From: Actinomycetes bacterium
GTDB taxonomy: Bacteria; Actinomycetota; Acidimicrobiia; Acidimicrobiales; Acidimicrobilacustridaceae
DNA length: 64,000 bases
Direction of reading: 5' to 3'
Assembly (NCBI GenBank): GCA_029782145.1
Contig: JAKOVH010000016.1
Coordinates: forward strand, 372,001 to 436,000
In this document: piece by piece, positions 1-64,000 of the stretch
Layout: each line of letters starts with the position of its first letter
Position numbering within the stretch: the stretch's first letter is position 1
The notes under the pieces: model-generated
The model's input: the letters and a program-made list of their open reading frames with translations, nothing else
The model's database searches: none
Told to the model about the DNA's origin: nothing
Translations under genes and position numbers: made by a program

Positions 1-328
1 CGTCACGGTCGGTGCATCGGGTGCCATCTTCGGGCTGATGGGCGCGGCGCTCGCCGCCCAGCGGCTCGCCCCGCACCGCGTCGCGCTGGCCAACATCGGC
101 GCGTTGATCGTGGTGAACCTGCTCATCACCTTCGCCGTGCCCAACATCTCGGTCGGGGCCCACGTGGGCGGCCTGGTCGCCGGGGTGGTCGTCGGGGCGC
201 TGGTGATCTGGCTCGACACCAAGGTGGCCTCGGAGTGGCTGGGCGCCGCGGTGTGCCTGGCGGTGGCGGCCGTGCTGTTCGTCGGCTGCCTCTGGGCGGC
301 CGACCACTGGGCCAACCCGATCCTGTGA
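1..328 (+). CDS. Rhomboid-family intramembrane serine protease, C-terminal part (5' end outside window)
   Basis: The reading frame is already open at base 2 and gives VTVGASGAIFGLMGA, which carries the rhomboid GASG motif with the catalytic serine. It continues with hydrophobic segments and a later histidine in NISVGAHVGGLVAGVVVG, which matches the catalytic histidine helix of rhomboids. About 108 residues are visible; the N-terminal transmembrane segments lie upstream of the window. Rhomboids cut transmembrane substrates inside the membrane; the substrate here is unknown. The family call is strong because both catalytic motifs are present with the right spacing. Confidence 0.88.
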   Translation, partial: VTVGASGAIFGLMGAALAAQRLAPHRVALANIGALIVVNLLITFAVPNISVGAHVGGLVAGVVVGALVIWLDTKVASEWLGAAVCLAVAAVLFVGCLWAADHWANPIL

Positions 329-337
329 CCCGCCCGC

Positions 338-778
338 TCAGCGCGCCTCGACGATCACCTTCAGGGCTCGCAGGTTGCGGATCCAGACGAGGCGCAGCAC
401 CTCACCGCCCACCGCGGCGCCGAGCGGCCCGCCCATCCACCACGGGAACCGGAGCCGCTCGCTCCAGGTGAAGCGCGTGCGCCCTCCCCGGGCCCGCCGG
501 AGGGTGAAGCGGCCGGTGCCCGTGACCATCCCGACGTGGCGCACGCCGATGGTGCGGCGCGGCACCCACCGGGTGATCTCCATGCGGTCGGTGAGGCGGA
601 ACGGGCCGAGCCGGGTGTCGCAGTCGAACGTCGTGCCCACCCCGCGGGTCCGGGCCGAGGTGAACCGGATGGCGTTGGCGTCGTGCATCCACTCGACGTG
701 GTCCTCGACCCGGCGCACGACGTCCCAGACCTCGGCCGGGCTGGCGTCGATAAGCGTGCTCACCCGGATGCCGGCCAT
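338..778 (-). CDS. SRPBCC / polyketide cyclase-type ligand-binding protein
   Basis: This 146-residue protein begins MAGIRVSTLIDASPAEVWDVV, the typical first strand and helix of the START/SRPBCC fold, followed by alternating strands and a C-terminal amphipathic helix. Such proteins bind hydrophobic ligands in a cavity or act as small cyclases; no catalytic residue can be named. The ATG start at 778 lies 6 nt from a TACCAT box on the same strand, so the transcript is probably leaderless. It is divergent from the phosphatase-like gene at 802, and its tail points toward the rhomboid gene. Function beyond the fold is unknown. Confidence 0.75.
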   Translation of the reverse strand: MAGIRVSTLIDASPAEVWDVVRRVEDHVEWMHDANAIRFTSARTRGVGTTFDCDTRLGPFRLTDRMEITRWVPRRTIGVRHVGMVTGTGRFTLRRARGGRTRFTWSERLRFPWWMGGPLGAAVGGEVLRLVWIRNLRALKVIVEAR

Positions 779-784
779 CGCCGC

Positions 785-790
785 ATGGTA
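785..790 (-). promoter_or_regulatory. Putative -10 box of the SRPBCC gene
   Basis: TACCAT on the minus strand ends 6 nt before the ATG at 778. This matches the TANNNT -10 consensus and the spacing expected for a leaderless mRNA. No convincing -35 element was seen. Confidence 0.45.
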
Positions 791-801
791 GGGAGGTGGT
801 C

Positions 802-1782
802 GTGGACGACGCCCAGCCGGACCCCGGATCGACCGCCGACCCCGACGACCGAGCCGACCTCGAGGCGCTGGCCGCCGCCCTCACCGAGGTGGGCCGGGCG
901 GTGCGTGACGCCGTGCGCTCGGGCGAGGTGGGCGGCGTGGGCCACGACGGCCACGTCGACGACCACCGCGTGGTGCGCACCGAGGGCGGCGACGACGTGT
1001 TCGGGGTCGACGCCCGGGCCGAGGCGGCCCTCGCCCCGGCCCTGGCCGCGCTGGGCGATCGGTGGCCGGGCACGGCGGTGGTCGAGGGCCACGACGAGCC
1101 GCTGGCGGTGGGTGACCCCGCCGGCCCGTGGCGCTACCTGGTCGACCCCGTCGACGGCACCCGCGGGCTGCTGGCCGGCAAGCGCAGCGCGTGGGTGCTG
1201 CTCGGTGCCGGCCGCCACGCCCGCACCCTCGAGCAGCTCGAGGTCGGCGCGGTGGTGGAGATCCCCACCCGGCGGGCCGCCGTGGGCCTCGTCGCCCACG
1301 CCGCCGTCGGCGGCCCCGCTCACGCCCTGGACGACGACCTGACCGGGGCCGGCGCCCCGCCCCGTCCGGTGGCGCTCGTGCCGCGAGGCGGTGATCTCGC
1401 CCGCCGCTTCGTCACCGTGGTCCGCCTGGCCCCCGGCAGCCACGCCCCCATCGGCGAGTGGGCCGACCGCCACCTCGAGGGCCTCGAGGTCTACGACGAC
1501 CTGGCGCCCTGCACCGGCGGCTACCTCGTCGGGCTCGCCGCCGGCAACGACGCCGCCGTGCTCGACCCGCGGCCGCTCCTGGTGCCGGGGCACCTGGCGG
1601 CGCACCCCTACGACCTGGCGTCGCTCGTGGTCACTCGGGCCGCGGGCGCCGTGGTCGAGGCCCTGCCGCCGGGACCGCTCGACGTGCCGATCGACTGCAC
1701 CACCCCGGTGGCGTGGGCCGGCTACGCGGACGAGGAGGTGGCCGCCCGGCTGCGCCCCGGCCCGGGCTCGCTGGCCGGTTGA
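802..1782 (+). CDS. Inositol monophosphatase / bisphosphate nucleotidase-family protein
   Basis: This 326-residue protein contains YLVDPVDGTRGLLAGKRSAW near residue 115, the DPxDGT metal-binding motif of Li+-sensitive phosphatases such as IMPase, FBPase and CysQ. The second metal motif (WDxxA) is not obvious near the C-terminus, where a GGYLVGLAAGND segment stands instead. The substrate therefore cannot be assigned and activity may be altered. GTG at 802 is chosen because AGGGAGG at 790-796 gives good spacing; GTG at 796 would overlap that site. It converges on galT, with a short tandem repeat between the two stop codons. Confidence 0.68.
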   Translation: MDDAQPDPGSTADPDDRADLEALAAALTEVGRAVRDAVRSGEVGGVGHDGHVDDHRVVRTEGGDDVFGVDARAEAALAPALAALGDRWPGTAVVEGHDEPLAVGDPAGPWRYLVDPVDGTRGLLAGKRSAWVLLGAGRHARTLEQLEVGAVVEIPTRRAAVGLVAHAAVGGPAHALDDDLTGAGAPPRPVALVPRGGDLARRFVTVVRLAPGSHAPIGEWADRHLEGLEVYDDLAPCTGGYLVGLAAGNDAAVLDPRPLLVPGHLAAHPYDLASLVVTRAAGAVVEALPPGPLDVPIDCTTPVAWAGYADEEVAARLRPGPGSLAG

Positions 1783-1790
1783 GCGCCGGC

Positions 1791-1842
1791 TCAAGTCCGG
1801 CACTGCCCGGGTCAGGCCCGGCACTGCCCGGCTCAGGCCCGG
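1791..1842. repeat. 21-bp tandem repeat between convergent genes, about 2.5 units
   Basis: Units start at 1791, 1812 and 1833 with the shared core CCGGCACTGCCCGG; the third is partial. The last unit covers the galT stop codon (1833-1835). The GC-rich repeats can pair with each other and could act as a weak bidirectional terminator, but no T-run is present. Confidence 0.7.
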
Positions 1843-2834
1843 CGCAGGTCGGCGGCCGCCTGCTCGGGCGCCACGATGTTGATGAGCACGCCGGTGCCCG
1901 CCTCGAACCCGGCGACGCTGAGCAGCCGGGGCAGCACGTGCACGTGCCAGTGGAAGGGGTCGCGGGCGTGGTGCGGGGCGGTGTGGAACACCAGGTTGTA
2001 GGCGGCGTCGCCCACGAGGCGGTCGAGGGCGGCCAGCACGTCGCGCACCGCCCGGCTCACCGACACCAGGTCGCCCGGGCTGGCCTCGGCGAGGTGGGCC
2101 TGGTGGCGGCGGGGGACGACGAGCATCTCGTAGGGCGTGGCCGACCAGAACGGGCACACCACCACGACCCGCTCGTCGGCGTGCACCACCCGCTCGCCGG
2201 CGGCCTCCTCCTCGACGAGCGTCGTGCACAGCACGCAGCCGTGGTCGTCGCGGGAGAACCCCTCGAGCTCGGCGAGCAGCTCGTCGGGCACGAACGGGAT
2301 GCCGAGCAGCTGGCCGTGCGGGTGGTCGAGCGACGCGCCGGCCTCTCGGCCGTGGTTCACGATCGTCTGGGTGTAGCGGACCGACGCCTGGTGGGCGTGG
2401 TCCTCCATGCGGTCGCGGATCGCGGCGATCACCAGGCCGACCTGCTTGTCGTCGAGGTCGGCCCAGCTGGCGTCGTGGTCGGGGCTGAACACCAGGACCT
2501 CATGGATCCCCGTGCCGGGCGCGGTGCGGAACACCGGACCGAGGTCCACGACCTCGAAGTCCTCGCGGCTGTCGAAGGCGGGGTAGAGGTTGGGGACGAC
2601 CCGCACCAGCCACTCGCCGCCCCGCCCGTAGGTCTCGAGGGCGGGCGGGGTCTCCTCCTCGTGGCCCGGGCAGAAGGGGCAGGTGCGCGCCAGCGGCGGC
2701 GCGGGCACCCGAGGGGCGAAGTCACCGGGGCGCGAGGCCCGCTCGCTGGCGATGGCCACCCAGCGGCGCGTGAGCGGGTTGAGGCGGAGCTCGCTCACCG
2801 CGACCGGGGACAGGTCGAAGGGGCCCACCGCCAC
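1833..2834 (-). CDS. galT: Galactose-1-phosphate uridylyltransferase-like protein
   Basis: This 333-residue protein has CPFC near residue 52 (zinc or structural site) and DHPHGQLLG near residue 170, the HPH nucleotidylation motif of the GalT branch of the HIT superfamily. A second histidine cluster, FHWHVHVLPRL, follows near residue 295. GalT swaps UMP between UDP-glucose and galactose-1-phosphate in the Leloir pathway. No galK or galE is nearby, so the physiological sugar phosphate is uncertain. The GTG start at 2834 is preceded by AGGA and, about 15 nt upstream, a TAGGTT box that overlaps the stop region of the methyltransferase gene. Confidence 0.82.
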   Translation of the reverse strand: MAVGPFDLSPVAVSELRLNPLTRRWVAIASERASRPGDFAPRVPAPPLARTCPFCPGHEEETPPALETYGRGGEWLVRVVPNLYPAFDSREDFEVVDLGPVFRTAPGTGIHEVLVFSPDHDASWADLDDKQVGLVIAAIRDRMEDHAHQASVRYTQTIVNHGREAGASLDHPHGQLLGIPFVPDELLAELEGFSRDDHGCVLCTTLVEEEAAGERVVHADERVVVVCPFWSATPYEMLVVPRRHQAHLAEASPGDLVSVSRAVRDVLAALDRLVGDAAYNLVFHTAPHHARDPFHWHVHVLPRLLSVAGFEAGTGVLINIVAPEQAAADLRRA

Positions 2835-2852
2835 TCCTGCACGCTCGGCAAC

Positions 2853-3620
2853 CTAGCGCGGCCCCTCGAGACGGTAGAGCGACACGTGGCTGTCGGAGTG
2901 CTCGTCGAAGGGCCGGCCCCGCCAGTCCGACCACCGCTCGGCCAGCACGAGGCCGGCGTCGGCGGCCATGGCGTCGAGCTGCTCGGGCGTCACGTAGCGC
3001 ACCCGCCACGGCCGCAGCCGCACCGAGCCGTCGCGCAGCTCGACGTGCTGGCCGGTGACCACCTGGGCGTCGGCGTCGTGCTCGGTGGCGGTCAGCACCA
3101 CGGCCTCGGTGCTCACCCGGGCGACGTCGAGCGACGTGCGGGGCACCTCCTGCGCCGGCGCGGGCACGTAGGCCTCGAGGGCCAAGGCCCCGTCCGAGGC
3201 CAGCAGCGAGGCCACCCCGGCCAGGCACCGTCGCTGGGCGTGCTCGGTGTGGAGGTTGAGGAACGTGTTGTACGCGCAGTAGACGACGCGGTAGCCGCGC
3301 TCGGGCACACCGTCGACGGCGGCCAGGGCCTCGGCGACGTCGGCCATGTCGGCCTCCACCACCGTGACCGCGCTCCCGCCCGGCTTGGCCGCCAGCCGCT
3401 CGAGCATGCTCGGTGACGCGTCGACGCCGACCACCTGGGTGCCGGTGGCGGCGAGCGGCAGGGCGAGGCGACCGGTGCCCACCCCCAGCTCCAGGGCCGG
3501 TCCGGGCCCGGCCAGGGCGCGCAGCCGCTCCACCGCCCCGTCGGTGTCGAACGCGGCGCCGTACCAGTCGTCGTAGACGTCGGCGAAGGCCTCGCCGTAG
3601 CGAGCGGCATCGTGCAGCAC
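2853..3620 (-). CDS. Class I SAM-dependent methyltransferase
   Basis: The predicted 255-residue protein (GTG start, VLHDAARYGEAFADVYDDWY) carries LELGVGTGRLALPLA, the SAM-binding motif I. This is followed by VVGVDASPSMLERL (motif II acidic residue) and VVYCAYNTFLNL (motif IV region). The fold is that of small-molecule methyltransferases; the substrate is unknown. The same frame stays open far upstream as GC-driven antisense, so the start was set at the first codon giving a normal methyltransferase N-terminus. It lies 18 bp upstream of galT on the same strand, so the two may be cotranscribed. Confidence 0.78.
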   Translation of the reverse strand: MLHDAARYGEAFADVYDDWYGAAFDTDGAVERLRALAGPGPALELGVGTGRLALPLAATGTQVVGVDASPSMLERLAAKPGGSAVTVVEADMADVAEALAAVDGVPERGYRVVYCAYNTFLNLHTEHAQRRCLAGVASLLASDGALALEAYVPAPAQEVPRTSLDVARVSTEAVVLTATEHDADAQVVTGQHVELRDGSVRLRPWRVRYVTPEQLDAMAADAGLVLAERWSDWRGRPFDEHSDSHVSLYRLEGPR

Positions 3621-3722
3621 CGGGCCAGTCTGGCCGGGCAGAATGGCCGCGACGGACGGCGGCGGCCGGGTGGGCCGACGGGCGAGACGACGGGCGAGAC
3701 GACGGGGGAGTCGGAGGTGGGA

Positions 3723-4556
3723 GTGGCGCAACCGGCAGGTGCGGTCGAACCGCTCGGACCGGCGACCCTCACCGACATCCTCGACGGCGGCTACCGGCTG
3801 CTGCGGGCCCAGCCGGGGACGGTGCTCGGGCTCACCGCCGTGTTCCTCGTGCCTGCCGCGGTGCTGGCCGGCCTCGGCGCGGCGGCGTCGTCGTCGCCGT
3901 TCGAGGTGTTGACCGCTCCCGGCACGTGGGGCAGCACCGGCGGCGACCCCGGCGCGGCCGCGGTGCTCGTCAGCTTCGCCGGCCTGCTGGTGCGCTCCCT
4001 CGGGATCATGTACCTCGGCGTCGCCCTCACCGAGGTGGTCGTCGCGGCCCACGCCGGGCAGCGCCTGGGGCTCGGCCCGGCGGCCCGGGCCGCGCTGCGC
4101 CGCTCGGGCGCGGTGCTCGGCTCGTGGCCCCTGCTCGCGCTCGGGTCGGTGGCGGCCTACGTCGCGTGCGTCCTGCCCCTCGCCGTGTGGCTCACGTTCA
4201 CGGCCGTCGTGGCGCCGGTGATCGCCGCCGAGCGCGCCGGCCCCCTCGCCGCCATCGGACGGTCGTTCTCGCTCGTGGCCCGGCGCTTCTGGGTGGCGCT
4301 GGGCGTGGTGCTGCTGTCGAGCCTGGTGGCCCAGGTCCTGCAGACCCTCCTGTCGCTCGTCCCCACCCTCGTCGCCGCCCTGCTGCCGTGGGGCGCGGCG
4401 TGGGCGGTCACCTCGCTGGGCAACGCCCTGGCGTCGGTGGTGACGGTGGGCCCGCTGGTCCTCAGCAGCGTGCTGCTCTACCTCGACCTTCGGGTCCGCA
4501 CCGAGGGGCTCGACCTTCGGCAGCGGGCGGCGGCGGCGTTCACCCGTGGCGGCTGA
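3723..4556 (+). CDS. Multi-pass membrane protein of the MoxR/DUF58 operon
   Basis: This 277-residue protein has about six hydrophobic segments, with a cytoplasmic start VEPLGPATLTDILDGGYRLLRAQPGTV. It resembles membrane proteins of the glycerophosphodiester-phosphodiesterase membrane-domain type, but no enzyme motif is visible. GTG at 3723 is chosen because GGAGG at 3713-3717 is ideally placed; upstream codons encode a low-complexity Gly/Thr stretch. Its end overlaps the next gene by 11 bp, so it is the first member of a five-gene operon. A CAGAAT box at 3639-3644 may be its -10 element. Confidence 0.72.
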   Translation: MAQPAGAVEPLGPATLTDILDGGYRLLRAQPGTVLGLTAVFLVPAAVLAGLGAAASSSPFEVLTAPGTWGSTGGDPGAAAVLVSFAGLLVRSLGIMYLGVALTEVVVAAHAGQRLGLGPAARAALRRSGAVLGSWPLLALGSVAAYVACVLPLAVWLTFTAVVAPVIAAERAGPLAAIGRSFSLVARRFWVALGVVLLSSLVAQVLQTLLSLVPTLVAALLPWGAAWAVTSLGNALASVVTVGPLVLSSVLLYLDLRVRTEGLDLRQRAAAAFTRGG

Positions 4557-5160
4557 CCCCGACCAGGCCCGGCGGGCCGCCGAGCAGATCCTCAACGGTC
4601 CCGAGTACCAACCGCCCGCCGAGCCGTGGTGGCAGAAGGTGCTCACCTGGATCGACGAGCTGTTCCAGCGCGTCGTGTCCACCCTCGGCGGCTCGGGTGG
4701 CGGGTCGGTCCTGGGCTGGCTCGTGGTGGTGCTGGTCGCTGCCGCCCTCGTCGCGGTGGTCGTGCTGGCGCTGCGTACGTCGTGGCGCTCGGGCCGACGG
4801 TCCACGGCCGACGACGAGGCGCCGGCACCCCGGCGGCGACGGGTGCGCGAGCCGAAGGTCGACTGGGACGAGGAGGCGGCGCGCCTCGAGGCCCAAGGCC
4901 GGTGGCGTGACGGGCTGCGGGCCCGGTACCGGGGGCTGGTGGCCGAGCTGTCGCGGCGTCGGGTGGTCGACCCGGCGGCGGCCCGCACGACCGGCGAGCA
5001 CCGCCGCGAGGTCGGTGTCGCCGCCCCCGACGTGGCGGCCGAGTTCGCCGACGCCGCCGAGCTGTTCGACCGGGCCTGGTACGGCCGCCGGCCGACCGGT
5101 GCGGCCGAGGCGGAGCGCTTCGCCGAGCTGGCCCGACGCGTCGCGGAGCGCACCGGATGA
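4546..5160 (+). CDS. DUF4129 domain membrane protein
   Basis: This 204-residue protein has one central membrane segment near residues 58-77 (GWLVVVLVAAALVAVVVLAL). It is followed by a basic linker and a helical cytoplasmic domain with DWDEEAARLEAQGRWRDGLRARYRGL, typical of DUF4129. DUF4129 proteins are regularly found beside MoxR and DUF58 genes and are thought to belong to a membrane assembly served by the MoxR chaperone; the exact role is not established. It starts at GTG inside the upstream gene and ends in an ATGA overlap with the downstream one, which indicates translational coupling. Confidence 0.82.
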   Translation: MAADPDQARRAAEQILNGPEYQPPAEPWWQKVLTWIDELFQRVVSTLGGSGGGSVLGWLVVVLVAAALVAVVVLALRTSWRSGRRSTADDEAPAPRRRRVREPKVDWDEEAARLEAQGRWRDGLRARYRGLVAELSRRRVVDPAAARTTGEHRREVGVAAPDVAAEFADAAELFDRAWYGRRPTGAAEAERFAELARRVAERTG

Positions 5161-6355
5161 CCGCCATCGCCGACCCGCCCGCGGCCGGACGCGGGCGGCG
5201 CGGCCGGGCCGGGCTCGTCGTCGGGCTGGTGGTGGCCGGCGTGGTGCTGCTGGTGCTGATCGGCCTGGCCGCGCCCGCCCGGCGCAACGACGGCCCGGCG
5301 CTCGACCCGACGTCCACCTCGCCGAACGGCACCAAGGCGGTGGTGGAGCTGGCCCGCCAGCTCGGCGCCGACGTCACCGTGGGCGCCAACGTGCCGGGGG
5401 CCGGCACCGACGTGGCGCTCATGTTCGAGGACCTGGGCGGCGACGGCGCCGCGGATCGCCTGCTCGCCTGGGTGCGCGAGGGGCACACCCTGGTGGTGGC
5501 CGCGCCCACCTCGCAGCTCGCTCCCGAGGCCGACTACGTGAGGCCCGACGACCCCTTCTCCGACTCCCAGCGGGTCGCCCGCGACCGGTGCGACGTCGAC
5601 GAGCCGGCGGGCTTCGAGCGCCTCTCCGACCTGGAGTCGTTCGGCCCGGTGGCCCGCTTCCAGGTGCCCGAGGGCGCCCGCAGCTGCTTCGCCGACGCCG
5701 ACGGCGCGGTGGTCGTGGTGCAGCGCAGCGGCCGCGGCACGCTCGTGTCGGTCGGCACGCCCTGGGTGTTCACCAACGAGGCGCTCGACCAGGCCGACAA
5801 CGCCGGGCTCTTCGCCGTGCTCGCCGTGCCCGAGCGCGGCACCCGCCTGCAGGTCCTCGTGGCCGGCTCCGACCCCGCCGAGCTCGCCCCACCCGACGAC
5901 GGCGGGTCGCTGGACCTGCCCACCGGCGTGGGCCTGGCGCTGCTGCAGCTGCTCGTCGCCTTCGTCGTGTACTGCCTCTACCGGGCCCGCCGGCTGGGCC
6001 GCCCCGTGCCCGAGGACCCGCCGGTGGTGATCGCGGGCTCCGAGCTGGTGCGCGCCGTCGGCGGGCTGCTCGAGCACGCCGGCGCCCGCGATCGGGCGGC
6101 CGCCTCGCTGCGCCGGGCCGCGTGCCGCCGCCTGGCCGACCACTTCGGCCTGCCCCCGGCGGCGTCGGTGCCGGCGGTCGTCGACGTGGTGGCCGCCCGC
6201 AGCACCGTCGAGCGCGAGCGGCTGGCGGCCGCGCTCCACGCCGCGCCGGTGGCCGACGACGCCGCCCTCGGCGCGCTGGGCCGGGAGCTCGACGAGCTCG
6301 TCGACGCCGCCCTCGGCCGACCCTCAGCTCACCCGACCCGCCCAGGAGGCCGACC

Positions 6356-6359
<4 letters not shown>
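5157..6359 (+). CDS. DUF4350 domain membrane protein
   Basis: This 400-residue protein has an N-terminal membrane segment (residues 17-40). It is followed by the DUF4350 region: DPTSTSPNGTKAVVELARQLGADV, then a GATase-like ALMFEDLGG strand. A second membrane segment lies near residues 262-285 and a cytoplasmic helical tail follows. It overlaps DUF4129 by ATGA at 5157 and its stop overlaps the MoxR start. Its position between DUF4129 and MoxR matches the mycobacterial cluster. Biochemical function is unknown. Confidence 0.82.
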
Positions 6360-7345
<986 letters not shown>

Positions 7346-7352
7346 CCCCGCG

Positions 7353-8660
7353 GTGACCTTCCCCGTCCCCACCCGCCGCCTCGCCGCGGTGGTGGCCGCC
7401 TCCACGGTCGTCGTGCTCGTGCTGGGCAGCCCGTCGGTGCTGCTCGCCGTGGAGGCCGCCCTCGTCGTGGTCGCCGTCGTCGACCTGGTGCTGTCACCGT
7501 CGCCTCGGCGCATCGGTGTGGAGCGCCATCTGCCGGCCTCCGCCGTGCTCGACGCGCCCACCACGATGAGCTGGACGGTGACCAACCCCGGTCGTCGGGG
7601 CGTGACCGTGTCGGTGGCCGACCAGCTGGCGCCCTCGCTGCGCGCCGACCGGCGGCGGTGGCGGCTGCGCGTGGGCGGGGGTGAGGCGGTCGAGGTCGAC
7701 ACCGGCCTGCGGCCGTCGCGCCGGGGCCGGTTCGAGCCCACCGACGTGGTCGTGCGCACCGAAGGGCCGTTGGGGCTCGTGGCCCGCCAGCGCACGCGGC
7801 AGGCGCCCGGGCGGATGTTCGTCTACCCCCGCTTCCCGTCGCGCGACGACGCCGAGCTGCGGGTGCGCCGGGCCCGCCGGGTCGAGGCGGGCCTGCGCAC
7901 CGCCCAGGGTCGGGGCGGAGGCACCGAGTTCGACCAGCTGCGGGAGTACACCCCCGACGACGAGTCCCGCCGTATCGACTGGGCCGCCACGGCGCGCACC
8001 GGCCGGCCGATCGTGCGCACCTACCGCGCCGAGCGCAACCAGGTCGTGGTGACGCTCCTCGACAACGGCCGGGTGATGGCCGGCCAGGTCGCCGGCGTGC
8101 CCCGCGTCGAGCACGCCATGGACGCCGCCATGGCCCTCACCAGCGTGGCCGCCCGCCTCGGCGACAGGGCCGGGCTGGTCGCGTTCGACACCACCGTGCG
8201 CGCCGTGGTCCCGCCCGGCTCGGGCGCCCGCCAGGTGGGCCGGGTGGCCGACGCCTTCCCCGAGCTCGAGCCCGTGCTGGCCGAGAGCGACTACGCCGGC
8301 GCCTTCGCCGAGACGTTGTCGCGCTTCCGTCGCCGGGCGCTGCTGGTGGTGCTCACCGACCTCGTCGAGCAGGCGCTGCTCGAGTCGCTGCTTCCGGCGC
8401 TGCCGTTGATCGCCTCGCGCCACCGTGTGCTGGTGGCTGCGGTGCACGACCCCGACCTGGTGCGCTGGGCGGAGGCGCCGCCCGACGACGCCGAGCAGGC
8501 CTATCGGGCGGCCGCTGCCGTCGATGCCCTCGACGAGCGCGGGCGGGCCGCGGCCCGCCTGCGTGGTCTGGGGGCCACCGTGCTCGACGCCCAGCCCGGT
8601 GAGCTCTCGGGACGGCTGTGCGACCTCTACCTCGACGTCAAGGCCATCGGCGCCCTGTAG
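7353..8660 (+). CDS. DUF58 domain protein (VWA-like partner of MoxR)
   Basis: This 435-residue protein has two N-terminal membrane segments (about residues 9-45). These precede a beta-rich region and the DUF58 signature FDQLREYTPDDESRRIDWAATAR near residues 190-215. The rest reads as a VWA-like fold (VVTLLDNGRVMAG, ALLVVLTDL). DUF58 proteins are the usual client of the MoxR ATPase encoded just upstream. GTG at 7353 is the first codon after the MoxR stop, so the two are cotranscribed. It converges on the spoIIM-like gene, with 42 bp between stops. Confidence 0.88.
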   Translation: MTFPVPTRRLAAVVAASTVVVLVLGSPSVLLAVEAALVVVAVVDLVLSPSPRRIGVERHLPASAVLDAPTTMSWTVTNPGRRGVTVSVADQLAPSLRADRRRWRLRVGGGEAVEVDTGLRPSRRGRFEPTDVVVRTEGPLGLVARQRTRQAPGRMFVYPRFPSRDDAELRVRRARRVEAGLRTAQGRGGGTEFDQLREYTPDDESRRIDWAATARTGRPIVRTYRAERNQVVVTLLDNGRVMAGQVAGVPRVEHAMDAAMALTSVAARLGDRAGLVAFDTTVRAVVPPGSGARQVGRVADAFPELEPVLAESDYAGAFAETLSRFRRRALLVVLTDLVEQALLESLLPALPLIASRHRVLVAAVHDPDLVRWAEAPPDDAEQAYRAAAAVDALDERGRAAARLRGLGATVLDAQPGELSGRLCDLYLDVKAIGAL

Positions 8661-8702
8661 CCACCCGACGACCTCGCGCAGGCTCGCCCCGGCCGAACCC
8701 GC

Positions 8703-9743
8703 TCAGCCGGTCGATCCCGCCGGCGCCGGCGCGCCCACGGGCGCCGCGTCGGGCCCCGACGGCTCCTCGCCCAGCGCTCCGGTGAGCCCCCTCGCCGCCG
8801 CCCCGCGGCCGCGCACCACCAGGTAGCCGACGAACGCGACCCACGCCGAGGCGCCCACGCCCACCCTGACCACCGCCGGCAGCCCGCTGCCCGTGAGGAA
8901 GCCCTCGATGGTGCCGGCGGCCAGGAAGGTCGCCATGAGGCCGAGCACCACGGCGGCGGCCCGCCGTCCCTCGCTGGCCAGGGCGTCGGTGCGGCGCCGG
9001 TCGCCCGGCGCGATCCACGCCCAGCCGAGCGCCAGGCCGGCGGCGCCGGCGATGACGATGGCGCTGAGCTCGAGCATGCCGTGGGGCAGGATCAGCCCGA
9101 AGAACCGGCCTCCGTCGCCGGCGGCGATCATCCACGCCGCCGCCTGCCCGAGGGCCGCGCCGTTGGAGGCGAGGATCAGCACGCCGGGCACCGCACCGAG
9201 CAGCCCCAGGCCGAACGCCGTGAACGACACCTGGATGTTGTTCGTGGTCACCTTGGTGAAGAACACCACCGACGGCTGGTCGGAGTAGTACTGCTCGAAC
9301 CGGTCCTCGACGTACTCCCGGCGGTACGAGGGGCTTCCCGACCGGTCGAGCGCCTGCTGGTCGTGGGTGAGCCACACCGCCATGGCGACGGCGGGCAGGA
9401 AGGTGGCCAGCGCGGCCACGGCGACGAAGCGGCGCAGGTGCCACACCGCCGCGGGGAAGGTGTCGGCGAAGAACCGCCCGAGGGCGCGGCCCGGGCGCGA
9501 CCGCTGCCCGTAGATGGCCGCCGAGGCGTCGGCCACCAGGCGGGTGAGCCGGCCGGTCAGCTCCGGGTCGCGGTAGGTCGTGCGCACGTGCGAGAGCTGG
9601 GCCGAGGTGCGCTGGTAGAGCGCCACCAGCTCGTCGATCTCGACCGCGTCGAGCGACGAGCGCCGCCAGCGGGCGCGGGCGCTCAGCTCGGCCAGGCGGG
9701 CCCAGCCGGGCTGGTTCTGCACGAGGTACCGATCGATGTCCAC
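8703..9743 (-). CDS. Stage II sporulation protein M (SpoIIM)-family membrane protein
   Basis: This 346-residue protein begins VDIDRYLVQNQPGWARLAEL, with a helical cytoplasmic region followed by six or so membrane segments. The motif FFTKVTTNNIQVSFTAFGLGLL and the later LPHGMLELSAIVIAG are characteristic of the SpoIIM/DUF95 family. Outside Firmicutes these proteins are not tied to sporulation and are usually beside MoxR/DUF58 and RDD genes, as here. GTG at 9743 lies 24 bp from the divergent RDD start. A proline/alanine-rich cytoplasmic tail of about 35 residues ends the protein. Confidence 0.85.
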   Translation of the reverse strand: MDIDRYLVQNQPGWARLAELSARARWRRSSLDAVEIDELVALYQRTSAQLSHVRTTYRDPELTGRLTRLVADASAAIYGQRSRPGRALGRFFADTFPAAVWHLRRFVAVAALATFLPAVAMAVWLTHDQQALDRSGSPSYRREYVEDRFEQYYSDQPSVVFFTKVTTNNIQVSFTAFGLGLLGAVPGVLILASNGAALGQAAAWMIAAGDGGRFFGLILPHGMLELSAIVIAGAAGLALGWAWIAPGDRRRTDALASEGRRAAAVVLGLMATFLAAGTIEGFLTGSGLPAVVRVGVGASAWVAFVGYLVVRGRGAAARGLTGALGEEPSGPDAAPVGAPAPAGSTG

Positions 9744-9752
9744 GCCGGTCGC

Positions 9753-9759
9753 TACGGTA
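9753..9759. promoter_or_regulatory. Shared divergent -10 box for RDD and SpoIIM genes
   Basis: The 7-mer TACGGTA reads as TACGGT on the plus strand (9 nt before ATG 9768) and as TACCGT on the minus strand (10 nt before GTG 9743). Both match TANNNT, so the two leaderless promoters would occupy the same bases. Confidence 0.5.
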
Positions 9760-9767
9760 GGCGAGCC

Positions 9768-10541
9768 ATGGCGACGAGGGGCGGCCCGCCGGCGACGGGC
9801 ATCGTCACTCCCGAGGCGGTGCTGCTCGAGTTCGAGACCGCCGGGGTGGCCTCGCGCACCGTCGCCGAGCTGCTCGACCTGGGCGCCGTGGTGGTCGCCT
9901 TCTCCGTCGTGCTGATCGCCCTGACGTTCGTGGCCGCGGCCCTCGGCGGCGACCTCGGACCGACGGTCGTGGCGGTGGTGTCGCTGGTGATGGGCTTCGT
10001 GATGCTGGTCGGCTATCCGGCCGCCATGGAGACGTTCTGGGACGGCCGCACCCTCGGCAAGGCCGCCATGGGGCTGCGGGTGGTCACCCGCGAGGGTGCG
10101 CCGGTGCGGTTCCGGCACGCGGCCATCCGGGCGATGCTCGGGTTGGTCGAGATCTGGGCCCTGCTCGGCATCCCCGCGGTGGTCTCGATCATCAGCAGCC
10201 GTCGCGACCAGCGCCTCGGCGACCTCGTGGCGGGCACGCTCGTGCTGCGCCAGCGCGCCGGACGGCGGGCGTCGCCTCCTGTGTCGTTCGGCGTGCCGTG
10301 GAACTGGGAGAGCTACGTGCAGTCGCTCGACGTGTCGCCCCTCACCGACGAGCAGTACGGCGTGGTCAGGGCGGTGCTGCTGCGGGTCGGCGAGCTGTCC
10401 GCCGCCGCCCGCTGGCAGGTCACCACCGAGGTGGCCACGGCGGTCGCCGGGCGCCTGCGCATGCCGGTGCCCACGCAGGTGCCGCCGGAGATGTTCCTGC
10501 TGTGCGTGGCCACCGCCTACCAGCGGCGCCACGCCCGATGA
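9768..10541 (+). CDS. RDD-family membrane protein
   Basis: This 257-residue protein has two or three membrane segments in its first 150 residues. The RDD arrangement is seen in GVASRTVAELLDLGAVVVAF, then FWDGRTLGKAAMGLRVVTREG, then RRDQRLGDLVAGTLVLR. RDD proteins are membrane proteins of mostly unknown or transport-related role. The C-terminal 90 residues are soluble and helical (DVSPLTDEQYGVVRAVLLRVGELS). Divergence from SpoIIM next to MoxR/DUF58 matches Rv3694c-Rv3695 as recalled. ATG at 9768 sits close behind a TACGGT box, so the mRNA is probably leaderless. Confidence 0.83.
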   Translation: MATRGGPPATGIVTPEAVLLEFETAGVASRTVAELLDLGAVVVAFSVVLIALTFVAAALGGDLGPTVVAVVSLVMGFVMLVGYPAAMETFWDGRTLGKAAMGLRVVTREGAPVRFRHAAIRAMLGLVEIWALLGIPAVVSIISSRRDQRLGDLVAGTLVLRQRAGRRASPPVSFGVPWNWESYVQSLDVSPLTDEQYGVVRAVLLRVGELSAAARWQVTTEVATAVAGRLRMPVPTQVPPEMFLLCVATAYQRRHAR

Positions 10542-10548
10542 GCGCCGT

Positions 10549-10554
10549 TAGCCT
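10549..10554 (+). promoter_or_regulatory. Putative -10 box of the cysteine desulfurase gene
   Basis: TAGCCT lies 6 nt before GTG 10561, the spacing of a leaderless transcript. It starts 8 bp after the RDD stop codon. Confidence 0.5.
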
Positions 10555-10560
10555 GTGGGG

Positions 10561-11790
10561 GTGAGCGCCTACCTCGACCACGCGGCCACCACGCCCATGC
10601 GCCGCGAGGCCGTCGAGGCGATGCTGCCGTTCCTCGACGAGCGCTTCGCCAACCCCTCCGGCGCCCACCGCATGGCCCGCGACGCCCGCCGGGCCGTCGA
10701 CGACGCCCGTGACCGGTTCGCTGCCCTGCTCGGCGCCCGGCCCGGCGAGGTGGTCTTCACGAGCGGGGGCACCGAGTCCGACAACCTGGCCGTGTTCGGC
10801 GCGGGGCGCGCCGGCGCCGATGGGCCCGTCCCCTCGGCTCCCGCCGACCTCACCGCTCGGCTCGGCACGGTGGTCTGCTCCGCCGTCGAGCACCACGCCG
10901 TGCTCGACCCCGTGCTGGCCCTCGGCGGGCGCACCGTGGCGGTCGACCGCACCGGCCGGCTCGACCTCGACGACCTCGACGAGGTCCTGTGGGCCGAGGC
11001 GGCCCGGGCCGCCGCGGGCGAGAGCGCCGGGGTGCGGCTGGTGTCGGTCATGGCGGCCAACAACGAGGTGGGCACGCTCCAGCCGCTGGGAGACGTGGCC
11101 GAGATCGTGCGCCGCCACGCACCCGGTGCCGTGCTGCACACCGACGCGGTGCAGGCGTTCTGCTGGGCCGACGTGGCCGAGCTGTGCTCGGTGGCAGACC
11201 TGGTGAGCATCAGCGCCCACAAGTTCGGCGGTCCCAAGGGGGTCGGTGTGCTGGTGGTGCGCGACGGGGTGGCCCTCTCGCCCCGCCAGCTGGGTGGCGG
11301 CCAGGAGCGCGGCCGGCGCTCGGGCACCCAGAACGTGGCGGGCATCGTCGCCGCCGCGGTGGCCGCCGGGCTCACCGTCGAGGCGCGGCCGGCGGAGGTC
11401 GAGCGCGTCGCCAAGCTGCGCGACCGTCTCCTCGACGGCCTGGTGGCGAGCGTCCCGGGCCTGGTGGAGACGGGCGCCGTCGTCGGCCCCGGCGGTCCCG
11501 ACCGCACCGGCCGGGTGCCGGGCGTGGCTCACGTCTGCATCGAGGGCGTCGAGAGCGAGGCCCTGCTGTTCCTGCTCGAGCGGGCGGAGGTGTTCGCGTC
11601 GGCGGCGTCGTCGTGCTCGAGCGGGGCGCTCGAGGCCTCCCACGTGCTGGCCGCCATGGGCGTGCCGTCGGAGCTGCGGGCGGGGTCGCTGCGGCTCTCG
11701 CTCGGCTGGTCGACCACCGACGCCGAGGTCGACCACGCCCTCGCCGCCCTCCCGCCGGCGGTCGAGCGGCTGCGCGCCGTCGGGCTCTGA
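10561..11790 (+). CDS. Cysteine desulfurase (NifS/IscS class)
   Basis: This 409-residue PLP enzyme begins SAYLDHAATTPMRREA, the conserved N-terminus of NifS/IscS proteins. SISAHKFGGPKG near residue 220 holds the PLP-binding lysine, and ASSCSSGALEASHVL near residue 347 holds the catalytic cysteine. It takes sulfur from L-cysteine as a persulfide. The mnmA gene starts 10 bp downstream on the same strand, so the sulfur is most likely passed to MnmA for tRNA thiolation, although Fe-S supply is also possible. GTG at 10561 is preferred to GTG at 10555 because it fits the -10 spacing. Confidence 0.92.
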   Translation: MSAYLDHAATTPMRREAVEAMLPFLDERFANPSGAHRMARDARRAVDDARDRFAALLGARPGEVVFTSGGTESDNLAVFGAGRAGADGPVPSAPADLTARLGTVVCSAVEHHAVLDPVLALGGRTVAVDRTGRLDLDDLDEVLWAEAARAAAGESAGVRLVSVMAANNEVGTLQPLGDVAEIVRRHAPGAVLHTDAVQAFCWADVAELCSVADLVSISAHKFGGPKGVGVLVVRDGVALSPRQLGGGQERGRRSGTQNVAGIVAAAVAAGLTVEARPAEVERVAKLRDRLLDGLVASVPGLVETGAVVGPGGPDRTGRVPGVAHVCIEGVESEALLFLLERAEVFASAASSCSSGALEASHVLAAMGVPSELRAGSLRLSLGWSTTDAEVDHALAALPPAVERLRAVGL

Positions 11791-11800
11791 CGAGGCCGCC

Positions 11801-12868
11801 GTGCAGGTCCTCGTCGCCATGTCGGGGGGCGTCGACTCGTCGGTGGCCGCCGCGCTGCTGACCGAGCAGGGCCACGAGGTCGTCGGGGTCACGCTGAAGC
11901 TCTGGGGCGGCGACTCCGACTCGGGGTGCTGCTCGGTGAGCGACGTCGACGACGCCCGCCGCGTCGCCGACCAGCTGGGCGTCGAGCACCTGGTGTTCGG
12001 CTTCGCCGACGACTTCGCCGCCCACGTGGTCGGCCCGTACGTCGCCGACCACGCCGCCGGGCGCACGCCGAACCCGTGCATCGAGTGCAACCGGCACCTC
12101 AAGTTCGACCGGCTGCTGGTGCGGGCCCGGGCCCTCGGCTTCGACGCCGTGGCCACCGGTCACCACGCCCGGATCGCCCCGGCGGGCCCGGCCGGGGAGC
12201 TGCGGGTGCTGCGCGGGGTCGACGTCGGCAAGGACCAGAGCTACGTGATCCACATGTTGCGCGCCGAGCAGCTCGAGCGGGTGCTGCTGCCCATCGGTGG
12301 GCTCACCAAGGGCGAGGTGCGGACCCGGGCCGCCGCCCTCGGTCTGCGCACGGCCGGCAAGCCCGACAGCCAGGACGTGTGCTTCGTGTTCCGGGCAGGG
12401 GGCGGGCGCGAGGCGTTCCTGGGGAGGCGCATCCCGCTGCGCCCGGGCCGGCTGGTCGACCGCCATGGCGCCGAGGTCGGCTCGGTCGAGGCCGTCGAGC
12501 TGGTCACCGTCGGCCAGCGGCGGGGCCTCGGGGTGGGGGGCGACGGCGAGCCCCGCTACGCGCTCGAGGTCGACGTGGAGTCGGCCACCGTGGTCGTCGG
12601 CGGGGCCGGCGACCTGCTGGTCGACGAGGAGCGGTTGGCGTCCGTGGTGTGGGCCGACGACGTGGCCCGGGCGACGGCGCGGGCCGCGTCTGGCGTCACC
12701 GCGCAGGCCAGCGCCCACGGCTCACCGATCGCCGTCTCGGGGCTCGACGAGGCCGCCGACCGCTCGGTGGTGGTCCGGTGGTCCGCCCCCCAGCGCCGGG
12801 TGGCGCCGGGGCAGAGCGTGGTGCTCTACGCCGGCGACGTGGTGCTCGGCGGCGGCGTGGTCAGCTGA
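11801..12868 (+). CDS. mnmA: tRNA-specific 2-thiouridylase
   Basis: This 355-residue protein starts VQVLVAMSGGVDSSVAAALL, the PP-loop pyrophosphatase motif SGGVDSS used to adenylate U34. The catalytic cysteines are in RTPNPCIECNRHLKF near residue 95 and DSQDVCFVF near residue 195. It thiolates position 2 of the wobble uridine in Lys, Glu and Gln tRNAs using sulfur from a desulfurase, which is encoded immediately upstream. Length is normal for the family. Its stop overlaps the convergent membrane-protein gene by 8 bp. Confidence 0.95.
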   Translation: MQVLVAMSGGVDSSVAAALLTEQGHEVVGVTLKLWGGDSDSGCCSVSDVDDARRVADQLGVEHLVFGFADDFAAHVVGPYVADHAAGRTPNPCIECNRHLKFDRLLVRARALGFDAVATGHHARIAPAGPAGELRVLRGVDVGKDQSYVIHMLRAEQLERVLLPIGGLTKGEVRTRAAALGLRTAGKPDSQDVCFVFRAGGGREAFLGRRIPLRPGRLVDRHGAEVGSVEAVELVTVGQRRGLGVGGDGEPRYALEVDVESATVVVGGAGDLLVDEERLASVVWADDVARATARAASGVTAQASAHGSPIAVSGLDEAADRSVVVRWSAPQRRVAPGQSVVLYAGDVVLGGGVVS

Positions 12869-13760
12869 CCAGCAGGCGCCGGCGGCGGGCCTCCTCGAGC
12901 GCCCACCCCGGGCGGCTGGGTGCGACGAGCACGGCGCGGACCTCGACGGGCTGCGCCGCCCCCCGGTCGGCCCCCGTTCGACGCGGTGCGGGGATGATGG
13001 TCTCGGGCTCGGTGAGGCGCAGCTCGAGCGCCAGGCCGAGCGCCCCGACGGTGAGGTCGGTGGCCGTGGTGTCGGCCGGGGCGGGCCCGAGGGAGTCGAC
13101 CCGCTGGCGCACCACGAGCAGGGCGTCGGTCAGCGCCAGGCGGTCGACCACCACGACCCCCGCCGGGACGAACACCAGCCACCGCTGCGACAGCCGGTGC
13201 AGCAGCCGCACGCCGCCGAGGGCCAGCGCCCAGCCCACGACCAGCGCCACCGCCCCCAGCACCCACTGGCGGGTGGCGAGCAGCAGCGGGCCGGCCGTGG
13301 CACCGGCGACGACAACGAGCCAGGTCACCTCGATGGGCCCGAGCAGCAGGGCACCCGGTGGGCGCAGCGGCATGCGGCGCTCGTCGCCGTAGGAGGAGCC
13401 GTTGACGAAGCGGTCACCGACGGGGGCCGACAGCGCCACCACGGCGACGAGCGCGGTGGCGCCGAGGGCGACGGCCTCGGGCGCGTCGGCCCCGTCGGGC
13501 ACCACGACGGCGGCCCAGGCGGCCGCGGCCAGGGAGGCGGGGGCGAGGGTGCGCGCCACGGTGAGCGACACGGTGCTCGGCACGAGGGCCGCGACCAGGC
13601 CGGCGAGCCACAGCACCCACAGAGCGACGGTGGCCACGACCTGCACCCCCCGGCTGCGCGGGTCGAGCGCGTCGCCGAAGGCGGTCCCCGCGGTGAACGG
13701 CAGCGTCAACCAGATGGCGGCGGTCGCCCACCGGCCGAAGAGCTGCGTGGGGGGTGTCAT
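12861..13760 (-). CDS. Hypothetical membrane protein, about six membrane segments
   Basis: This 299-residue protein begins MTPPTQLFGRWATAAIWLTLPF and has hydrophobic segments near residues 12-30, 38-60, 68-90, 100-125, 150-170 and 175-195. A soluble C-terminal third follows (VVVVDRLALTDALLVVRQRVDSLG), which looks like a PH-type or beta-rich domain. It resembles actinobacterial membrane proteins with a PH-like tail, but I cannot assign a family. ATG at 13760 was chosen because the upstream extension is low-complexity. The gene converges on mnmA and is divergent from the leader ORF at 13809. Confidence 0.6.
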   Translation of the reverse strand: MTPPTQLFGRWATAAIWLTLPFTAGTAFGDALDPRSRGVQVVATVALWVLWLAGLVAALVPSTVSLTVARTLAPASLAAAAWAAVVVPDGADAPEAVALGATALVAVVALSAPVGDRFVNGSSYGDERRMPLRPPGALLLGPIEVTWLVVVAGATAGPLLLATRQWVLGAVALVVGWALALGGVRLLHRLSQRWLVFVPAGVVVVDRLALTDALLVVRQRVDSLGPAPADTTATDLTVGALGLALELRLTEPETIIPAPRRTGADRGAAQPVEVRAVLVAPSRPGWALEEARRRRLLVS

Positions 13761-13796
13761 CGGCGTCGAGATTTGCTCACGCAGGCCTCTGGTGGC

Positions 13797-13802
13797 TATT
13801 CC
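13797..13802 (+). promoter_or_regulatory. Putative -10 box ahead of the leader ORF
   Basis: TATTCC ends 6 nt before ATG 13809, and TTGCTC about 18 nt upstream could serve as -35. The match to TANNNT is imperfect at the last base. Confidence 0.3.
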
Positions 13803-13808
13803 AGTGAC

Positions 13809-13943
13809 ATGCGGCACACCCAGGCGAGGGGTGGCCGGCTCACCCGGAGGGACCAGATGGATCGAAGGCAGCAGGCGCTCGGCCTCGTCCGCATCCCCGT
13901 CGATGGCGGCGGACGACGCCCTGAGGCCGGAGGCGGGCGGTGA
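13809..13943 (+). CDS. Possible arginine-rich leader ORF coupled to the MetE-like gene
   Basis: This 44-codon ORF starts at ATG 13809. An internal ATG at 13857 gives a 28-codon version with a strong ribosome-binding site, GGAGGGA at 13846-13852. Its TGA (13941-13943) overlaps the ATG of the next gene as TGATG, a typical coupling arrangement. The peptide is rich in arginine and glycine and has no runs of Cys, Met or branched-chain residues, so a classical attenuator is not evident. It may be a translated leader or simply a chance ORF in high-GC DNA. Confidence 0.35.
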   Translation: MRHTQARGGRLTRRDQMDRRQQALGLVRIPVDGGGRRPEAGGGR

Positions 13944-14959
13944 TGGTCCACCCCGCGGCGGCGGGCCTCCCGGTCGGGCTGGCCACGGGGATCGGTGCGC
14001 TCCCGCACTGCGACCCGGGCGAGGCGGTGGAGTTCGTGCTGCGCCACAGCCCCCGGTTGCCGTCGGCGCCGTCGCTGCCGGCGCGCTCGCGGCGCGAGGG
14101 CATGGTGGCGCAGGCCGCGACCGGCATCGCCGGGGTCGACGTGCAGCCCGACGGGTCGTTGCACCTGGCGCCGGGGGCGATCGACCCCGAGGCCCCGCTC
14201 GGTGAGCTCGACCTCGCCGGCGAGGCCCACGTCGGGCTGCGGGCGTTCCTCACGGCCGTGGCCGACCGCGACGGGCCGGTGAAGGTGTCGCTCACCGGGC
14301 CCGTCACCCTCGGGGTCGCCCTGCACGCCGCTGGCGTCGAGCCCGAGCTGGCGTTCGCGGTGGCCGCCTCGGCGGTGCGGCAACGGGCTGCGGCGCTGAC
14401 TGACCACGTGCTGCGGCGGGTGCCGGCGGCCCAGCTGGTGGTCTTCGTCGACGAGCCGGCCATGGCGTGCGTGACCGAGCCCGGCTTCCCGATCGGCCCC
14501 ACGGAGGCCGTCGACCTGGTGTCGGGCGCCCTGGCCGTGCTGGAGCGCACGGCCGTCACGGGTCTGCACTGCTGCGCTCCGGCCGACTACCGGCTGCTGC
14601 TCGCGTCAGGGCCGGCCATCCTCTCCGTGCCCGTCGACGGCGGCATCGAGCGCCACGCCGGCCTGCTCGCCGATCACCTCGAGCGCGGCGGCTGGGTGGC
14701 CTGGGGCGCGGTCCCCACCCACGGGCCGGTCGGCACGACGGTCGAGCGCCTCTGGCGCCGGCTGTCGGCCCTCTGGTGCGAGCTCTCGGGCGACGGCTGC
14801 GATCCGGTGCTGCTGCGCAGCAACGCCATGATCACCCCGACGTGCGGCCTCTCCCGCCACGGCGTCACCCAGGCCGAGCACGTGGTGGACCTGACCAACC
14901 GCCTGGCCACCCGCCTCCACGACCAGGCCATCGGCGTCCGCCTCGCCGCGGGCGCCTGA
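13943..14959 (+). CDS. Methionine synthase (MetE C-terminal domain)-like protein
   Basis: This 338-residue protein keeps only the catalytic-barrel half of cobalamin-independent methionine synthase, a UROD/MetE-like fold. VGLATGIGALPHCDPGEAVEFVL is the usual opening of actinobacterial family members. TGLHCCAPADYRLLL near residue 210 and MITPTCGLSRHGVTQAEH near residue 300 carry the zinc-ligand His/Cys residues. The missing N-terminal half means it is not a standard MetE. It looks like the homologue of M. tuberculosis Rv3015c, which neighbours ligA. The true substrate is unknown. GGAGG at 13929-13933 serves GTG 13940 or ATG 13943. Confidence 0.75.
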   Translation: MVHPAAAGLPVGLATGIGALPHCDPGEAVEFVLRHSPRLPSAPSLPARSRREGMVAQAATGIAGVDVQPDGSLHLAPGAIDPEAPLGELDLAGEAHVGLRAFLTAVADRDGPVKVSLTGPVTLGVALHAAGVEPELAFAVAASAVRQRAAALTDHVLRRVPAAQLVVFVDEPAMACVTEPGFPIGPTEAVDLVSGALAVLERTAVTGLHCCAPADYRLLLASGPAILSVPVDGGIERHAGLLADHLERGGWVAWGAVPTHGPVGTTVERLWRRLSALWCELSGDGCDPVLLRSNAMITPTCGLSRHGVTQAEHVVDLTNRLATRLHDQAIGVRLAAGA

Positions 14960-14977
14960 CCCCCCCTCCTCCTCCCC

Positions 14978-15152
14978 GTCCGCTGGCTCGATCCATCACC
15001 TCATGAGGTGATGGATCGAGCCACCGAACACGGGTCCCCTGTCCGCTGGCTCGATCGATGACCCGATGAGGTGATGGATCGAGCCACCGAACACGGGTCC
15101 CCTGTCCGCTGGCTCGATCGGTGACCCGATGAGGTGATGGGTCGAGCCAGCG
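14978..15152. repeat. Array 1: three palindromic units, 63-bp period
   Basis: Units start at 14978, 15041 and 15104, exactly 63 bp apart. Each has a 40-bp palindromic core (14984-15023, 15047-15086, 15110-15149) and an almost constant 23-bp spacer. The first core is a perfect palindrome of two TGGCTCGATCCATCACCTCA half-sites. In cores 2 and 3 the left arm has drifted. The array fills the gap between the convergent MetE-like and FtsX-permease genes. It could act as a bidirectional terminator, a protein-binding array or a mobile repeat. Confidence 0.92.
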
Positions 15153-15162
15153 ATCGACCGGA

Positions 15163-17724
15163 TCAGTCGCCGGTGAGGGCGCCGAGCACCGGGCGGCGGG
15201 CAGCCCGTCGGGCGGGGGCCGCCGCGGCCAGCAGCCCGACGCCGGCGCCGACCGCGGCGATCACCACGAACTGGCCGACGGGCAGGGTGAAGGTGGAGAT
15301 GTCGATGGTGTCCCCTCCGGCCTCCACCAGGCCCCAGCCGATCAGCGTGCCGAGGGCGAGCCCGGCCACCACGCCGAAGCCGGCGACCACCGCCGACTCC
15401 CAGCGGATCATCGAGCGCAGCTGGCGGCGGGTCTGGCCCAGGGCCCGCAGCATCCCGAGCTCACGGGTGCGCTCGTGGATCGACAGCGTCAAGGTGTTGG
15501 CGATGCCGAGCAGGGCGATCACCACGGCCACCGCCAGCAGGACGTAGACGACCGTCAGCATCTGGTCGATCTGCTGGCCGACGCTGTGGAGGTACTCCTG
15601 GCGGGTCTCGACCGTCGGTGATCCGGCGTCACGGGCGAGGGCCGCCACGGCGGCCTCGGCCGACGCCAGGTCGGCCCCGTCGTCGAGTCCCACCAGCACC
15701 ACGCCGGCCCCGAGCGGACGGGTGGCGTGGGCGTCCCAGAGCGCCGACGGCACGATCAGGTCGCCCAGCGCCCCCTTGGCCCTGTAGGTGGCGCCGATGG
15801 TGGTGGGCACGGTGGTGCCGTCGGCGAACGCGACGTCGACCGTCGAGCCCTCGACCCAGCCGTGGTCCTCGGCGTAGGCCGTCGAGACGGCGATGGCGGT
15901 GGCGTCGAGCCGTGCGATGTCGCCCGCCACGACCTTCAGGTCGGAGACCCGGGAGAGCTCGAGGGGGTCGGTGACCGTCGCCGTCTCGGCCGAGCCGTCG
16001 AGGGCGACGTCGCCGAACGAGAGCGGGCTGACGGCGGCGACGCCGTCGACCTGGCGGATCTGCTGCACGAACGAGGCGGGCAGCCCGCTGCCGGCGAACG
16101 ACGTCGAGCGCACGACGAGGTCGGTGTCTCCGAACGAGCTCGACACCTCTCGGTCGACCGACGTCCGCAGCGACGACCCGAACACGGTGAACACCGCGAC
16201 CACCCCGATGCCGATGACCAGCGCCGTGGCCGTCCCGGCGGTGCGCCGGGGGTTGCGCACGGCGTTCTCCTGGGCGAGCTGCCCGGTGACGCCTCGCACC
16301 AGACGGGCCGGGGCACCCAGCACCCGTCCCGCCCGACGGGCGAGCACCGGGCCGAGCAGGACGAACGCCACGGCGGTGGCGAGCGAGCCGAGCCCGACCG
16401 GACCGAGGCCGCCGCCCGTGGCACCGAGGACGATGAGCGCCACACCGCCGACGCCGGCCACCGCTCCGGCCGTGAGTCGGACCCGGCCCACACGGGAGGC
16501 TTCGACGGCCGTGGCCCGCAGGGCGGCGAGCGGCGACACCCGCGACGACTGCAGGGCCGGGCCGAGCGCCGCCACCAGGGTGACGCCCAGGCCGACGACC
16601 ACCGGCACGGCGACGCTGGCGGCACCGATGACGAGCGCGCCGGTGGGCAGCCCCGCGCCGCTGCGCTCGACCAGGGCTCGGAGGCCGACCGCCAGCCCGA
16701 GGCCGCCGGCCACGCCCAGCCCGGTGGCGAGCACGCCGACCAGCAGCGCCTCGAGCACCACCGAGCCGAGGACCTGGCCGCGGGTGGCACCGATCGCCCG
16801 CAGCAGGGCCGACTCGCGGCTGCGCTGGGCGGCCACGATCGAGAAGGTGTTGTGGATGCTGAACGAGGCGACCAGCAGGGCCACGCCGGCGAAGATCACC
16901 AGCATCGTCCGCATCATCCCGAGGAAGCCCTGCTCGATCGTCTGCAGCTGCTCGGCGCTGAGCGCGGTGCCGGTGATGGCCTCGGTGGCGGGGGGGAGGA
17001 CCGCCGAGACCCGCGCCGCGAGCTCGTCCTGGCCGACGCCGGGCTGGGCGGCGACGCGGATCTCGCTGAGACCCGGTCCTCCGCCGGCCAGGAGCCGGGC
17101 GGCGTCCTGCGGGGCGAAGCCGGTGAAGGTGACGCCGGCCATGCTGCCGGCGTCGCCGAAGCCGACCAGCCCGACGACCCGGACCGGCACCCGCTCGGGC
17201 ACCAGCACGATGGTGGTGTCGCCCACCGCCAGTTTCGCCGTCTGGGCCGAGGCCTCGTCGATCACGACCTCGACCGGCGCGTCGGCGGCACCGACGGTGG
17301 CCCGCGGGGCGCGACCCTCGACCACCCGGTAGGGCTCGAGCGCGGCGTCGTCGACCCAGCTCGAGCCGACGGTCGGTGGTCCGTTGCCGCCGATGGCCGA
17401 GCCGTCGGCCGACACGATCTGAGCGGGGGCCGTGACGACCGGTGCGGCCGTGGCCACGCCGGGCACGGCGCGCACGGCGTCGAGCACCGCCGGGTCGACG
17501 ACGCCCCGCTGGCCCGTGTCCGAGCTCCCGATCTTCGTGGAGCTCCGGACCACGACGGCGGTGCCCTCGTTGGCGGTGGCGAACATGCGGTCGAACCCAC
17601 CGCGGATGGTGTCGCCGAGCACCAGCGTGCCGGTGAGGAAGGCGACGCCGAGGACGACGGCGACGCAGGTGGAGACGAACCGCCGCTTGTGCCCGGCGAT
17701 GCCCTTGAACGTGGTGGACCACAT
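15163..17724 (-). CDS. FtsX/MacB-type ABC transporter permease
   Basis: This 853-residue protein starts MWSTTFKGIAGHKRRFVSTCVAVVLGVAF, the usual first membrane helix of this permease class. It has a MacB-like periplasmic domain, a first FtsX domain near residues 270-400 (SFSIHNTFSIVAAQRSRESALLRAIGATRGQ), and a second FtsX domain near residues 725-850 (LSIHERTRELGMLRALGQTRRQL). It is partner to the ATPase encoded directly upstream. ATG 17724 is preferred to GTG 17733 because GGGGAG lies at good spacing before it. Such systems export lipids, peptides or antibiotics, or sense cell-envelope stress. The stop codon lies 13 bp from palindrome array 1. Confidence 0.9.
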   Translation of the reverse strand: MWSTTFKGIAGHKRRFVSTCVAVVLGVAFLTGTLVLGDTIRGGFDRMFATANEGTAVVVRSSTKIGSSDTGQRGVVDPAVLDAVRAVPGVATAAPVVTAPAQIVSADGSAIGGNGPPTVGSSWVDDAALEPYRVVEGRAPRATVGAADAPVEVVIDEASAQTAKLAVGDTTIVLVPERVPVRVVGLVGFGDAGSMAGVTFTGFAPQDAARLLAGGGPGLSEIRVAAQPGVGQDELAARVSAVLPPATEAITGTALSAEQLQTIEQGFLGMMRTMLVIFAGVALLVASFSIHNTFSIVAAQRSRESALLRAIGATRGQVLGSVVLEALLVGVLATGLGVAGGLGLAVGLRALVERSGAGLPTGALVIGAASVAVPVVVGLGVTLVAALGPALQSSRVSPLAALRATAVEASRVGRVRLTAGAVAGVGGVALIVLGATGGGLGPVGLGSLATAVAFVLLGPVLARRAGRVLGAPARLVRGVTGQLAQENAVRNPRRTAGTATALVIGIGVVAVFTVFGSSLRTSVDREVSSSFGDTDLVVRSTSFAGSGLPASFVQQIRQVDGVAAVSPLSFGDVALDGSAETATVTDPLELSRVSDLKVVAGDIARLDATAIAVSTAYAEDHGWVEGSTVDVAFADGTTVPTTIGATYRAKGALGDLIVPSALWDAHATRPLGAGVVLVGLDDGADLASAEAAVAALARDAGSPTVETRQEYLHSVGQQIDQMLTVVYVLLAVAVVIALLGIANTLTLSIHERTRELGMLRALGQTRRQLRSMIRWESAVVAGFGVVAGLALGTLIGWGLVEAGGDTIDISTFTLPVGQFVVIAAVGAGVGLLAAAAPARRAARRPVLGALTGD

Positions 17725-17729
17725 GGCGA

Positions 17730-18509
17730 TCACTCCCCGAACGCCTTCATCCGCTCGAGCACCCGCTCGGCGGTGGGCGAGTCCATGCCGTCGACCACCC
17801 GACCGTCCGCCAGGAACACCACCCGGTCGGCGTGGGCGGCGGCGGACGGGTCGTGGGTGACCATCACGATGGTCTGGCCCAGGTCGTCGACCGCACGCCG
17901 CATGAGGCCGAGGATCTCGGTGCCGCTGCGGGAGTCGAGGTTGCCGGTGGGCTCGTCGGCGAACACCACGGCCGGACGGCCGGCCAGGGCGCGAGCGACG
18001 GCCACGCGCTGCTGCTGGCCGCCGGAGAGCTCAGAGGGCCGGTGGCGCACCCGGTCGCCGAGGCCGACGGTGGCGACGAGCTGGTCCAGCCACACCCGGT
18101 CGATCCGGCGCTTGGCCAGCCGGGCGGGCAGCGTGATGTTCTCCATGGCGGTGAGCGTCGGCACCAGGTTGAAGGCCTGGAACACGAACCCGATGCGGTC
18201 GCGCCGCAGCAGGGTGAGCTCCCGGTCGGAGAGGCGGCCGAGGTCGACCTCGGCGAACAGGATCTGCCCGTCGGTGAGCGTGTCGAGCCCGGCCAGGCAG
18301 TGCATGAGCGTCGACTTGCCCGAGCCCGACGGGCCCATCACTGCGGTGAAGCGGCCGGCCGGGATGTCGAGGTCGACGCCGTCGAGCGCCCGCACCTCGG
18401 TGCGGCCGGCGCCGTAGACCTTCACCGCTGATCGGGCCGACACCGCCGGGCCGCTGGCGGCCGTGGCGGCCCCTGTCGTGTGCGTCGTGTGCGTCGTGGT
18501 CACCGCCAT
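17730..18509 (-). CDS. ABC transporter ATP-binding protein (LolD/MacB class)
   Basis: This 259-residue protein has Walker A MGPSGSGKSTLMH near residue 70, the signature LSGGQQQRVAVARAL near residue 175, and Walker B AVVFADEPTGNLDS, all diagnostic of the MacB/LolD/FtsE class. The first 30 residues are a Thr/His-rich low-complexity tail. ATG 18509 follows a clear GGGAGGGA site. A separate promoter is likely, since TACGTT lies on the minus strand at 18547-18552, about 37 nt upstream. It energises the permease at 15163-17724, whose gene begins 5 bp beyond its stop. Confidence 0.95.
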   Translation of the reverse strand: MAVTTTHTTHTTGAATAASGPAVSARSAVKVYGAGRTEVRALDGVDLDIPAGRFTAVMGPSGSGKSTLMHCLAGLDTLTDGQILFAEVDLGRLSDRELTLLRRDRIGFVFQAFNLVPTLTAMENITLPARLAKRRIDRVWLDQLVATVGLGDRVRHRPSELSGGQQQRVAVARALAGRPAVVFADEPTGNLDSRSGTEILGLMRRAVDDLGQTIVMVTHDPSAAAHADRVVFLADGRVVDGMDSPTAERVLERMKAFGE

Positions 18510-18596
18510 CGCGGTCCCTCCCTGGTTCGCGTTCGCTGTCGTGTCGAACGTACGGAGAGGGGTCCGGGGCGGCCATGGTGCGGCCCGGTGTCGTGG

Positions 18597-18616
18597 GGGT
18601 GGGGAGAACCCCACCC
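18597..18616. terminator. Hairpin between the DUF4097 gene and the ABC genes
   Basis: GGGTGGGG and CCCCACCC flank a 4-nt AGAA loop. It lies 22 bp past the stop of the minus-strand DUF4097 gene. It lacks a T-run, so it may only weaken readthrough into the ABC genes. Confidence 0.4.
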
Positions 18617-18637
18617 GCGGGTGGCCGGCGTGGCCGG

Positions 18638-19495
18638 TCAGCCGGCGCGGTAGGCGATCAGCACGTCGCCGTTGTCGCTCGCGACCCGGATGCGCCGGGT
18701 CGAGTCGGGGTCGGTGCGCACCGCCGCCGCGCTCGAGCCGTTGGCGCTGCCGGCGTCGACCGCGTAGACGGTGCCGTCGTCGGGCACCTCGACGGTGACA
18801 TCGCCGTTCGAGCTGGTGGCCTCCACCGCGCCGGGCGGGTCGAGGAAGGTCAGCTCGACCCGGCCGTTGTCGGAGTGGGCGTCGACCTCGCCGGCGCGCA
18901 GGTCCGTGGCCACGACGTTGCCGTTCGACGAGCGCAGCACCACCACTCCGCCTGCGTCACCGCCGCCGCGGACCTCGACGCGTCCGTTGTCGCTGCGGAT
19001 GTCGAGGCCGCCGTGGACGCCGGTTGCCCGGGCGCCGTCGTTGTCGAGACGGGCCCTGACCGCCATCCGCGAGGGGAGCTCGACGGTGTAGTCGACGTTG
19101 CAGAAGTTGGACAGGAAGGCGGGACAGCCGGCGCGCAGCACCAGCCGGTCGCCCTCGACCGTCTGGCGCTCGGAGGTGGACCGCAGGCCGTCGCTGATGC
19201 GGGCCGTCACCGTGACCCGCTCGGTGTCGCTGCCCACGACGGTGAGCGAGCCGCTGTCGGTGGCCACGTCGAGGACGTTCAGCCCGCGGGCGTCGAGCTC
19301 GGTCGTGGTCGTGCGCTCCTCGTGGGCGATCTGGGTCGCGGCCGTGCTGGCGCCCCACAGGAGCACGGCGACCGCAGCCAGGCTGGCCGCCACCTTCCAC
19401 CCGGTGCCGGCCCGGCGCGACGGCCGCGGGGCGGCGGCGGGCGTCGACGCCGCTGGAGCGGCCGGAGGGGGCGGAGGGAGGGTCGAGATGTCCAT
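18638..19495 (-). CDS. Membrane-anchored DUF4097 beta-repeat protein
   Basis: This 285-residue protein has a Pro/Ala-rich cytoplasmic start (DISTLPPPPPAAPAAS) and a membrane segment near residues 37-55. The remainder is extracellular repeated beta strands with the recurring unit RSDNGRVEV / RSSNGNVVA / HSDNGRVEL / TSSNGDVTV, typical of DUF4097 adhesin-like repeats. It lies between the response regulator and the ABC genes, so it may sense or buffer a surface signal in this envelope-stress-like module. GAGGAG lies 5 nt before ATG 19495, and the gene starts 9 bp past the regulator stop, so it is in the same operon. Confidence 0.78.
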   Translation of the reverse strand: MDISTLPPPPPAAPAASTPAAAPRPSRRAGTGWKVAASLAAVAVLLWGASTAATQIAHEERTTTTELDARGLNVLDVATDSGSLTVVGSDTERVTVTARISDGLRSTSERQTVEGDRLVLRAGCPAFLSNFCNVDYTVELPSRMAVRARLDNDGARATGVHGGLDIRSDNGRVEVRGGGDAGGVVVLRSSNGNVVATDLRAGEVDAHSDNGRVELTFLDPPGAVEATSSNGDVTVEVPDDGTVYAVDAGSANGSSAAAVRTDPDSTRRIRVASDNGDVLIAYRAG

Positions 19496-19504
19496 CACGG
19501 CTCC

Positions 19505-20136
19505 TCAGGAGTCGAGCCAACGCAGGACGGCCAGCACGCGGCGGTTGTCCTGCTCGGCCGGGAGCAGGTCGAGCTTGGTGAAGATGTTGGAGACGTGCTT
19601 CTCGACGGCGCCGTCGCTCACCACCAGCGCCTGGGCGATGGCCTGGTTCGAGCGGCCCTCCGCCATCAGGCCGAGGACCTCCCGCTCGCGGGGCGAGAGC
19701 CGATCGAGGGTGCTCCCGCGCCGGGAGCGGGCGAGCAGCTGGGCCACCACCTCGGGGTCGAGCGCGGTGCCTCCGGCACCGACCCGGCGCACGTCGGCGA
19801 GGAACTCGGTCACGTCGGCGACCCGGTCCTTGAGCAGGTAGCCGAGGCCGCCGGTGTCGACCGCCAGCAGCTCGCTGGCGTAGCTCTCCTCCACGTACTG
19901 GGAGAGCACGAGGATGCCCGTCTCGGGCCAGCGGCGGCGGATCTCGATGGCCGCTCGCAGCCCGTCGTCGGTGTGGGTCGGCGGCATGCGCACGTCGACG
20001 ACGGCGAGGTCGGGGCGGTGGAGCTCGACGACCCGCAGCAGCTCGTCGGCGTCGCCGACGCTGGCCACGACCTCCTCACCGGCGTCGACGAGCAGGCGGG
20101 TGAGCCCCGCCCGCAGCAGCACGGAGTCCTCGGCGA

Positions 20137-20149
<13 letters not shown>
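19505..20149 (-). CDS. NarL/LuxR-family response regulator
   Basis: This 214-residue protein has an N-terminal receiver domain (RIVIAEDSVLLRAGL, then DLAVVDVRMPP with the phospho-accepting Asp near residue 53, and Lys in GYLLKDR near residue 107). Its C-terminal LuxR-type helix-turn-helix reads LSPREREVLGLMAEGRSNQAIAQALVVSDGAVEKHVSNIF. It is the partner of the histidine kinase upstream, whose gene overlaps it by 13 bp. Likely targets are the module itself and the downstream ABC genes. It starts with GTG. Confidence 0.94.
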
Positions 20150-23764
<3,615 letters not shown>

Positions 23765-23807
23765 GCACTACCGTGCTGCACCGCTCACCACCACCCGGGG
23801 GGATCCG

Positions 23808-24443
23808 TTGACCATCGAGGCTGTCGTGTTCGACTTCGGCGGCGTGTTCACCACGTCGCCCTTCAGCGGCCTCCACGCCTGGCACGTCGAGCAGGGCCAC
23901 GACCCCGCGGTCGGGCTGCGGGCGGTGTTCGGCCCCTACGACGAGGACACGGACCACCCGTGGCACCGCCTCGAGCGGGGCGAGATCGCCCTCGCCGCGG
24001 CGGCCGAGCAGATCAAGGCGGTCGCCGCCGAGGAAGGGCTCGACCTGGAGCTGACCGAGATGTTCGGCGCCCTGGGCGGCGAGGGCGGGGTGCGCGCCGA
24101 CGTGGTCGACAAGGCCCTCGAGCTGCGCCGGGCCGGCTACCGCACCGCCTTGATCACCAACAACATCAAGGAGTTCTCCGAGGGCTGGCGGGCCATGATC
24201 CCCGTCGACGACATGTTCGAGGTGATCGTCGACTCCTCGGCGGTGGGCATGCGCAAGCCCGACCCCCGGATCTTCCACCTCGCCCTCGACCAGCTCGGCG
24301 TGGCGCCCGAGCGCTCGGTCTTCCTCGACGACGCCAGCGGCAACATCACCGCCGCCCGGGCGCTCGGCATGCACGCCATCCTCGTCGAGGACGACCACAC
24401 CGGCGCCATGGCCGAGCTCGACCGGCTGCTGGCCGAGGGCTGA
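23808..24443 (+). CDS. HAD-superfamily hydrolase
   Basis: This 211-residue protein has motif I VVFDFGGVFTTSP near the start, motif II ALITNN near residue 115, motif III lysine in GMRKPDPRIF near residue 147, and motif IV SVFLDDASGNITAARALGM near residue 170. DFGGV instead of DxDxT is typical of the dehalogenase/epoxide-hydrolase-like subgroup. The substrate is unknown. TTG 23808 is the best start because GGGGGGA lies just before it and the first residues then align with motif I. The gene begins 43 bp after the ligA stop and may be cotranscribed. Confidence 0.82.
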   Translation: MTIEAVVFDFGGVFTTSPFSGLHAWHVEQGHDPAVGLRAVFGPYDEDTDHPWHRLERGEIALAAAAEQIKAVAAEEGLDLELTEMFGALGGEGGVRADVVDKALELRRAGYRTALITNNIKEFSEGWRAMIPVDDMFEVIVDSSAVGMRKPDPRIFHLALDQLGVAPERSVFLDDASGNITAARALGMHAILVEDDHTGAMAELDRLLAEG

Positions 24444-24473
24444 TCGGCCCGGCGGCGGCCGGCCTGCCGGCGG

Positions 24474-24926
24474 CTAGAGCACGGTGAAGCACCAGGTCTG
24501 GGTGTTCGTCTGGGCCGGGGTCGAGGACTGCCAGTAGGTCGCGACCAGGCAGCTCTGCCCCGACGGGAGCTGCTCGTAGTCCTTGCCCGGCCCGGGCGTG
24601 AAGGTCACCTGGTTGAGCTGCGGCACGACGGTGAGCTGGTCCTCGGGGATGGGCGTGCCGTTCAGGGCCAGGGTGCCCTCGTAGCCCGGGGCGAGGTCGA
24701 TCCCGATGGTCTCCTGTTGGAGGATCTTGGCGTCGCGCAGGGGGATGAGGCGTTCGATGGCCTGGTTGTCGATGCCGTCGTCGTCCTGGGACGCCTTCAG
24801 GAACAGCACGACCACACAGGCAGCCACGACCACGAGGAGCAGTGTGAACACGACGTGGTGTGGTTGGAGGCGACGGGTCCGGTGGCGGCCCTTCGAGGGC
24901 GGGGAGGCGGCGGGTGCGTCGGTCAC
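24474..24926 (-). CDS. Hypothetical single-pass membrane protein
   Basis: This 150-residue protein has a basic cytoplasmic start (SPPSKGRHRTRRLQPHHVV) and one membrane segment near residues 26-45 (FTLLLVVVAACVVVLFLKA). The exported domain contains two cysteines (QSCLVATYW and QTWCFTVL) that could form a disulfide. No known family was recognised. The GTG start is divergent from the PASTA kinase at 25035, and 108 bp separate them. Its stop is 30 bp from the convergent HAD gene across a GC-rich CCGGC-repeat gap. Confidence 0.6.
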   Translation of the reverse strand: MTDAPAASPPSKGRHRTRRLQPHHVVFTLLLVVVAACVVVLFLKASQDDDGIDNQAIERLIPLRDAKILQQETIGIDLAPGYEGTLALNGTPIPEDQLTVVPQLNQVTFTPGPGKDYEQLPSGQSCLVATYWQSSTPAQTNTQTWCFTVL

Positions 24927-25022
24927 CCGCTCAGTCTGCCCGGGCCCGGTGGTGCTGGGGCACTCGGGGCCGGGGCAGGTACCCCTCGTGCGGGGGTGCC
25001 CGAACTGCACCGGTGCAACTTG

Positions 25023-25028
25023 TAGCCT
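25023..25028 (+). promoter_or_regulatory. Putative -10 box of the PASTA kinase gene
   Basis: TAGCCT lies 6 nt before GTG 25035, identical in sequence and spacing to the box before the cysteine desulfurase. Confidence 0.5.
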
Positions 25029-25034
25029 CGGGGG

Positions 25035-27095
25035 GTGGCCATCTCCCGTGTGATCGACCGCGTCGGTCAGGTGCTCGGGGGGCGGTACCGGTTGCTGGCA
25101 CCCGTCGGCACCGGAGCATCCGCCACCGTGTACCTCGCCGACGACGTGGTGCTGCGCCGCCGCGTCGCGGTCAAGGTCCTCCACGACGGGCTGGCCGACG
25201 ACTCGCAGTTCCTCAAGCGGTTCCGGGCCGAGGCGCACAACGCCGCCGCCCTCAACCACCCGCACATCATGGCGGTGCACGACTGGGGCCAGGGCGACGT
25301 GCCCTACCTGGTCACCGAGCTGCTCGGCGGCGGGTCGCTGCGGGCGCTGCTCGACACCGGGCACCGCCTCGACGTGGCCCAGGCCCGTCAGGTGGGCCTC
25401 GAGGCCGCCCGGGCGCTCGAGTACGCCCACAAGCGCGGCCTGGTGCACCGCGACATCAAGCCGGCCAACCTGCTCTTCGACGACGAGGGCCGTCTGCGCA
25501 TCGCCGACTTCGGCCTGGCCCGGGCGCTGGCCGAGGCGGCGTGGACCGAGCCGGCGGGCGCGGTGCTCGGCACCGCCCGCTACGCCTCGCCCGAGCAGGC
25601 CCAGGGCGGCTCGCTCGACGGGCGCAGCGACGTCTACTCCCTCGCCCTGGTGCTCATCGAGTCGGTCACCGGCGAGGTCCCCTTCTCGGCCGACACCACC
25701 CTCGGCACGCTCATGGCCCGCGTCGACCGCCCGGTGCCGGTGCCGCCGCAGCTCGGCCCGCTCGTCCCGGCGCTGGCCGCCGCTGGTGTCCCCGACCCCG
25801 CCGACCGGCCCGACGCCACCGCCTTCGCCACCTTGCTCATGGCCGCGGGCGACCTCGGCCCGGCGGCGCCGCTGCCCTTGGCGGGCACCACCACCCTGGG
25901 CGACGCCGAGCTCGACCCGCGCGAGCCCACCACCCTCTACGTCGCCGAGCGCCAGCTGCGGGCCGACTTCGAGCCCGAGATCATGCGCGCTCCGCCGGGC
26001 ACCACCACCGACGGCATCACCATCGTGAGCGAGGGCGAGGCCCAGCCCGCCACCCGGGTGCTCGAGCGGGGCCCGGGCGCCAAGGAGAGCCGGGCCGACC
26101 GGCGCCGCCGGGCGAAGGCCGAGGCGGCCGCGGCCGCTGCCCTCGCCCCCAGCGCGTCGGATGCCGACCTGCCCGCCGAGGTCCTGCACGCCGACTCGGT
26201 CCGCCCGCCCCGCCGCAAGTGGCCCTGGATCGTCGCCGCCGCCGTGCTCGTGGCCATCCTCGCCGGCGGAGCGGCCGCCGCCTACGTCGCCACCCGTCCC
26301 GAGACCACCGTGCTCACGAGCTACGCCGGACGCCCCGCGGCCGAGGTGCAGGCCGAGCTCGAGGCCCGTGGGCTCGAGGTCACCCAGCAGCAGGAGTCGT
26401 CCGAGACCGTCACCGAGGGCCTCGTCATCCGCCAGGACCCGGCCGCCGACACCAAGCTCACCGAAGGCGACGCCGTCACCCTGGTCGTGTCCTCGGGCCA
26501 GCCGCCCGTGAACCTCCCCGACGTGGGCGGCAACGGCGTCGACCAGGTCACCGAGCGGCTCGCCGCCATCGGCATCAAGGTCGGCGACGTCACCAAGCAG
26601 TACGACGAGACCTGGCCGGCCGACATCGTGCTCGGCTATGCCGACGGCACGCCGGCGGTGGTGCCCAAGCAGTCCACCGTCGGCCTGCAGGTCAGCGCCG
26701 GCCCCAAGCCCCGCACCATCCCCAGCGGGCTCGTCGGGGGCACCAAGGAGGCCGTCACGGCCCAACTCCAGGGCCTGGGCCTGAAGGTCGCCTACGCCGA
26801 GGACTACTCGCCCGACGTCGCCCAGGGCCTGGTGATGGCGACCGATCCGGCCACCGGCGCCACCGTCGCCCGCGACAGCACGGTGACGGTCACCGTCTCG
26901 CTCGGCAAGCAGCCGGTGAAGATCCCCCAGGGCATCGTGGGCATGTCGGTCTCCGACGCCACGGCCGCCCTGCAGGACCTCGGGCTCAGCGTCAGCGGCG
27001 TGCAGGGCAACCCGTCCAAGAAGGTGAGCGGCACCACGCCGGCCGTGGGCACCGAGGTCAAGCCCGGCTCCTCGGTCACCCTCGTCACCAAGTAG
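25035..27095 (+). CDS. PknB-type Ser/Thr protein kinase with PASTA repeats
   Basis: This 686-residue protein has a kinase domain in residues 10-275 (glycine loop LLAPVGTGASATVYLA, VAVKVLHD lysine, HRDIKPANLLF catalytic loop, IADFGLARAL). A long acidic/Ala-rich juxtamembrane region follows, then a membrane segment near residues 397-418 (WIVAAAVLVAILAGGAAAAYV) and four PASTA domains to the end. PASTA domains bind muropeptides or lipid II, and such kinases control growth and division. It lies apart from the usual rodA/pbpA/pstP cluster, at least within this window. GTG 25035 fits a leaderless mRNA. Confidence 0.95.
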   Translation: MAISRVIDRVGQVLGGRYRLLAPVGTGASATVYLADDVVLRRRVAVKVLHDGLADDSQFLKRFRAEAHNAAALNHPHIMAVHDWGQGDVPYLVTELLGGGSLRALLDTGHRLDVAQARQVGLEAARALEYAHKRGLVHRDIKPANLLFDDEGRLRIADFGLARALAEAAWTEPAGAVLGTARYASPEQAQGGSLDGRSDVYSLALVLIESVTGEVPFSADTTLGTLMARVDRPVPVPPQLGPLVPALAAAGVPDPADRPDATAFATLLMAAGDLGPAAPLPLAGTTTLGDAELDPREPTTLYVAERQLRADFEPEIMRAPPGTTTDGITIVSEGEAQPATRVLERGPGAKESRADRRRRAKAEAAAAAALAPSASDADLPAEVLHADSVRPPRRKWPWIVAAAVLVAILAGGAAAAYVATRPETTVLTSYAGRPAAEVQAELEARGLEVTQQQESSETVTEGLVIRQDPAADTKLTEGDAVTLVVSSGQPPVNLPDVGGNGVDQVTERLAAIGIKVGDVTKQYDETWPADIVLGYADGTPAVVPKQSTVGLQVSAGPKPRTIPSGLVGGTKEAVTAQLQGLGLKVAYAEDYSPDVAQGLVMATDPATGATVARDSTVTVTVSLGKQPVKIPQGIVGMSVSDATAALQDLGLSVSGVQGNPSKKVSGTTPAVGTEVKPGSSVTLVTK

Positions 27096-27135
27096 CGCCG
27101 CCCGCCCGCACGAGGGCCGAGGGGTGACCGACCGG

Positions 27136-27141
27136 TAGCAT
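27136..27141 (+). promoter_or_regulatory. Putative -10 box of the MFS gene
   Basis: TAGCAT lies 8 nt before GTG 27150, in the 54-bp gap after the PASTA kinase. Confidence 0.42.
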
Positions 27142-27149
27142 CGCCGGCC

Positions 27150-28679
27150 GTGACGGCGTCAGATCCGGCGGTCGAGGAGGGCTTCGACCCCGTCGACGAG
27201 CTCGCGGTCGGTCTCGAGCCACCCGGGGCCGACGAGGTCGTCGTCGTCCCGTGGAGCCTGCTGCTGCTGCGGCGCCGGGTCGCCGGCCGGGTCGAGCGCA
27301 GCCCCCGCGGCCCGTGGATCGTGCTCGCCGCCTCGTTGCTCGGCGTGTTCACGGCCAGCTTCACCATCACCGTGCTCACGGTCTCGCTGTCGGACATCGC
27401 CGCCGACCTCGGCTCCACGGCGAGCGTGCTCACCTGGGCGGTCACCGGCCCCAGCCTGGCCATGGCGGTGCTCGGGCCCATCGCCGGCAAGCTGGCCGAC
27501 CGGCGGGGCGCGCGTGGCGTCTACCTGTGGAGCCTGGCGGGTGTGAGCGTGTTCGCGGCGGCGGCGATCGTGGCCTGGAGCGCGCCCGCGCTCATCGCCG
27601 CCCGCCTGCTGGGGGCGGCCATCGGCGCCGCCGCGGGGCCGGCCGCGCTGTCGATGATCAACCGGAGCTTCCCGCCGGCGCGCCGGGCCCAGGCCCTGGG
27701 CTACTGGTCGCTCGTCGGTGCCGGCGCCCCCGTGCTGGGCGTGGTGGTGGGCGGCCCGCTCGTCGACGCCTTCGGGTGGCGCTGGATCTTCGCCCTGCAG
27801 ACGCCGATCGCCGTGCTGAGCCTCCTCATCGGCTACGTGGTGCTGCCCCACGTGCCCCGCGGCGAGCGCCAGCCGTTCGACCTGGCCGGCTCGGCGCTGC
27901 TCGCCCTGGGGGTGGCGTCGCTGCTGGTGGCGCTGAACCGAGGCCCCGAGATGGGCTGGGGGAGCCCGGTGGTGGTCGGTGCGTTCCTCCTCGGCCCGGT
28001 GCTGCTGGCCTGGTTCGTGCGGGTCGAGAACCGCACCTCGCACCCGCTGCTGCCGATGGCCTACTTCCGCAACCGGAACTTCTCGTTCCCGATGGCCAAC
28101 CAGTTCCTCGCCAACTTCACCTACATGGGCGGGTTCATCCTCACCCCGCTGCTGCTCGAGGACGTGCTCGGCTACAGCACCACCAAGACGGGTCTGGTGT
28201 CCATCGCCCGGCCGCTCGCCTACTCGATCGCCGGGCCGGTGGCCGGGTACCTCGTCATCCGCCTGGGCGAGCGGGTCATCGGCGTCGTGGGGTCGCTGGT
28301 GCTGGCCGCGTCGATGGTCGGGCTGGCCGCCGTCGGCGCCGGCACCGGGCTGGTGTGGATCGAGGGGGCGCTCGTGCTGTCCGGCATCGGCATGGGCGCG
28401 TGCGCCCCGGCGATGATCGCCAGCATCGCCAACGCGGTGCACCACCGCGACCTCGGCGTGGCCAGCGCCGCGTCGCAGACCATGGGCCAGGTCGGCGTGG
28501 TGGCCGGCATGCAGATCCTGCTCACCGTGCAGGCCGCCGCCCAGGCCAGCCACGGCGTGCGCTCCTACGCCATGGCCTACTACGTGGGCTGCGGCGTGGC
28601 CCTCGTCGCCGCGGTGGCCGCCTCCTTCGCCCGCCGCACCACCCACGCGCCGGCCGACGTCACCCCGGCGCCGAGCTGA
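27150..28679 (+). CDS. MFS transporter, DHA2-like drug/metabolite exporter
   Basis: This 509-residue protein has about 14 membrane segments. The MFS motif A-like loop is seen in AGKLADRRGARGVYLWSL near residue 125, and motif C-like glycines in SLVGAGAPVLGVVVGGPLVDAFGWRWIF near residue 195. The 14-segment layout and long N-terminal cytoplasmic tail (about 50 residues) fit the DHA2/EmrB group that exports drugs or metabolites with proton exchange. The substrate cannot be inferred; no regulator is adjacent. It starts with GTG. Confidence 0.87.
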   Translation: MTASDPAVEEGFDPVDELAVGLEPPGADEVVVVPWSLLLLRRRVAGRVERSPRGPWIVLAASLLGVFTASFTITVLTVSLSDIAADLGSTASVLTWAVTGPSLAMAVLGPIAGKLADRRGARGVYLWSLAGVSVFAAAAIVAWSAPALIAARLLGAAIGAAAGPAALSMINRSFPPARRAQALGYWSLVGAGAPVLGVVVGGPLVDAFGWRWIFALQTPIAVLSLLIGYVVLPHVPRGERQPFDLAGSALLALGVASLLVALNRGPEMGWGSPVVVGAFLLGPVLLAWFVRVENRTSHPLLPMAYFRNRNFSFPMANQFLANFTYMGGFILTPLLLEDVLGYSTTKTGLVSIARPLAYSIAGPVAGYLVIRLGERVIGVVGSLVLAASMVGLAAVGAGTGLVWIEGALVLSGIGMGACAPAMIASIANAVHHRDLGVASAASQTMGQVGVVAGMQILLTVQAAAQASHGVRSYAMAYYVGCGVALVAAVAASFARRTTHAPADVTPAPS

Positions 28680-28730
28680 CCAGCCGTTCCTGCCTGCGAT
28701 CTGCGCGCTGGAGGGTGCGTGTCGCGGGCC

Positions 28731-28750
28731 GGTCCGCGGCGGTGCGGACC
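28731..28750. terminator. Hairpin between convergent MFS and SCP2 genes
   Basis: GGTCCGC and GCGGACC flank a 6-nt loop and are followed by TTCGT. The hairpin lies 52 bp past the MFS stop and 16 bp from the SCP2 stop, so it could serve both genes. Confidence 0.45.
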
Positions 28751-28766
28751 TTCGTCCGAGGTGGGT

Positions 28767-29183
28767 CTAGGGGGCGGTGATGTCCCGGACGGCCTTGGCG
28801 ATGGCCACCGCCTTGGGGTCCGGGTCGGCGGCCGGCGTCCCGAGGGCCATCAGCTTGGTGATGTCACCCTGCACCTTGACCTTGCCGGCCATGAACGCCT
28901 GCATGGCGGCGGTGAAGTCCAGGCCGACGAAGATGGCCTTGGCCGTGGCGTAGTCGACGGTGATGGTGAGGTCCGCGGTGTCGAGGTGGCCATCCTCGAC
29001 GATGAGCTCGCCGTCGGAGGTGTCGACGTGGGCCTTCACGTCGCGCTCGAAGGGCGTCTCGGTGACCACCAGGTTCATCGTCATCAGCGCCACCGCGGGC
29101 ACCTCGGGCTGCGGCATGTCGTCGCGGATCCGCCTCGTGGCGTCCATCCACTCGGGGCTGAGGAACGGGTGCTGCTCGGCCAC
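28767..29183 (-). CDS. SCP2 sterol-carrier-domain protein
   Basis: This 138-residue protein has the SCP2 pattern of beta strands followed by [39 protein letters not shown], the conserved C-terminal motif. SCP2 domains bind lipids or acyl-CoA. No catalytic domain is fused to it, so a lipid-carrier role is only inferred. AGGAGGG precedes GTG 29183 at good spacing. It is divergent from gatC, with 93 bp between start codons. Confidence 0.85.
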
Positions 29184-29262
29184 GGGCCCTCCTGTCGGCG
29201 GCGGTGTCGCTCGGCGGCACAGACCCTACCGGCCGCCGGGCGGGAGCCGTCCGGTCCCCGCC

Positions 29263-29268
29263 TACGAT
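29263..29268 (+). promoter_or_regulatory. Putative -10 box of gatCAB
   Basis: TACGAT lies 8 nt before the gatC ATG at 29277, consistent with a leaderless operon mRNA. Confidence 0.5.
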
Positions 29269-29276
29269 GACCGCCC

Positions 29277-29579
29277 ATGTCCGATCGCCTGACCCGCGAC
29301 GACGTCGCCAAGGTCGCCCACCTCGCCCGGCTCGAGCTCACCGACGCCGAGCTCGACACCTACACCGAGCAGCTCGGGGCCGTGCTCGACCACGCCGCCG
29401 ACGTCGCCGCCCTCGACCTCGCCGACGTCCCCCCGACCGCCCACCCGCTGCCGCTGGTGAACGTGCTGCGCGACGACGTCGTCGCTGCCTGCCTCGACCG
29501 CGAGGAGGTGCTCGCCCAGGCCCCGGCGGTGGAGGACGGGCGGTTCCGGGTGCCGGCCATCCTGGGCGAGGAGCCGTGA
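29277..29579 (+). CDS. gatC: Asp-tRNA(Asn)/Glu-tRNA(Gln) amidotransferase subunit C
   Basis: This 100-residue protein carries [17 protein letters not shown] near residue 12 and the C-terminal LREDVV-type region as [22 protein letters not shown], both typical of GatC. GatC clamps GatA and GatB together in the GatCAB complex, which turns misacylated Glu-tRNA(Gln) or Asp-tRNA(Asn) into Gln-/Asn-tRNA. The stop overlaps the gatA GTG as GTGA. It is the first gene of the gatCAB operon. Confidence 0.96.
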
Positions 29580-31027
29580 CCCTGCCCACCACGGCCACAG
29601 CCATCGCCGCCGCCGTCCGGGCCGGCGAGGTGTCGGCTCGCGAGGTCGTCGACGCCCACCTCGCCGCCATCGAGGCGGGTGACGCCTCCATCAACGCGTT
29701 CAACCTGGTGCTGGCCGACGAGGCCCGAGCCGCCGCGGCCGCCGTCGACGCCAAGGTGGCCGCGGGGGAGGACCCCGGCCCCCTCGCCGGCGTGCCCGTC
29801 GCCCTCAAGGACAACCTGTGCACCCGCGGCGTGCCCACCACCTGCTCGAGCCGCATCCTCGACGGCTGGCGGCCTCCCTACGACGCCACGGTGGTGGAGC
29901 GACTCGCCGGCGCCGGCGCCGTGGCCGTCGGCAAGACCAACCTCGACGAGTTCGCCATGGGCTCGTCGACGGAGAACTCCGCCTTCGGCCCCACCCGCAA
30001 CCCCCGGGACCCCGAGCGGGTGCCGGGGGGCTCGTCGGGTGGCTCGGCCGCCGCCGTGGCCGCCGGCTTCGCCCCCGTGTCGCTCGGCTCCGACACCGGC
30101 GGCTCGATCCGCCAGCCCGCCGCCCTCTGCGGCGTCATCGGCGTGAAGCCCACCTACGGACTGGTCAGCCGCTACGGCCTGGTGGCCTTCGCCTCGTCGC
30201 TCGACCAGATCGGCCCCTTCTCCACCACCGTCGCCGACTCGGCGCTGCTGCTCGAGGCCGTCGCCGGCCACGACCCGCTCGACTCGACCTCCATCGACGC
30301 CCCGGCGCCGTCGCTGGTCGACGTGCTCGACCGGGGCGTCGACGGCCTGCGTGTCGGCCTGGTCAGCGAGCTCATGGGCGAGGGCATCGCTCCCGACGTC
30401 GCCGGCCGGGTGCGCCAGGCCGCCGACGCGCTGGCCGCCGCCGGCGCCGAGATCGGCGAGGTGTCGGTGCCCGCGGCCAGCTACGGGCTGTCGGCCTACT
30501 ACCTCATCGCCCCCGCCGAGGCCTCGAGCAACCTGGCTCGCTACGACGGCGTGCGCTACGGCCTGCGGGTCGACGCCCCGACCACGGCGGAGATGAACGC
30601 CGCCACCCGCACCGCCGGCTTCGGCGCCGAGGTCAAGCGCCGCATCATGCTCGGCACCTACGCCCTCTCGGCCGGCTACTACGACGCCTACTACGGCAAG
30701 GCGCTCAAGGTCCGCACCCTCATCGTGCGCGACTTCGAGGCGGCCTACGAGCGCTTCGACCTGCTGCTCTCGCCCACCTCGCCCACCACCGCGTTCCGCT
30801 TCGGCGAGAAGGTGGACGATCCGCTGGCCATGTACCTCAACGACGTGTGCACCATCCCCACCAACCTGGCGGGCCACCCGGCCATGAGCGTCCCGTTCGG
30901 CGCCGGCGCCGACGGCATGCCGGTCGGCGTGCAGCTGCTCGCCCCGGCGCTGGGGGAGGCCACCATGTTCCGGGCGGCGGCCGCCCTCGAAGCGGCCGCT
31001 CCCCCTCTCGAGGAGGCGTGGTCGTGA
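29576..31027 (+). CDS. gatA: Asp-tRNA(Asn)/Glu-tRNA(Gln) amidotransferase subunit A
   Basis: This 483-residue amidase-signature enzyme has the catalytic triad lysine in [14 protein letters not shown] near residue 80. The cis-serine and nucleophile serine lie in [39 protein letters not shown] near residues 147-185. It hydrolyses glutamine to ammonia for the amidation step on GatB. It starts at GTG inside the gatC stop and ends in a GTGA overlap with gatB, so the three subunits are translated together. Confidence 0.97.
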
Positions 31028-32529
31028 CCGCCGTCGGAAACCTCACCCACGAGCCCGTCGAGGGCGACCGCTTCACCATCACCAGCGAGGGCACCGGCGA
31101 CACGTGGGAGATCGTCGTGGGCCTCGAGGTCCACTGCGAGCTGGCCACCGCCACCAAGCTGTTCTGCGGCTGCCCCAACCACTTCGGCGCCGAGCCCAAC
31201 ACCAACGTGTGCCCGGTGTGCCTCGGGCTTCCCGGCTCCCTGCCCGTGCTCAACCAGAACGTGGTGGAGCTGGCCATGCGCCTCGGCCGGGCCCTGCACT
31301 GCACGGTGGAGCCCTCGGTGTTCGCCCGGAAGAACTACTTCTACCCGGACATGCCGAAGGACTACCAGGTCTCCCAGTACGACCAGCCCATCAACGTCGA
31401 CGGCTGGCTCGACCTGCCCGACGGCACCCGGGTGGGCATCGAGCGGGCCCACATCGAGGAGGACACCGGCAAGAACACCCACGCCGGTGGCAGCGGCCGC
31501 ATCCACGGCGCCGACTACTCCCTCGTCGACTACAACCGGGCCGGCGTGCCCCTGGTGGAGATCGTGGGCCGCCCCCACATCCGCCACCCCGAGCAGGCCA
31601 AGGCCTACATCGACGAGCTGCGCGCCATCCTGCTCGCCACCGGCGCCTCCGACGCCAAGATGGAGGAGGGGTCGCTGCGGGTCGACGCCAACGTCAGCGT
31701 CCGCCGGGTCGGCGACGCCACCCTCGGCACCCGTTGCGAGATCAAGAACCTCAACTCGCTGCGCTCGCTCGGCAGGGCCATCGAGTACGAGGCCCGCCGC
31801 CAGGTCGACCTGCTCGAGTCGGGCGAGCGGGTCCACCAGGAGACGCGCCACTGGGACGAGGCCGCGGGGCGCACCCGGCCCGGCCGGTCGAAGGAGGAGG
31901 CGGAGGACTACCGCTACTTCCAGGAGCCCGACCTGGTGCCGCTCGAGCCCAGCGCCGAGTGGGTCGCCGCCGTCGACGCCGCCCTGCCGGTCCTGCCCGC
32001 CGAGCGCCGCGCCCGCCTGGCCGAGGCCGCCGGCGTCGATCCCACCGAGACGGCGGTGGTGGTCGCCGTGCAGCGCGACCTCGACTCGCTGGCCCTCGCC
32101 GCCATCGGCGCCGGCGGCGACGGGCGCCGCGTGCTCACCCACGTGGAGCACAACCTGGCGGTGGAGGGGGCCGAGTCGCTCGATCCCGCCCACTTCGCCC
32201 AGCTGGTGACGATGGAGGTCGCCGGCCAGCTCACCGCCACCCAGGCCAAGGCGGTGCTGACCGACATGGTCGCCACCGGGAAGGCACCCGACGCCATCGC
32301 CGCCGAGCGGGGCTTCGAGGCCATGGACACCTCGCAGCTCGAGGGCATCATCGACGGCATCATCGCCGAGAGCCCGCAGGAGTGGGCCGAGTTCTGCGGT
32401 GGCGACGACAAGCGCCGCGGCAAGCTGCAGGGCTTCTTCGTCGGCAAGGTGATGAAGGCCACGAAGGGGCAGGCCGACGGCAAGGCGGTCAACGCCGTGC
32501 TCGAGGCCCGTCGCGCCGCCGCCGGCTGA
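31024..32529 (+). CDS. gatB: Asp-tRNA(Asn)/Glu-tRNA(Gln) amidotransferase subunit B
   Basis: This 501-residue protein shows [23 protein letters not shown] near residue 27, with [16 protein letters not shown] completing the zinc-binding cysteines. [20 protein letters not shown] near residue 100 and the [11 protein letters not shown] kinase-site motif follow, with a C-terminal YqeY-like helical domain. GatB binds the tRNA 3' end, phosphorylates the misacylated residue and transfers ammonia channelled from GatA. Length is normal. Confidence 0.97.
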
Positions 32530-32630
32530 GCCATGTTCAACCCACCGGCGCGAATGGTCGATGCTGGTGGCACCCATCGTGCGGCTCCCCCCGGTGTCGC
32601 GCGCCCGACGTCGAGGAATCGAGGAGCACC

Positions 32631-33233
32631 ATGAACAGCAGGGGAGCGCGGGTCGTCAGCGTGCTGGTGGCCGGTCTGCTGGTGGCCGCCACCGCGTGCG
32701 GCGGCGGCGACAAGAAGGACGACGCGTCGTCCGACAACGGCGGCAAGGTCACCGCGACCACCGAGGCGGCGACCGGCAGCGGCGGCAGCGGTTCGGGCAA
32801 CAGCCTCGACGACCTCGACGCGGCGATGAACGCCCTCGGCGAGAAGGGCAAGGACTGCCTCAGCGTGGGCATGGCGTTCCTCGGGCTCTCGCTCGCTCCG
32901 CTCGGCCTGATGGGCGGGGCCAGCCAGGCCGACATCGACAAGCTCAAGAGCGACACCGAGGAGCTCCGGGCCCAGATCCCCTCGGCGATCCAGGACGACT
33001 TCGACACCTACGCCAAGGGCATCGAGGCCTACGCCAACGAGCTCAAGGGCGTCGACCTGGCCGACATCATGGATCCCGCCACCCAGCAGAAGATGCAGGA
33101 CGCCGGGAGCAAGCTCGAGACCCCCGAGATGAAGAAGGCCCAGGAGAACATCGAGGCGTACTTCAACGAGACCTGCCCGAGCTCGGGCAGCGACTCGTCG
33201 TCGTCCTCGTCCTCCTCCTCCTCGTCCTCCTAG
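32631..33233 (+). CDS. Predicted lipoprotein with poly-serine tail
   Basis: This 200-residue protein has a signal peptide with lipobox LVAATAC (cysteine near residue 23), a Gly/Ser/Thr-rich linker, and a helical body (ADIDKLKSDTEELRAQIPSAIQDDFDTYAKGIEAY). It ends in about 14 serines encoded by TCG/TCC repeats at roughly 33190-33230. Two cysteines (KDCLSVG and NETCPSS) may pair. No family was recognised. ATG 32631 follows GAGGAG. The repeated serine codons are prone to length change, so tail length may vary between strains. Confidence 0.72.
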   Translation: MNSRGARVVSVLVAGLLVAATACGGGDKKDDASSDNGGKVTATTEAATGSGGSGSGNSLDDLDAAMNALGEKGKDCLSVGMAFLGLSLAPLGLMGGASQADIDKLKSDTEELRAQIPSAIQDDFDTYAKGIEAYANELKGVDLADIMDPATQQKMQDAGSKLETPEMKKAQENIEAYFNETCPSSGSDSSSSSSSSSSSS

Positions 33234-33257
33234 CCCGCCGACCCGGGCCACCGCGCC

Positions 33258-33299
33258 GCCCGGCCGTCTCCTCCGTCGCCGGCGGAGGGGTGGCCGGGC
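33258..33299 (+). terminator. Two-part stem-loop after the poly-serine lipoprotein gene
   Basis: GCCCGGCC (33258-33265) pairs with GGCCGGGC (33292-33299), and inside it CCTCCG pairs with CGGAGG around a 7-nt loop. It starts 25 bp past the stop codon. No T-run follows. Confidence 0.5.
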
Positions 33300-33339
33300 G
33301 CAGTCGCGTCCGCGCCTTCCTCTGCGCACGGTCGGGGGC

Positions 33340-33345
33340 TACGGT
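33340..33345 (+). promoter_or_regulatory. Putative -10 box of the second lipoprotein gene
   Basis: TACGGT lies 54 nt before ATG 33400. The transcript would have a leader of about 47 nt carrying GGAGGAA. Confidence 0.35.
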
Positions 33346-33399
33346 GGCGCCATCGGCCCCGAGGGGTCCTCTCACACCGAGGACCTCGCGGAGGAAGCG

Positions 33400-34053
33400 A
33401 TGTCGACGTCCACCCATCCCACCCCGGCGCGCCGCCGTTGGCGCCCGCTCACCCTGCTGCTCGTGCTCGTGCTCGGGCTCTGCGCCGGCGCCGCCGGCTG
33501 CGGCAACGACCGGCCCGCCGGCAGCTCCCGTGGCTCGTCCACGCGGCTCGAGGCGGCGGCCACCGAGCCGTCGCCGTCGGCGCACGCCGCCGGCGACGAG
33601 CGGCGCATCTCGGTCGTGCTGGCCGACGAGCCCGAGCTGGTCGAAGGCCTGGAGGAGCAGTTCGGCCGACCGCTCGACGAGCTGCCGCCCGAGTGCCCGG
33701 CGGGGTTCCTCTGGTTGGGCTCGGTGGTGATGGAGTGGACCGAGCCCCACGAGCCGACGTTCGTGGCCTACGCCCACGACCTCCGCGACCGGGTCTCGCC
33801 GCTGATGCCCGCCGAGTGGGCCGCGCCCATGGCGAAGGTCGACCGGGCGACGCGAGAGGGCGCGGCGGCGATGCCGCGCCTGCCCGACGACCCCTACGCG
33901 GCGCTCGACGAGGCGACGATCCAGGAGCAGGTGCAGGCCGCGCTCGACGGCCTGGGCGTGGCGGGCGCCGAGTTCGAGCAGGTGGCCAAGGCGCTGGTCT
34001 CGGTCTGTGGCCCGGTGTTCGAGGAGCTCGACACGCTCGGCGCACGTAGGTAG
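33400..34053 (+). CDS. Predicted lipoprotein of unknown function
   Basis: This 217-residue protein has a basic n-region, a hydrophobic core (LTLLLVLVLGLCAGAAGC) and a lipobox cysteine near residue 34. A Ser/Gly/Ala linker and a helical soluble domain with paired cysteines (LPPECPAG and VSVCGPV) follow. No known domain was recognised. GGAGGAA precedes the ATG. Like its upstream neighbour it is a small secreted lipoprotein with a helical body, but the two sequences are not visibly related. Its stop is 4 bp from the convergent MATE gene. Confidence 0.68.
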   Translation: MSTSTHPTPARRRWRPLTLLLVLVLGLCAGAAGCGNDRPAGSSRGSSTRLEAAATEPSPSAHAAGDERRISVVLADEPELVEGLEEQFGRPLDELPPECPAGFLWLGSVVMEWTEPHEPTFVAYAHDLRDRVSPLMPAEWAAPMAKVDRATREGAAAMPRLPDDPYAALDEATIQEQVQAALDGLGVAGAEFEQVAKALVSVCGPVFEELDTLGARR

Positions 34054-34057
34054 CGGC

Positions 34058-35362
34058 TCACCGGGCCGCGCCCGTCACCGCCCAGCGGTCGGTGCGCCAC
34101 CGCAGGCCGAGGATGGTGAGCCGACTCACCATCAGGGCGGCGAGCGAGGCCCACAGCCAGCCGATCCCCAGGCCCAGCCCCAGCACGGCGAGGGCGCCGG
34201 CGGCGAACACGGCGAAGGCCACCCACATGGCCCACGCCAGGAACGCCATGTCCCCGGCGCCGATGAGCAGGCCGTCGAGCACGAACACCACGCCGTTCAC
34301 CGGCTGCAGCGCGGCCACCCACACCAGCAGGAAGCCGGCCAGGGCCGCCACCGCGGCGTCGTCGGTGAACAGCCCGGCCAGCCACGGGCGGGCCAGCACC
34401 ACCGCCAGCCCGAGGACCACGCCGGCCGCCGCCCCCCACTCCAGGAGGCGGCGACCGGCGGCGTGGGCCTCGGGCACCGAGCCGGCCCCCAGGAACCGCC
34501 CGATCATCGACTGCCCGGCGATGGCGAGGGCGTCGAGCACCAGGGCCAGGAAGCTCCAGAGCTCGAAGGCGATCTGGTGGGCGGCCACGTCGACGGTGCC
34601 GATGCGGGTGGCCACCGCGGTGGCCAGCAGCAGCGATCCCCGCAGGGCGGCGGTGCGCAGGAACAGGTCGCGGCCCACCACCGCGAGGCGGGCGAGCGTG
34701 CGGCCGTGGGGCCCGAGGGGCACCCGGTGGTGGCGCACGGCGCGCGCCACCCACACGACGTACACCGCCGCCGACGCCCACTGGGCGATCACGGTGGAGA
34801 GGGCCGACGCCCCGATCCCGAACCCGAGCCCGAAGATGAGGACCAGCTCGATCGCCAGGTTCAGCGCGGCCGAGCCGAGCGCCACGTAGAGCGGGGTCCG
34901 GGTGTCCTGCAGGCCCCGCAGGTAGCCGGTGCCGGCCAGCACGACGAGCATGGCCGGCACCCCGACCAGGCTGATGCGCAGGTAGATCTCCGCCTGCTGG
35001 CGGACCCCTGCCGTGGCGCCGAGCAGCGTGAGCAGCGGGCCGGACAGCAGGAAGGCGACGCCGGCCACCACCACGCCGAGGCCGAGGGCGAGCCACATGC
35101 CCTGGACCGCCTGGTGAGCCGCCTCCCGCTCGTCGCCGGCGCCGAGCAGGCGGGCCACCGAGGCGGTCGTGCCGTAGGCGAGGAAGATGAACACGGCGTA
35201 GCCGACGAGCAGGATGCTGCTGGCCACGGCCAGGCCGGCCAGCGGCTCGGGCCCCAGGTGGCCGACCACCGCGGTGTCGGCCAGGACGTAGAGCGGCTCG
35301 GCGACGAGGGCCGCCAGCGCCGGCAGCGCCAGGCGCAGGATCTCGCGGTCGAGGGTGCGCAC
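34058..35362 (-). CDS. MATE-family multidrug/metabolite efflux protein
   Basis: This 434-residue protein has about 12 membrane segments arranged as two six-helix halves. It opens REILRLALPALAALVAEPLYVLADTAVVGHLGPEPLAGLAVAS, the conserved MATE N-terminus. MATE proteins expel cationic drugs or metabolites with H+ or Na+ influx. GTG 35362 is used; an in-frame CTG at 35374 would overlap the upstream permease stop. It follows the two ABC pairs and is probably cotranscribed with them, which groups five export genes on one strand. Confidence 0.92.
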   Translation of the reverse strand: MRTLDREILRLALPALAALVAEPLYVLADTAVVGHLGPEPLAGLAVASSILLVGYAVFIFLAYGTTASVARLLGAGDEREAAHQAVQGMWLALGLGVVVAGVAFLLSGPLLTLLGATAGVRQQAEIYLRISLVGVPAMLVVLAGTGYLRGLQDTRTPLYVALGSAALNLAIELVLIFGLGFGIGASALSTVIAQWASAAVYVVWVARAVRHHRVPLGPHGRTLARLAVVGRDLFLRTAALRGSLLLATAVATRIGTVDVAAHQIAFELWSFLALVLDALAIAGQSMIGRFLGAGSVPEAHAAGRRLLEWGAAAGVVLGLAVVLARPWLAGLFTDDAAVAALAGFLLVWVAALQPVNGVVFVLDGLLIGAGDMAFLAWAMWVAFAVFAAGALAVLGLGLGIGWLWASLAALMVSRLTILGLRWRTDRWAVTGAAR

Positions 35363-35370
35363 GGGGCCGC

Positions 35371-36141
35371 TCAGGCGATGTCGCGGCGGCGGAGGCGCCA
35401 GGTGGCAAACACCAGCGCCACCACGGCCACCGCCACCGGCACGACCCACCGCAGCGGCGCCGAGACCTCCGGCCCCGACAGCGGCACCGAGGCCAGGTCG
35501 CCGAGCACCGACCGGGAGTAGGTGCGCACCGCCAGCCGGCCCGCCGAATCGGCCGCGGTGGCCACGAACCCCTCCCACACGAACACGCACAGCAGGCCCC
35601 AGACGAGCGAGCGGCGCGTCACCAGGCCGAGGGCGCAGAACAGCCCGGTGTAGGCGACCAGCGCGAGGGTGGCCGAGGCCACCGTGGCGACCACGAGGTG
35701 GGCCCCACCCCTCGTGGCGGCGGCCGCCAGGGCGAGGGGCACCACCACCACGGGCCACGCCACGGTGTAGGACGCGGCCGCGGCGGCGAGCACGATGCGC
35801 GAGCGGCGCACGGGGCGCAGCCACAGGTAGACGAGGGTGCCCTCCTCGTCGGGGTCGCCGAGGGAGGCGGCGGCGAACACCAGGGCGGTGACCGGCACGA
35901 GCAGCGACAGCCCGAAGGTGTTCACGAAGCGTGCCCCGGCGAGCAGGTGGCCGGCCACGACCGTGCCGTCGCTCAGGGCCTCGGCGGGCCGGTCGGCCCG
36001 GCCGAGGGCCGCCCCCACTGCGACCCCCACGACCCCGAGGGCGACCAGGGCGGCCAGCCGGGCGCGGGTGACCTGGCTGCGCAGCACCAAGCGGTAGATC
36101 GGCAGGCGGCGGCGGACCTTCGTGCTCGCCCGCGGCGTCAC
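35371..36141 (-). CDS. ABC-2 type transporter permease (second pair)
   Basis: This 256-residue protein has about six membrane segments (for example RLAALVALGVVGVAVGAALG and NTFGLSLLVPVTALVFAAASLGDPDEEGTLVYLWLRPVRRSRIVLA). The last segment sequence is the usual pattern of ABC-2 permeases with a cytoplasmic loop after the second helix. Its GTG start overlaps the stop of the ATPase gene upstream as GTGA. With that ATPase it forms an exporter of unknown substrate. Confidence 0.82.
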   Translation of the reverse strand: MTPRASTKVRRRLPIYRLVLRSQVTRARLAALVALGVVGVAVGAALGRADRPAEALSDGTVVAGHLLAGARFVNTFGLSLLVPVTALVFAAASLGDPDEEGTLVYLWLRPVRRSRIVLAAAAASYTVAWPVVVVPLALAAAATRGGAHLVVATVASATLALVAYTGLFCALGLVTRRSLVWGLLCVFVWEGFVATAADSAGRLAVRTYSRSVLGDLASVPLSGPEVSAPLRWVVPVAVAVVALVFATWRLRRRDIA

Positions 36142-37058
36142 GGTCGCTCCACCAGGTACCGAAAGACGCTCTCGAGGTCGTCGTCGAGCGGCGTGACCTC
36201 GTGGAGGCGCACGGCGCGGTCGCGGGCCACCACGGCGAGGGTGCGCCGCAGCACCGCCGCGTCGAGGGTCTCCACCACGGTCCCGTCGAGGTCTTCCAGG
36301 CGCACCCCGACCACCCCGTCGGCACCCAGCAGGCCCGACGCCAGGGCGCGGGGGTCGTCGCTGCGGATGCGGATGCGGTGGGGACGGTCGTCCATGAGGT
36401 CGCGGATGGCGTGGTAGTCGCCCTCGGCGGCCAAGCGCCCCTGGGCCATCACCAGGACCCGGCTCCCGAAGCGCTCGACCTCGTCGAGCACGTGGCTCGA
36501 TACGACCACGCACCGGCCATCGTCGCCGATGCGCTGGAACAGCGAGATGAGGTGCAGCCGCTGGCGGGGGTCGAGGCCGTTGAGGGGCTCGTCGAGGACG
36601 ACCACGTCGGGGTCGGCGACGAGGGCCTGGGCGACCTTGACCCGCTGGCGCATGCCCTTGGAGTAGGCCGACAGGGGTCGACCGTCGTCGGCCCGCAGCT
36701 CGACGAGCGCCAGCGCCGAGCGGGCCGCCGCCTCCGGGTCGGGCACTCCGGCGAGGACGGCGGCGAGGTGCACGAACTGCAGGGCGGAGCGACCCTCGAA
36801 CAGCGCCTCTTGCTGGGGCACGAGCCCGATGCGACGGGTGACGTCGAGATCGCGGCGAGGGTCGCCTCCGAGCACCCGCACCGTGCCCTTGGAGGGCGGC
36901 GTCAGCCCGCACAGCATCCGCAGCACCGTCGACTTGCCCGCGCCGTTGGGGCCGAGCAGTGCGGTGACGCCTGCCCCGAGCGAGAACGACACGTCGGACA
37001 CGGCCACGAGCTCGCCGAACCACTTCGACACCGCGTCGACCTCGATCATGGCGCTCAC
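36138..37058 (-). CDS. ABC transporter ATP-binding protein (second pair)
   Basis: This 306-residue protein has Walker A LLGPNGAGKSTVLRML near residue 38, Q-loop GLVPQQEALF, signature LSAYSKGMRQRVKVAQAL near residue 130, Walker B DVVVLDEPLNGLDP and H-loop SSHVLDE. The C-terminal 80 residues form the regulatory extension common in DrrA/CcmA-like exporters. GTG 37058 gives a GTGA overlap with the permease upstream; ATG 37049 is the alternative start. It pairs with the permease at 35371-36141. Confidence 0.94.
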   Translation of the reverse strand: MSAMIEVDAVSKWFGELVAVSDVSFSLGAGVTALLGPNGAGKSTVLRMLCGLTPPSKGTVRVLGGDPRRDLDVTRRIGLVPQQEALFEGRSALQFVHLAAVLAGVPDPEAAARSALALVELRADDGRPLSAYSKGMRQRVKVAQALVADPDVVVLDEPLNGLDPRQRLHLISLFQRIGDDGRCVVVSSHVLDEVERFGSRVLVMAQGRLAAEGDYHAIRDLMDDRPHRIRIRSDDPRALASGLLGADGVVGVRLEDLDGTVVETLDAAVLRRTLAVVARDRAVRLHEVTPLDDDLESVFRYLVERP

Positions 37059-37951
37059 CGGTCGACCTCGATGCGCCGGTACCGCCACCAGGTGAACGCG
37101 GCGAAGAGCACGGTCCACCCGACGTAGGCGGCCACCAGGGTGCCGGTCTGGATGCCGGCCACGGCGACGCTGGTGGAGCGTTCGCCGTAGATGCGCCGGA
37201 CGAGCTCGAAGGGCAGCTGCACCAGGTCGAGGCAGAACCACTCGGGGGCGGCCCCGGCGCCGTCGACGAGGGCGTCGGAGACCGCGGTGCTGGCGAGCAG
37301 CAGCAGCACGATCCCGGCCGACGCCGCCGCCCGCCGCGTGGTGGTGCTCGACACCGCCAGCGAGAGGGAGGCCTGCAGCACGGCCACGACCAGGCCGCCG
37401 AGCAGCATCTCGCCGAACAGGCGGGCCAGCGCGGCGGGGCCGTCGGGCCCCTGGCCGATGATGGTGAACGCCAGCAGCATGAGCAGCGGGGGTCCGAGGG
37501 TGACCAGCGCCAGCACGACGACGACCGCCGTCGCCTTGGCTGCCAGGTAGCTGCTGCGGCCGAGAGGGGAGGCGAGGTAGAGCCCGAGCATGCCGGTGCG
37601 GCGGTCGGTGCAGATGAGCTCGGGCGCCACGAAGGCGCTGAACACGAGGATGGCCGCCGAGATGAACGAGTAGTACTCGCCGTAGCTCGGCACGAGGTTC
37701 TCGTTGGCGAGCACGGTGTCGCGCACGAGCAGGGTCAGGCCGACGAACACGATCGCGGGGACGTAGGCGATGAACACCGCCAGGGCGGGGAGGATCTTCT
37801 GGGTCGCCGGGCGCTTCAGGCCCAACGCCCGCTGCACGGAGTGCACCGTCAGGGCCCGCACCGCCGCCACGGTGCCGCCGCGGCGGCCCTCGTACGGGCG
37901 GTAGCCACGGTCCAAGATGCGCGCCGCGCCGGCCTGCGGTGGCGCGCTCAC
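37055..37951 (-). CDS. ABC-2 type transporter permease (first pair)
   Basis: This 298-residue protein has an N-terminal cytoplasmic stretch (ILDRGYRPYEGRRGG) and about six membrane segments. ELICTDRRTGMLGLYLASPLGRSSYLAAK marks the ABC-2 cytoplasmic loop. It is coupled by GTGA overlaps both to the ATPase before it and to the ATPase after it. The substrate is unknown. Confidence 0.83.
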   Translation of the reverse strand: MSAPPQAGAARILDRGYRPYEGRRGGTVAAVRALTVHSVQRALGLKRPATQKILPALAVFIAYVPAIVFVGLTLLVRDTVLANENLVPSYGEYYSFISAAILVFSAFVAPELICTDRRTGMLGLYLASPLGRSSYLAAKATAVVVVLALVTLGPPLLMLLAFTIIGQGPDGPAALARLFGEMLLGGLVVAVLQASLSLAVSSTTTRRAAASAGIVLLLLASTAVSDALVDGAGAAPEWFCLDLVQLPFELVRRIYGERSTSVAVAGIQTGTLVAAYVGWTVLFAAFTWWRYRRIEVDR

Positions 37952-38889
37952 ACGCCCACCTCGAGGAAGACGTCCTCCAGCGAGACGGTGCGGTCGCTCA
38001 GCCGCCGGATGCCCACCCCGGCCTCGGCGACCGCGTCGCGCACGGCGTCGTGGGTGGCCCCCGCGGGCTGGTCGGGACGGTGGGCGATGGTGATGCGCGA
38101 GCCGTCGACGGTGGTCTCGAGGCCGCGCAGCAGCAGCCGGCCCGCGACCTCGTCGGCCCGCTCGTCGACCTCCACGAGCACGCCGAGGCCCCGGCCGGTC
38201 AGGGCGTGGATCGCCCCGCTGGCGACGACCCGGCCCTCCCGCAGGATCACCGCCGAGTCGCAGATGCGCTCGACCTCGTCGAGCAGGTGGGAGGACACCA
38301 CCACGTGGATCCCCAGGTCGGTGCCGATCCGGCGGATCAGGGCCAACATGTCGTCGCGCTGCACGGGGTCGAGGCCGTCGGTGGGCTCGTCGAGCAGCAC
38401 CACCCGGGGGTCGTGGGCGATGGCCTGGGCCAGCTTCACCCGCTGGCGCTGCCCGGTCGACATGGTGCCCACGGGCCGGAAGCGCTCCTCGCCCAGGCCG
38501 ACCGACCAGAGGGCGTCGCTCGCCCGGTTGGTGGCCTCTCGGCGAGGCAGGCCGTGCACCTCGGCGATGTGGCGCACCAGGTCGTGGGCGCGGGTGTCGG
38601 GGGGCAGCCGGTGGTGTTCGGGGGAGTAGCCGATGCGGGCCCGCACCTCGGGGCCGGCGCGGGTCGGGTCGAGGCCGAGCACCCGCAGCGATCCGCCGTC
38701 GGGCCGGTGCAGGCCGAGCACCAGCCCGAGCAGCGTGGTCTTGCCCGCCCCGTTGGCGCCGAGCAGCCCGGTGATGCCGGGCCCGACGCTGAACGTGGCC
38801 CCGTCGAGGGCCGTCGTGCGGCCGAACCGGCGGGTGAGGCCCGTGCCCACGACCACCGGTTCCGCTGCTCCCGACTGGTGGTCGCCCAT
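37948..38889 (-). CDS. ABC transporter ATP-binding protein (first pair)
   Basis: This 313-residue protein has Walker A LLGANGAGKTTLLGLVLGL near residue 45, signature MSTGQRQRVKLAQAI near residue 143, Walker B RVVLLDEPTDGLDP and H-loop SSHLLDE, with a C-terminal extension as in DrrA-like exporters. ATG 38889 lies 9 nt from a TACGCT box and only 25 bp from the divergent ilvD start. It is the first gene of the export operon running to the MATE gene. Confidence 0.94.
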   Translation of the reverse strand: MGDHQSGAAEPVVVGTGLTRRFGRTTALDGATFSVGPGITGLLGANGAGKTTLLGLVLGLHRPDGGSLRVLGLDPTRAGPEVRARIGYSPEHHRLPPDTRAHDLVRHIAEVHGLPRREATNRASDALWSVGLGEERFRPVGTMSTGQRQRVKLAQAIAHDPRVVLLDEPTDGLDPVQRDDMLALIRRIGTDLGIHVVVSSHLLDEVERICDSAVILREGRVVASGAIHALTGRGLGVLVEVDERADEVAGRLLLRGLETTVDGSRITIAHRPDQPAGATHDAVRDAVAEAGVGIRRLSDRTVSLEDVFLEVGV

Positions 38890-38898
38890 CGGAGGCCG

Positions 38899-38908
38899 AG
38901 CGTAACCT
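38899..38908. promoter_or_regulatory. Overlapping divergent -10 boxes for ilvD and the ABC operon
   Basis: Plus-strand TAACCT (38903-38908) lies 6 nt before the ilvD ATG. Minus-strand TACGCT (38899-38904) lies 9 nt before ATG 38889. The two boxes share bases 38903-38904, so both promoters should exclude each other. Confidence 0.5.
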
Positions 38909-38914
38909 TCCGCG

Positions 38915-40594
38915 ATGGCCAACCCCATGAAGCCCCGGTCGACGGACGTCACGGAGGGCAAGGAGCGGGCGCCGGCACGGGCCATGCTGCGGGCCATCGG
39001 CATGACCGACGACGACTGGGGCAAGGCGCAGGTCGGGGTGTGCTCGTCGTGGAACGAGGTGACGCCCTGCAACCTGCCTCTCGACCGGTTGGCCAAGCGG
39101 GCCAAGCAGGGGGTGCGGGCGGCTGGCGGCTTCCCCATCGAGTTCGTCACCATCGCCGTCTCCGACGGCATCTCCATGGGCCACGAGGGCATGCGGGCGT
39201 CGCTGGTGAGCCGGGAGGTCATCGCCGACTCCGTCGAGACCGTCATGCACGCCGAGCGGCTCGACGCGCTCGTGTCGTTCGCCGGCTGCGACAAGAGCCT
39301 GCCCGGCATGATGATGGCGGCGGCCCGGCTGGACCTGCCGTCGGTGTTCCTCTACGGCGGGTCGATCCTGCCCGGCAACTGCAACGGCCAGGTGCTCGAC
39401 ATCGTGTCGGTCTTCGAGGCCGTCGGGGCCGAGGCCACGGGCGCCATCACCGAGGCCGAGCTCGACCAGATCGAGCGCAACGCCTGCCCCACCGAGGGCA
39501 GCTGCGCCGGCATGTTCACCGCCAACACCATGGCCGCGGTGGGCGAGGCCCTCGGCCTGTCGCTGCCCGGCTCGGCCTCGCCGCCCGCGGTCGACCGCCG
39601 CCGTGACGACGCTGCCTTCGCGTCGGGTCAGGCCGTCATGGAGCTGCTGCGCCAGGGGGTCCGGCCCCGACGGATCCTCACCAAGGAGGCGTTCGAGAAC
39701 GCCATCGCCGTGGTGATGGCCCTCGGCGGCTCCACCAACGCCGTGCTCCACCTGCTCGCCATCGCCGCCGAGGCTCGCGTCGACCTGCAGCTCGACGACT
39801 TCAACCGTGTGGCCGCCCGCGTGCCCCACATCGCCGACACCAAGCCCCACGGGCAGTACCACATGGTCGACCTCGACCGGGTCGGCGGCGTGCCCATGGT
39901 GATGAAGGAGCTGCTCGACGCCGGGCTCCTCCACGGCGACTGCGTCACCGTCACCGGCCGCACCGTGGCCGAGAACCTGGCGGCGCTCGACCCGCCCAGC
40001 CCCGACGGGGCGGTGGTCCACCGGCTCAACGACCCCATCCACGCCGTCGGCGGCATCGCCGTGCTCACCGGCTCCCTCGCCCCGAACGGCGCGGTGGTGA
40101 AGGTGGCCGGCATCGACTTCGACCGCTTCGAGGGCAACGCCCGGGTCTTCGACGGCGAGCAGGCGGCCATGGACGAGATCCTCGCCGGGCGCATCAGGAG
40201 CGGCGACGTGGTGGTGATCCGCTACGAGGGCCCCAAGGGCGGCCCCGGCATGCGCGAGATGCTCGCCGTCACCGGCGCCATGAAGGGCGCCGGCCGCGGC
40301 GGCGACGCCGCCCTCGTCACCGACGGGCGCTTCTCGGGCGGCACCCACGGGTTCTGCATCGGCCACGTCGCCCCCGAGGCGGTCGACGGGGGCCCCATCG
40401 CCTTCGTGCGCGACGGCGATCGCATCGTCATCGACACCGTGCGCCACACCATCGACCTGCTGGTCGACGCCGAGGAGCTCGAGCGGCGCCGCGCCGGGTG
40501 GGAGCTGCCCGAGCCGCGCTACACGAGCGGCGTGCTGGCCAAGTACGCCCGGCTGGCCCAGGGCGCCGAGAAGGGCGCCATCACCCTCCCGTAG
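38915..40594 (+). CDS. ilvD: Dihydroxy-acid dehydratase
   Basis: This 559-residue protein has the Fe-S cluster cysteines in [12 protein letters not shown] near residue 44, [17 protein letters not shown] near residue 125 and [16 protein letters not shown] near residue 193. The ilvD/edd signatures continue to the C-terminal [17 protein letters not shown]. It dehydrates 2,3-dihydroxy-isovalerate and -methylvalerate in valine, leucine and isoleucine synthesis. It is separated from ilvBNC by one convergent gene and the ilvB leader. ATG 38915 follows a leaderless-type promoter. Confidence 0.97.
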
Positions 40595-40597
40595 GGG

Positions 40598-41080
40598 TCA
40601 GGCGGCCGCCCCGGACACCATGCGGATGTTGATCGGGTAGCGGTACCACTCGCCCCGGTTGGCGGCGATGGCGGCCTGGATGCAGAACACGATCGACAGC
40701 ACCCACACCACGAAGAACAGCAAGAACCCGATCAGCACGATCATGAGCACGAAGCTCACGAGGTAGGCGATCAGCACCGTGAGCTGGAAGTTCAGCGCCT
40801 CGGCCGAGTGGTGCCTGACGTAGCGGTCCTTGTCGCCGTTCACGAGGTAGATGATCAGCGGCCCGAGGAAGCCGGTGAGGATGCCGAGCACGTGGGCGAG
40901 CACGGCCATGGTCTTCGGGTCGGCGCCGCCACCGCCCACGGGCGCGGGCTGGCCCCACTGCTGGCCGTCCCACCAGCGCGTGACACCCTGGGGGTCGGGG
41001 TACCACCCGGGCGGTGGGCTCTGCGGTGCCGGCTGGGCGGCGGGGAGGTCGGGGTCGGGCTGCGGTCCCTGGGGCTCCAT
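40598..41080 (-). CDS. DUF2510 + DUF4870 membrane protein
   Basis: This 160-residue protein starts with a Pro/Gln-rich tail containing PPGWYPDPQGVTRWWDGQQW near residue 23, the DUF2510 motif common in actinobacteria. The DUF4870 membrane region follows (TMAVLAHVLGILTGFLGPLIIYLVNGDKDRYVRHHSAEALNFQLT) with three membrane segments. Function is unknown. The ATG at 41080 lies 6 nt from a TAGCCT box. The stop is 3 bp from the ilvD stop. Confidence 0.88.
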   Translation of the reverse strand: MEPQGPQPDPDLPAAQPAPQSPPPGWYPDPQGVTRWWDGQQWGQPAPVGGGGADPKTMAVLAHVLGILTGFLGPLIIYLVNGDKDRYVRHHSAEALNFQLTVLIAYLVSFVLMIVLIGFLLFFVVWVLSIVFCIQAAIAANRGEWYRYPINIRMVSGAAA

Positions 41081-41086
41081 GCGCCG

Positions 41087-41092
41087 AGGCTA
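41087..41092 (-). promoter_or_regulatory. Putative -10 box of the DUF4870 gene
   Basis: Minus-strand TAGCCT ends 6 nt before ATG 41080, the same box and spacing as ahead of the cysteine desulfurase and PASTA kinase genes. Confidence 0.5.
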
Positions 41093-41158
41093 TGCCGTCG
41101 CCGCAGTGGCCATCGTCGTGGACCTCCTGCGTGGGTGCTCCCGATGACGCGAGACGAG

Positions 41159-41187
41159 TTGCCAGCTCAGGGGACTGCTGGCAGAAT
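41159..41187 (+). promoter_or_regulatory. Putative promoter of the ilvB leader and operon
   Basis: TTGCCA (41159-41164) and CAGAAT (41182-41187) are 17 bp apart. The -10 ends 9 nt before the leader-peptide ATG, so the leader itself would be read from the first bases of the mRNA. A short inverted repeat, TGCCAGC/GCTGGCA, overlaps the promoter and may be an operator. Confidence 0.5.
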
Positions 41188-41196
41188 GGTGCGTCT

Positions 41197-41259
41197 ATGG
41201 GCACCACGGCCGCCATCCCCACGATGAGCACTGCCACCTCGCTCGTAGTACTCCGCTAG
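41197..41259 (+). CDS. ilvB leader peptide (branched-chain attenuator)
   Basis: A 20-codon ORF reads MGTTAAIPTMSTATSLVVLR then stop; an internal ATG at 41224 would give 11 residues. The final Leu-Val-Val-Leu run, one of the amino acid families made by the downstream genes, is the hallmark of ribosome-mediated attenuation. The stop codon sits at the foot of a hairpin (41259-41287), and a terminator hairpin follows at 41292. Leader-peptide control of ilvBNC is known in Corynebacterium. Confidence 0.72.
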   Translation: MGTTAAIPTMSTATSLVVLR

Positions 41260-41287
41260 CGCACGCCGGCCCGTCTGCCGCGTGCGC
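41259..41287 (+). promoter_or_regulatory. Pause-type hairpin in the ilvB leader
   Basis: GCGCACG (41259-41265) pairs with CGTGCGC (41281-41287), with CGGC/GCCG pairing inside. It begins at the leader stop codon and ends 4 nt before the terminator stem, the place expected for a pause or competing hairpin. Confidence 0.5.
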
Positions 41288-41291
41288 GTCC

Positions 41292-41325
41292 CCGACCTCC
41301 CACCTGCGGGAGGTCGGTTGCGTTT
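41292..41325 (+). terminator. ilvB attenuator terminator
   Basis: CCGACCTCCC (41292-41301) and GGGAGGTCGG (41308-41317) form a perfect 10-bp stem with a 6-nt loop, followed by TTGCGTTTT. It lies 90 bp before the ilvB ATG with no gene between. Premature termination here would be relieved when the ribosome stalls on the leader. Confidence 0.72.
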
Positions 41326-41407
41326 TGCGCCGCAGTCGGCCGCCCCGGTCGTGCCTGTGCCGACCCGCCCCTGTGAACCGACCCACGACGACACCCGAGG
41401 ACCCACG

Positions 41408-45721
<4,314 letters not shown>

Positions 45722-45766
45722 CCGCCCCGGCGCTCCCCATCCCCGCCCTTCATCCCCGACCCCCAT

Positions 45767-45819
45767 CCGAAGGTGGTTCTGATCGTTCCGGTTGCCGGAA
45801 CGATGAGAACCAGCTTCGG
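45767..45819. repeat. Dispersed palindrome family, copy 1
   Basis: Two 25-bp arms (45767-45791 and 45795-45819) match at 23 positions around a 3-nt TTG loop. The inner sequence is CTGGTTCTGATCGTTCCGG-like. It lies 46 bp after the first SGNH gene. Two more copies lie near 48.8 and 52.9 kb. Confidence 0.88.
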
Positions 45820-45910
45820 GCGAGGGCGCCGGGGGATGACGTGGGAACGGTCGGTCGGACCGGTAGATTCGCCTGCGGCCGGGCGCCGAGCCCGACCCGT
45901 CCGGGCGGGG

Positions 45911-46801
45911 ATGGGTTCACCCACGATCATGCACGCACCTGCGCCACGCACCCGACCGCTGCTCGCTCTGTCCGCCGCCCTGGTGGTGGCGTGGCTCGCC
46001 GCGGCCTGCGGGCCGGCCGAGGGCGGCGCCGGCGCCCAGGCGGTCTCCGAGACGACCGCCATCTCGGTGGCCGAGACCACGACCACCACCGCGGCCCCCA
46101 CCACGACCACGACCGCGCCGCCGGACCCGGCCCGGCGGGTGCTGCTGCTCGGCGACTCCTCGATGGTCGACGCCTCACCTGCCCTGCAGGCCATGCTGAA
46201 GGCCTCCGGGGTCACGAAGATCAGCGGCGCCGCCGCCGGGGGGTTCGGCCTCACCCAGCTCGGGACGAGCGGCCAGGGCTCGCCCTACCCGACCCAGTGG
46301 CCTCAGCTGATCGCCTCGGAGCGGCCCGACCTGTCGATCGTCATGCTCGGCAACTGGGACACCCGCTTCTACCGGGACCACGGGCCGGCCGCCTACACCG
46401 CCATCGTCGACGACGCGACCCGCATCTTGCTGTCCGGCGGCGGCAAGGTGCTGTGGCTGTCGGTGCCGCCCGGAGGCACCGAGTCGGTGCGCGACACCGA
46501 ACCGGCCTTCGAGGCGGTGGCCGCCATGCACCCCGGACAGGTCTTCTTCGTCGAGATCGAGGGGGCAGAACGTGGCCCCAACGGCGACTACCCGATCTCC
46601 TACGTCGCCCCCGACGGCTCCACGGTGCACCTCCGCAAGGCCGACGGATGGCACTTCTGCCCCGACGGGGCGGAGCGTCTGGCCGCCGAGGTGAACCGCC
46701 TCGGCGTGGTGCACGGCGTGCTCGACCCGGCGGTCGACGGCTGGCAGCACGGCTCCTGGCGCCGCAGCGAGCTCTACGCCGAGGCCACCTGCCACACCTG
46801 A
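45911..46801 (+). CDS. SGNH/GDSL-type hydrolase-like lipoprotein, copy 2
   Basis: This 296-residue paralogue of the preceding gene has lipobox WLAAACG near residue 35, a Thr-rich linker, then VLLLGDSSMVDASPALQAML and VHLRKADGWHFCPDGAERLAAEV. The two proteins are close in the core and C-terminus but differ in the linker. ATG 45911 is used; ATG 45929 also gives a good signal peptide. A TAGATT box at 45864-45869 suggests its own promoter. The pair looks like a tandem duplication, with the dispersed palindrome copy now between them. Confidence 0.72.
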   Translation: MGSPTIMHAPAPRTRPLLALSAALVVAWLAAACGPAEGGAGAQAVSETTAISVAETTTTTAAPTTTTTAPPDPARRVLLLGDSSMVDASPALQAMLKASGVTKISGAAAGGFGLTQLGTSGQGSPYPTQWPQLIASERPDLSIVMLGNWDTRFYRDHGPAAYTAIVDDATRILLSGGGKVLWLSVPPGGTESVRDTEPAFEAVAAMHPGQVFFVEIEGAERGPNGDYPISYVAPDGSTVHLRKADGWHFCPDGAERLAAEVNRLGVVHGVLDPAVDGWQHGSWRRSELYAEATCHT

Positions 46802-46822
46802 CGCTTCAGTGCGCCACCCGGC

Positions 46823-47698
46823 GTGCCGACCCAATGGGGGATGGCTCTCGTCCACCGTGCCCGCGCCGACCGGCCGGCCGCCCTCGTGGCGCGGCGGGTG
46901 CGGTTGGACCACCCCGACGGCCTCGACCCGGCCTGGAACCCCCGCTTCCCCGAGCTGGCCTTCGCCGCCGACGGCGTGTCGTTGCTCATGCCGTACGCCG
47001 AGCCGTACTTCGTGCGCACCATCCGGTCGGTGCTGCCCGAGCTGGAGCCGGGCCTGCGCGACACGGCGGCGGCCTTCTGCGCCCAGGAGGCCCGCCACCA
47101 CGCCGAGCACCGGCGCTTCAACGACCGCCTGGCCGCCGGCCGGCCGGCCGTCGCCCGCCTCGAGCGCTGGATGGCCCGCACCTACGGGTGGCTCGAACGC
47201 CGGTGCAGCACCCGCTTCTCGCTGGCGTTCGCCGCCGCCTCGGAGACCATCGCCTTCAGCATCGCCCGCTGGGCCGACCGCCACCACCACGAGATGTTCG
47301 ACGACGTCGACCCCACCACCGCCACCTTGTTCGAGTGGCACCTGGCCGAGGAGGTGGAGCACAAGTCGGTGGCCTTCGACGTCCACGCCGCGCTCGACCC
47401 GAGCCGCTCGCGCCACGTGGTCGCGGCGGCCACGACGTTCTCGGTCCTGGCCTGGTTCACCGTGCTGACCACCTTCACCCTCCTGTTCGGGTCGGGTCGC
47501 TGGCGCTCGGCCGGATGCTGGCTGCGGCTGCCCCGCTGGGCGCTCGGCATCGCCTTCGTCACCCTGCCCGACCTGGTGTCGTCGCTGCTGCCGGGCCACC
47601 ACCCGTCGCACCTGGCCGATCCGCCCGGCCTGGTGGCGGCCCTGCGCGCCATGGACGCCGAGTCGCCCCACCGCGAGCCGCCCCACCCGGAGGCCTGA
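46823..47698 (+). CDS. PF10118-like (Metal_hydrol) helical protein
   Basis: This protein of up to 291 residues contains FCAQEARHHAEHRRFN near residue 88 and WHLAEEVEHKSVAFDVH near residue 173. These two Glu/His pairs on helices resemble di-iron or ferritin-like centres. The pattern matches the family annotated as predicted metal-dependent hydrolase (PF10118), whose activity is not established. A membrane-like segment is present near residues 196-220. The start is uncertain: GTG 46823 or ATG 46841. No functional link with its neighbours is evident. Confidence 0.65.
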   Translation: MPTQWGMALVHRARADRPAALVARRVRLDHPDGLDPAWNPRFPELAFAADGVSLLMPYAEPYFVRTIRSVLPELEPGLRDTAAAFCAQEARHHAEHRRFNDRLAAGRPAVARLERWMARTYGWLERRCSTRFSLAFAAASETIAFSIARWADRHHHEMFDDVDPTTATLFEWHLAEEVEHKSVAFDVHAALDPSRSRHVVAAATTFSVLAWFTVLTTFTLLFGSGRWRSAGCWLRLPRWALGIAFVTLPDLVSSLLPGHHPSHLADPPGLVAALRAMDAESPHREPPHPEA

Positions 47699-47754
47699 AC
47701 GCCGCTGGCTCCGCCCCGGTACGGTGGGCCGCCGACGGCGACAGGGGGGACCAG

Positions 47755-48786
47755 GTGCACTACCGGAAGCTGGGCCGCACGGGGCTGCAGGTGAGCCCGC
47801 TGTGCCTCGGGGCGATGATGTTCGGCTCGTGGGGCAACCCCGACCACGACGACTCGGTGGCCGTCATCCGTGCCGCCCTCGACGCCGGCATCAACTTCAT
47901 CGACACCGCCGACGTGTACTCGGCCGGGGAGTCGGAGCAGATCGTCGGCAAGGCCATCGCCGGTCGCCGCGACGAGGTCGTGCTGGCCACCAAGTTCTTC
48001 GCCCCGATGGGGGAGGGCCCCAACCGCAGCGGCGGCTCGCGCTACTGGATCATGAAGGAGTGCGAGAACAGCCTGCGCCGTCTCGGCACCGACCACATCG
48101 ACCTCTACCAGGTGCACCGGCCCGACCCCACCGTCGACATCGACGAGACGCTGGCCGCCCTCTCGGACCTCGTGCACCAGGGCAAGGTGCGCTACCTCGG
48201 CAGCTCGACCTTCCCGGCCTCGGAGATCGTCGAGGCCCAGTGGGCGGCCGAGCGCCGCGGCCGTGAGCGCTTCGTGTGCGAGCAGCCGCCGTACTCGATC
48301 CTGGTGCGGGGCATCGAGGCCGACGTGCTGCCGACCTGCCAGCGCCACGGCATGGGCGTCATCCCCTGGAGCCCGCTCGCCGGCGGGTGGCTCTCGGGGA
48401 GGTGGCGACTCGGTGCCGACGACCTCACCAGCCACCGGGCCAACCGGGTGCCGGCCCGCTACGACCTGTCGGTCCCGGGCAACCAGCAGAAGCTCGAGGC
48501 GGCCGACGCCCTGGGCCGGCTGGCCGACGAGGCCGGGCTCACCCTGGTCGACATGGCCCTGGCGTTCGTCATCCGGAACCCGGCGGTGACCTCGGCCATC
48601 ATCGGGCCTCGCACCATGGACCAGCTCACCGGCCAGCTCGGTGCGCCCGAGGTGCAGCTGAGCGACGACGTGCTCGACCGCATCGACGAGATCGTGCCGC
48701 CGGGCACGAACTTCACGTGGGCCGACGCCGGCTACACGCCGCCGATGGTCGCCGACCCCCGGGCCCGCCGCCGTCCCGCCCGCTGA
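47755..48786 (+). CDS. Aldo/keto reductase
   Basis: This 343-residue TIM-barrel protein has HYRKLGRTGLQVSPLCLGAMMFG at the start. The catalytic tetrad appears as Asp in DTADVYSAGESEQ, Tyr two residues later, Lys in VLATKFF and His in YQVHRPDP. The NADPH-binding end lies in AIIGPRTMDQL near residue 283. Substrate cannot be told from sequence. GTG 47755 follows AGGGGGGA, and a TACGGT box at 47720-47725 would give a short leader. It ends 13 bp before the second copy of the dispersed palindrome. Confidence 0.9.
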   Translation: MHYRKLGRTGLQVSPLCLGAMMFGSWGNPDHDDSVAVIRAALDAGINFIDTADVYSAGESEQIVGKAIAGRRDEVVLATKFFAPMGEGPNRSGGSRYWIMKECENSLRRLGTDHIDLYQVHRPDPTVDIDETLAALSDLVHQGKVRYLGSSTFPASEIVEAQWAAERRGRERFVCEQPPYSILVRGIEADVLPTCQRHGMGVIPWSPLAGGWLSGRWRLGADDLTSHRANRVPARYDLSVPGNQQKLEAADALGRLADEAGLTLVDMALAFVIRNPAVTSAIIGPRTMDQLTGQLGAPEVQLSDDVLDRIDEIVPPGTNFTWADAGYTPPMVADPRARRRPAR

Positions 48787-48799
48787 CGCACCCTTCCCG

Positions 48800-48846
48800 A
48801 AGCTGGTTCCGAACGTTCCGCACACCGGAACGTCCAGAACCAGCTT
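48800..48846. repeat. Dispersed palindrome family, copy 2
   Basis: Arms at 48800-48820 and 48826-48846 match at 19 of 21 positions around CACAC. The inner arm is AAGCTGGTTCCGAACGTTCC-like. It lies between the aldo/keto reductase stop and the promoter of the sulfhydrylase gene. Confidence 0.85.
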
Positions 48847-48866
48847 GCGAGGCAGTGAAATCTGAC

Positions 48867-48896
48867 TTGGCAGGTCGGGTTTTGAGGTCCTAGGCT
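48867..48896 (+). promoter_or_regulatory. Putative promoter of the O-acetylhomoserine sulfhydrylase gene
   Basis: TTGGCA (48867-48872) and TAGGCT (48891-48896) are 18 bp apart. The transcript would have a leader of about 48 nt with AGGAGAA before ATG 48952. No SAM or other riboswitch was recognised in that leader. Confidence 0.5.
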
Positions 48897-48951
48897 CGGC
48901 GACCGCCGTCACGCGCGGCCCAGCCGACCGGTACCGCCGACAGGAGAAGCG

Positions 48952-50265
48952 ATGAGCGAGCAGTGGGGCTTCGAGACCCGCCAGATCCACGCCGGCCAGG
49001 AGGCCGACCCCACCACCGGTGCCCGGGCCGTCCCCATCTACCAGACGACCTCCTACCAGTTCCGCGACGCCGCCCACGCCGCCAACCTCTTCGCCCTCGC
49101 CGAGGTCGGCAACATCTACACCCGGATCATGAACCCCACCCAAGCGGTGTTCGAGGCGCGGATCTCGGCGCTGGAGGGCGGCACCGACACCGCCATCGGC
49201 ATCCCGGGCGCCCTGGCCGTGGCCTCGGGCCAGGCCGCCGAGACGCTGGCGATCATGAACCTCGCCGAGCAAGGCAGCCACATCGTGGCGTCGGCCGCCC
49301 TCTACGGCGGCACCTACAACCTCTTGCACTACACGCTGCCCAAGTTCGGCATCGACGTCACCTTCCTCGACGACCCCGACGACCTCGACGCCTGGCGCGC
49401 CGCCGTGCGCCCGAACACCAAGGCCTTCTACGGCGAGACCATCGGCAACCCCCGCAACGACGTGCTCGACATCGAGGGCATCTCCGGGGTCGCCCACGAG
49501 GCGGGCGTGCCGCTCATCGTCGACAACACCGTGGCCTCGCCCTGGCTGATCCGCCCGCTGGAGTGGGGCGCCGACATCGTGGTGCACTCGGCCACCAAGT
49601 TCATCGGTGGCCACGGCACCTCGATCGGCGGGGTGATCGTCGACGGCGGCAGCTTCGACTTCTCCGCCAACGACAAGTTCCCCATGTACACCGAGCCCGA
49701 CCCCAGCTACCACGGGCTCACCTACTGGCCGGCGCTGGGCAAGGGCGCCTACATCATCAAGGCACGCGTGCAGCTGCTGCGCGACATGGGCGCGGCGGTC
49801 ACCCCGTTCAACTCGTTCCTGTTCCTGCAGGGGCTCGAGACGCTGAGCCTGCGCATGGAGCGCCACAACGCCAACGCCAAGATCGTGGCGGAGTACGTCG
49901 CCGGCCACGACCAGGTCGAGTCGGTGCAGTACGCCGGCCTGGCCGGGTCGCGCTGGCACGAGCGTGCCAACCGCTACACCGGGGGCCGGGGCTACGGCTC
50001 GGTGCCGGCCTTCGTGATCAAGGGCGGCAAGGACGCCGGGCAGAAGTTCGTCGAGGCCCTCGAGCTGCACAGCCACGTGGCCAACATCGGCGACGTGCGC
50101 AGCCTGGCCATCCACCCCGCCAGCACGACGCACTCCCAGCTCACCGAGCAGGAGCAGGTCTCCAGCGGCGTGGAGCCGGGCCTGGTTCGCCTCTCCGTGG
50201 GCCTCGAGACGATCGACGACATCATCGCCGACCTCGACAAGGGCTTCGCCGCCGCGCGCGGCTGA
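48952..50265 (+). CDS. metY: O-acetyl-L-homoserine sulfhydrylase
   Basis: This 437-residue Cys/Met-metabolism PLP enzyme starts WGFETRQIHAGQEADPTTGARAVPIYQTTSYQF. It has the PLP lysine in VVHSATKFIGGHGTSIGG near residue 216 and a long insert (KFPMYTEPDPSYHGLTYWPALGKGAYI) found in MetY rather than in MetB or MetZ. It joins O-acetylhomoserine with sulfide to give homocysteine. AGGAGAA precedes the ATG. A strong hairpin separates it from the convergent serC gene. Confidence 0.93.
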   Translation: MSEQWGFETRQIHAGQEADPTTGARAVPIYQTTSYQFRDAAHAANLFALAEVGNIYTRIMNPTQAVFEARISALEGGTDTAIGIPGALAVASGQAAETLAIMNLAEQGSHIVASAALYGGTYNLLHYTLPKFGIDVTFLDDPDDLDAWRAAVRPNTKAFYGETIGNPRNDVLDIEGISGVAHEAGVPLIVDNTVASPWLIRPLEWGADIVVHSATKFIGGHGTSIGGVIVDGGSFDFSANDKFPMYTEPDPSYHGLTYWPALGKGAYIIKARVQLLRDMGAAVTPFNSFLFLQGLETLSLRMERHNANAKIVAEYVAGHDQVESVQYAGLAGSRWHERANRYTGGRGYGSVPAFVIKGGKDAGQKFVEALELHSHVANIGDVRSLAIHPASTTHSQLTEQEQVSSGVEPGLVRLSVGLETIDDIIADLDKGFAAARG

Positions 50266-50294
50266 TCCTGCTGCTGGCGCTGCTGCTGGCCCTT

Positions 50295-50338
50295 CCTGCC
50301 CGCGAGGCGCACGCTCCGGCGTGCGGTTCGCGGGCAGG
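50295..50338. terminator. Bidirectional terminator hairpin between metY and serC
   Basis: CCTGCCCGCGA (50295-50305) pairs with TCGCGGGCAGG (50328-50338). Inside a 3x3 internal loop, GCACGC pairs with GCGTGC around TCCG. It fills the 91-bp gap between the convergent stop codons. No T-run is present, as is usual in high-GC actinobacteria. Confidence 0.68.
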
Positions 50339-50356
50339 ATCGCGTGGTGGTGCGGC

Positions 50357-51490
50357 TCAGCCCAGCTGCTCGACCACGTGGTCGATGCAGGCGGTGAGGG
50401 CGGCGACGTCGTCGGGGTCGATGGCGGGGAACAGCGCGATGCGGATCTGGTTGCGGCCGAGCTTGCGGTAGGCCTCGGTGTCGACGATGCCGTTGGCCCG
50501 CAGCACCTTGCAGAGCGTGCCGGCGTCGATCGAGCCGTCGAGGTCGATGGTGGCCACCACGTGGCTGCGCTTGGCGTCGTCGGCCACGAACGGCGTGGCG
50601 TACTCGCTCTTGTCGGCCCAGCCGTAGATGGTGTCGGCCGAGCGGTCGCAGCGCGACGCCGCCCAGTGCAGCCCGCCGTTGTCGTTGATCCACTCGACCT
50701 GCTGTACGGCGAGGAACACGGTGGCCAGCGCCGGTGTGTTGTAGGTCTGGTCCTTGCGGGAGTTGTCGAGCGCGGTGGTGAGGCTGAGCGACTCGGGGAT
50801 CCACCGGTCCGAGGCGCCGATCCGCTCGATCCGCTCGATGGCGGCGGGCGACACCGCCGCCAGCCACAGCCCGCCGTCGGAGGCCAGGCACTTCTGCGGG
50901 GCGAAGTAGTACACGTCGGTCTGGGTGGGGTCGAAGCGCAGGCCGCCGGCCGCCGAGGTGGCGTCCACGAGCACGAGCTGGCCGTCGGTGGCGCCCTCCG
51001 GGCGGGCCAGCTGCATGGCCACGCCGGTCGAGGTCTCGTTGTGGGTGAGGGCGTAGGCGTCGACCGTGGGGTCGGCGAGGACGTCGGGGTGGGTGCCCGG
51101 CTCGCTCGTGACGACCACGGGCGCGTCGAGGAACGGTGCGGCGGCCGAGGCGGCGGCGAACTTGGAGGAGAACTCGCCGAAGCTGGCGTGCAGCGACCGG
51201 TGCTCGATCAACCCGAAGGTGGCGATGTCCCAGAACACGGTGGAGCCGCCGTTGCCCAGCATGATCTCGTAGCCGTCGGGCAGCGCGAACAGCTCGGCCA
51301 AGCCGTTGCGCAGCCGGCTCACCATGTAGCGCACCGGCTCCTGGCGGTGGCTGGTGCCGAGGTAGCTGCCGCCGACGGCGGCCAGGGCCTCGACGGCCTC
51401 GGGGCGCACCTTCGACGGGCCGCAGCCGAAGCGGCCGTCGGCGGGCAGGAGGTCGGCGGGGATGGTGATCTGGGGGGTGCTCGCGCTCAC
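50357..51490 (-). CDS. serC: Phosphoserine aminotransferase
   Basis: This 377-residue class V aminotransferase has FGCGPSKVRPEAVEAL near residue 22, SHRQEPVRYMV near residue 47, LTHNETSTGVAM near residue 148 and the PLP lysine in DVYYFAPQKCLASDGG near residue 197. The sequence matches the actinobacterial SerC type rather than the E. coli type. It converts 3-phosphohydroxypyruvate to phosphoserine. SerA, which makes its substrate, lies at 57314. GTG 51490 is divergent from the aminotransferase gene at 51686. Confidence 0.93.
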   Translation of the reverse strand: MSASTPQITIPADLLPADGRFGCGPSKVRPEAVEALAAVGGSYLGTSHRQEPVRYMVSRLRNGLAELFALPDGYEIMLGNGGSTVFWDIATFGLIEHRSLHASFGEFSSKFAAASAAAPFLDAPVVVTSEPGTHPDVLADPTVDAYALTHNETSTGVAMQLARPEGATDGQLVLVDATSAAGGLRFDPTQTDVYYFAPQKCLASDGGLWLAAVSPAAIERIERIGASDRWIPESLSLTTALDNSRKDQTYNTPALATVFLAVQQVEWINDNGGLHWAASRCDRSADTIYGWADKSEYATPFVADDAKRSHVVATIDLDGSIDAGTLCKVLRANGIVDTEAYRKLGRNQIRIALFPAIDPDDVAALTACIDHVVEQLG

Positions 51491-51640
51491 CGGGCCATGG
51501 TCCCATCCCGGCCGCCAGCGGACGAAACGAGATCCGTCGCCACCGGGCCCGTCGGGCGGGCGGCCGGGCGCAGATGTGAGGTCTCCGACCGGTCCGGGGG
51601 CCGCGGCCGAACCGGCTTCGGGGGCCGGGAAGGGGTCGGG

Positions 51641-51646
51641 TAGCGT
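51641..51646 (+). promoter_or_regulatory. Putative -10 box of the class I aminotransferase gene
   Basis: TAGCGT gives a leader of about 33 nt containing GAGGAAA before ATG 51686. The rest of the 195-bp divergent gap is GC-rich, with no other clear signal. Confidence 0.38.
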
Positions 51647-51685
51647 CGGGGCGCCCCCCGCACCCGAGCACGAGGAAACCCCGCC

Positions 51686-52891
51686 ATGGCCCTGGAGCGC
51701 CTGTCCCGCCGCGTCGCCGCCATCACCGAGTCCGCGACCCTCGCGGTCGACGCCCGGGCCAAGGCGTTGAAGGCCGCGGGAGAGCCGGTCATCGGCTTCG
51801 GCGCCGGCGAGCCCGACTTCCCGACGCCGGCCCACGTGGTCGAGGCGGCCGTCGAGGCCTGCCGGGATCCGAAGAACCACCGCTACACCCCCGCCGGCGG
51901 GCTGCCCGAGCTCAAGGAAGCGGTCGTCGCCAAGACGCTGCGCGACTCCGGGGTGGAGTTCCTGCCCGGGCAGGTGCTCATCACCAACGGCGGCAAGCAC
52001 GCCGTCTACAACACCTTCGAGGCCCTGCTGAACCCCGGCGACGAGGTGCTGCTGCCCGCGCCCTACTGGACGACCTACCCCGAGCCCATCGCCCTGGCCG
52101 GCGCCACCTCCGTGGTGCTGCCCACCGACGTCTCGTCGGGGTTCCGGGTCAGCGTCGAGCAGCTCGAGGCGGCCCGCACCGAGAACACCAAGGCGCTGGT
52201 GTTCGTCTCGCCGTCGAACCCCACCGGCGCCGTCTACCCGCCCGACGAGGTGCGGGCCATCGGCGAGTGGGCGCTCGAGCACGGCATCTGGGTGGTCACC
52301 GACGAGATCTACGAGCACCTCACCTTCGGAGGCCACGAGTTCAGCTCGATCCTGGCCCAGGTGCCCCAGCTGGCCGACACCTGCGTGGTGCTCAACGGCG
52401 TGGCCAAGACCTACGCCATGACCGGCTGGCGGGTCGGTTGGATGATCGGCCCGGCCGACCTGATCAAGGCGGCCACCAACCTGCAGTCGCACTCCACCTC
52501 GAACGTGGCCAACGTCTCCCAGCGCGCCGCCCTGGCCGCGGTGGCGGGCGACCTCGACTGCGTGATCGAGATGCGCGAGGCGTTCGCCCGCCGAGCCACG
52601 CTCATCCACGGCCTGCTCAACGACATCCCCGGGGTCACCGCCATGGAGCCTCAGGGCGCGTTCTACGCCTTCCCGTCGTTCGAGGGGGTGCTCGGCAAGG
52701 ACATCGACGGCGTCAGGCCGGCCGACACCCTGGAGCTGGCCGAGGTCGTCCTCGACAAGGCCAAGGTCGCCATCGTGCCCGGCGAGGCGTTCGCCGCGCC
52801 CGGCTACGCCCGGCTGTCGTTCGCCACGAGCGACGACGACATCCGCGAGGGCGTCGGCCGCATCGCCGAGCTGCTGGCCAAGGCCCGCTGA
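51686..52891 (+). CDS. Class I PLP aminotransferase, aspartate aminotransferase-like
   Basis: This 401-residue fold-type I enzyme has [16 protein letters not shown] near residue 40, [28 protein letters not shown] near residues 104-130 and [11 protein letters not shown] near residue 176. The PLP lysine lies in [16 protein letters not shown] near residue 240, and the C-terminal arginine is in [12 protein letters not shown]. It most resembles subgroup Ib aspartate aminotransferases such as thermophile AspC. Other amino donors are possible. The palindrome copy 3 and a tandem repeat follow its stop. Confidence 0.9.
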
Positions 52892-52921
52892 CCCGGCGCC
52901 GCCTCAGCCCGCTGACCCGAG

Positions 52922-52964
52922 GCTGGTTCTGATCGTTCCGGTTCCCGGAACGTTCAGAACCAGC
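52922..52964. repeat. Dispersed palindrome family, copy 3
   Basis: Arms CTGGTTCTGATCGTTCCGG (52923-52941) and its near-complement (52945-52963) match at 18 of 19 positions around TTC, with one more pair outside. It lies 31 bp after the aminotransferase stop. Confidence 0.88.
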
Positions 52965-53015
52965 TGGGCAGGAACCAGCTGGGCAGGAACAGCTGGGCGG
53001 GAACCAGCCGGGCGG
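52957..53015. repeat. 15-bp tandem repeat, four units
   Basis: Units GAACCAGCTGGGCAG start at 52957, 52972, 52987 (one base shorter) and 53001 (two changes). The first unit begins inside the right arm of palindrome copy 3, so the tandem appears to have grown from it. Confidence 0.85.
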
Positions 53016-53100
53016 GAGGGCGGCCGAGGGCCCCCCGAGCGTGGTGACGCGGTGTGGTAGGAACGACCATCCGCGCGCAGGCACGCCCAGGGGGTCGACA

Positions 53101-54018
53101 GTGGCGCTGAGGTTCATCTTCCAGTACCCGGAGACGGGCGGCACCGACGCCGACCTGCTGCGGGCCGGCGCCATCGACGAGGTGGCGGCCACCGCCGAGC
53201 GCTGCGGCTTCGACGGCTTCTCCCTCACCGACCACCCCATCCCGGGCAACCGCTGGCTGCACGCCGGTGGCCACCAGACCCTCGACCCGTTCGTGGCCCT
53301 GGCCTTCGCCGCCGCGGCCACCGAGCGGCTGCGGCTGCTCACCTACCTGGCGGTGGCTCCCTACCGGCAGCCGTTCGTGATGGCCAAGGCGGCGGCCACC
53401 GTCGACAAGCTCTCCGGTGGACGCTTCATCCTCGGGCTCGGCGTCGGGTACAACAAGTCGGAGTACTTCGCCCTCGGCGTCGACTTCGAGGAGCGCAACG
53501 CCCTCTTCGACGAAGCCCTCGACGTGCTGCCGCTGCACTGGAAGGGCGAGCCGTTCAGCTACGAGGGCCGGCACTTCAGCGCCCGCGACGTCCTCGCCCG
53601 CCCGAAGCCGGTGCAGGACCCCATCCCGATCTGGATCGGTGGGAACTCGAAGCTGAGCCGGCGAAGGGTTGCGGCGCGGGCGCAGGGATGGATGCCGATG
53701 ATGGGGTCGGCCGAGATGAGCCGCACCACCCGCACGCCGATGCTCACGTCGGTCGACGAGGTGGCCGCGGCAGCGAGGGAGATCAGGCAGTCCGCCGCCG
53801 AGCAGGGGCGCAGCGAGCCCATCGACCTGCTGTACTCGTGGCACCTCGACGGGGACCTGTTCGACGAGCCCGAGCGGCACCGCGAGGAGCTGGCCGGCAT
53901 CGAGGAGGCCGGGGCCACCTGGGTGGTGGTGAGCACCCTGAGCACCACCCCGATGGCCACCAACGACTTCCTGGAGGCGTTCGGCGCCACCTACCTCTCG
54001 CCCGACGGGCGGGCGTAG
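53101..54018 (+). CDS. LLM-class (F420-dependent type) oxidoreductase
   Basis: This 305-residue luciferase-like protein has the TIM-barrel pattern VAATAERCGFDGFSLTDHPIPGNRW near residue 28, RLLTYLAVAPYRQPFVMAKAAATVDKLSGGRFILGLGVGYNKSEYFALG near residues 80-125, and PIPIWIGGNS near residue 178. In actinobacteria such proteins mostly use coenzyme F420; flavin use cannot be excluded from sequence. GTG 53101 is chosen because the upstream in-frame codons are not protein-like. An SDR gene follows 5 bp later, so the two are likely in one pathway or operon. Confidence 0.85.
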   Translation: MALRFIFQYPETGGTDADLLRAGAIDEVAATAERCGFDGFSLTDHPIPGNRWLHAGGHQTLDPFVALAFAAAATERLRLLTYLAVAPYRQPFVMAKAAATVDKLSGGRFILGLGVGYNKSEYFALGVDFEERNALFDEALDVLPLHWKGEPFSYEGRHFSARDVLARPKPVQDPIPIWIGGNSKLSRRRVAARAQGWMPMMGSAEMSRTTRTPMLTSVDEVAAAAREIRQSAAEQGRSEPIDLLYSWHLDGDLFDEPERHREELAGIEEAGATWVVVSTLSTTPMATNDFLEAFGATYLSPDGRA

Positions 54019-54023
54019 ACCCG

Positions 54024-54899
54024 ATGGGCTGGTTCGAGGAGCGCTCGGGCCTGGCCGGCACCGTCGCCCTCGTCACGGGCGGCGCCGGCGGCCTCGGGGA
54101 GGCCATCGCCTCCGATCTGGCGGCCAACGGCGTGGCCCTGGCCGTGGTCGACCTCGACGCCGAGGCCGTCGACCGGCTGCGGGCGTCCCTCGCCGAGCGG
54201 GGCGCCGACGCCCTCGTGCGCGTCGGCGACGCCCGCGACCCTGCCGTGCTCGAGTCGGTCGTCGCCGACGTCGACCAGCGCTGGGGTCGGCTCGACACCC
54301 TCGTCAACGTGGTCGGCGGCACCTTCCGCGCCCCGTTCACCGAGACCAACCCCAAGGGCTGGGACGCGCTGTTGCGCACCAACCTCCTGCACGTGCTGCA
54401 CGCCTGCTCGCTCGCCGTGCCCCGCATGCAGGCCGGGGGGCGGGGCGGCAGCATCGTGAACGTCTCGACGATCGAGGCCCACCGCGCCGCCCCCGGTTTC
54501 GCCGTGTACTCGGCGGCCAAGGCCGCGGTCGAGCAGTTCGCCCGCTCGCTGGCCGTGGAGCTCGCCCCCGACGGCATCCGGGTGAACAACGTGGCGCCCG
54601 ACATCGTGCCGACGCCCAACATGTTGCGCATCTCGGGGGAGGAGGGGTCGGTCATCGACCCAGAGGGGGCCCGCATCGCCATCCCCATGGGCCGAGCGGG
54701 CGTGCCCACCGACGTGTCGGGCTGCGTCGTCTTCCTCGCCTCCGCCCTGTCCGCCTACCTCACCGGCACCACCCTGCACCCCGACGGGGGCACCTACGCC
54801 TCCTCGGGCTGGTTCAACTGGCCCGACGTCGGCTGGCGCAACCAGGTCCCGGCCAGCCTGCTCGGGCGCATCGCCGACGAGGGCGGGAGCCAGCCGTGA
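54024..54899 (+). CDS. Short-chain dehydrogenase/reductase
   Basis: This 291-residue SDR has the nucleotide motif LVTGGAGGLGEA near residue 17, NVVGG near residue 96, catalytic Ser in NVSTIEA near residue 150, and YSAAK near residue 162. The C-terminus is extended by about 25 residues (SSGWFNWPDVGWRNQVPASLL) past the usual GG. Substrate unknown. It follows the LLM oxidoreductase after 5 bp and overlaps the S9 peptidase start as GTGA, so the three genes are likely one operon. Confidence 0.9.
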   Translation: MGWFEERSGLAGTVALVTGGAGGLGEAIASDLAANGVALAVVDLDAEAVDRLRASLAERGADALVRVGDARDPAVLESVVADVDQRWGRLDTLVNVVGGTFRAPFTETNPKGWDALLRTNLLHVLHACSLAVPRMQAGGRGGSIVNVSTIEAHRAAPGFAVYSAAKAAVEQFARSLAVELAPDGIRVNNVAPDIVPTPNMLRISGEEGSVIDPEGARIAIPMGRAGVPTDVSGCVVFLASALSAYLTGTTLHPDGGTYASSGWFNWPDVGWRNQVPASLLGRIADEGGSQP

Positions 54900-56944
54900 C
54901 CGAACGCCCCTACGGCACCTGGCCCTCGCCGATCAGCTCGCAGCTGCTGGTCGCGAGCGCCGTCTCCCTCGGTGAGGTGGCGGTGGGCGAGGTCGACGTG
55001 TGGTGGGCCGAGGGGCGGCCCGAGGAGGGCGGCCGGGTGCAGATCGTGCGGCACCGCCCCGGCGGCGATCGCCTCGACGTGCTGCCCGAGGGCTTCGCCG
55101 CTCGCACCCGGGTGCACGAGTACGGCGGCGGGGCGTGGTGGCTGCACGGCGCCGACCTGGTGTTCGCCAACTGGTCCGACCAGCGGCTGTGGCGCCTCGA
55201 CGCCGGCGCCGACCACCCCTTCCCGCTGACGCCCGAGCCCGCCACGCGCCACGCCGACCGCTACGCCGACGGGCGCTTCACGGCCGACGGCCGCTGGGTC
55301 GTCTGCGTACGGGAGCGCCACCCGGCGACGAGTGGCGGAGGGCATGCTGAGCCGGCGAACGAGATCGTCGCGGTCTGGTCGCGCCCGTCAGGCGAGCCGG
55401 TCGAGCCGGTGGTGCTGGTGGGCGGGCCCGACTTCGTGGCCGCCCCACGCGTGAGCCCCGACGGGCGGTTCGTGGCCTGGTTCCAGTGGGACCACCCCGA
55501 CATGCCGTGGGACGGCACCGAGCTCTGCGTGGCCGAGCTGCACGACGACCCCGGCGGGGACCGGGTCATCGCCCTCGGCCGACCCGTCGTGCTGGCCGGC
55601 GGTCGCGAGGAGTCGATCACCCAACCGGAGTGGACGGCCGACGGCGACCTGCTCTTCGTCTCCGATCGCAGCGACTGGTGGAACGTGTACCGGCTCGGGG
55701 CGGGGCAGGTGGCCGACGCCGTGGCGGCGGACCCGGGCGCGCCCTCCCCGGAGCCGGCACCGGCGGCCACCATCGACGGCGAGATCGGCGTGCCCCACTG
55801 GGTCTTCGACCAGTCCCGCTACGCGGTGCTCGCCGACGGGCGCATCCTCGTCGCCTGGTTCCGCGACGGCCTCGACCACCTCGGCGTGACACCGCCGGGC
55901 GGGGGAGCGGTCGCACCGCTGCGCTCCGGTTTCACCGCCCTGTCGTCGCTGCGGGGCTTCGGGGCCGGCGCCGTCGTCGTCGGTGCGTCGCCGACCAGCG
56001 AGGCGGTGGTGGCGGTGCTCGACGTGCCCGGCGAGGTGGCCGCCGACGGCACCACCGACGTCGGGTCGGCCGTCCTGCGGCCCGCCCGCGACCTCGGCAT
56101 CGACCCGGCGTGGTTCTCCACCCCCGAGCCCATCTCCTTCGCGACCACCGGCGACCGCTTCGCCCGCGCCCTGTTCTACCGGCCCACCCACCCCGAGGTC
56201 GCCGGCCCGCCGGGCGAGGCGCCACCGCTCATCGTGATGAGCCACGGCGGCCCCACCTCCGCCGCCCGGCCGCAGCTCAACCTGGGCGTGCAGTTCTGGA
56301 CCTCGCGGGGCTTCGGCGTGGTCGACGTGAACTACGGCGGATCCACCGGGTTCGGCCGCCGCTACCGCCGGCGCCTCGCCGGCGAGTGGGGCATCGTCGA
56401 CGTCGACGACTGCGTGGCCGCCACGCGGTTCCTCGTCGATCGGGGTGACGCCGACCGCAACCGGCTCATCATCCGCGGCGGCAGCGCCGGCGGCTTCACC
56501 ACGCTCGCCGCGCTCACCTTCCGGGAGGTCTTCGCCGCCGGGTGCAGCCTGTACGGCATCGCCGACCTCGAGGCCCTCGCCCGCGACACCCACAAGTTCG
56601 AGGCCCACTACACCGACTCGCTCGTCGGGCCCTACCCGGCCCGGCGGGACCTCTACGAGGAGCGGTCTCCCATCCACCACACCGACGAGCTCGACTGCCC
56701 GATCATCTTGCTGCAGGGGCTCGACGACGAGGTCGTCCCACCGAGCCAGGCCGAGATGATGATCGAGGCGCTCGAGGCCAACGGCCTGCCCTACGCCTAC
56801 CTGGCGTTCGAGGGCGAGCAGCACGGCTTCCGCCAGGCTTCCACCATCACGCGGGCCATCGAGGCCGAGGCCTTCTTCTACAGCCGGGTGTTCGGTTTCG
56901 AGCTCGCCGACGAGGTGGAGCCGGTCGAGATCGCCAACCTGTGA
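54896..56944 (+). CDS. Prolyl-oligopeptidase-family (S9) serine peptidase
   Basis: This 682-residue protein has an N-terminal beta-propeller of about 380 residues with repeated TADGRWV / SPDGRFVAWF / TADGDLLFVSDRS blades. An alpha/beta hydrolase domain follows, with PLIVMSHGGPTSAARP, nucleophile serine in IIRGGSAGGFTTLAAL near residue 530, Asp in LQGLDDEVVPPSQ and His in EGEQHGFRQ. It resembles acylaminoacyl-peptidase or dipeptidyl-peptidase relatives. No signal peptide is visible, so it is probably cytoplasmic. Confidence 0.92.
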   Translation: MTERPYGTWPSPISSQLLVASAVSLGEVAVGEVDVWWAEGRPEEGGRVQIVRHRPGGDRLDVLPEGFAARTRVHEYGGGAWWLHGADLVFANWSDQRLWRLDAGADHPFPLTPEPATRHADRYADGRFTADGRWVVCVRERHPATSGGGHAEPANEIVAVWSRPSGEPVEPVVLVGGPDFVAAPRVSPDGRFVAWFQWDHPDMPWDGTELCVAELHDDPGGDRVIALGRPVVLAGGREESITQPEWTADGDLLFVSDRSDWWNVYRLGAGQVADAVAADPGAPSPEPAPAATIDGEIGVPHWVFDQSRYAVLADGRILVAWFRDGLDHLGVTPPGGGAVAPLRSGFTALSSLRGFGAGAVVVGASPTSEAVVAVLDVPGEVAADGTTDVGSAVLRPARDLGIDPAWFSTPEPISFATTGDRFARALFYRPTHPEVAGPPGEAPPLIVMSHGGPTSAARPQLNLGVQFWTSRGFGVVDVNYGGSTGFGRRYRRRLAGEWGIVDVDDCVAATRFLVDRGDADRNRLIIRGGSAGGFTTLAALTFREVFAAGCSLYGIADLEALARDTHKFEAHYTDSLVGPYPARRDLYEERSPIHHTDELDCPIILLQGLDDEVVPPSQAEMMIEALEANGLPYAYLAFEGEQHGFRQASTITRAIEAEAFFYSRVFGFELADEVEPVEIANL

Positions 56945-57046
56945 CCTACGCCCCCGCCGACGCGGGCGGCGCCGCGACTCGGGCTCAAGGTGGGCCGGGC
57001 GGGTGCCGACCTCTTGGAGGTGCCGGGCACCAACGAGCGACGCAGC

Positions 57047-57181
57047 ATGGTGGAGGACGGCTGGGAGCCGATGAAGCCCCCGCGCACCCGCCTGCCGTCG
57101 CTGCTGGTGCTGTTCGCGCTGGGCATGGTCGCCATCCCCGGGTTGGCGTTCCTCTTCACCTACCTGATGATGTCCCGCTGA
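57047..57181 (+). CDS. Possible small single-pass membrane protein
   Basis: This 44-residue ORF reads MVEDGWEPMKPPRTRLPSLL and then one membrane segment ending LAFLFTYLMMSR. A later ATG at 57071 with GGGAG just upstream gives a 36-residue form with a basic N-terminus and the same helix. It sits alone between the S9 peptidase and serA. The charge pattern (positive inside, hydrophobic helix) is protein-like, but the length is too short to be sure. Confidence 0.4.
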   Translation: MVEDGWEPMKPPRTRLPSLLVLFALGMVAIPGLAFLFTYLMMSR

Positions 57182-57274
57182 GCGGCGGCGACGCCGCCGA
57201 CCGCCACCGAGCGCCGCCGACCGGCGCGTGGCGGCGCTGATCCGTCACATCGGGCGTCCCGGGCCGCTGATCGG

Positions 57275-57304
57275 TTGGCGGCCCCCCGGCGGTGCGGACA
57301 GGAT
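57275..57304 (+). promoter_or_regulatory. Putative promoter of serA
   Basis: TTGGCG (57275-57280) and CAGGAT (57299-57304) are 18 bp apart, and the -10 ends 9 nt before the ATG. The CANNNT-9 nt-ATG geometry is the same as at the ilvB and leuA leaders. Confidence 0.45.
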
Positions 57305-57313
57305 TGGCTCCCT

Positions 57314-58870
57314 ATGGCCCGGATCCTCGTCACCGAACCCATCGCCGAGGGCGGCCTCGACCGCCTGCGCGCCGCAGGGCACACCGTCGACGTGCAGGAG
57401 GGCCTGAGCCCGGCCGAGCTGCTCGAGGCGGTGGTCGGGGCCCACGCGCTGATCATCCGCTCGGCCACCCAGGTCGACGCCCAGGTGCTGGCCGCCGGCA
57501 CCGACCTCGTGGTGGTGGGCCGCGCCGGCATCGGCCTCGACAACGTCGACACCGCCGCCGCCACCGACCGGGGCGTCATGGTGGTCAACGCACCGCAGTC
57601 GAACATCCTCTCGGCGGCCGAGCACACCATGGCGCTGCTGCTGGCCCAGGCCCGCAACGTGCCCCAGGCCCACGCCGCGCTGGTGTCGGGCCGGTGGGAG
57701 CGCAGCCGCTGGACCGGCGTGGAGCTGGCCGACAAGACCCTCGGCATCGTGGGGCTGGGCCGCATCGGCAAGCTGGTGGCCCAGCGGGCCATGGCCTTCG
57801 GCATGCGGCTCGTGGCCTACGATCCCTTCGTGGCGCCCGAGATGGCCCGCCGGATGAACATCGAGCTGGTCGACCTCGACACCCTGCTCGCCACCTCCGA
57901 CTTCGTCACCCTGCACGTGGCCAAGACGCCCGAGACCGTCGGCCTGATCGACGCCGACCGGCTGGCCAAGGCCAAGCAGGGCATCCGCATCGTCAACGTC
58001 GCGCGCGGCGGCATCGTGGTGGAGGCCGACCTGGCGGACGCCATCCGCTCCGGCCACGTCGGCGGCGCCGCCCTCGACGTGTTCGACACCGAGCCCACCA
58101 CCGAGTCGCCGCTGTTCGGCCTGCCCGAGGTCGTCGTCACGCCCCACCTGGGCGCCAGCACCCACGAGGCCCAGGACAAGGCCGGCGACACGATCGCCGA
58201 GATGGTGGGCCTGGCCCTGGCGGGCGAGTTCGTGCCCTTCGCCGTGAACGTCAACGCCGCCGAGGCCAGCGAGACCGTGCGCCCCTTCCTCTCGGTGGCC
58301 GAGCGCCTGGGCTCGCTGTTCGCCGGGCTGGCCGGCTCGGTGCAGGCGCTGGAGATCTCCTACGAGGGCGAGATCGGTGGCTACGACACCCGGATCCTCA
58401 CCCTGTCGCTGCTGAAGGGGTTCTTCGGGCGCATCAGCGACGACCCCGTGTCGTACGTGAACGCGCCGAAGATGGCCGACGAGCGCGGCATCGTGGTCAC
58501 CGAGACCACCACCACGACCTCGCACCACTTCGTGAACCTCATCACCGTCAAGGGCGGCGAGCACGCCATCGCCGGCACCATCGTCGGCCTGGAGGGCGAG
58601 CCCCGGCTGGTGATGGTCGACGACCACCGGGTCGACCTGCCGCCGGCCGGGCACATGCTGGTGGTCCGCAACGACGACCGCCCCGGCATGATCGGCAAGG
58701 TCGGCACGATCGTGGGCGAGGCGGGCGTGAACATCGCCGACATGGACGTGGGCCAGTCCACGAGCGGGGCCTCGGCGATGATGGTGGTCGCCACCTCCGA
58801 GCCGGTGCCGCCGGCGGTGTGCGAGGCCCTGCGGGCCGTCGAGGGCATCGTCTCGGTCGACACCCTCTGA
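57314..58870 (+). CDS. serA: D-3-phosphoglycerate dehydrogenase, long type
   Basis: This 518-residue protein has the NAD motif LGIVGLGRIGKLVAQRAMAFGM near residue 145 and catalytic Arg in NVARGGIVVE near residue 230. The Glu is in FDTEP, the His in VTPHLGASTHEAQ near residue 278. These are followed by the intervening (ASB) domain and a C-terminal ACT domain (MLVVRNDDRPGMIGKVGTIVGEAGVNIADMDVG). This long form matches mycobacterial SerA, which is feedback-inhibited by serine through the ACT/ASB domains. It catalyses the first step of serine synthesis. Confidence 0.96.
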   Translation: MARILVTEPIAEGGLDRLRAAGHTVDVQEGLSPAELLEAVVGAHALIIRSATQVDAQVLAAGTDLVVVGRAGIGLDNVDTAAATDRGVMVVNAPQSNILSAAEHTMALLLAQARNVPQAHAALVSGRWERSRWTGVELADKTLGIVGLGRIGKLVAQRAMAFGMRLVAYDPFVAPEMARRMNIELVDLDTLLATSDFVTLHVAKTPETVGLIDADRLAKAKQGIRIVNVARGGIVVEADLADAIRSGHVGGAALDVFDTEPTTESPLFGLPEVVVTPHLGASTHEAQDKAGDTIAEMVGLALAGEFVPFAVNVNAAEASETVRPFLSVAERLGSLFAGLAGSVQALEISYEGEIGGYDTRILTLSLLKGFFGRISDDPVSYVNAPKMADERGIVVTETTTTTSHHFVNLITVKGGEHAIAGTIVGLEGEPRLVMVDDHRVDLPPAGHMLVVRNDDRPGMIGKVGTIVGEAGVNIADMDVGQSTSGASAMMVVATSEPVPPAVCEALRAVEGIVSVDTL

Positions 58871-58879
58871 GCGGCGCCG

Positions 58880-58906
58880 GGGCCGCACCCCCGCGGGGTG
58901 CGGCCC
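58880..58906. terminator. Bidirectional terminator hairpin between serA and the cupin gene
   Basis: GGGCCGCACCCC (58880-58891) pairs perfectly with its complement at 58895-58906 around a 3-nt CGC loop. It sits in the 42-bp gap between convergent stop codons. No T-run is present. Confidence 0.68.
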
Positions 58907-58912
58907 GGAGGC

Positions 58913-59413
58913 TCAGCCCAGCAGCTCGATGCCGGTCCGCTCGCACAGCTCGCCGAGGCGCGCCTCGTCGGGGGCGGCCGGGCCGGGCAGGCGCCGCTCG
59001 GTGGCCGGCTCGCCCATTCCTACGAAGAAGTCGTGGAGGTTGTCGCGGGGCTTGCCCGAGCAGATCACGAGCATGCGGGCCGTGGGCGTCTGCACCCGGA
59101 AGGTGTGGGCCGACCCCCGGGCCACGAAGGCGAACGTGCCCGGCGTGGCGGTGACCACCTGCCCGTCGACCTCGAACTCGACCACGCCGTCGACGACGTA
59201 GAACGCCTCGTCCTCGTCGAGCTGCACGTGCATGGGCGGGTTGGACGCCGCCGTCACCAGGTGCTCGGTGGCGTGGTAGGCGCCGCCGGTGTCGGCGCTG
59301 CTGGCCACGGTGGTCATGAGGGCGTTGAAGAACCACGTCGCCTCGGCGCCGTCGCGGTCGCGGACGAAGGTGCTCGGAACGGTGGCGGGGGACGGTGCGG
59401 TCGCCGTGCTCAT
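58913..59413 (-). CDS. Cupin-domain protein
   Basis: This 166-residue protein has the cupin motifs PPMHVQLDEDEAFYVVDGVVEFEVDG near residue 60 (motif 1, with one His and two acidic residues) and PGTFAFVARGSAHTFRV near residue 95 (motif 2 His). It most resembles small quercetin-dioxygenase-like cupins, but metal and substrate are unknown. GAGAGGAG precedes ATG 59413. It is divergent from a PadR regulator, 90 bp apart, and is a likely target of that regulator. Confidence 0.85.
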   Translation of the reverse strand: MSTATAPSPATVPSTFVRDRDGAEATWFFNALMTTVASSADTGGAYHATEHLVTAASNPPMHVQLDEDEAFYVVDGVVEFEVDGQVVTATPGTFAFVARGSAHTFRVQTPTARMLVICSGKPRDNLHDFFVGMGEPATERRLPGPAAPDEARLGELCERTGIELLG

Positions 59414-59436
59414 GAGGTGCTCCTCTCACTCGGTGG

Positions 59437-59494
59437 ATACTGCCCTGTGCAGCATCATGCTCGTACTAGACACTGCCCTGGGCACCATGTCAAC
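59437..59494. promoter_or_regulatory. Candidate PadR operator region with two repeats
   Basis: ACTGCCCTG occurs at 59439-59447 and 59472-59480, 33 bp apart, about three helical turns. Each is the left part of a small dyad: CTGC/GCAG in the first and TGCC/GGCA in the second. Outer GACA and TGTC also flank the second copy. The region lies in the cupin-PadR divergent gap. Confidence 0.5.
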
Positions 59495-59503
59495 CTCCTT
59501 TGC

Positions 59504-60103
59504 GTGAACGACTCGTTGACGACCACCTCCAACGCCGTGCTCGGGCTGCTCTCGCTGCGCTCGTGGAGCACCTACGAGCTGGCCAAGCAGGCCCAGCGCT
59601 CGCTCGAGTGGTTCTGGCCCCGGGCCGAGCGCAAGCTCTACGACGAGCCGAAGCGCCTCGTGGCCGCAGGGCTGGCGACCAGCGACAAGGAGATGACCGG
59701 CGCCCGGCCGCGCACCGTGTACGCCATCACCCGCAGGGGCCGCCACGCCCTGCGCCGCTGGTTGGGCGAGCCGCCCGCGCCGCCGACGTTGGAGTTCGAC
59801 GGCATGGTCCGGGTGTTCTTCGCCGACGGCGGCACCCTCGAGCAGCTCCGCGCCACCCTGGGCGCCATCGCCGAGGCGTCCGACATCCGCCTCGCCGAGC
59901 TCGAGGGCAAGATCACCGAGCTGGAGCGGGTCGACGTGCCGTTCCCCGAGCGGCACCACCTGAACGCGCTGGCCCTGCGGTTCCACCTCGACCACGAGCG
60001 GGTCTTCGGCGAGTGGGCCCGCTGGGCGCTCGTCCAGGTCGAGGAGTGGCGCTCCACCACCGACCCCGGCCGGTGGCAGCCGCGGCAGGCGTTCGAGCCG
60101 TGA
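59504..60103 (+). CDS. PadR-family transcriptional regulator
   Basis: This 199-residue protein has the N-terminal PadR winged helix (AVLGLLSLRSWSTYELAKQAQRSLEWFWPRAERKLYDEPKRLVAAGLA, then RTVYAITRRGRHALRRWL). The C-terminal helical dimerisation domain follows (TLEQLRATLGAIAEASDIRLAELEGKITELERV). PadR proteins repress divergent genes until a small phenolic or toxic ligand binds. The neighbouring cupin gene and the paired repeats between them suggest autoregulation plus control of the cupin. GTG 59504 is used because the wing and helix lengths then match. Confidence 0.88.
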   Translation: MNDSLTTTSNAVLGLLSLRSWSTYELAKQAQRSLEWFWPRAERKLYDEPKRLVAAGLATSDKEMTGARPRTVYAITRRGRHALRRWLGEPPAPPTLEFDGMVRVFFADGGTLEQLRATLGAIAEASDIRLAELEGKITELERVDVPFPERHHLNALALRFHLDHERVFGEWARWALVQVEEWRSTTDPGRWQPRQAFEP

Positions 60104-60106
60104 GGG

Positions 60107-60135
60107 TTGACGTGGCCGGGTCGCTCCGGCACACT
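60107..60135 (+). promoter_or_regulatory. Putative promoter of the leuA leader and gene
   Basis: TTGACG (60107-60112) and CACACT (60130-60135) are 17 bp apart. The -10 ends 9 nt before the leader-peptide ATG. Confidence 0.55.
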
Positions 60136-60144
60136 CAAGGGCCT

Positions 60145-60186
60145 ATGCGTTGCGCCGCCGCCTCCCTGGAGCTCCTCCTTCGCTAG
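60145..60186 (+). CDS. leuA leader peptide
   Basis: A 13-codon ORF reads MRCAAASLELLLR then stop, with four leucine codons in its last six sense codons. The stop is followed by a hairpin (60189-60212) and then a terminator hairpin, with leuA starting 150 bp downstream. This is the standard form of a leucine attenuator. Its Leu-Leu-Leu-Arg ending parallels the Leu-Val-Val-Leu-Arg ending of the ilvB leader. Confidence 0.75.
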   Translation: MRCAAASLELLLR

Positions 60187-60188
60187 GG

Positions 60189-60212
60189 CGAGTGCCCCCA
60201 TACCGGTGCTCG
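60189..60212 (+). promoter_or_regulatory. Pause-type hairpin in the leuA leader
   Basis: CGAGTGCC (60189-60196) pairs with GGTGCTCG (60205-60212), including two G-T wobbles, around an 8-nt loop. It starts 2 nt after the leader stop codon. Confidence 0.45.
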
Positions 60213-60214
60213 TC

Positions 60215-60254
60215 GACCTCCTGCGCCCTCGGGCCGGGAGGTCTCGTCGTTTTC
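60215..60254 (+). terminator. leuA attenuator terminator
   Basis: GACCTCC (60215-60221) pairs with GGAGGTC (60237-60243), with an inner GCCC/GGGC helix. A T-rich TCGTCGTTTT follows. The outer arms are the same bases as in the ilvB attenuator terminator. Confidence 0.7.
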
Positions 60255-60336
60255 CGGCCCTGGTGCACCTGCACCGCCGCACTCGTCCGTACGCCTCGGA
60301 GACCAGCTCACCCCCCGCCTCGGAAAGGCACGCCCC

Positions 60337-61959
60337 ATGGACACCGCCCGCCCTGCCGCCGCTCCCACCACCACGACCAGCAGCGCCACCGCCAGCAGCG
60401 ACGGCCGACTGATCATCTTCGACACCACCCTGCGCGACGGCGAGCAGTCGCCGGGCATCTCGCTCGACCAGGGCGAGAAGCTGGAGATCGCCGAGCAGCT
60501 GGCCCGCCTCGGCGTCGACGTCATCGAGGCCGGCTTCCCGATCGCCAGCCAGGGCGACTTCGAGGCGGTGCAGGCCATCGCCAAGGGCGTCTCGGGGCCC
60601 GTCATCTGCGGGCTGTCGCGCACCGCGCTGGGCGACGTCGACCGCTGCTGGGAGGCCATCGAGCCGGCCGCCCGGCGGCGCATCCACGTGTTCATCGCCA
60701 CCAGCGAGACCCACATGAAGCACAAGCTGCGCATGACGCCCGAGCAGGTGAAGACCGAGGCCGCCGCCGCGGTGGCCCGCGCCCGCGGCTACACCGACGA
60801 CGTGGAGTTCTCTCCCGAGGACGCCTCCCGCTCCGACTTCGGCTTCATGTGCGAGGTCCTGCAGATCGCCGTCGACAACGGCGCCACCACGCTGAACATC
60901 CCCGACACGGTCGGGTTCGGCATCCCCGAGGAGTACGCCAAGCGGCTGCACGACGTGCGGGCGCGGGTGAAGGGCGACTACGTCATCTCGACCCACTGCC
61001 ACAACGACCTCGGCCTGGCCGTCGCCAACTCGCTGGCCGCGGTGCACAGCGGCGCCCGGCAGGTCGAGTGCGCCATCAACGGCCTCGGTGAGCGCGCCGG
61101 CAACGCCGCCCTGGAGGAGGTCGTGATGGCCATCCGCACCCGGTCCGACTACTACGGCGGCGTCGACTGCGGCGTCCGTTCCGAGGAGCTGGCTCGCACC
61201 AGCCGGTTGGTGAGCCGGCTCACCGGTTACCCGGTGCAGTACAACAAGGCCGTCGTGGGCCGCAACGCCTTCGCCCACGAGTCGGGCATCCACCAGCACG
61301 GCGTGCTCAACGAGCGCACCACCTACGAGATCATGGACCCGGCCGCCGTCGGCCAGGGCGAGTCGAAGATCGTCCTCGGCAAGCACTCGGGCCGCCACGC
61401 CTTCGCCGACACGCTCAAGAAGATGGGCTACGACCTGCACGGCGACGCCCTGAACCAGGTGTTCGCCCGGTTCAAGGAGCTGGCCGACCGCAAGATCGAG
61501 CTCAGCGACGCCGACCTCGAGGCCCTGGTCGCCGAGGAGATGGGCGACACGGTGCGCTACCGGTTCCAGCTCGTGTCGGTCGACTGCCGGGGCGGCTCCA
61601 AGACCACCCCCACCGCCACCGTGGTGCTCGACCACGACGGTGAGCTGCTGGAGGCCACGGCCGAGGGCGACGGCATGGTCGACGCGGCGTGCAAGGCCAT
61701 CAAGCAGGCCACCGGCATCAGCGGCACCCTCACCGACTACACGGTCACGTCGGTCACCGGCGGCGTCGACGCCCTGGCCGACGTGGCGCTGCGCTTCGAG
61801 GTCGACGGTCTCTCCATGCCCGGCCGAGGCCTGTCCACCGACGTCGTGGAAGCGTCCGCCCGGGCGTTCCTCAACGCCATGAACCGCATCGTGCGCGTCC
61901 GCGACTCCGGCGAGGACCCGCGCTCGGTCGACCGCCCGGGCTCCTTGCAGCAGCACTGA
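60337..61959 (+). CDS. leuA: 2-isopropylmalate synthase
   Basis: This 540-residue protein has [30 protein letters not shown] near residue 28 (metal-binding Asp and catalytic residues), [19 protein letters not shown] near residue 225 (HxH motif) and [19 protein letters not shown]. The C-terminal LeuA regulatory domain (about residues 400-520) confers leucine feedback inhibition. It starts leucine synthesis from 2-ketoisovalerate and acetyl-CoA. The length fits the bacterial type 1 LeuA rather than the longer type 2 of mycobacteria. AAAGG precedes the ATG. Confidence 0.96.
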
Positions 61960-61979
61960 CGTCGGCTCCCGTCCCCCGG

Positions 61980-61985
61980 TAGGGT
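61980..61985 (+). promoter_or_regulatory. Putative -10 box of the PAS-GAF-PP2C phosphatase gene
   Basis: TAGGGT lies 6 nt before GTG 61992 and 21 bp after the leuA stop. Confidence 0.45.
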
Positions 61986-61991
61986 CCCCCT

Positions 61992-63809
61992 GTGGGACAC
62001 CGGGGGACCGAGGGCCGCAGCGGGCCTGCCCGATCGTGGTCCGGCGAGCACCGGACCGCGCTGCGGTGGTTCGGCGCGTCCGTGCTGCAGGCGGCGGTCG
62101 GCGGTGCGGCGCTGAGCTGGTACGTGCGGCGCGAGAAGCTCGCCCGTGAGCGCCTCTGGGCGGCCGAGCGCCGCTACCGGCGCCTGGCCGACGCCGGCGT
62201 GATGGGCCTGGTGTTCTGGGACGCCGACGGCGCCATCAGCGAGGTGAACTCGGCGTTCGCCGAGCTGGTCGGCCACCCGCGAGAGGCCTTCGCCGACGGG
62301 ACCCTGCGTTGGCGCGAGTTGCTCGTCCCCGAGGTGCGCGGCCAGGGCGCGGCACGGCTGCAGGAGCTGCAGGCGAGGGGCTGGTTCGAGCCCTACGAGA
62401 CCCGCCTGCAGCGCGCCGACGGCGAGACCGTCCACGTCATCATCGGCGGGGCGGCCCTCGACGACGCCGGCACCGAGGCGGTCAGCTTCGTGGTCGACGT
62501 CACCGAGCGGGTGCGCCTGCAGCACGAGCGTGACCGGCTGCTCGAGGCCGAGCGCGCCGCCCGGGCCGAGGCGCAGACGGTGAACCAGCAGCTCCAGCTC
62601 GTGGCGGCCATGTCGGCCGAGCTGAACGCCACGCTCGACCCCGGCCAGGTGCTCGACCGGCTGTGCCGCGGCCTGGTGCCGGCCCTCGGCCCGCTGTGCG
62701 CCGTGTTCCTGCCCGAGGGCGACGCCGTGCGCTGCGTGGCCGCCGCGTTCGGCGGCGAGGTGCAGGTGGGCCGCGGCGTGCCCAGCCTGGTCGTGCCCGT
62801 CACGTCGCGGGCCCACCCGCTCCAGCAGGCGTTGGCGACCCGGCAGGCGCAGGACCTCGGAACGGCGGCCTGCGCCGAGCTCTTCGGGTCCACTCCCGTG
62901 GCCGACGAGTGCTCCGGGGGAGCGGTGGCGGTGCCCCTCCGGCTGGCCGGCGAGGTGCTGGCGGTGCTGTTCCTCGCCCGGCCGCCTGCACCCGGTGCGC
63001 TCGGCGCCACCGGGCTGCTCGCCGTGCAGGAGATCGCCGACCGGGCAGCCACCGCGCTGCGCAACGCCCGCAGCTACGCCCAGGAGCGGGGCGTGGGGCT
63101 GATCCTGCAGCGGGCGCTCATGCCGGTCCACCGTCCGGCGATCGCCGACCACGACCTCGGTGCCTGCTACGTCCCCGCCGCCATGGGTCGCGAGATCGGC
63201 GGTGACTGGTGGGACGTGCTGGCCCTGCGGGGCGGCCACCTCGGCGTGGTCGTCGGTGACGCCGCCGGTCACGGCATCCACGTGGCGTCGGTCATGGCCC
63301 GCCTGCGCCACGGCATCGACGCGCTGCTCACCATCGGGGCGTCCCCGGCCGAGGCCATCAGCGCCGTCAGCGAGCTGCTCGAGTCGACGGCGCAGGAGTC
63401 CTGCGCCACCGCCTTCGTCGCCGTCTACGACCCCGCCAGCCGGGTGATGGCCTACTCGCGGGCCGGCCACCCGGCGCCGGTCGTCCTGGCGCCCGACGGC
63501 ACCCTGACCCAGCTCGACCGTCCCGGCGGGACGCTGATCGGCGTCAACGGCATGCCCCGCGACGAGCACACCATCGAGCTCCCGGAGGGGTTCGTCCTGG
63601 TCGCCTACACCGACGGGCTCGTCGAGCGGCGCGGGGTGGCCTACGACGATCGCGCCCGCGAGCTGCGCGAGGCGCTGCGGAGGATGTCGGGCGAGGCGAG
63701 CGCCCAGGCCGTCGCCGACCGGTTGGTCGCCGAGATGGTCGGGCCCGACGCCGACGACGACGTGTGCGCCTTCGTGCTGCGCCACCGTCCCGCCGGGTCG
63801 GCCGGCTAG
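61992..63809 (+). CDS. PAS-GAF-PP2C (SpoIIE/RsbU-type) Ser/Thr phosphatase
   Basis: This 605-residue protein has a short membrane-like segment near residues 25-45, a PAS domain near residues 58-180 (RRYRRLADAGVMGLVFWDADGAI) and a GAF domain near residues 200-360. The PP2C-type phosphatase domain from about residue 375 has QRALMPVHRPAIADHDLGACYVPAAMGREIGGDWWDVLAL and VVGDAAGHGIHVASVM with the metal-binding Asp residues. RsbU-like phosphatases dephosphorylate anti-anti-sigma factors. No partner kinase or STAS gene is in view. Confidence 0.92.
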   Translation: MGHRGTEGRSGPARSWSGEHRTALRWFGASVLQAAVGGAALSWYVRREKLARERLWAAERRYRRLADAGVMGLVFWDADGAISEVNSAFAELVGHPREAFADGTLRWRELLVPEVRGQGAARLQELQARGWFEPYETRLQRADGETVHVIIGGAALDDAGTEAVSFVVDVTERVRLQHERDRLLEAERAARAEAQTVNQQLQLVAAMSAELNATLDPGQVLDRLCRGLVPALGPLCAVFLPEGDAVRCVAAAFGGEVQVGRGVPSLVVPVTSRAHPLQQALATRQAQDLGTAACAELFGSTPVADECSGGAVAVPLRLAGEVLAVLFLARPPAPGALGATGLLAVQEIADRAATALRNARSYAQERGVGLILQRALMPVHRPAIADHDLGACYVPAAMGREIGGDWWDVLALRGGHLGVVVGDAAGHGIHVASVMARLRHGIDALLTIGASPAEAISAVSELLESTAQESCATAFVAVYDPASRVMAYSRAGHPAPVVLAPDGTLTQLDRPGGTLIGVNGMPRDEHTIELPEGFVLVAYTDGLVERRGVAYDDRARELREALRRMSGEASAQAVADRLVAEMVGPDADDDVCAFVLRHRPAGSAG

Positions 63810-63815
63810 CGCGCC

Positions 63816-64000
63816 TCAGGGCAGGGGCACCCAGGCCACGTCGGCCAGGCTGGCCAGGTCGCTCACCTTCACCCCCGCCGTCGACACGGTGACCAGCCGG
63901 CCGTCGGCCACCAGCGCGCGCTGGATCTGGCTGGGGTAGCCGGGTCCCCACGGTCCGATGCACTCGCCCCCGCCGGGGCAGGGCGCCACGCCGCCGCCGG
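63816..64000 (-). CDS. C-terminal end of a secreted beta-propeller-like protein (5' end outside window)
   Basis: On the minus strand a frame open to the edge of the window reads GGGVAPCPGGGECIGPWGPG, then ends ADGRLVTVSTAGVKVSDLASLADVAWVPLP and a stop at 63816-63818. About 60 residues are visible. The repeated strand pattern and Val-Ser-Asp-Leu ending resemble the last blade of secreted beta-propeller proteins, and the two cysteines may form a disulfide. It converges on the phosphatase gene with a 6-bp gap. The family assignment is weak because so little is present. Confidence 0.5.
   Translation of the reverse strand, partial: GGGVAPCPGGGECIGPWGPGYPSQIQRALVADGRLVTVSTAGVKVSDLASLADVAWVPLP

Follow-up and report, generated by a model that had tools for sequence, protein, structure and literature searches.

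The region at positions 60107–60255, upstream of leuA in the window (the whole 64,000-nt stretch of Acidimicrobiia DNA analyzed here), is very probably a ribosome-mediated transcription attenuator for leuA, with the leader of ilvB as a parallel device; both assignments are read from sequence and its conservation. Leader codons, a hairpin (P1), and an intrinsic terminator are conserved in front of leuA, with covariation. Premature termination at leuA, and the direction in which it responds to leucine, are probable on the same grounds. The original prediction held that the leuA upstream region repeats the ilvB design of CANNNT box, 9 nt, ATG, leader, hairpin, and terminator, and every named element could be located at both loci (Table 1). 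The outer terminator arms, GACCTCC/GGAGGTC, are indeed identical at leuA and ilvB, with differing inner parts, and the predicted distance of about 19 kb agrees with terminators lying 18.9 kb apart.

Table 1. Parts of the leuA and ilvB leaders, with a third leader of the same genome. Positions are those of the window, except in the last row.
Feature	Position	Strand	Basis or remarks
−35 hexamer TTGACG, leuA leader promoter	60107..60112	+	Sequence reading; class-wide promoter and start counts
−10 hexamer CACACT, leuA leader promoter	60130..60135	+	17-nt spacer from −35; 9 nt to leader ATG
leuA leader ORF, MRCAAASLELLLR and stop	60145..60186 (ATG 60145)	+	Leu codons CTG, then CTC CTC CTT ahead of stop
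leuA P1 hairpin	60187..60214	+	5′ arm GGCGAGTGCC, 3′ arm GGTGCTCGTC; two-sided changes in all P1 pairs, 85 sequences
leuA intrinsic terminator hairpin, GACCTCCTGCGCCCTCGGGCCGGGAGGTC	60215..60243	+	Arms GACCTCC/GGAGGTC; −20.8 kcal/mol; covariation
leuA terminator tail, interrupted U-tract TCGTCGTTTTCC	60244..60255	+	Compared with family consensus
leuA, 2-isopropylmalate synthase, TIGR00973 type	60337..61959	+	Gene assignment
ilvB leader promoter	41159..41187	+	−35 TTGCCA 41159–41164, 17 nt, −10 CAGAAT 41182–41187; then 9 nt to ATG 41197
ilvB leader ORF, MGTTAAIPTMSTATSLVVLR and stop	41197..41259	+	VV in 73/82 leaders of the class
ilvB P1 hairpin	41259..41287	+	Overlaps last base of stop codon; conserved pairs
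ilvB terminator hairpin, CGACCTCCCACCTGCGGGAGGTCG	41293..41316	+	Arms GACCTCC/GGAGGTC as at leuA; conserved pairs
ilvB, acetolactate synthase large subunit	41408..43135	+	Gene assignment
leuB-ilvE-cimA leader	Own genome, C22:446360-446465 (L125:12861-12966)		Attenuator-like

At leuA, the first nucleotide of P1 is the one directly after the leader stop codon. The U-tract of the terminator is interrupted in the genus of the window (TCTCGTCGTTTT), in comparison with a family consensus of TTTTTTCGTT. T-rich tails follow the terminator hairpins across the class, and the leuA tail of the window is a weak one. Folded as a whole, the leader had a z-score of only −1.6, and hairpins as stable as those at leuA and ilvB make up about 0.2–0.3% of random windows of the same length. 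We also note that a gene for a PadR-like regulator (58898–60103) ends 3 nt before the −35 hexamer of the leuA leader.

To examine conservation, 37 genomes from the family were searched for orthologs of LeuA and IlvB, and the regions upstream of these were compared; they carried the same leader elements. Covariance models were built for the leuA leader (R1, from 28 sequences) and the ilvB leader (R2, from 26 sequences). Across 296 genomes of Acidimicrobiia, R1 matched in 155 and R2 in 135, mostly once per genome. The best 30 R1 matches all lay upstream of a LeuA-family gene, and the best 30 R2 matches were likewise all upstream of an IlvB gene. In alignments fitted to their own models, which favors the structure in pair counts, 96.9% of cells in P1 and the terminator were paired among 85 leuA leaders, with two-sided change in 23 of 23 pairs, and 96.5% were paired among 82 ilvB leaders, with two-sided change in 15 of 18 pairs. 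At neither locus did any of 500 shuffles reach the observed pair conservation, and slid controls were far lower. Together, the class-wide model matches and this pair conservation rule out chance as the source of the layout. Rfam covariance models, T-box and leader families included, did not match the window at their gathering scores; 60100–60350 remained without a match when E values up to 1 were allowed, and six relatives had none either. Weaker R1 matches were seen in other classes of the phylum and, of eight such loci fetched, one was upstream of a LeuA-type gene. Four loci from these other classes (L356, L358, L359, and L360) have short LIV-rich leaders whose stop codon is immediately followed by a hairpin, together with a terminator of the ACCTCC or ACCTCT type.

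A third leader with the same layout, comprising MYARALQVASIR and a stop codon, P1, and a terminator, precedes leuB-ilvE-cimA 14 kb past leuA, outside the window. In relatives, the peptide of this leader reads ...IVIIR before the stop. The best 30 R1 matches, for their part, split evenly by enzyme, with 15 before a LeuA of the TIGR00973 type found in the window and 15 before a non-orthologous enzyme of the leuA_yeast type (TIGR00970). In one genome, G034, R1 leaders precede both the window-type gene and a further LeuA-like gene (L126:528-619, L007). That one leader type precedes two non-orthologous LeuA enzymes indicates that leader and enzyme are not always inherited together.

The leader peptides match the pathway. 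Three consecutive leucines were present in 85/85 leuA leaders and never appeared in the other frames, and a VV pair fell within the last six codons of 73/82 ilvB leaders. A −35/−10 promoter with a start codon 6–10 nt downstream was found in 50/85 leuA leaders and 40/82 ilvB leaders, compared with 0.3 and 0.2, respectively, in shuffles that scramble the start codons too. Motifs resembling a Shine-Dalgarno sequence were rare (7/58 leuA and 4/40 ilvB leaders). Because the −10 hexamer sits just before the start codon and such motifs are scarce, the leuA leader ORF is probably translated leaderless, and the same reasoning extends to ilvB. For Streptomyces lividans, leaderless translation of the leuA and ilvB leader peptides has been reported (PMC8079986).

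These features suggest how the leuA leader may work. Transcription would begin at or just upstream of the leader ATG, and the short ORF would be translated without a Shine-Dalgarno sequence. The progress of the ribosome across the Leu codons before the stop would set whether the RNA ahead forms the terminator before leuA, such that enough leucine would lead to termination and a leucine shortage to read-through into leuA. A ribosome sitting on the stop codon would, by its position, have to exclude P1. The ilvB leader is predicted to be the same device, keyed to Val/Leu codons. A joint response of leuA and ilvB, which the original prediction thought the shared terminator could allow, is plausible since there are Leu codons in both leaders; it would run via charged tRNA and not via the shared arms.

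The enterobacterial leu, ilv, and trp attenuators combine leader codons for the amino acid of the pathway and an intrinsic terminator with 1:2, 2:3, and 3:4 helices that exclude one another. The leaders described here are alike in their codons and intrinsic terminator and differ in having no established 2:3 helix. Segment pairs were searched for an antiterminator at both loci, yielding one same-register candidate at leuA and zero at ilvB. The leuA candidate pairs GGYGC in the 3′ arm of P1 with GYGCC in the 5′ arm of the terminator. All five of its pairs are present in about 47–48 of 85 leaders, and 89% of cells pair, but compensatory changes across the 85 sequences are no higher than in shuffles. 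Among the class leaders of ilvB, no cross-segment pairing rose clearly above shuffled levels, and no conserved antiterminator was found. Moreover, in 16 genomes the ilvB terminator arm is CCCCTCGC-like instead of GACCTCCC-like, and P1 in these genomes is mostly still GCGCACG/CGTGCGC; as the terminator arm changes while P1 stays, P1 and the terminator evolve independently at ilvB. A conserved competing antiterminator appears absent at ilvB and is only weakly indicated at leuA.

We considered two readings of P1 in this light, and regard both as rather unlikely. The first is that the BCAA leaders of the class are attenuators without a classical antiterminator, in which ribosome occupancy of P1 would be the switch and P1 formation itself would set terminator efficiency, with no pairing to a terminator arm, and in the same way at ilvB, leuA, and leuB-ilvE-cimA. 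The second, to which we give about the same low credence, is that P1 is a hairpin-stabilized pause signal or other timing device, with a constitutive terminator and regulation exerted mainly at the promoter or through ribosome coupling. A timing role would be in keeping with a P1 that is conserved to the same degree as the terminator, lies right against the stop codon, and shows no competition with the ilvB terminator. It fits less well with leader codons that match the pathway at three loci (LLL, VV, and, in relatives, IVII), a match that suggests a codon-dependent readout. A passage in Seliverstov et al., citing earlier work, states that in S. coelicolor mutations of the ilvB leader codons were without effect and that those at leuA gave an effect inconsistent with classical attenuation (PMC1262725). 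These mutation results count against the attenuator reading, as do the missing classical antiterminator, the weak leuA U-tract of the window, and the modest fold z-score of the whole leader.

Next, we examined the shared terminator arms, which the original prediction had taken to suggest duplication of one control region. A duplication that gave rise to both the leuA and ilvB leaders, with the arms as its trace, is improbable in our assessment. The two loci do have the same block layout, and the local alignment of the ilvB and leuA leaders of the window scores 20, matched by only 1.2% of shuffles. Against this, the P1 sequences differ between leuA and ilvB, and neither R1 nor R2, run on the window, detected the locus of the other; each found its own locus only. 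The arms also drift. Within the family, the leuA outer arm reads AACCTCC, AACCCCC, AGCCTCC, AGCCTCT, and others, and that of ilvB is mostly GACCTCC or GGCCTCC. The terminators of relatives are nonetheless not unrelated, as most genomes carry a CCTCC/GGAGG-like core at both loci; it is the exact arms at leuA that do not hold. Co-variation of the arms, proposed as a check, amounted to a slight excess: similarity within a genome was 4.48 of 7 compared with 4.32 when genomes were shuffled (71 genomes with both leaders), and the 7-mer was identical in 9/71 compared with 4.9 expected, where the shuffle P values of 0.042 for similarity and 0.004 for identity ignore phylogeny and several pairs come from one genus. 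Finally, the leuB leader is closer to that of ilvB (score 28, shuffled maximum 21) than is the leuA leader (score 20). If any pair shares descent, the ilvB and leuB leaders would be better candidates than those of ilvB and leuA.

The same terminator form also occurs at unrelated loci. In relatives, CCTCCC-loop-GGGAGGTCGTTNTCGTT was found 3′ of a tRNA gene and of a whiB-like gene (L266, L257, and L268), with 0 matches for the reversed pattern. In the 4.2-Mb genome of the window, GACCTCC-N(3-30)-GGAGGTC has only five occurrences, two of which are the leuA and ilvB sites, and the reversed-pattern control has one. Of the other three sites, context was read for two (L001 and L004), neither of which has a T-rich tail. 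A scan for intrinsic terminators over 480 kb of this genome showed no excess over shuffled sequence, and the argument for a common terminator form therefore rests on the relatives. The shared GACCTCC/GGAGGTC core is best read as a common or preferred terminator form in the lineage, and we do not take it as a sign of duplication.

Last, we compared these leaders with known actinobacterial systems. It is very improbable that the region is an LEU element, which is a pseudoknot proposed for other actinobacterial leuA genes whose base stem pairs Leu codons with the leuA Shine-Dalgarno sequence for translational control; though the leader ORF of leuA is Leu-rich like that of LEU elements (PMC1262725), leader and gene are separated by a conserved intrinsic terminator, and the base stem found no support, with Leu-run/Shine-Dalgarno complementarity at the shuffled level (10.0 compared with 10.5) and a spacing that varies from 76 to 158 nt. 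The LEU element or LeuL1 of other Actinobacteria shares with our leaders a Leu-rich peptide encoded ahead of leuA, which in S. lividans is leaderless, but those elements are without a typical terminator and have a proposed Shine-Dalgarno pseudoknot, whereas here there is a covarying intrinsic terminator and no base stem. Attenuation of ilvB has been described in C. glutamicum (PMC11857589) and M. tuberculosis (PMC13236596). The attenuators of ilvB (ilvBNC/ilvBHC) in Corynebacterium, Mycobacterium, and Streptomyces resemble ours in having a short BCAA-rich leader ORF and, between it and ilvB, an intrinsic terminator (PMC11857589, PMC13236596, PMC8079986, PMC1262725). An antiterminator has been proposed for those of C. 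glutamicum and M. tuberculosis, whereas no conserved one was found here; a second difference is that P1 regularly starts at the stop codon in the leaders described here.

This kind of attenuator is already known in Actinobacteria, and for Acidimicrobiia it is without an Rfam family. Our analysis extends leader-peptide attenuation of BCAA genes to the whole class, for which we found no earlier description in the literature searched, and provides two covariance models with class-wide support. In this lineage, leuA would be under terminator-based attenuation and not under an LEU element as proposed for other members of the phylum. Without a conserved antiterminator, an unusual trait, the long-unclear actinobacterial mechanism becomes testable by comparison.
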